A stretch of DNA of 23,431 nucleotides from a virus. The stretch covers positions 1-23,431 of the IMG/VR virus record IMGVR_UViG_3300042540_000114; one strand, written 5' to 3'. Position 1 is the stretch's first letter, and each line of letters begins with the position of its first letter. The translations under genes were made by a program, and so were the position numbers. Under the pieces are notes generated by a model, which did no database searches, was not told where the DNA came from, and saw only the letters and a program-made list of their open reading frames with translations. Shown one piece after another: positions 1 through 23,431 of the stretch.

Positions 1-656
1 CTGTCAATCTCGGGCAAACGTTCTAGCGTTTCGATATAACTTTCGGGCAGGTGTGGGTTATCGGTCGGCAGCGATGGAATGAATGCAAGATGTGCGGGCA
101 GGTTGTCCATCTTATGCGGTGCGTAGAACTCATTATACAGCCATCCTTTGGACGGATTGCATGTGAGCAGCATCTTCGGTGGCAAATCAAATTCACGTAG
201 CTTAAAACGAATGCGGGACTGGAGTATATCAATGGCCCGCTTTGATACTTGCGCAGCTTCATCCACATACGCATCAGTTAATTCAAGACCTCCGAGTGAA
301 TGGAATTCAGGGTCGGACGGATACGCAAACAAGTCTTTGAGAATTATCTCGCTGCCATTTGCAAACGTGATTACGTGCGTTTGATTGTTGATCGTGTAGT
401 GTTCATTAGGTGCAAGGCCTAACATGTGCGCTACTTCAAAGAACGTCTTGAGCGTGGTCTTCTTTAGCGTGTCTAGTTTGCTACGGCCTATCAGACCGCG
501 CGTGCCGGGATACTTAAACCTACGGCTTATCTGCCATGCACAACCAATAAAAGATTTTGAACCACCTGCTGCCCCACCGAAAAGCACCACACGTGCTGGG
601 TGTGAATTACCCAATACGCGCAGTGCTTCATTTTGTTTCGGTAGATACTCAATCAT
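1..656 (-). CDS. terL: Terminase large subunit, N-terminal part (cut by window edge)
   Basis: The first 218 residues of the packaging motor ATPase that cuts and pumps phage DNA into proheads. Visible motifs: Walker A GGAAGGSKS at residues 27-35, Walker B ending in YVDEAAQ with the Asp-Glu pair at 132-133, and the coupling motif LLTCNPSKGW at about 163-172. The nuclease domain lies beyond the window edge. The ATG at 656-654 follows directly after the TAA of the upstream gene, so it should be translationally coupled. It is the last visible gene of the leftward block, downstream of the replication genes and on the strand opposite to every capsid and tail gene. Identification as TerL is firm; the exact subfamily is not determined. 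Confidence 0.93.
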   Translation of the reverse strand, partial: MIEYLPKQNEALRVLGNSHPARVVLFGGAAGGSKSFIGCAWQISRRFKYPGTRGLIGRSKLDTLKKTTLKTFFEVAHMLGLAPNEHYTINNQTHVITFANGSEIILKDLFAYPSDPEFHSLGGLELTDAYVDEAAQVSKRAIDILQSRIRFKLREFDLPPKMLLTCNPSKGWLYNEFYAPHKMDNLPAHLAFIPSLPTDNPHLPESYIETLERLPEID

Positions 657-890
657 TTAAAACAAATCATTCGCATCGTTTTCCTGAGGTTGGGAATACG
701 TTTGCTCACGTGGTTCAGATAACTGCAACGAAATAAACTTATCCGTTTTACCTTGCTTTGTCCATCCTGATACCCGCCATTCTTTGCCGTTAATCATTAT
801 TGATCCATAGGAATCAGGTTGATTAGGTGAAGTTTTTTTTGTGTTTTTAAAAAGGCTTCCTTGCCCTTCCTTTAATTGATAGTTACTCAT
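657..890 (-). CDS. Small conserved phage protein (77 aa), GSLF/KK type
   Basis: A 77-aa hydrophilic protein with no membrane segment. The N-terminal half has the pattern GQGSLFKN followed by two lysines, a PD-x-x-G turn, a short beta-rich stretch with GKEWRVSGW, and a Lys-rich loop before FISLQLSEP. This pattern resembles a widespread family of small phage and plasmid proteins (DUF736-like, proposed nucleic-acid-binding folds); that likeness is from memory and not proven. The C-terminus is acidic and ends NDLF, a style of tail seen in single-strand-binding proteins, which makes a role beside replication or packaging conceivable. It abuts the terL start with no gap. Confidence 0.7.
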   Translation of the reverse strand: MSNYQLKEGQGSLFKNTKKTSPNQPDSYGSIMINGKEWRVSGWTKQGKTDKFISLQLSEPREQTYSQPQENDANDLF

Positions 891-895
891 TGTAT

Positions 896-1078
896 TTAAT
901 TATTGATTATGTTAATGTCGTCGAGCATAAAAGCGATTGTGATGTTGCCTCGCATGTTGCTAATCTCTGCTATTGTGAATGGTTCTTCGTCGATGCTATG
1001 GCCGTTGATGAATCCGATGAACACTTCTGTATCATCCGGATAAGCTGCCAGTGCATCCCACAATTCACCTATTGTCAT
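896..1078 (-). CDS. Hypothetical small phage protein (60 aa)
   Basis: A 60-aa acidic protein starting MTIGELWDALAAYPDD, a pattern (short helix, then YPDDTEV and a beta strand) common in small phage proteins of unknown function. Its ATG overlaps the TGA of the upstream 52-aa gene by four bases (ATGA), which supports it as a real, coupled gene. It ends six bases before the next start codon. No function can be given. Confidence 0.65.
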   Translation of the reverse strand: MTIGELWDALAAYPDDTEVFIGFINGHSIDEEPFTIAEISNMRGNITIAFMLDDINIINN

Positions 1079-1233
1079 AGCCTGTATTCATCTTTATCAG
1101 TAAGCAAATGTAACTCCTCAAAGATAAGACGCATTGCAACATTATCGGTCATCGATGGTCTCATACTTCGCTTAGCTGTCAACACAAAAAGTTTACGAAG
1201 CAGTTCAATCTCGCGGTGTTGATCGTACTTCAT
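1075..1233 (-). CDS. Hypothetical small phage protein (52 aa)
   Basis: A 52-aa reading frame starting MKYDQHREIELLRKL and ending TDKDEYRL. Two lines of evidence make it real despite its length: its ATG overlaps the stop of the upstream gene by one base (TAATG at 1235-1231) and its TGA overlaps the next ATG (ATGA at 1078-1075), so it exactly fills the space between two genes in the same operon. It is predicted helical, charged and soluble. Function unknown. Confidence 0.65.
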   Translation of the reverse strand: MKYDQHREIELLRKLFVLTAKRSMRPSMTDNVAMRLIFEELHLLTDKDEYRL

Positions 1234-1934
1234 TAGTATTCATTTTGGTTTTCAATCAGCTCGCGGTAGCGTTCGTATCTATATTCTGTAAACTGAAAAG
1301 GTTTATTTTTGTAAAGTCGGAACCGCTGGTCGTTAACCCACTGTGGCAGTTCATCGTACTCACGCATCAACGCTACTTCAAGTTCACTAGGTTTGCCGCG
1401 TATGATTTCCTTCACCGGCTCTTGTAACATTTTAGCATCTAATTTTGTTACAACGTCCTTCATCGCTTCATTCATTTGCGGGTGTGCAAAGATTTCGTAG
1501 ATGTTGTTGGCTTGTTCTTGGGCTTGTCGCTTTGCAGTGACATACGGTTGTCGTTGTTGGTCGTAAAGTGGAAACCATGCGAGGATTGTTGCCGGGTCAA
1601 TTCGGTTGTATATCGTGCCATATGCACCAACAGCACCGCGATCTAAACATAACTGGATATCTTCAAGCGAGTAAAAATATTTATCCATCATAATCTGTTC
1701 TGCACAAAACTCAATCTGCATCGCGTTCATATTGTTTTGCACGTTCATCAGTTGAGTGCATCGCGTCAGCAACTGAATGATTTTGTCTTTGGTTGTTTGT
1801 GGGTCAAGCTTCTTGAGAAGACCAATCTGGTCTTGTGTTATCGCGTGCTCGACTGATAGCGACTGCTTCGGCGTAAAGTGCATTAGCTTTTGCAACGCTG
1901 TCTGCTGTTGAATTTGAATTTGATTGTTTGCCAT
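1233..1934 (-). CDS. Putative replication-associated protein, helicase-loader-like position (233 aa)
   Basis: A 233-aa soluble protein. The start chosen is the ATG at 1934 (MANNQIQIQQQ); a TTG nine codons further up would lengthen it but is less likely. The N-terminus is Gln-rich. The central part holds a pattern of paired helices followed by AYGTIYNRIDPATILAWF and a Lys/Arg/Gln-rich helix. Such YG-x-x-YNR-x-D-x-x-x-I-x-x-W patterns occur in Bacteroidota phage proteins encoded beside replication initiators. Context and order (just after the replisome-organizer gene) suggest a helicase loader or other replication partner; this is inference, with no Walker motif visible. Its first 131 bases overlap the end of the upstream gene in another frame. 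Confidence 0.6.
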   Translation of the reverse strand: MANNQIQIQQQTALQKLMHFTPKQSLSVEHAITQDQIGLLKKLDPQTTKDKIIQLLTRCTQLMNVQNNMNAMQIEFCAEQIMMDKYFYSLEDIQLCLDRGAVGAYGTIYNRIDPATILAWFPLYDQQRQPYVTAKRQAQEQANNIYEIFAHPQMNEAMKDVVTKLDAKMLQEPVKEIIRGKPSELEVALMREYDELPQWVNDQRFRLYKNKPFQFTEYRYERYRELIENQNEY

Positions 1935-2610
1935 AAGAGTTTGGTTTTTGATTTTTTTCAAATGTATATGCTTTGTTCATCCACTTGCGGACGGTCGCTT
2001 CCCAAGAAACAATTTTTACGCCCCCGGTGGTTTTCCATCCAGTGCTTGTGTAGTGGTCATAACAGTTCTTTGATTCGGTTACAATCTTAGCTTCTGTCCA
2101 TGCACCCGATTTCATATTCAACTCACCCATCAAATTATAAATATCATTTTCGGATGGTGGTGTAAACACCACTCTATTGTTTCTTTGTTTCTTTGTTTCT
2201 TGGTTTCTTTGTTTATCTATGGGGGCAGTGCTGTGTTCAATGCTGTGTTCAATGCCGTTGCTATGCTGTATCAATGCCGTATCCAATGCCGTGTGCAGTG
2301 CTGTGGCTTTTTTGCTACGGCATATTGATATTAAAGTACTGCTATATTGGTTCTTAGATTCTTTGATTATTTCAATGAATCCCCACTTGCATAAATCCTC
2401 AACTGCTGCAAGATAGGTTCGCTTGTTTCCAATATGCAGACCTTCCATCGTTGCATTGGTAGGCAATCCAAACTGCTCTTTCCATCCAAGACGGTTGTTG
2501 AGTTCAATGATCCACATGAACAAAGCAGTGTGCTGGCACTTCACCTCTGAATGCTCAAAGGCAAAATCAAACCACTTCCGAGAAAGGTCGTAACCGTTAT
2601 TAGTTTTCAT
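1804..2610 (-). CDS. Replisome organizer / replication initiator with winged-helix domain (268 aa)
   Basis: Probable DNA-binding initiator that recognises the phage origin and recruits the replicative helicase. Residues 8-100 form a typical Bacteroidota phage initiator N-terminal domain: a helix with RKWFDFAFEH, the W-x-x-L-N-x-x-x-GW segment, a winged-helix core with IGNKRTYLAAVEDL and a beta wing (WGFIEII). Residues 101-147 are a low-complexity linker encoded by the iterons and the 8-bp repeats. Residues 148-215 form a second conserved domain ending in WEATVRKWMNKA, as in DnaD/lambda-O-like replication proteins. The tail is Ser/Asn-rich. The ATG at 2610 is preferred to a GTG at 2637. It is the first gene after the exact promoter at 2750-2720. 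Confidence 0.78.
   Translation of the reverse strand: MKTNNGYDLSRKWFDFAFEHSEVKCQHTALFMWIIELNNRLGWKEQFGLPTNATMEGLHIGNKRTYLAAVEDLCKWGFIEIIKESKNQYSSTLISICRSKKATALHTALDTALIQHSNGIEHSIEHSTAPIDKQRNQETKKQRNNRVVFTPPSENDIYNLMGELNMKSGAWTEAKIVTESKNCYDHYTSTGWKTTGGVKIVSWEATVRKWMNKAYTFEKNQKPNSYGKQSNSNSTADSVAKANALYAEAVAISRARDNTRPDWSSQEA
2179..2214. repeat. 8-bp tandem repeat (GTTTCTTT), candidate DNA-unwinding element
   Basis: The octamer GTTTCTTT occurs at 2179, 2187, 2195 (last base G), 2203 and partly at 2211. The plus strand here is nearly free of A and C-poor, i.e. strongly purine/pyrimidine asymmetric and AT-rich. An 8-bp period is not a multiple of three, so it is conserved as DNA rather than as protein. 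It lies 12 bp from the iterons, as the AT-rich unwinding region does in lambda ori. Confidence 0.6.
2226..2306. repeat. Seven iteron-like repeats (CARTGCYGTRT) inside the initiator gene, candidate origin
   Basis: Seven copies of an 11-bp unit close to CARTGCYGTRT begin at 2226, 2238, 2250, 2261, 2272, 2284 and 2296, a spacing of 11 or 12 bp, about one helical turn. The spacing changes from 12 to 11 and back, so the repeats are read in different codon frames; the protein is therefore not the source of the repetition. They encode the linker of the replisome organizer (residues about 102-128). Position, number and phasing match initiator-binding iterons of lambda-type origins; binding itself is inference. 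Confidence 0.7.
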
Positions 2611-2641
2611 AGAAACTAAATACCCACCACTACACACAAAG

Positions 2642-2715
2642 GCTCGTCCGTAGCCGAATGGCTTATGGCAATGTGATAGCGGTGGGATTTAAAATATTTT
2701 TCATTACGAACGAGC
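2642..2715 (-). promoter_or_regulatory. Structured 5' leader of the replication operon
   Basis: In the leftward transcript the 11 bases from 2715 to 2705 (GCUCGUUCGUA) pair fully with the 11 bases from 2652 to 2642 (UACGGACGAGC), with one U-G wobble, closing a 52-base loop. The 5' arm begins at about the predicted transcription start. A small GCC-AUUC-GGC hairpin lies just before the 3' arm. The initiator ATG follows 32 bases later. Confidence 0.45.
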
Positions 2716-2719
2716 GTTG

Positions 2720-2750
2720 CAAAGATAATCAAATTATCTCTACTTCCAAA
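2720..2750 (-). promoter_or_regulatory. Bacteroidota promoter for the initiator-terL operon
   Basis: On the minus strand TTTG (2750-2747), a 19-bp spacer and TATCTTTG (2727-2720) match the Bacteroidota housekeeping consensus TTTG-N19/20-TAnnTTTG without a mismatch. Transcription would start near 2714 and give a leader of about 100 bases before the ATG at 2610. The promoter overlaps the stop codon and last codons of the upstream 141-aa gene. Confidence 0.7.
2723..2739. promoter_or_regulatory. Palindrome over the -7 box, candidate operator
   Basis: AGATAAT-CAA-ATTATCT is a perfect 7+7 bp inverted repeat that covers half of the -7 box of the leftward promoter and the end of its spacer, directly beside the stop codon of the upstream gene. 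It could be a repressor site; without a U-tract it is a poor terminator. Confidence 0.45.
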
Positions 2751-3165
2751 TAGCTGTGGCAATTAAAAATCCGATGACTAGGCCCACTGCCATAATCAGT
2801 AACATCTTGCTGTTGCTGTTGTCGTAGTCAGGTTCATCCACCACCGGCATGGGTGTAGGTGCTGGAGCTTTGCGGATGGGTTTGATGGTCAACTGCGTAG
2901 ATGCTTTCCTATTTCGATGTGCATGCATTTTAGCCCTTAATCTAAGGCAAATAGATTCAACATCTGACATCATTGGTTGGCGTGATAAATTCCAAGCGTA
3001 TGTACCATTTAATGCGGCTCTACGAAGCAAGCCTAATTCTACGCAAACAGAGAAAAAAGTATTAGTAATTTTTAGTTGTTCAGCAGTTAGCTTACCGTGA
3101 AAAGCATTTTTATCGGCCATATATTTCAATGCTTCCAGATACTTTTCTTTTGTATAATTTCTCAT
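2740..3165 (-). CDS. Tail-anchored membrane protein of unknown function (141 aa)
   Basis: A 141-aa protein. Residues 1-60 form a soluble helical domain (YTKEKYLEALKYM, then LTAEQLKITNTFF and a GLLRRAALNGTYAW turn) that has the look of a small winged-helix or HTH fold. A basic, Pro-rich linker (residues about 80-110, with several Lys/Arg and APAPTPMP) leads to one membrane helix at about 120-140 (LLIMAVGLVIGFLIATAIW). The cytoplasmic part would therefore be held at the membrane by its C-terminus. Its ATG overlaps the stop of the nuclease gene (ATGA). A role in placing phage DNA or its replication at the membrane is a guess only. Confidence 0.65.
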   Translation of the reverse strand: MRNYTKEKYLEALKYMADKNAFHGKLTAEQLKITNTFFSVCVELGLLRRAALNGTYAWNLSRQPMMSDVESICLRLRAKMHAHRNRKASTQLTIKPIRKAPAPTPMPVVDEPDYDNSNSKMLLIMAVGLVIGFLIATAIWK

Positions 3166-3524
3166 GATTCCATATATTTTTTGATTGTTATTGTGAATTC
3201 TTCAAATGATCTGCACACCTTGACGGCATAGCCTTCATTGATGAGCATGGCGTGAACGATTTTTTGATTCTCAGAAAGCTTACCCTTTTCCGTTTTCATC
3301 TCGATGAACAGTGCATGGTACTTCATGGACGGCATGCATATCATTAAGTCAGGTATACCCGGCATGGCCCCTTCTGCTTTAAGGATGTTCCAACGTTTAG
3401 CCCGTTGCACTGGAGTGCCACCAATGTATACGCCGTTCGGAAAAGATGCAATGACGGTGCGCGGGAATGAGTATCTAAACCACTCTACGCAGCGTTGTTG
3501 TATTTTGCTTTCTTCGTGCTTCAT
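3162..3524 (-). CDS. VRR-NUC domain nuclease (120 aa)
   Basis: A stand-alone VRR-NUC protein of the PD-(D/E)XK nuclease superfamily, related to phage-type structure-specific or Holliday-junction nucleases. It starts MKHEESKIQQ, the usual beginning of this family. Catalytic motifs are visible: Glu4/Glu5 in the first helix, FPNG at about 28-31, GIPDL with Asp59, EMK with Glu75 and Lys77, then GKLSENQ with Gln87. Length is normal for the family. The ATG at 3524, overlapping the upstream stop as ATGA, is preferred to a TTG at 3554. In phages these enzymes act in DNA recombination, repair or packaging; the substrate here is not known. Confidence 0.85.
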   Translation of the reverse strand: MKHEESKIQQRCVEWFRYSFPRTVIASFPNGVYIGGTPVQRAKRWNILKAEGAMPGIPDLMICMPSMKYHALFIEMKTEKGKLSENQKIVHAMLINEGYAVKVCRSFEEFTITIKKYMES

Positions 3525-4129
3525 TCGTTTAACATACTTTGCATTGCTAACCAAAAGGAACCTATGTAATCTTCATTCGCCTCAATGCTGACAATGGGCA
3601 AATCCTTTTCAAGCTGCATGTATTCCCATGGGCCTAATGGACTTACCTCATAATCACATCCCATAGCAACACTGCAAAATTCAATCGTGTGTAGATCCAC
3701 AGGAATATCAAACTTTACGATATAACGCTTTGAGTAGTTGAGTGTACATAGGTAGTACATGCGATTCAAGTTCACAATCTTGCGGCGCACCGGAATGTTT
3801 GCATACTTGCTTTGCACAATCTTTTCGTTTAAGATTTCCGCCTCTACTTCACTCTGCCCCTCCATAAACTCCAGCGTCTCTATCATTCGTTTCCATTTGA
3901 GTTCATGCTGCTTCGGCCCAAAGATTAGCCGGGCAAATCGCAGTAGCTTTTGAGGATTGATGTTAAGGTGTGCAGCCATTACATTGAACGGTATTGTACC
4001 AAAGTACTTTTGAATGTAGATGACATCGCTACGGCTAGGCAGCGCACGGTTGCTCGGCATATCTTTTTCTTTTTCTGCGCGTGTCTTTACGCGGCGAACT
4101 GGTAAAGTTATCTTATTCATCACCTTCAT
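3521..4129 (-). CDS. Phage protein of unknown function with HTH-like segment (202 aa)
   Basis: A 202-aa protein that I do not recognise. The first 35 residues are basic and rich in Lys/Arg. Residues about 36-70 (DVIYIQKYFGTIPF, then VMAAHLNINPQKLLRFARL) look like a helix-turn-helix of the kind that screens DNA. The C-terminal third is a mixed alpha/beta region with two Cys (CSVAMGCDYEV) and an acidic end. Two starts are possible, ATG 4129 or ATG 4120, overlapping the upstream stop by 17 or 8 bases. It sits between a Cro/C1-like gene and a nuclease gene in the early block, suggesting a DNA-metabolism role. Confidence 0.6.
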   Translation of the reverse strand: MKVMNKITLPVRRVKTRAEKEKDMPSNRALPSRSDVIYIQKYFGTIPFNVMAAHLNINPQKLLRFARLIFGPKQHELKWKRMIETLEFMEGQSEVEAEILNEKIVQSKYANIPVRRKIVNLNRMYYLCTLNYSKRYIVKFDIPVDLHTIEFCSVAMGCDYEVSPLGPWEYMQLEKDLPIVSIEANEDYIGSFWLAMQSMLNE

Positions 4130-4346
4130 GTTTGATTGTTATGGTATTTATTAATTCTTCTATGTCAACGGATAGCACGCGGGATAGATTAACGAGCTGA
4201 ATAACGTTGAGCGTGTTGGCGTCTTTCATGTAATAGAACATGGCACGCCTGCTGATTGGTGTGGATGTTAGCTGCATCGCCCGCAAGAGGGCAGCCTTAC
4301 TGCCCAACTTACGGATGATTAGCCTATCCAAGTTGCTTTTCTTCAT
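4113..4346 (-). CDS. Cro/C1-like helix-turn-helix protein (77 aa)
   Basis: A 77-aa single-domain protein. Residues 12-65 show the helix pattern of XRE-family DNA-binding domains: RKLGSKAALLRAM, then LTSTPISRRAMFYYMKD where the recognition helix is expected, and VIQLVNLSRVLSVDIEEL, the characteristic last helices (compare L-x-x-L-A-x-x-L-x-V-x-x-x-x-L). Length and composition suit a small phage repressor, Cro or antirepressor-type regulator. Palindromes at 2723-2739 and 5033-5048 are possible targets, by context only. It overlaps the upstream gene by 23 bases. Confidence 0.65.
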   Translation of the reverse strand: MKKSNLDRLIIRKLGSKAALLRAMQLTSTPISRRAMFYYMKDANTLNVIQLVNLSRVLSVDIEELINTITIKHEGDE

Positions 4347-4629
4347 GTGGTCTTAGTTGTGGATTGACGTTGTAAAATATTTCACGGTGTGCGATGCTAA
4401 AGTGGTGCTTGAATACCTGCTCACTGATTATGCTCACATCCCAGTTCATCGTATAGCGATCAATAATGTCTTGCAAATCTTTGCGGCTATCAATTTCATG
4501 CTGGTCTGTGACAATTGCGTAGTCACCGTAACTGCAATCAACTGCGATTTCCTTTCCTGTTTCATCAATCATAACGAATGATGTCATCTTTGAATTCATG
4601 TGCTTGGTGAAAAAAATTGGGAGTTCCAT
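4324..4629 (-). CDS. Hypothetical early phage protein (101 aa)
   Basis: A 101-aa acidic, soluble protein. The first half is beta-rich (MTSFVMIDETGKEIAVDC, then YGDYAIVTDQHE), the second helical with many His (FKHHFSIAHREIF). No family is recognised. The ATG at 4629 follows an A/T-rich leader without Shine-Dalgarno sequence, usual for Bacteroidota. It is the second gene of the leftward early block after a weak terminator-like hairpin. Confidence 0.6.
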   Translation of the reverse strand: MELPIFFTKHMNSKMTSFVMIDETGKEIAVDCSYGDYAIVTDQHEIDSRKDLQDIIDRYTMNWDVSIISEQVFKHHFSIAHREIFYNVNPQLRPHEEKQLG

Positions 4630-4658
4630 TTTATTTTGTATTTATTGATTTACGTTTT

Positions 4659-4685
4659 AAAAAGATGTGCGTTGGTCAGTCGCAC
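4659..4685 (-). terminator. Weak hairpin with U-tract after the first early gene
   Basis: In the leftward transcript GUGCG (4685-4681) pairs with CGCAC (4671-4667) across a 9-base loop, followed by AUCUUUUU. The 5-bp stem is short, so partial termination or none is possible. Confidence 0.35.
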
Positions 4686-4696
4686 CCCTGTTTGTT

Positions 4697-4993
4697 TTAA
4701 GATAGTCTGCTTTCCTTGTAGCTGTGATATCCATTCTCTTGGTCATCGTACTCATCGCAGTTGTCGCAGCTTGTGAGAATGTCGCTGTAACGCTCTGTAA
4801 TAATCTCGATTACTTCATACTTGTAATCATACCACTCGTTATGGCTTAACGGCTGCTCTTCAGGATTGTCCTTGTTGATGCCGTCGATGAATTCGTGACC
4901 AACTTGCGTAACTAAATCTTCATACAGGTAAGACCAATCACAGTTGATGCAAGCGCAATCGCTACCGTTGAAATTTTTTGTGTGATACTTCAT
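4697..4993 (-). CDS. Cys-rich acidic protein, possible Zn-binding (98 aa)
   Basis: A 98-aa acidic protein with two cysteine clusters: Cys13, Cys15 and Cys18 (DCACINC) near the N-terminus and Cys76 and Cys79 (SCDNCDEYDD) near the C-terminus. Together they could form one zinc site bringing the ends together. The middle is helical and acidic. The start chosen is the ATG at 4993; a TTG at 5038 would add 15 residues. It is the first gene of the leftward block, facing the control region at 4981-5073, a usual place for an early regulator or host-takeover protein, but no function can be assigned. Confidence 0.6.
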   Translation of the reverse strand: MKYHTKNFNGSDCACINCDWSYLYEDLVTQVGHEFIDGINKDNPEEQPLSHNEWYDYKYEVIEIITERYSDILTSCDNCDEYDDQENGYHSYKESRLS

Positions 4994-5012
4994 GATTTTG
5001 TTTTTAAATTTG
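4981..5012 (+). promoter_or_regulatory. Candidate rightward promoter
   Basis: TGTG (4981-4984), a 20-bp spacer and TAAATTTG (5005-5012) fit the Bacteroidota consensus with an exact -7 box and one mismatch at -33. Transcription would start near 5019 and lead to the sigma-like gene. The promoter overlaps the start codon region of the leftward 98-aa gene. Confidence 0.4.
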
Positions 5013-5024
5013 TTATTGATAGGG

Positions 5025-5055
5025 CGAAGATAGTGCAAATAATTGCACCCGCAAG
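5025..5055 (-). promoter_or_regulatory. Candidate leftward early promoter
   Basis: On the minus strand CTTG (5055-5052), a 19-bp spacer and TATCTTCG (5032-5025) match the Bacteroidota consensus with one mismatch in each box. Transcription would start near 5018 and lead to the 98-aa gene at 4993. Confidence 0.45.
5033..5048. promoter_or_regulatory. 16-bp palindrome GTGCAA-N4-TTGCAC, candidate operator
   Basis: A perfect 6+6 bp inverted repeat with a 4-bp centre (ATAA) lies in the spacer of the leftward promoter, between the two divergent genes. This is a typical size and place for a repressor site that would shut the leftward promoter and possibly influence the rightward one. Confidence 0.5.
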
Positions 5056-5073
5056 AAAATAATTGTTAAAATT

Positions 5074-5613
5074 TTGTCCGACTGCGTAAGTTATGAAATA
5101 TCAGTGCATTACAAATCATGGTTGGCGAAGGCCAACGGTTTAACCCACGACAAAAACAGGGCAAGCGACCTGGTGCATGAGGTTATTACCCGGCTACTGG
5201 ATAGGCCGCAGCAAGATGTAGTTGATATTGTATGCGGTGGTAAGGTTAGGCAATATGTAGATCGTGCATTATGGTTGTCATGGCACAGCAATAGAAGCGA
5301 CTACGCCACACGCTACCGCAAGTACTACGAACTTATAACAGATAAGGCCGTGGATGATGCCAAACAAGATGAAACATGGCTAGGGCATTTCATAGACGGG
5401 GAGTATTTATACAGCGCAATCGGCAGGCTTAACGAACACGACGCTATTTTGCTGCGTCTATATTCCAAACCTGACTTTGACTATAAAAAACTTAGCGAAG
5501 AGACAGGCATACCCAATGCTTACTTGCGTCTATCAATTCACAGAGCAATCAAACGAATAAGAGAATATGTTCAACTTCAACGTGCATCCAGCCATCCAAC
5601 AGGAGAGGCTTAA
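5074..5613 (+). CDS. Sigma-factor-like protein, probable late-gene regulator (179 aa)
   Basis: A 179-aa protein with the layout of a small (ECF-size) sigma factor. Residues 10-75 resemble region 2: a helix, then KNRASDLVHEVITRLL, matching the D-x-x-Q-E-v-f-x-k-l helix, followed by an aromatic stretch ALWLSWHSNRS. Residues 115-168 resemble region 4: IGRLNEHDAILLRLY, then YKKLSEETGIPNAYLRLSIHRAIKRIREY, a helix-turn-helix. Similar sigma-like proteins occur in many Bacteroidota phages. No ATG is available: the frame is closed upstream by a TAG, leaving TTG at 5074 or GTG at 5104. As first gene of the rightward unit it probably directs or activates late transcription (inference). Confidence 0.72.
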   Translation: MSDCVSYEISVHYKSWLAKANGLTHDKNRASDLVHEVITRLLDRPQQDVVDIVCGGKVRQYVDRALWLSWHSNRSDYATRYRKYYELITDKAVDDAKQDETWLGHFIDGEYLYSAIGRLNEHDAILLRLYSKPDFDYKKLSEETGIPNAYLRLSIHRAIKRIREYVQLQRASSHPTGEA

Positions 5614-6013
5614 TATCTGCAAGAAATGCAAATGGTACAACGACGGGTGGTGCGGCACGCCCGTAATCGGCAACACCGTAGAACCCGAAGAAAACAACGT
5701 GACGTACTACAAAGAAAAGATACGCCTGTGCGGTTGTCACATGCCAACAAAGGTAATGTTTAGATTTACATCCTGCCCGGCACATAAATGGCACGCATTG
5801 AACTGGAGTAAACGTGAGATAGCACAGCTCGATGTATTCATAGCAGGTCTAATAGGTGCGCATAAAATAGAGCAGGTAGATATCAATGAACTTTATGCGT
5901 GGTATTCTAAGATTACAGGTACATTACAATTACCATCACAGTGCCCGTCCTGCATCCGTGACCTTATCAAAGAGTTCAGACGCCAACTAGGTAAACAACA
6001 AGATAAAAAATAA
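5567..6013 (+). CDS. Cys-rich putative Zn-binding phage protein (148 aa)
   Basis: The N-terminal 75 residues hold six cysteines: Cys18 and Cys21 (ICKKC), Cys29 (WCGTP), Cys55 and Cys57 (LCGCHMPTK) and Cys70 (SCPAHKW). This order, C-x2-C ... C ... CGC ... CP...W, is a recurring Zn-ribbon-like domain in Bacteroidota phages. A further pair, Cys126 and Cys129 (QCPSC), lies before a basic C-terminus. It starts within the last 47 bases of the sigma-like gene in another frame, implying coupled translation. The known proteins of this type lack a defined function; a role in transcription control or packaging is conceivable. Confidence 0.7.
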   Translation: MFNFNVHPAIQQERLNICKKCKWYNDGWCGTPVIGNTVEPEENNVTYYKEKIRLCGCHMPTKVMFRFTSCPAHKWHALNWSKREIAQLDVFIAGLIGAHKIEQVDINELYAWYSKITGTLQLPSQCPSCIRDLIKEFRRQLGKQQDKK

Positions 6014-6018
6014 ACGTT

Positions 6019-6159
6019 ATGCCATTACCAACACCAACAACAGACGAATCAAAGAGCGCATTCATCGCACGCTGCATGAGTGATGCAAAGACCACAGCAG
6101 AATACCCCCTCACACAGCAACGTCTTGCAGTTTGCATTGTGCAGTATGAAGCTAAATAA
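6019..6159 (+). CDS. Small conserved phage protein (46 aa), ESK-x-x-F-x-x-RCM type
   Basis: A 46-aa protein with the pattern ESKSAFIARCMSD, then EYPLTQQRLAVCIVQYE. This matches a small motif domain seen widely in phages, often written ES-x-x-x-F-x-x-RCM ... FP-x-x-x-QR-x-AVC-x-x-x-W, found as stand-alone proteins or attached to head proteins. It starts five bases after the TAA of the upstream gene. The two Cys and the frequent head-module location are known for the type, but the function is not. Confidence 0.68.
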   Translation: MPLPTPTTDESKSAFIARCMSDAKTTAEYPLTQQRLAVCIVQYEAK

Positions 6160-6178
6160 CAATATCTTATTGAAATAA

Positions 6179-6463
6179 ATGGAAAAGACACGCAACGAGA
6201 AAGGCCACCTCTTACCAGGGCATGGTGGTCTAAAACCTAAAGGAGCAGTTAGCGAAAAGACAAAGATGTGGGAGCAGCTCGGTGAATGGTTCGTAGCCGA
6301 AGGTGCGCAAAAGTGTATGCGCATTATGAATGATATGGAGGATGAAGAATACATCAAACACTACACTGCGCTACTTGAATACTTCAAACCAAAGCAGGCC
6401 CGCATAACGCATAGCGGCGATGAAAAAGCCCCTGTTATTATTCAGGTGCATTCAGACTTGTAA
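6179..6463 (+). CDS. Terminase-small-subunit-like protein (94 aa)
   Basis: A 94-aa protein with a flexible basic N-terminus ending in GLKPKGAVSEKTK, a pattern typical of Bacteroidota phage terminase small subunits and related DNA-binding proteins (x-P-x-GRPKGS-x-x-x-T). It is followed by helices (WEQLGEWFVAEGA, IKHYTALLEYFKPK) and a short tail ARITHSGDEKAPVIIQVHSDL-like, comparable to the end segment of small subunits. If correct, it would recognise the packaging site and feed DNA to TerL, which in this genome lies about 5.5 kb away on the opposite strand. Only the motif style supports this; no homology search was possible. Confidence 0.55.
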   Translation: MEKTRNEKGHLLPGHGGLKPKGAVSEKTKMWEQLGEWFVAEGAQKCMRIMNDMEDEEYIKHYTALLEYFKPKQARITHSGDEKAPVIIQVHSDL

Positions 6464-6498
6464 CAAAAACACCACAAAAACTACAATACAATAGCAGC

Positions 6499-7104
6499 AT
6501 GAAGATTAAAGTAAACATAGCAGCGAACGCAAAGGCCGTCACACTTGCCCAATACATCGACTATCAGAACGCAGTTGATGCTTCGGAGCGTGTGCGAGTG
6601 ATCACTGGCAAAAACATGGATAGCATCAAACTATTACAGGCAAATGTGATTGATGAAATCATCATGAGGTTTGAAGCTGCAATCCAGTTAGGCACGGATA
6701 CATTCGAACACAAGGTGCGCATTGGTGCGATTGAATTAGGTTTCATTCCTGACCTCACACAAATGACCTTCGGTGAATACGTCGACCTAGATTCAAACTG
6801 CAACAACCTGTATAAGGATGGCAAGTTGAACGCTAACGCAGCACTCAAGATGATGGCTATCCTATACCGTCCAGTAGTGGCGAAATGGGCAGGACGCTAT
6901 GACATTGAAAAGTATGATAGCACCAAAGTGGGCAGGTATATAGATAGCGTGAAGCAACTCACCCTCGACCATGTACTGAATGTGCTGCTTTTTTTTTCAA
7001 GTTTAGAACAGGAACTATACGGCAGTTCCCTAGACTATTTGGCAAAAGAGATAACGGAGATAGTGACGGAAGCGGCGAAGATGAATACACTCCAGAAGGC
7101 CTAG
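6499..7104 (+). CDS. Tail-assembly-chaperone-like protein, short form (201 aa)
   Basis: A 201-aa soluble helical protein that starts with a beta strand (MKIKVNIAA) and a helix TLAQYIDYQNAVD, followed by VRVITGKNMDSIKLL and a long helical part. Such sequence heads Bacteroidota phage tail-assembly chaperones. It ends at TAG 7102-7104. Inside it, nine T at 6989-6997 provide a -1 slippery site, and the -1 frame is open from there to 7271. This copies the gpG/gpGT logic of lambda tail chaperones: the short form in excess, the long form carrying a second domain. It is placed at the head of the tail genes, 8 kb from the tape measure, which is unusual. Confidence 0.65.
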   Translation: MKIKVNIAANAKAVTLAQYIDYQNAVDASERVRVITGKNMDSIKLLQANVIDEIIMRFEAAIQLGTDTFEHKVRIGAIELGFIPDLTQMTFGEYVDLDSNCNNLYKDGKLNANAALKMMAILYRPVVAKWAGRYDIEKYDSTKVGRYIDSVKQLTLDHVLNVLLFFSSLEQELYGSSLDYLAKEITEIVTEAAKMNTLQKA

Positions 7105-7271
7105 ATGTATACGGTTGGTTTCACATCATTGAAGTGCTAGCTGACCGGGACATAACAAAGTTTGACATGGTCACAGACCGAAGAGCGTATGAGGTGTTTA
7201 CACACTTGACATATTTAGCCGACTATGTGCAAGTGCAGAAAATTGAAATGAAAAAAAGGAACAGGCAATGA
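6499..7271 (+). CDS. Tail-assembly-chaperone-like protein, -1 frameshift form (about 257 aa)
   Basis: Slipping by -1 on T-TTT-TTT (6990-6996) would join 166 residues of the zero frame to 91 residues of the -1 frame. The extension is acidic and flexible first (GDSDGSGEDEY), then a compact helical domain: VYGWFHIIEVLADRDITKF, then RAYEVFTHLTYLADYVQ and a basic end. This stretch has no ATG, GTG or TTG in a place that would give an independent gene of sensible size, yet it is open for over 270 bases and its TGA overlaps the next ATG (ATGA), so it must be translated by some route. A true T10 run in place of T9 would give a direct fusion instead. Confidence 0.6.
6989..6997 (+). promoter_or_regulatory. 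T9 slippery site for -1 frameshifting
   Basis: Nine consecutive T are read in frame zero as CTT TTT TTT TCA. The heptamer T-TTT-TTT at 6990-6996 is a canonical X-XXY-YYZ site at which both tRNAs can re-pair after moving one base back. I did not find a clear stem-loop directly after it. Confidence 0.6.
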
Positions 7272-9967
7272 ACAGTTACAATTACAGCTACAACGTTCTT
7301 ATCAACCGACTAGAAGCATTTGCCGCTGGTCACTTGCTTATCAAAAGGTTCACGCATGGTCAGATTGACTTAGCGGATATGGATCAAAATGAGCAGTATC
7401 CATTCATGCACGTTGTGCCGAATAACATCAAACCTGTTGAGGGCGGTATGCAGTTTGATTTTCAAATCTTATTTGCAGACATACCACGCGATAAAGAGAC
7501 AAAGGCAGAATACCAGCGCGAAGTCATCAGCGACTGCGTGCGTCTTGCACAGGACTTAATTGCCGAAGTTAAGAACGGTCTTATACTGTTTGGCTTCGAT
7601 GTGCAACTAGTCACGCCTCCTGTTATCGAGCCATTCGTTGAAGAATACAAAAACACTTTGACGGGTGTTTCATTCAGCTTGCAGCTCGAAGTTCCGTGGG
7701 ACTGGAGTGCGTGCGATATTCCTGCTGTGTGGTCGGTTGGTGGTACGTCATCGGGCGGCACTGGCAATGCATACGGCATTACGCTAAAAACAAACGGCGT
7801 CAACAATGCAGTACAAAACATACTTGACTTAGTTGCCGGGACGAATATCACAATAACAGATAACGGAGATGGGTCTGTAACGTTTGATGCATCAGGTGGT
7901 GGTGGTGCTACGGTCTACGTCTCAACCGAATTCAACGTTAATCACACCACAGCCACAGGCAATCAATATGTGATAGGCGACCGTGTATGGTACAACGGCA
8001 ACGTGTATGCGTGTATAGCTAACAACGATTCACTACTGCCAACGAATGCGGCCTACTGGACATTGCAAGGTGCAGGATTCAGACTGCGTCAAAGCCCCGT
8101 AGATTGGAACGCAACAAGTGGAGATTACCAAATACTCAACAAGCCAGCTATCCCAAGTGCGCAAGGTCTGCAGGATGTCATCACTACCGACCCTGTATTG
8201 ACTACTAGCAACACAATAGACTGCGGCACTAATGGTATTGAGTTTGACAATGCTTCAAACTTTCAGGTTAACTCATCAAATAAAATCAACCTTGAAGTTG
8301 TTACGGCTGAGATTGGTGTTGACACAAACTCTGTTACTTTACAAAAGGCAACGGGCACAGTTCAGACGCAAGTTACAGTTGATACCGTAAAAGCAGCAAT
8401 GGCTGCAACGGATTCAAGTGCATCAAACACTACCTCGTTTACTTTGGCTCCAAACTCGGCTCGATTAGTTACGCCGAACGTTAATGATTCAGTAGCTACG
8501 GTAGGGCAGGTTTTGACACTTAGCAACGCTGCAACAGGTGAAGTTGAATTCACAACAGTTGGCGGTGGTGGTGGTGGCACAGTGACCAGCGTGGCACTTA
8601 CGATGCCTTCCGCATTTGCTGTAACAGGTTCGCCCATAACAACAGCCGGCACACTTGCGGTAACAGGTGCGGGACTTGCAACGCAATACGTGCGCGGTGA
8701 TGGGCAGCTAGCCAACTTCCCTACAACAAGTGGCGGCGGTTCATCGGTTAGTTACTACCTCAACGGCTCAATCAATCAAGGTGTGATAGGTGGAAGCACG
8801 TACTACCAAATGAGCAAGACTGCAGTGTTTGGAGCAGGCACTGACTTCACACGAACCAATGCGGCAGGTAATGGATTAATAGCGCAATTCATCACCGATG
8901 TCAATGATCCAAATGTGTTGCTTGTGCCCGGTGGTAACTTCAACCTTGAACTTTATTTTAGTGCGTCATCAAGTGGTGGCACGCCTTCATTCTACGTAGA
9001 GTTATACAAGTATGATGGCAGCACATTCACGCTGTTGGCTACGGATGTTGCAACGCCTGAAGGCATTACGCAGGGCACAGTAATAGACGCATATTTCACA
9101 GCACTGGCAGTACCTGCTACGGTTATGACCTTAACTGATAGACTTGCGCTGCGTGTATTCGTTACGACATCAGGCCGCAACCTAGTTCTACACACCGAGG
9201 ATAACCATTTATCTCAGGTTATAACCACACTAAGCACAGGTGTTAATGCAATCAATGGCCTAACAGCACAGGTGCAAAACCTAGCCACAGGCACAGCAGG
9301 AAGTGATTTTGCAATCAGTAGCGCAGGCAGTACACACACATTCAACCTGCCCACTGCATCAGCTGCAAATCGCGGTGCGTTAAGCAGTGCTGACTGGTCA
9401 ACAGTTATCGGCACGCAGAACAGCATCGGATTGACTACGGTAGGTACTAACCTTGCCACACTGCCCAATCCTAGCGACATACGCTATTTACGCATCAACG
9501 CAGACAACACAGTGAGCGCATTGACGCTTGCACAATTGAAGACAGACCTCTCACTAGGTTCAGATATTTCGGTGGTGCTAGGTTCAAACGTTACCAACGT
9601 GGGCACTGGCTTTGAAGATGTCACGGGGTTATCTTTTGCGGTTACTGCAAACAAGACATACAAGTGGCGTGCAACGCTTAGCTACGCAGCTACGGCTGCA
9701 ATCACAGTGACATCAAACGGGCCAACTACCTCACTTAATAATGCACGCTTCACTACGTCACTCTTAGCAACTACTAATGGCATAAGTAATCAAACAGCAT
9801 ACGATGCAGGATCTAACGCGGCAGGCGCTAATAATGGTTTAGTCACTGCAGACGGCATCTTTCGCGTGACTGCCTCAGGGACTTGGACGTTACGTTTTAG
9901 ATGTGCAACGGCTGGACTGTTCACAATCAGAGCAGGCAGCGTACTTGAATATTCAGAAGTATTATAA
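7268..9967 (+). CDS. Tail-completion-like domain fused to a long fiber-like region (899 aa)
   Basis: Residues 1-155 (starting NSYNYSYNVLINRLEAFA and ending PWDWSACDIPAVW) form a domain usually found as a separate small tail-terminator or neck protein in Bacteroidota phages. From about 165 the protein changes to fiber-type sequence: GTNITITDNGDGSVTF, Gly linkers, a carbohydrate-binding-like module with VWYNGNVYACIANND and a Trp (about 225-265), a GTVTSVALTMP repeat typical of tail fibers, Thr/Ala-rich beta segments and a C-terminal beta sandwich (about 770-899). It is probably a virion protein that reaches the cell surface. The fusion of a terminator-like head to a fiber is odd. ATGA overlap upstream and TAATG downstream link it to its neighbours. 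Confidence 0.68.
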   Translation: MNSYNYSYNVLINRLEAFAAGHLLIKRFTHGQIDLADMDQNEQYPFMHVVPNNIKPVEGGMQFDFQILFADIPRDKETKAEYQREVISDCVRLAQDLIAEVKNGLILFGFDVQLVTPPVIEPFVEEYKNTLTGVSFSLQLEVPWDWSACDIPAVWSVGGTSSGGTGNAYGITLKTNGVNNAVQNILDLVAGTNITITDNGDGSVTFDASGGGGATVYVSTEFNVNHTTATGNQYVIGDRVWYNGNVYACIANNDSLLPTNAAYWTLQGAGFRLRQSPVDWNATSGDYQILNKPAIPSAQGLQDVITTDPVLTTSNTIDCGTNGIEFDNASNFQVNSSNKINLEVVTAEIGVDTNSVTLQKATGTVQTQVTVDTVKAAMAATDSSASNTTSFTLAPNSARLVTPNVNDSVATVGQVLTLSNAATGEVEFTTVGGGGGGTVTSVALTMPSAFAVTGSPITTAGTLAVTGAGLATQYVRGDGQLANFPTTSGGGSSVSYYLNGSINQGVIGGSTYYQMSKTAVFGAGTDFTRTNAAGNGLIAQFITDVNDPNVLLVPGGNFNLELYFSASSSGGTPSFYVELYKYDGSTFTLLATDVATPEGITQGTVIDAYFTALAVPATVMTLTDRLALRVFVTTSGRNLVLHTEDNHLSQVITTLSTGVNAINGLTAQVQNLATGTAGSDFAISSAGSTHTFNLPTASAANRGALSSADWSTVIGTQNSIGLTTVGTNLATLPNPSDIRYLRINADNTVSALTLAQLKTDLSLGSDISVVLGSNVTNVGTGFEDVTGLSFAVTANKTYKWRATLSYAATAAITVTSNGPTTSLNNARFTTSLLATTNGISNQTAYDAGSNAAGANNGLVTADGIFRVTASGTWTLRFRCATAGLFTIRAGSVLEYSEVL

Positions 9968-10479
9968 TGGACGAATACGAGGCACTACTAAACGAATATG
10001 CGGCAACTGTTGTCGAGCGTGCGCAATCAAACCTGCGCATCAAACGCCGCGTGCGTGGTAAGGTGGTCAATCGTGTAGCATCGGGCACATTGCTTAACTC
10101 GCTTACGTACAAACTGCGCATACGTTACAACAAGCCGACGATTGACTTTACAGTAAAAGATGCTGCGGGCAAGTATGCAGATGTGATTGAGTATGGCAGA
10201 ACACCCGGTGCGAAGATGCCACCTGTTAAAGCGATTGAGCAGTGGATAAGAATCAAACCACTCAAACTACGTAACAGACAAGGCGAGTTCATCAAGGCTA
10301 CCGAAAGTGCAATCAAGTCCGCAGCGTTTGCCATTGCCAAAAGCATTGGCGAAAATGGTATAGAAGGCATCAGTTACTACCAAGACGCAATCAATGATAC
10401 ATGGCCCGATTACAGTGAGCAATTATTTCAGGCATATGCCAAAGGTGTTGAACAAAGATTTCTACTAAATTTTAGATAA
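9967..10479 (+). CDS. HK97 gp10-like neck / tail completion protein (170 aa)
   Basis: The protein resembles the HK97 gp10 family, which joins tail and head. Visible signs: a basic segment with VRGKVVNRVASGTLLNSLTY (residues about 28-47), a beta region, then YADVIEYGRTPGAKMPPV at 69-86, the family's F-x-E-x-G-x-x-PG-x-x-PP-V pattern, directly followed by AIEQWI and the region with AIAKSIGENGIEGISYYQ, typical of the C-terminal helices. Length is normal. It starts on the TAATG junction with the fiber-like gene and ends on another TAATG with the next tail gene. Confidence 0.78.
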   Translation: MDEYEALLNEYAATVVERAQSNLRIKRRVRGKVVNRVASGTLLNSLTYKLRIRYNKPTIDFTVKDAAGKYADVIEYGRTPGAKMPPVKAIEQWIRIKPLKLRNRQGEFIKATESAIKSAAFAIAKSIGENGIEGISYYQDAINDTWPDYSEQLFQAYAKGVEQRFLLNFR

Positions 10480-11765
10480 TGGCAATAACTATCGAAGACC
10501 AGCCGTATGCGTGGAGCGCAAGAGGGCAAAAGCTTATGATTGTAGCGTCGAGTGATGAGACCGCACAAGACGGTTTTCAATACGGCGTGACCGTGACCAA
10601 CAATACCACATCGCAGGTGTTCAACTTTTACATCTCACCCGCAATTGATGACCGTTTGTATTTCGATTTGCAGTCACTGATTCAACTGCGTAATGAAGAA
10701 GCGCAAGGCACGCAGCTGCACAACTTAGATACTGGCACGCTCGATGACACATCGACTTGGAATAGTCTTGACTTTTCAATAGCTGAATGGTGGATAGTTA
10801 GCGGCATACTAACTGAAGCGGAAGGCAGCAGTGTAGACGGGGATGAGATACTTGTAGACAATCAATACTACCAACCAACCGACGGCTATAAACCAAACCC
10901 CGAAACGGGTGCAGCAAATGTCAAGTTTTCCTTGACTAATGCATCTTCACTTGTAATGAGTGATAGGCCCATCACAACAAAGTACCCACCCATCTTTGCA
11001 ACTTGGGGAATCACAGCGGGCAAGGTTGCAATCGCTGTGCGTGAAGAAGACTATGGATTGCTATACGTGCCGGGCAATGCTGACTATCTAAGCAACAACG
11101 CAGCGCATACGTGTACGGTCACTATGTTTCCAGCGGTTGGTTTTAGTGTTGCAAGTGATATCGTTCTAAATGATTACAACGTTGAGGGCTTGCCTGTTTT
11201 TCCTGCAAACCTTAACGATCGCACAGGGGTATTCTTGCCGAAGCCAAATCTATTCCCAAACTGGAAATACTACCGCGTTCGTATCAACAACGCCGCAAGC
11301 AGTCAAGTATCCGTTGACTATATTTTTTGGAATGAATGTGTGTACGGTAACTGTGAATGCAATTGGCCTAATGTGCGCCTTGCATGGGTAGGTGCTCGCG
11401 GCGGTTATGAATACTTCAACTTTAAAAAGAAATCAGAATACACTACCGAGGTTGACCGCAAACTTTACAAGCGCCCGCTGTTCAATAATTCACCAACTAT
11501 CTTCTACGCAAACGACCGCGGCCTTAACCAGCGCACTAACTTAGCGCAACGCATATTGACCGTGACTAGCGACTACATCACGCAAGATGAATTCATATAC
11601 CTGCGTGGTTTAATTGTAAGCAATCAGGTGCATCTATTAAATGATGACGGTACATACATAGCTGTAAACATAGATGACACGTCCTACGTTGAGAAGCGCA
11701 CGTACGATGGCAAGCTTTACAACTTGACGCTCAAAGTAAGAATGGCAAACGAATACTGGACATAA
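10479..11765 (+). CDS. Tail tip / distal-tail-like structural protein (428 aa)
   Basis: A 428-aa beta-rich protein without signal peptide or membrane segment. Its C-terminal half contains a conserved segment LAWVGARGGYEYFNFKKKSE followed by VDRKLYKRPLF; W-x-x-x-x-GG-x-x-x-F-x-F is recurrent in tail proteins that Bacteroidota phages encode just before the large tail-tip protein. A four-Cys stretch (ECVYGNCECNW) lies just ahead and could bind metal. Gene order (gp10-like, this protein, 1070-aa tail protein, tape measure) supports a Dit-like or tail-tip role; this is inference from order and style rather than from a proven fold. Confidence 0.65.
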   Translation: MAITIEDQPYAWSARGQKLMIVASSDETAQDGFQYGVTVTNNTTSQVFNFYISPAIDDRLYFDLQSLIQLRNEEAQGTQLHNLDTGTLDDTSTWNSLDFSIAEWWIVSGILTEAEGSSVDGDEILVDNQYYQPTDGYKPNPETGAANVKFSLTNASSLVMSDRPITTKYPPIFATWGITAGKVAIAVREEDYGLLYVPGNADYLSNNAAHTCTVTMFPAVGFSVASDIVLNDYNVEGLPVFPANLNDRTGVFLPKPNLFPNWKYYRVRINNAASSQVSVDYIFWNECVYGNCECNWPNVRLAWVGARGGYEYFNFKKKSEYTTEVDRKLYKRPLFNNSPTIFYANDRGLNQRTNLAQRILTVTSDYITQDEFIYLRGLIVSNQVHLLNDDGTYIAVNIDDTSYVEKRTYDGKLYNLTLKVRMANEYWT

Positions 11766-11766
11766 C

Positions 11767-14700
11767 ATGAATGGAGAGGTAAGTTTAATAGTACGGAGCG
11801 TAGAAAGTCCGATAGGCAATACATCCCTGTTTTACTCAGCGGGTGCTGCTGTATTTCCAACGTTTGATGTATTCATAGTTGGCAATGTGACACAGTACAT
11901 TGGTTTCAATGTGACTATCACTGGTCCTACATCAGGTCTTATCGGCACATTTAAACTACTGAGCGCAGCATGGGATGGGTCACTACTTTCCAATAATTGC
12001 ATCTTTGAAGGGTGGACACCTACACTCGGTGAATCTTTGAACTTTGATATACTTGGAACTCCCGGTGTTGAATCTTACCTAGACCTATTCGAGAATGAAA
12101 GCATCAGCCAAAATTGGCGTTATACTGACCTGAATAATTTCACTTCATTAGGTGCATTCAGCCGTGAGTTTCGTGTGCCTTATACCGACCGCAATCAACT
12201 TGCACTAGGTGCATTGTTTGATGTCAACTATGACGGCGGCGTGAACAACTACTTTCACTACAAACTGCCTTCGGAGATTCGCGTTGATACGCTGCCCATC
12301 GCAAAAGGTTACGTGCGTGTGCGCAAGGTGTACCAGCAGCAGGGCAAAATCAATGAGATTGAATTAGCGTTCTATGCAGAAACGCCTGACCTGTTTAAGA
12401 CAATCGGCGAAAAGAAACTTAAAGACCTTAGCGACCTGCCCAATCTCAACGAGGTTGTGAAGTTTGACAACGTCACAATTACAACACCCGAACGCGTTTG
12501 GTCGTTGATTGATCGCGGGCAACTTTGGAGTGAACAAGGACAACCCGGCACGCGAAGAATTAGCGATTCAACCACGCCGTTATTTGCAGTTGATTTAACA
12601 CCTGCTGTAAGATGGGACTATTTGCTAGAACAAATCATAGCAGATGCGGGCTTTGAACTTGAAGCTTCATCATTATTGACCATTCTTGCAGGGTATCACA
12701 TGCCGTGGTTAAATAAAAGTTTTTTAGATACTGATGACCTAGGTAGTCAATATGCCTTTAGAGCCTATAATTCAACGACTATATCATTGCCAAATGCTAG
12801 TGGAGTTATATCTAATTTTTTAACTTATAATTCCCTCACAGAAGCCTTTGACAATAACGCAAATTTTGATGCGGCTACTGGAGTATATACCGCACCGGGT
12901 GGAGGGCTGTACACATTCCATTTTTGCTTCCCAGTGCAGACTACTGGTTATACGGGGGCAGGTACTCATACAAGGTTTTTAATTTATTTTACAATAGACG
13001 GTGTTGATTATTTCCATACTGACTTTTTTTATCAAAGTTCTTTAACTATTGATTTCATTTATGGCTTCAACTTTCCTACTGGCACTACTTTACAGGTCAA
13101 GTTTCGTAGGGAAATAGGGTATTATAGTGCCTTAGATAATGGATGGATTGTTGCGGGTGATGGTACTGTATCAGTTTTAGCAGGCAATGGTGATTTAGGT
13201 AATGCTATGTTTGAATTGGTGGGTACAAAATTTAAGTATGGATCAACATTTATTTACAACTTGAACGCACCCGACATGCGTCAGATTGATTTTTTGAATG
13301 ATGTGATTAAGATGCACAACTGTGCCATTGTTGCTGACCGCACAAATCCAAACAAAATAAGTATTGTGCCGTATAATAGCTATGTAGGCAGTGGCAATCA
13401 ATTAGACTGGAACGCAAAGCTTGACATCAGCAAAGACATCACCATCTACGCTACCACAGAACTGCAAAAAAACAAAACTACATTTACTTACACAGCTGGT
13501 GAAGACTATTTAGGAAAGCTATACAAGGACAATAACCGTACTTACGGTGAATATAAGGCCGAAGGTTACACGGTGAATCCTGATGTGCCTATCAGTTCAT
13601 TTGTGACGGGAGATAACACTGTGCAACTCATCACACGCAGCACACCATCGGGCAATATTCCCGGCACACCGTATCCAATTCCGCAATTCATAAACAATCA
13701 AAACGAGTTTGTTGTGCCTGGTCCGCGTGCATTATTTGCTTCAACGGCATTTAATATTCAATTATTTGATGATAGCGTAGGAGTTGAGGCTGCTGTGCTG
13801 ACTGCTGTATCAAGCCTAACAAATTACAGCGTAGCACAAGCTACGATTACCGACTTTGACTTAAACTTTGCGCCTGAGATTCCACCGTTTCAGATTAACG
13901 CTAACCCATACAACAACCTGTTCAACTTGTATTGGCGTAATGCGATGAATGAATTGTATTCGCCCAATGCGCGAATCATGGAGGCATACTTTGCGCTTGA
14001 TTTGACTGACATTCTCACCTTTCAGTTTAGCGATATTTTGTACGTCAATAACGCACAGTGGCGCATTCTTGAGGTTAGCGATTACAAGGTTGGTCAGTTT
14101 GAGTCAACCAAAGTAAAGTTGATTAAATACATTGACAGTGAAGCAGACTGTTCAGGCACACCTGACTCAATCAACATCAATGGCACTGTAAACTTTATTG
14201 ACGGGGCAGGTGACCCAGTAGCAGCCACACAAAGTTGTTGTGTGCGTTATGGCTATGAATGGAGTGAAAGCGATGGGGAGTGCTATGCGTTCAATAACCA
14301 AGGTGATAGACCAACCAATGGCATCACAGGAACTAATACAGCACCAATTCCACGCAATGCAACCACGCAGCCTATTGATGGTAATTCACGCAGCGTGCAG
14401 CAAGGTGTTGAACTATCAATAGCAGATGGCAACAACAACATGCTTGCCGTAGGTGATGCACTAAAGTTGACAGAACCCGTGCGAGGCAATACCATGCTTG
14501 GCAAAAACGTGCTGACTACTTTGCCGGGTATGCACGTTGGCGGTGGATGGAAGCTTGACGATCGCACACAAGCCGAAGGAGGTACGCAGTACGGTGTGAT
14601 TTTATTTGGTAGCAAGGATGTACTAGCAACTAGTGGTGATATCATTCAGCCAACCGTTGAGAATACAGCGGCGCATTTGAATATTCCCGATGATAGCTTT

Positions 14701-14979
14701 TGGTCTGTGCTGTTACATATAAACGTTACGGATATTGCAGGGGCAACAACCTACAACGGTTTACACATGGTCACGCTGCAAAAGTATGGCGGCGCAGCGG
14801 TTGCAACGGGTGTGATTCTTATCAATGAGGATAACGGATTTGCCACAGTAAACTTTGCAATCAACATCGATACAACAACCAATACCGACGAACACCGCAT
14901 TGAGATTGTAACAACGGGCACAGGATATACCTACATATTCTTTACAACAGTAACACTAACATATACAGCAGTACGATGA
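11767..14979 (+). CDS. Large tail-tip protein with C1q-like insertion and fiber-type C-terminus (1070 aa)
   Basis: Residues 1-310 match the start of a tail-tip/baseplate-hub-like protein common in Bacteroidota phages: LDLFENESISQNWRYTDL, FSREFRVPYTDRNQLALG, then IELAFYAETPDLFKTIGEKK. At about 325-490 a foreign-looking module is inserted, with FDAATGVYTAPGGGLYTF, the signature of C1q/TNF-like jelly rolls, and AT-richer DNA. The hub-like sequence resumes at about 495 (IDFLNDVIKMHNC) and goes on to about 790. The last 250 residues are fiber-like, with two adjacent Cys (SCCVRYGYEW), NNMLAVGDALKLTEPVRG and LPGMHVGGGW. The protein probably carries both structural and receptor-binding functions at the tail end. 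Confidence 0.75.
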   Translation: MNGEVSLIVRSVESPIGNTSLFYSAGAAVFPTFDVFIVGNVTQYIGFNVTITGPTSGLIGTFKLLSAAWDGSLLSNNCIFEGWTPTLGESLNFDILGTPGVESYLDLFENESISQNWRYTDLNNFTSLGAFSREFRVPYTDRNQLALGALFDVNYDGGVNNYFHYKLPSEIRVDTLPIAKGYVRVRKVYQQQGKINEIELAFYAETPDLFKTIGEKKLKDLSDLPNLNEVVKFDNVTITTPERVWSLIDRGQLWSEQGQPGTRRISDSTTPLFAVDLTPAVRWDYLLEQIIADAGFELEASSLLTILAGYHMPWLNKSFLDTDDLGSQYAFRAYNSTTISLPNASGVISNFLTYNSLTEAFDNNANFDAATGVYTAPGGGLYTFHFCFPVQTTGYTGAGTHTRFLIYFTIDGVDYFHTDFFYQSSLTIDFIYGFNFPTGTTLQVKFRREIGYYSALDNGWIVAGDGTVSVLAGNGDLGNAMFELVGTKFKYGSTFIYNLNAPDMRQIDFLNDVIKMHNCAIVADRTNPNKISIVPYNSYVGSGNQLDWNAKLDISKDITIYATTELQKNKTTFTYTAGEDYLGKLYKDNNRTYGEYKAEGYTVNPDVPISSFVTGDNTVQLITRSTPSGNIPGTPYPIPQFINNQNEFVVPGPRALFASTAFNIQLFDDSVGVEAAVLTAVSSLTNYSVAQATITDFDLNFAPEIPPFQINANPYNNLFNLYWRNAMNELYSPNARIMEAYFALDLTDILTFQFSDILYVNNAQWRILEVSDYKVGQFESTKVKLIKYIDSEADCSGTPDSININGTVNFIDGAGDPVAATQSCCVRYGYEWSESDGECYAFNNQGDRPTNGITGTNTAPIPRNATTQPIDGNSRSVQQGVELSIADGNNNMLAVGDALKLTEPVRGNTMLGKNVLTTLPGMHVGGGWKLDDRTQAEGGTQYGVILFGSKDVLATSGDIIQPTVENTAAHLNIPDDSFWSVLLHINVTDIAGATTYNGLHMVTLQKYGGAAVATGVILINEDNGFATVNFAINIDTTTNTDEHRIEIVTTGTGYTYIFFTTVTLTYTAVR

Positions 14980-15149
14980 GCACACAAATCAAGCACAGCA
15001 TTGACTACATCAAAGCAGGAATTGCGCCACACAAGAAACACAACAAAGCATTAAAGCCGTGGCAGCGTAAGCTATGGAACATCACACTTTGGACGTGGCG
15101 TTTATTCCTGTTATCACTTATTGCAATCGCTATATATAACCTATTTTAA
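14976..15149 (+). CDS. Small single-pass membrane protein (57 aa)
   Basis: A 57-aa frame starting MSTQIKHSIDYIKAG. The first 35 residues are strongly basic (several Lys, His, Arg); residues about 36-57 form one membrane helix (ITLWTWRLFLLSLIAIAIYNLF). The ATG overlaps the stop of the tail-tip gene (ATGA) and the stop lies two bases before the tape-measure ATG, so it fits exactly into the operon. It could be a holin-like or tail-associated membrane protein, but neither is shown; the expected topology is N-in with the basic part in the cytoplasm. Confidence 0.7.
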   Translation: MSTQIKHSIDYIKAGIAPHKKHNKALKPWQRKLWNITLWTWRLFLLSLIAIAIYNLF

Positions 15150-15151
15150 AC

Positions 15152-17656
15152 ATGGCTGATACTATTGTAAAATCGTTTGTAATTGACACCTCAAAAGCGG
15201 AGCAGAATCTGCGCAGTCTTGACGCTGCCAGTGCTGCCACGCAGGCCTCGCTAGACTTGTTGTACAATCAACTTGTGCAACTCGACCAACAGCTTAACGG
15301 GCTTGACCCAAGCAGTGAAGCGTTCGCAAATGTCAACACGCAGATTCAAGCACTAGAGACAACAATCTCAAATATTGAAACTGGAGGCATTCAAAACATC
15401 GGCAATGCAATAGATGATATTGATACGGCAAAAGTCAAAGATGTAGGCGATGCCATTCAAAGCATTGACACGGGTGATGCGGCGCGTAACATCGAAAGTG
15501 TAGGAGATGCAATAGAACAAGTTGTTGCTCCCGTAGATCAGTTAGCAAATGCAACCGGTGAACTCAACACGGAGTTAAAAGATACTAAGGTTGACACTAG
15601 TAATCTTGACGCGGCGGCAAGTGAATACAAAGATTTAGCAGTAACGCAGGAAGAAGTTGTAACATCATCCAAATCACTCAAGGCCCAGCTCCGTGAATTG
15701 CAGGCAGAGCTTGCAGCGACCGACCCCGATTCTGAAAAGTACCGTGAACTAGCATCGGCAGCGGGTGAATTGAAGGATCAAATAGGTGATGCTGCTGAAG
15801 CAGTAGGCACACAGGCGGGGGGTTCATTTGAAAAAGTTGGTGGTTCATTAGGATTGTTTACCTCACGTCTTGCAAACTTAGATTTTGAAGGTGCTGCCGA
15901 AGGTGCAAAATTGCTTGGTCAAAATATATCTGAAGTTAAGTTCAGTGATGTTACTGAAGGAATCAAAGCAACCAGTAAGTCGTTTATAACATTAGGCAAA
16001 GCACTTCTAACAAATCCACTGTTATTATTAACCACCGTGATTGGTTTGATTATAACCAATTTTGATACACTTAAAAATGTTATTCCCGGTGTAGGTGCTG
16101 TATTAGAAGTCATCGGTGAGGTTGTATCATTTATTGTTGATGGTGTTAAGTCGTTAAGCGATGCAATTCTAGGTACAGAATTTATTGCAACCGATGCTTT
16201 GAACAATAGCATTGCAGCAAGGGATGCAGCATTAAAGGAATTAGATAAACAAGAAAAAAGAGCCGTAGCTAATGCGAAAAAGAACGGTGAAAATGTTGCG
16301 GCTGTTGAAGAAGAATACGGAAAGAAACGCATCAAACAATATCAGGACATTATTGATAACGCAGCCAAACTGACGTCCAAAGGTATTCAGCTAACCGAAG
16401 ACCAAGTAAAAGGAGTAGAAGAAGCTAATGCTGCACTCTTTGACATTGAGACACAACAGATACAAAAGCAGGCTGAACTAGCAGAACAGGCTCGAAAGGC
16501 AGAAGAAAAAAGGCTAGCTGATATTGAAAAACAGCGTGAGGATGCTGCGAAAAAAGCACAAGAAAGAGCAAACAAAATAAAGGCTCAAGAACAAGAAGTA
16601 GCGGATGCAATCAAAGCAAGTAAAGAAGAACAATTTCAAGCCACATTATCAGCAGAAGAAAAAGAATTAAGAGCAGTTGCTGTTAAATACAATCAGCTAA
16701 AAGAAAAGGCTGGGGCTAATATTGAATTACAAAAACAATTACGTGAACAAGAGTTAGGCGATTTACAAGTCATAAGTGACAAGTATTTTCAACAACGATT
16801 AGACACTGAATTAGCAAATCAAACAAAACTTGATGAGGCAAAATTAGCGGCTGAAAAAGCATATCAAGAAAATCTACAGCAGTTACAGGATGAAACGTTT
16901 GCTGCTACACTTAGCGAACAGGATAAAGAAGAACTAGCTATTAGTCAAAAGTATGATAAACTTTTTGAATTGGCGCAAGGTAATAGGGATAGAGAAAAAG
17001 AAGTAACCGATTTACAAGAAGCTGAACTGAATATTATAAGGGAAAAATATAGAAAGGAGGATGCGCAAAAAGCCGAGGAAAAAGCTAAAGAGGATAAAGA
17101 AAAAGCTGAAGCCAAAGCGCAAGAAGATTTAGAAAGAGAACAATCCATTGCTGATAGTAAAATAGCTATTACTCAACAATCGTTAGGGGCAATTAGTAAT
17201 TTCATTGGTGCAATTGCAAAAAAAGATGAGGCAAGTCAAAAGCGTGCATTTCGGGCACAGAAAGCAATTAGTGTAGCACAGGCGACTATTGATACATATG
17301 CTAGTGCCAACGCTGCGTTTTTAAGTACGCAAAAAAATCCTGTGTCAATTGCATTCCCTGCTGCGCCGTACATAGCCGCAGGTGCTGCGGTTGCTGCTGG
17401 TCTTGCAAACGTTGCTACAATAGCATCGCAAGAATTTAAAAGCACCACACCACCCGCCACAACAGAGGCATCACCACCATCAATAGACGGCGGCGGCGGT
17501 AACGAATCACAGCCCGCACAGTTCAACCCACTTGCTTCACAGTTCATACAGAACCAACCTGAGCAAATAACGCCGCGTGCATTTGTACTTGCTGGTGATG
17601 TATCATCACAGCAGGAGGTGCGCGAAAAGGTACAGGACTTAGCACGACTTGGATAA
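15152..17656 (+). CDS. Tail tape measure protein (834 aa)
   Basis: The long rod-like protein that sets tail length and is ejected with the DNA. Evidence: long Asp/Gln/Ala-rich helical repeats at the N-terminus (IDTAKVKDVGDAIQSIDTGD), a hydrophobic segment at about 280-340 (LLTNPLLLLTTVIGLIITNF, then GVGAVLEVIGEVVSFIVDGV), a very long charged coiled coil rich in Lys, Glu, Ala and Gln (about 355-675), and a C-terminal segment AQATIDTYASANAAFLSTQK with an Ala-rich stretch, as in other Bacteroidota tape measures. At about 0.15 nm per residue it predicts a tail of roughly 125 nm, i.e. a siphovirus. The coiled-coil part is AT-richer than flanking genes. Confidence 0.88.
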   Translation: MADTIVKSFVIDTSKAEQNLRSLDAASAATQASLDLLYNQLVQLDQQLNGLDPSSEAFANVNTQIQALETTISNIETGGIQNIGNAIDDIDTAKVKDVGDAIQSIDTGDAARNIESVGDAIEQVVAPVDQLANATGELNTELKDTKVDTSNLDAAASEYKDLAVTQEEVVTSSKSLKAQLRELQAELAATDPDSEKYRELASAAGELKDQIGDAAEAVGTQAGGSFEKVGGSLGLFTSRLANLDFEGAAEGAKLLGQNISEVKFSDVTEGIKATSKSFITLGKALLTNPLLLLTTVIGLIITNFDTLKNVIPGVGAVLEVIGEVVSFIVDGVKSLSDAILGTEFIATDALNNSIAARDAALKELDKQEKRAVANAKKNGENVAAVEEEYGKKRIKQYQDIIDNAAKLTSKGIQLTEDQVKGVEEANAALFDIETQQIQKQAELAEQARKAEEKRLADIEKQREDAAKKAQERANKIKAQEQEVADAIKASKEEQFQATLSAEEKELRAVAVKYNQLKEKAGANIELQKQLREQELGDLQVISDKYFQQRLDTELANQTKLDEAKLAAEKAYQENLQQLQDETFAATLSEQDKEELAISQKYDKLFELAQGNRDREKEVTDLQEAELNIIREKYRKEDAQKAEEKAKEDKEKAEAKAQEDLEREQSIADSKIAITQQSLGAISNFIGAIAKKDEASQKRAFRAQKAISVAQATIDTYASANAAFLSTQKNPVSIAFPAAPYIAAGAAVAAGLANVATIASQEFKSTTPPATTEASPPSIDGGGGNESQPAQFNPLASQFIQNQPEQITPRAFVLAGDVSSQQEVREKVQDLARLG

Positions 17657-17663
17657 TTAAAAC

Positions 17664-17671
17664 TAACTTTG
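17664..17671 (+). promoter_or_regulatory. Candidate -7 box before the prohead protease gene
   Basis: TAACTTTG exactly matches TAnnTTTG and sits five bases before the ATG at 17676 in the only real gap between tail and head genes. A matching -33 TTTG is not visible (only TTAG at 17639-17642, 21 bp away). If used, the transcript would be nearly leaderless. Confidence 0.3.
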
Positions 17672-17675
17672 TAAA

Positions 17676-18272
17676 ATGGAAAAAAGAAAAGTAGTAAAAT
17701 GCGTAATCGATGAAGAGGGTCGTTTAGGCATAACAGCGATGGGCCTTGTAGATAGCCCCGCAATAGAAGAGAACTGGATTGCACTTTCTAAGATGCAGTT
17801 AAGCGCATTGAATGACGAACGCCGTATGCTATACGGTGCTGCGCTCATCCCGGATAAGGAGATTCTGCGCTATGATGAAAAGGGTGAGCCATACTACGTG
17901 TACTTTGAAAAGGCCACAGTAAGTGCTATCGCGCATCAGTTCTTCAAAAAGAATCTGCAACACACAACCAACTTACAACATGAGATTCCAGTAACGGGCG
18001 TGACCGTTGTTGAGTCATGGATTAAAGAGGGCAAGATGGATAAGTCAATGCAGCTCGGACTGTCTGAACTTCCTGATGGCACATGGTTTATCGGTACGCA
18101 CGTAGATGATGACGGTGTGTGGCAAGATGTAAAAGAGGGCAAAGTAAAAGGTTACAGCATTGAAGGATTCTTTAACGAGGTTGGTGTGGCAATGAGTGGC
18201 GTGAAGAACTACGAGGCTGAATTGCTACTGGAGATAGATCAATTGCTTTCTAATGTAAATCCATCCAAATGA
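17676..18272 (+). CDS. XkdF-like prohead protease (198 aa)
   Basis: A serine protease of the XkdF/S78-like phage family, which processes scaffold and capsid proteins during head maturation. Family motifs in order: MLYGAALIPDKEILRYDE at about 51-68, EPYYVYFEKATVSAIAHQF, NLQHEIPVTGVTVVESWI with His102 and Ser114 in the positions expected for catalytic residues, DGTWFIGTHVDDDGVW, and KEGKVKGYSIEGFF at 153-166. Length is normal. It starts 19 bases after the tape-measure stop and overlaps the S8 protease gene by four bases (ATGA). The catalytic assignment is from family knowledge. Confidence 0.85.
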   Translation: MEKRKVVKCVIDEEGRLGITAMGLVDSPAIEENWIALSKMQLSALNDERRMLYGAALIPDKEILRYDEKGEPYYVYFEKATVSAIAHQFFKKNLQHTTNLQHEIPVTGVTVVESWIKEGKMDKSMQLGLSELPDGTWFIGTHVDDDGVWQDVKEGKVKGYSIEGFFNEVGVAMSGVKNYEAELLLEIDQLLSNVNPSK

Positions 18273-20320
18273 AAATAAACGCGGTTAAGTTCAAGGACAA
18301 AAAGTCCTTTGACAAAAACAAAACAAAGAAAAATGTTAAGGCATCTTTTGATGCTTTCGGCATTGTAGTCTTTGAAGATGAGAAGCCCATCGCACCTGAT
18401 GCAACTAAGGTGTCACAGGTCAACGAAGTGGACGGGTCACTAGACCAAATCGCTTCAGGTCTTGCCATATGTATTTGCACTGACCTTAAACAGGCGGTTG
18501 AGTTCTTGACTCTTAAACAAGTCAACATCGTTGAAACGTTTGAATCAACCAACACGCTATTCGTTGAGGTTCCTGCGTTCGCTGTATTCGATGAGTTCTA
18601 CGAATCACTCATGCGCACTAAGTTGTTCATCAGTGTTGAGCCTGACTACATCCAGCCATTCGAGGCTAATGCAGAAATGACTATTGCACAGCAGTGGCAT
18701 TTGAATTTATTCAAGGCACAAGACGTGTGGTCACTCTTGCCGGGTGATGCATACGGTGAAGTGGCAGTGCTTGACATTGCGTGTGATGTAGACCATGAAG
18801 ATTTGCAAGGCACTATTAGCGATAAGTCTTGGAACTGCGTCTATGATACAGCTGATGTGCGTCCGATTAGTGAAAACGAAAAGCATGGCACACCATGTAG
18901 CGGAATCATTTGCGCAAAGACTGGCAATGACACGGGCGTAGGTTCAATCGGTAACAACAAACTGAAAGTGCAATTTTTGCACATCGGTATGAACTCAAAC
19001 AGCGGCGGCGGTTTCTTCACATCGGATACAATCGTAACGCGTGCTGTGAACAAGGCTATTGCTAATCCTGCGTGTAGTGCAATCAGCATGAGTTGGGGCG
19101 GTGGTAACACATACCCAATGTTTGCTAATGCGTTGACACTGGCAAAGAACACAGGCCGTAACGGAAAAGGCATTTGTGTATTCGCATCTAGCGGCAATCA
19201 ATACGCGGCAAGCGTAAACATCAACCCCGCATCGCTTCCAATGGTGCATGCCGTTGGCGCATCGGCTCAAAACAACACACGCGCTAACTTTTCAAACTAT
19301 GGGACAAAACTTTTTGCAGCGGCTCCGGGTGTGGGCCTACCAACTACTGACCGTAGCGGAGCATCAGGGTACAACACTACGTCGAATTATACTAACTTCA
19401 GTGGAACATCTGCCGCCTGTCCTGCTATGGCTGGCTGTGCTGCTGCTATTGTACTTGCTAATCCTGAATTAACGGAAAAGCAAGTGACTGACCTCATCGC
19501 ATCTACTGCTATTAAGAGTGGCGGTTATGTGTACGATGCAGCGGGCAGGTCGCTTGAACTTGGATACGGTGTTGTTGATTTGTATGCGGCAGTTGTCGCT
19601 GCAAAAGGTAGCACGGGTGAACCAACTCCACCACCTGCTGAAACAGTCAACTTGTTTGGCACTATTGCATCACCTGCGTCAACGCTTCAAGGCTCGCAAG
19701 TAACAGTTAGTTACACCGTGCAGCTTGACAAAGTGCGCACAGTGGACACAATTACAAATATTGCTGCCGAGTTCGTGCGTCCTGATGGTGCGAAGTCAAC
19801 TTTCTACACTGGCAATGTCACGATCGCGAAGGGACAAACCACATTTACAAGCTCACTAGTCTATAACATTCCAAACAATGTGACGGGCGTGGGTAAATTC
19901 AACCTTTATGTTGATGTGCAAGGTACAATAGCGGAGAGCAACGAAAGCGATAACAGCGCAACCACTGCAATCAATATCACCGCACCTATCCCAGTTGGCA
20001 ATTTAGACTTAGAATGCATCTGCACAGGTTACACTTGGCTTGCACCTGACCGCGTGCGCATGGGTATACGCGTAACAAATCGTGGAGCTGCTGTCGTGAC
20101 TAGCTATAAACTTAAGTGGGAATTCGCAGGACGCACTGGCACATGGGATATTGCACGCACATTGAACACTGGACAAAGTGCATCGACTGGAAATGTGATG
20201 TACCCATCTGCAACCACTACATGGCCGCAAACATTCAAAGTTTCAGTGGTAAGTGTGAACGGACAGCCGGATAATAATCCTGCAAATGACGTTGGCACTT
20301 GCGTAGTAAACGCTATGTGA
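18269..20320 (+). CDS. Subtilisin-like (S8) serine protease with CARDB-like C-terminal domains (683 aa)
   Basis: A full S8 protease encoded inside the head-gene cluster. Catalytic triad: Asp169 in VAVLDIACDVDHEDL, His206 in KHGTPCSG, Ser381 in FSGTSAACPAMAG; Asn310 (SSGNQ) is the oxyanion residue. The canonical D-T-G at the Asp is D-I-A here. Residues about 55-130 look like an inhibitor-I9-type propeptide. A TPPP linker at about 452-456 leads to two beta-sandwich domains of the CARDB type (about 462-575 and 580-683), each with the typical end D-N-x-x-x-x (ESDNSATT, DNNPANDVG). No signal peptide is visible, so it stays inside the cell or in the virion. Possible roles: capsid/scaffold processing beside the XkdF protease, or a virion-carried enzyme. 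Confidence 0.88.
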   Translation: MKINAVKFKDKKSFDKNKTKKNVKASFDAFGIVVFEDEKPIAPDATKVSQVNEVDGSLDQIASGLAICICTDLKQAVEFLTLKQVNIVETFESTNTLFVEVPAFAVFDEFYESLMRTKLFISVEPDYIQPFEANAEMTIAQQWHLNLFKAQDVWSLLPGDAYGEVAVLDIACDVDHEDLQGTISDKSWNCVYDTADVRPISENEKHGTPCSGIICAKTGNDTGVGSIGNNKLKVQFLHIGMNSNSGGGFFTSDTIVTRAVNKAIANPACSAISMSWGGGNTYPMFANALTLAKNTGRNGKGICVFASSGNQYAASVNINPASLPMVHAVGASAQNNTRANFSNYGTKLFAAAPGVGLPTTDRSGASGYNTTSNYTNFSGTSAACPAMAGCAAAIVLANPELTEKQVTDLIASTAIKSGGYVYDAAGRSLELGYGVVDLYAAVVAAKGSTGEPTPPPAETVNLFGTIASPASTLQGSQVTVSYTVQLDKVRTVDTITNIAAEFVRPDGAKSTFYTGNVTIAKGQTTFTSSLVYNIPNNVTGVGKFNLYVDVQGTIAESNESDNSATTAINITAPIPVGNLDLECICTGYTWLAPDRVRMGIRVTNRGAAVVTSYKLKWEFAGRTGTWDIARTLNTGQSASTGNVMYPSATTTWPQTFKVSVVSVNGQPDNNPANDVGTCVVNAM

Positions 20321-20384
20321 TTATATTCGCAACCTCTCGAAAGAGTTTTGGTTTACCAGTTAAAAGTATTTAGGGTTTAAGCAA

Positions 20385-20416
20385 TAAAAAGGGAAGCTAA
20401 CGAGCCTCCCTTTTTT
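20385..20416. terminator. Bidirectional intrinsic terminator
   Basis: GGGAAGC (20391-20397), a 6-base loop and GCCTCCC (20404-20410) pair with one mismatch; A5 precedes and T6 follows the stem, so both strands give a hairpin with a U-tract. It lies between two convergent genes, the S8 protease (+) and the 46-aa gene (-). Confidence 0.75.
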
Positions 20417-20423
20417 GTTGTGT

Positions 20424-20564
20424 TTACCCAAAGACACAAAGCCGTACGTATTCGGCAATGGTTGTCCCTGTCTGCTTAGCTGCTTTTGTGACTGCCTTCA
20501 TTTCTTTCTCAGTCAATCGTGCGCTCACTCTTTGTGTGCGTGGTTGTGGTTCTTGTGCTTTCAT
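20424..20564 (-). CDS. Ribbon-helix-helix DNA-binding protein (46 aa)
   Basis: A 46-aa protein on the strand opposite to the surrounding virion genes. After a short basic N-terminus it reads TQRVSARLTEKEMKAVTKAA, then GTTIAEYVRLCVFG: a beta strand (RVSARL), a helix starting with TEKE, and a second helix (TIAEYVRL), the standard pattern of CopG/Arc/MobC-type ribbon-helix-helix repressors. The length suits a minimal dimeric RHH. It ends at the bidirectional terminator and has its own upstream region with an inverted repeat, so it is a self-contained unit. A regulator of the adjacent capsid operon or of itself is the simplest reading; a relic of a mobilization gene is another. Confidence 0.68.
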   Translation of the reverse strand: MKAQEPQPRTQRVSARLTEKEMKAVTKAAKQTGTTIAEYVRLCVFG

Positions 20565-20580
20565 TGGTTTGAATTTATAC

Positions 20581-20593
20581 GGCTAATGTAGCC
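20581..20593. promoter_or_regulatory. Inverted repeat GGCTA-ATG-TAGCC upstream of the RHH gene
   Basis: A perfect 5+5 bp inverted repeat lies 17 bases before the RHH start codon and about 55 bases before the capsid-operon ATG at 20649. RHH proteins commonly bind such short palindromes near their own promoter. I could not find a clear TAnnTTTG box on either strand in 20565-20648, so the promoters here are unknown; two tandem copies of ATACCAAA (20631-20646) directly precede the ATG at 20649. Confidence 0.35.
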
Positions 20594-20648
20594 ACAATTC
20601 CCCATGCAACAAAATGGCTGTTTTGCTACAATACCAAAATACCAAAAA

Positions 20649-21257
20649 ATGTCAGATATCAAAAACCAAATCAAAGCTGTATTTGCAAAATACAACATTG
20701 AACCTTCTGCACTAGGTATCAAGTTTGAAGATGAATCAACTGAAGCAGCAGCAGAGCCTGCAACTGAAGTAAAGTTTGCCGTAGAAGGTACACTTTCTGA
20801 TGGAACAAAAATCTACTCAACCGCAAATGAGTGGGTAGCTGGAGTTGATATCTACACACAAGATGCCGAAGGCAATCCAGTACCTGTGCCCGCGGGCGAA
20901 TACATCCTTGAGGACGGCGTGACTATGGTCAGCGTTACCGAAGATGGAATCGTTGCACAAATCGGCGAGATGGAAGTTGAAACCGAAATGAGCAGCGAAG
21001 ACCTCGTTGCCGTAATCGGTCAACTGTCAGAGCGCATCGCAGTGCTTGAGACTGAAAAGACAGAACTCGCTGCGGCGGTTGAATCTGCAAAGAATGATGC
21101 ACAAGCTGCAAAGACTGAACTCGCTTCAGTTAAGAAAGCCCCTGCCGTTCCTAGCGTCAAGTCACAAGAATTCAAAAAGTCGAATGCGGTTGTTGCTTCG
21201 AATGGTACATCATTCAGCGACTTCATGGAAAACATTCGCGCAAAACAAAGTAAATAA
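20649..21257 (+). CDS. Scaffold-like capsid assembly protein (202 aa)
   Basis: A 202-aa acidic protein between the proteases and the major capsid gene, the standard place of a scaffold. The ATG at 20649 (MSDIKNQIKAVFAKYN) is preferred to an in-frame ATG at 20604, because the sequence between them is an A-rich leader with tandem ATACCAAA. Residues 30-115 form an acidic beta-rich part (SDGTKIYSTANEW, EYILEDGVTMVSVTEDGIVA), residues 118-160 a coiled coil (LVAVIGQLSERIAVLETEK, then Ala/Lys/Glu repeats), and the end is basic, as in scaffolds that bind capsid shells through a C-terminal helix. It should be cleaved by the XkdF-like protease or released on maturation. Confidence 0.72.
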   Translation: MSDIKNQIKAVFAKYNIEPSALGIKFEDESTEAAAEPATEVKFAVEGTLSDGTKIYSTANEWVAGVDIYTQDAEGNPVPVPAGEYILEDGVTMVSVTEDGIVAQIGEMEVETEMSSEDLVAVIGQLSERIAVLETEKTELAAAVESAKNDAQAAKTELASVKKAPAVPSVKSQEFKKSNAVVASNGTSFSDFMENIRAKQSK

Positions 21258-21281
21258 TTCACCTCATAATTCTATTTAAAA

Positions 21282-22178
21282 ATGCCAACAACAACTTCAC
21301 TCACCACCACCTATGCAGGTGAATTAGCTGGTGAAATCGTAGCAAAGGCTTTGTTGTCAAACGTATCCGCTGGATATGTAACAATGAAACCTAACGTACC
21401 TTACAAATCAGTAGTACGTAAAATTGATGACACTGTAACATTTGCAGCAGGCACTTGTGATTTCACGCCAACCGGCACGATCACTTTGACCGAGCGCATC
21501 TTGACCTTGGAGGAATTCCAAGTTCAACGTCAAATCTGTAAAAAGGATTTCTTCATTGACTGGACTACTGCCGATGTAATGTCAGGCCGTGTGAACACAC
21601 AAATCCAAGACGCAATCATTGAGCGTTTGACAGGCGGTATCGCTGCTGAAAACGAATCAGTAATGTGGAATGGTGTGAACGCTACTGCTGGTCAGTATGA
21701 TGGTTTCTTGACCTTGATTAAGGCAGGTGGTTCAGGTGCTGTATCTGCGGGTTCAGGTGCCTTGGACGCTACCAACATTATTGCTACCATTTGGGACATC
21801 ATCAACACTGCAAACTCTGCTGTGAAAGGTGCTGCTGAAAAGCCTGCACTGTACATGGGACAGGCTGCATGGGAAGCATACATGCAAGCGCAAATCGCTG
21901 CTGGCAACGGATGGTACTTGACAGGTGGCCCTGAGGTTAACCGCCGTTTCGTAGGTATGTATGACATCTACGTTTGCCCGGGTATGGCTGCTAACAACAT
22001 CGTGTTTGCACAGAAGTCAAACTTGATGCTTGGAACATGGCAGGAAAACCAAATGAACGAAGTGTTCATCTTGGACATGCAGAACCTTGACGGTTCACAG
22101 AACGTACGTTACGGCGCACGCTTCTACCTCGGTGCACAGATTGCAGTAGGTGAGGACATCACATACTGGGGAGCATAA
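21282..22178 (+). CDS. Major capsid protein, HK97-fold type (298 aa)
   Basis: A 298-aa protein placed after the scaffold-like gene and before a strong hairpin. It has the features of Bacteroidota phage major capsid proteins: N-terminal arm (TTTYAGELAGEIVAKAL), the segment LTLEEFQVQRQICKKDFFIDW, a long helix with NTQIQDAIIERLTGGIAAEN (spine helix), DGFLTLIKAGGSG as beta strand and loop, YMGQAAWEAYMQAQIAAGNG, and a C-terminal part with LMLGTWQENQMNEVFILDM and VRYGARFYLGAQIAVGEDI. The codon use is strongly biased and regular, as in highly expressed genes. No delta domain for internal scaffolding is seen, which agrees with a separate scaffold gene. Confidence 0.85.
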   Translation: MPTTTSLTTTYAGELAGEIVAKALLSNVSAGYVTMKPNVPYKSVVRKIDDTVTFAAGTCDFTPTGTITLTERILTLEEFQVQRQICKKDFFIDWTTADVMSGRVNTQIQDAIIERLTGGIAAENESVMWNGVNATAGQYDGFLTLIKAGGSGAVSAGSGALDATNIIATIWDIINTANSAVKGAAEKPALYMGQAAWEAYMQAQIAAGNGWYLTGGPEVNRRFVGMYDIYVCPGMAANNIVFAQKSNLMLGTWQENQMNEVFILDMQNLDGSQNVRYGARFYLGAQIAVGEDITYWGA

Positions 22179-22187
22179 TTAATAATC

Positions 22188-22211
22188 AAGGGGGTGTAAC
22201 AGCCCCCTTTT
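22188..22211 (+). terminator. Hairpin after the major capsid gene (partial terminator)
   Basis: AAGGGGG (22188-22194) pairs with CCCCCTT (22203-22209) across an 8-base loop, followed by TT and A-rich sequence. It ends 15 bases before the next ATG, so it may act as an attenuator that lowers expression after the capsid gene. Confidence 0.65.
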
Positions 22212-22225
22212 AAAACTATATAAAC

Positions 22226-22783
22226 ATGGCTTGTGAATTAACCACAGGATTTACACTCGGATGCCTTGAAGGTATCGGAGGTGTTAAAGAAGTATTGATT
22301 GCTAACTACACTCTTGCGAGTGGTGCGGATTTTATGTCAGCTGTAACTTATGATGCAGTAACAGGTGAAGTAAACGGTTTACCAACTGCAACCATCTACC
22401 GTTATGTGCCATTCCGCAACTCAGGTACTTACGTTGAAACCATCAACAAGAGTCTTGAGAATGGTACTTTGTTTTTCTCACAAGAAGTGGGATGGACTTT
22501 CGGTAAGTTGAATCAAGATATGCGCAACGAATTCTTGAACGTTGCAAAGGCTAAGATGATTGTTTTCGTTCGTACGAATGATGATCAAATCTTATTGGTT
22601 GGTACAACTGAAGGTTCTCAGCTTACTGCTGGTACTGTTCAATCAGGTGCTGCAAAAGGTGATTTGATGGGTTATCAGGTAACGACGACTGCAGAAAACC
22701 TTGAGCCTGCAGTACACCTTGAGCCTTACACTACTGAACCATTCGACAACTTCGCAGGAATTACAGTAAGCCCAGCTTACTAA
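22226..22783 (+). CDS. Probable major tail (tube-like) or other abundant structural protein (185 aa)
   Basis: A 185-aa beta-rich protein. It begins MACELTTGFTLGCLEGIGGV, a start common to a family of abundant virion proteins in Bacteroidota phages, with two Cys (residues 3 and 13). The middle holds GTYVETINKSLENGTLFFSQ and LNQDMRNEFLNVAKAKMIVFV; the end has LLVGTTEGSQLTAGTVQSG followed by GDLMGYQVTTTAENLEPA, a pattern like that of tail-tube proteins (G-x-x-x-GD-x-x-GY-x-x-T). The codon bias equals that of the capsid gene, suggesting high expression. Placement directly after the capsid gene also allows a head-decoration protein. Function is therefore probable rather than certain. Confidence 0.65.
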   Translation: MACELTTGFTLGCLEGIGGVKEVLIANYTLASGADFMSAVTYDAVTGEVNGLPTATIYRYVPFRNSGTYVETINKSLENGTLFFSQEVGWTFGKLNQDMRNEFLNVAKAKMIVFVRTNDDQILLVGTTEGSQLTAGTVQSGAAKGDLMGYQVTTTAENLEPAVHLEPYTTEPFDNFAGITVSPAY

Positions 22784-22827
22784 TCGCGCTTGCTGATTGT
22801 TTTTGTGTTTATTCATTGATTAAGAAC

Positions 22828-22854
22828 GGGGGTGGTGTTACAACTGCCCCCTTT
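22828..22854 (+). terminator. Second G5/C5 hairpin, in the leader of the next gene
   Basis: GGGGG (22828-22832) pairs with CCCCC (22847-22851), and two wobble and two further pairs can extend the stem; TTT follows. It ends 12 bases before the ATG at 22867 and has the same build as the hairpin at 22188-22211. Confidence 0.55.
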
Positions 22855-22866
22855 CAATATAGCGAT

Positions 22867-23256
22867 ATGATATATCTCCAAGTAAATAATCCTAGTCAGT
22901 TCATATATCTATCACTAGATGAGGCACGGCAGTACTATGCCACGCCCTATACGCACTATTTGTTAGTGCTCACCCACGAAGAAAACAGCACCACAGGTGA
23001 TAAGCTCGCGCAGGTTGCAACGATTGTGAATGAAAATGTGCGCATCACACAGCTTACTGTGACAACTGTTGGTCTTACATTAGCGGGCAGGTATCGCTAC
23101 GAAGTGTACGGACAGAACTCACCAACTAATATCATCCCAACGAATGCCGCTGTGGTCGGTTTGGTTGAGAAAGGCTATGTAGTTTTGCAAGACAATACAA
23201 CGTGGTTCGATGTTCCTTCTATAACTATCCCAAATGACATCATCTATGAACCATAA
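22867..23256 (+). CDS. Small structural protein of unknown role (129 aa)
   Basis: The ATG at 22867 (MIYLQVNNPSQFIYLSLDE) is chosen because a longer reading from TTG 22816 would translate the terminator-like hairpin. The protein is beta-rich: THYLLVLTHEENSTTG, then ITQLTVTTVGLTLAGRYRYEVYGQNSP and a C-terminal part with VVGLVEKGYVVLQD. This arrangement (MIYL start, LVLTHEE strand, G-x-Y-x-YEVYGQ, V-E-x-G-x-V-x-x) is repeated in small head-module proteins of Bacteroidota phages of unknown role. It overlaps the portal start by 11 bases. Confidence 0.62.
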   Translation: MIYLQVNNPSQFIYLSLDEARQYYATPYTHYLLVLTHEENSTTGDKLAQVATIVNENVRITQLTVTTVGLTLAGRYRYEVYGQNSPTNIIPTNAAVVGLVEKGYVVLQDNTTWFDVPSITIPNDIIYEP

Positions 23257-23431
23257 TGAATCAAATATAGTATCTCTTAAACTTAGCGAGTACGTTGCTA
23301 AGTCAGACGCCGAAAGAGTAGACCGCAAAGGGTGGGTTAACTACGGTGCGGACAATGATTTTCCGCAGTACTTGCGTGACCTTTCGCACGAATCACCAGT
23401 GCATGGTAGTTTAGTTGTTGCCATTGGTGAC
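23246..23431 (+). CDS. Portal protein, N-terminal part (cut by window edge)
   Basis: The first 62 residues of a probable portal protein, the ring through which DNA enters and leaves the head. The segment GWVNYGADNDFPQYLRDLSH at residues 30-49, followed by ESPVHGSLVVAIGD, is typical of the N-terminus of Bacteroidota phage portals (W-x-x-YG-x-x-N-x-x-P-x-x-L-x-x-L ... SP-x-H-x-x). The ATG at 23246 overlaps the upstream gene by 11 bases. The frame is open to the window end. It is the last head gene of the rightward unit, whereas TerL is on the other strand at the opposite edge. Confidence 0.75.
   Translation, partial: MNHNESNIVSLKLSEYVAKSDAERVDRKGWVNYGADNDFPQYLRDLSHESPVHGSLVVAIGD

Follow-up and report, generated by a model that had tools for sequence, protein, structure and literature searches.

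Origins of replication inside initiator genes are already known, and the iterons of phage lambda are long and palindromic. The lambda ori lies in gene O and, like the locus described here, carries iterons and an AT-rich tract midway along the initiator gene (PMC7466680). Among lambdoid phages, Stx phages included, iteron number differs and alters the length of the O protein, and lambdoid iterons mutated with the protein unchanged lose function (PMC7466680). A similar layout is found in oriL of SPP1, where direct repeats and an AT-rich unwinding element lie in the organizer gene 38, whose product G38P acts with a helicase loader and a DnaB-type helicase (PMC6316719). ORF13 of TP901-1 and Rep2009 of Tuc2009 are organizers binding direct repeats in their own genes, which serve as the ori (PMC8965321). 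In RK2 (PMC4081077) and at the DnaA-trios of oriC (PMC6669920), binding sites stand beside AT-rich, short strand-specific repeats, as they do here; RK2 TrfA binds one strand of repeated 13-mers (PMC4081077).

The window analysed here is an entire IMG/VR record (IMGVR_UViG_3300042540_000114), a linear fragment of 23,431 bp from a tailed phage. A sequence-only reading had likened a repeat-bearing stretch of its initiator gene to the lambda origin. The likeness holds in the build; it fails for family membership, as no PF04492 (Phage_rep_O) match was obtained with the window protein or any of 36 family members and the iterons are non-palindromic. Compared with lambda, the units are 11–12 bp long, direct and read in three frames, the AT-rich element is a ladder of 7–8-bp period at a fixed 16 bp, and the N-terminal domain is not Phage_rep_O. 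The proposed origin thus works like the lambda ori, yet is not a Phage_rep_O member by domain or iteron type. From SPP1 it differs in the repeat unit and in having no oriR-like second copy in the window; tblastn with the window protein returned 10 phage records, none from Bacillus, and SPP1 was not among the matches listed (40 of 72) for the relative L171. TP901-1 and Tuc2009 have hosts of another phylum and showed no sequence kinship in the searches made. RK2 and the DnaA-trios use 13-mers or trinucleotides instead of 7–8-mers, whereas the window's initiator has no AAA+ domain and its candidate origin lies within coding sequence.

The putative initiator gene and its genomic setting

The gene and its two domains are located as follows.

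1804–2610, minus strand: initiator (replisome-organizer-like) gene, an ORF of 268 aa with its ATG at 2610
2323–2610, minus strand: N-terminal winged-helix domain, aa 1–96, the proposed iteron binder (AlphaFold, Foldseek)
1807–2163, minus strand: the initiator's C-terminal domain with its tail, whose type pairs with the type of the downstream protein's N-terminus

AlphaFold modelled the whole protein as a confident N-terminal winged helix, a low-confidence disordered linker and a helical C-terminal domain, in agreement with the earlier placement of the repeats in a linker between two domains. The N-terminal domain consists of helices and a beta-wing, with a pLDDT of about 90 over most of its length. 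Foldseek retrieved weak MarR/RepA-NTD winged helices from the PDB (best E 0.035) and, from the BFVD viral models, phage replication initiators, one replisome organizer and one lambda gpO N-terminal entry. A PDB sequence search with the window protein found no relatives, Pfam and NCBIfam searches gave no named replication family, its PHROG matches were all to unnamed families, and profile comparison with a PF04492 protein reached 7.5% probability. Among viral contigs, the window protein has 48 direct relatives. Two distant family members match PHROG 270/9474, “replication initiation protein”, over both domains (1e-15 to 1e-17), and L171 has its C-terminal domain in common with proteins of E. 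coli and Acinetobacter phages annotated as replication protein O. Strong indirect support, from the PHROG matches of relatives, the shared C-terminal domain, the gene neighbours and the BFVD models, points to the window protein as a putative replication initiator.

The phage most likely infects a bacterium of the phylum Bacteroidota, since relatives of the window protein sit in genomes of Sphingobacterium, Pedobacter, Dyadobacter, Pelobium, Pontibacter, Chitinophagaceae and Lacinutrix, and the cultured Polaribacter phage Danklef also encodes one. The window encodes a VRR-NUC protein and an SSB-like protein, and in the near relative G001 terminase and RecE-like exonuclease genes lie nearby. No polymerase or helicase was noticed among the listed G001 ORFs; because the search covered just some of them, we go no further than to infer that the phage relies on the host replisome. 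Elsewhere in the window, positions 5074–5613 (plus strand) encode a sigma-factor-like protein (PHROG 1740, E 9e-7) where two gene blocks diverge, possibly a gene-expression switch, and positions 18269–20320 (plus strand) encode a 683-aa protease (PHROG 3677, E 2e-32) inside the structural gene block.

Iterons and the adjacent ladder

Linker DNA between the two domains carries two repeat arrays separated by a short spacer.

2223–2304, minus strand: seven iterons, consensus ACRGCAYTGNAY, starting at 2223, 2235, 2247, 2258, 2269, 2281 and 2293
2216–2230, minus strand: fixed spacer, the initial base of the last core (2231) and that of TAAAC (2215) being 16 bp apart
2179–2215, minus strand: AAAC ladder, the proposed unwinding element, with GTTT on the plus strand at 2179, 2187, 2195, 2203 and 2211

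Both arrays were recovered by TRF where they had first been noticed, and they are the two top-scoring tandem arrays in the window: the iterons at 2229–2305 (period 12, 6.6 copies) and the ladder at 2177–2214 (period 8, 4.8 copies, 93%). On the coding strand, the iterons share the core GCA[CT]TG and follow one another in steps of 12-12-11-11-12-12. The phasing of seven units at 11–12 bp is well beyond chance, as a chain of 7 units (each matching at least 9/12 and spaced 11 or 12 bp) is present, and no chain longer than 2 arose when the whole window was Markov-shuffled 100 times. The rest of the window has no second cluster; matches there are single and scattered, and the window-wide total of 58 is close to the chance mean of 48. 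The claim that neither repeat keeps the codon frame stands for the 11-bp steps and the 8-bp ladder and falls for the 12-bp iteron steps. The two 11-bp steps break the frame and the 12-bp steps keep it, so that the iteron unit is read in three ways, in frame 0, then 2, then 1 (TALD / QHS / IEHS).

The ladder is A-rich and nearly T-free on the coding strand, with AAAGAAAC-type units at 8-bp spacing. The described AT-richness and strand asymmetry were borne out: the tract is the most pyrimidine-rich 40-mer on the plus strand of the window (33/40) and lies at the 97.5th percentile of the window for weak pairing, yet it is not the weakest site. Just beyond the ladder, at the domain-swap point, a hairpin-capable palindrome around GGTGTAAACACC occupies 2155–2173. 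On the other side of the array, one further element was recorded.

2317–2330, plus strand: candidate inverted iteron ACGGCATATTGATA, which exceeds ACGGCATTGATA by two bases and is speculative as a site

The codons there are invariant in relatives (TGC CGT AGC AAA AAA in 35/35).

Conservation of the linker DNA

For comparisons across relatives, a family set was assembled by homology. Measured against codon shuffles with the protein held fixed, GCA cores spaced 11/12 bp apart were in excess in the window (6 pairs observed, 1.03 expected, p 0.0015), and 26 diverged genes together had 131 such pairs against 18.7, in all three frames. Family-wide, under the same constraint, AAAC pairs were in excess at 8 bp (76 versus 30.4 expected) and at 7 bp (28 versus 10.5). 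In 35 type A alleles, synonymous diversity fell from 0.477 over the N-terminal domain to 0.115 over the linker and rose again to 0.511 over the C-terminal domain; the corresponding P values for the linker against its flanks (2e-9 for the N-domain, 4e-12 for the C-domain) overstate independence because the alleles are related, the contrast itself lying within the same alignments. The 20 type B alleles gave 0.506, 0.104 and 0.533, and in three more N-terminal cassettes with weak DUF1376 similarity the linker value was 0.03–0.06, so the dip recurs in type A and four other N-terminal cassettes. RNA structure gave no signal as a cause of the frozen synonymous sites (z −0.92) and was rejected as their explanation.

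Some linker residues do vary, e.g., Glu/Asp at 121 and Gln/Pro at 142, with repeat lengths constant. Many type B-like genes have steps of 12-12-11-12-11-12, typically running through frames 0, 2 and 1, and in far relatives (30–50% identical) the step pattern persists although the encoded amino acids differ. The same repeat spacing in dozens of distantly related phages means that the DNA itself is preserved and not the protein alone, as had been argued from the single sequence; the comparison of relatives suggested there, repeat conservation against linker variation, came out on the side of the repeats.

In 22 of the 26 diverged genes, a distance of exactly 16 bp separates the last GCA core from the first TAAAC. 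Two others have 28 bp, which looks like 16 + 12 with the last iteron unit decayed, one has 11 bp, and in one the iterons are absent. The relative L039 has lost exactly one 12-bp iteron unit. Among unusual copies, the gene at L047:2995-3387 ends at 130 aa midway through the iterons, without a ladder, and is either an assembly fault or a real deletion. A Pontibacter homologue (L215:4998-5792) has no GCA iterons; it has GC-rich repeats in the linker together with a TAAAC ladder, and may represent another iteron specificity.

Domain cassettes and a DNA-only pattern scan

The phage group of the window combines five N-terminal types (A–E) with three C-terminal types and three tail types, and the break between them falls close to the ladder.

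2162–2164, minus strand: cassette boundary at gene nt 448, with L035 matching the window at about 53% before it and 100% after it

Up to gene nt 447, L035 shares about 40–75% identity with the window, rising to 90–100% from nt 448, and the comparison with L024 is the mirror image. As this exchange point is about 10 bp past the ladder, the N-terminal domain, iterons and ladder exchange as one cassette. Moreover, the base two positions ahead of the iteron core tracks the type of N-terminal domain: 77% of A-like units have C there, and 85% of B-like units have A. In the set L084–L126 (e.g., L099, L101, L117), N-terminal domains weakly similar to DUF1376 are joined to the same C-terminal domain and have linker repeats of their own, CCACGGCAT or ACATATG units plus GAAAAT hexamers, with synonymous diversity near zero; these are probably separate origin cassettes.

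A pattern defined on DNA only, GCA-N9-GCA-N12-W-TAAAC-N4-AAAC-N4-AAAC, was scanned over all IMG/VR and hit 77 loci, 60 of them inside genes with the family's N-terminal domain. The remaining 17 are a single orthologous segment in another, unrelated long protein and hence count as one chance event. Since the pattern was derived from the same family, 37 of the 60 genes are re-finds and the real test is provided by the 23 genes new to the set, which are 40–64% identical to their nearest known member.

The proposed downstream partner

The gene following the initiator overlaps it.

1233–1934, minus strand: downstream overlapping gene, 233 aa, the proposed helicase-loading partner (position and type linkage)

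In 75/75 genes the initiator's tail type corresponds to the N-terminal type of the protein encoded downstream, and both types assort freely with the N-terminal cassette. The matching is suggestive of protein contact, although physical linkage by itself could explain it because the two genes overlap. In distant relatives the gene at this position encodes DnaB in L164, a DnaC-like AAA+ protein in L208 and a primase-type protein in L171. A fold search with the window's downstream protein returned no match and no recognisable loader fold, so the name helicase loader is taken from position and linkage only.

Proposed origin function and alternative explanations

The sequences directly show the repeats with their conservation at the DNA level and fixed geometry, the exchange of cassettes and the linkage to the partner, and on these grounds the linker is very probably a lambda/SPP1-like origin within the initiator gene, opened by binding of the N-terminal domain to the iterons and by a partner-delivered helicase. 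The N-terminal winged helix would bind the seven 11–12-bp iterons and form an oligomer, which would grow toward the ladder and force this A-rich DNA open at a fixed 16 bp past the last iteron. Recruitment of the downstream partner would then fall to the C-terminal domain and tail, and the partner would deliver a DnaB-type helicase of the host or the phage. Binding, melting, helicase delivery and origin firing we infer, with lambda O (PMC7466680), SPP1 G38P (PMC6316719) and TP901-1/Tuc2009 (PMC8965321) as the analogies for binding, opening and loading, and RK2 TrfA (PMC4081077) and the DnaA-trios (PMC6669920) as further ones. Given the conserved 16-bp spacer and the 7–8-bp rungs, the oligomer may well engage the ladder at a set register. 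A more tentative and rather doubtful extension is that the AAAC ladder is read as a single strand, one rung per initiator subunit, as a phage counterpart of DnaA-trios or plasmid 13-mers that would suit a small winged-helix initiator without an AAA+ domain and be carried in traded initiator-plus-origin cassettes. The proposed check by GC skew was uninformative either way: GC and AT skew over the window and seven relatives showed no origin signal, and their sign follows gene direction.

Other roles for the conserved DNA have to be weighed against an origin. A winged-helix protein might simply repress its own gene through the repeats, and it is true that MarR-type regulators lead the fold search and that one cultured relative is annotated as “transcriptional regulator”. 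However, a promoter search inside the array found none, and a repressor is not expected to have a 16-bp step to an 8-bp A-rich ladder or C-terminal domains shared with replication protein O, which makes an operator in place of an origin improbable; autoregulation could occur alongside one. Exchange junctions directly after the ladder and freely assorting cassettes would also fit conserved DNA that serves as an anchor for domain mosaicism between phages. Such an anchor leaves unexplained the iteron periodicity, the 16-bp geometry and the retention of the arrangement in far lineages with other C-terminal domains, and we consider it less probable still; recombination at the linker may be a consequence of an origin there.

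Least probable are two further explanations, which we place on a par. Disordered linkers do carry simple tandem repeats, and AlphaFold confidence is low here, as it would be for a low-complexity linker expanded by slippage with no role for the DNA; against this stand the codon-shuffle controls, the three-frame reading and a step pattern kept across proteins 30–50% identical, and the freezing of synonymous sites rules it out. The terminase gene lying about 1.1 kb away in one relative could point to a packaging (pac) signal, or another cis signal read by some other protein, but the signal changes along with the N-terminal domain of the initiator. The repeat geometry is, moreover, closer to that of origins than to that of known pac sites.

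Novelty and implications

The probable in-gene origin within the window's initiator gene is accompanied by likely cases in other phages. The linkers of L230:1483-2220 (E. coli phage vB_EcoM_APEC) and L232:1411-2145 (Acinetobacter phage IME284) contain GTCGGAAAATCCGAC repeats followed by an A-rich tract, and these replication protein O genes likely also hold origins. Both Phage_rep_O proteins share their C-terminal domain with L171, and differ from the window's family in the palindromic repeats and the PF04492 N-terminal domain. What seems unreported is the combination of 11–12-bp iterons read in three frames, a 16-bp spacer and a 7–8-bp AAAC ladder, traded as a cassette in phages of Bacteroidota; a literature search, subscription papers excepted, found no origin report for this phage family.

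Overall, the candidate origin can be read from sequence through a short DNA rule that is valid across many phages and prophages. The rule puts a general question within direct reach of experiment, namely how fixed spacing lets a simple initiator link its binding of duplex DNA to strand separation. The swapped initiator/origin cassettes form a natural set for work on specificity, and shuttle vectors, of which the phylum has few, could be developed from the locus.
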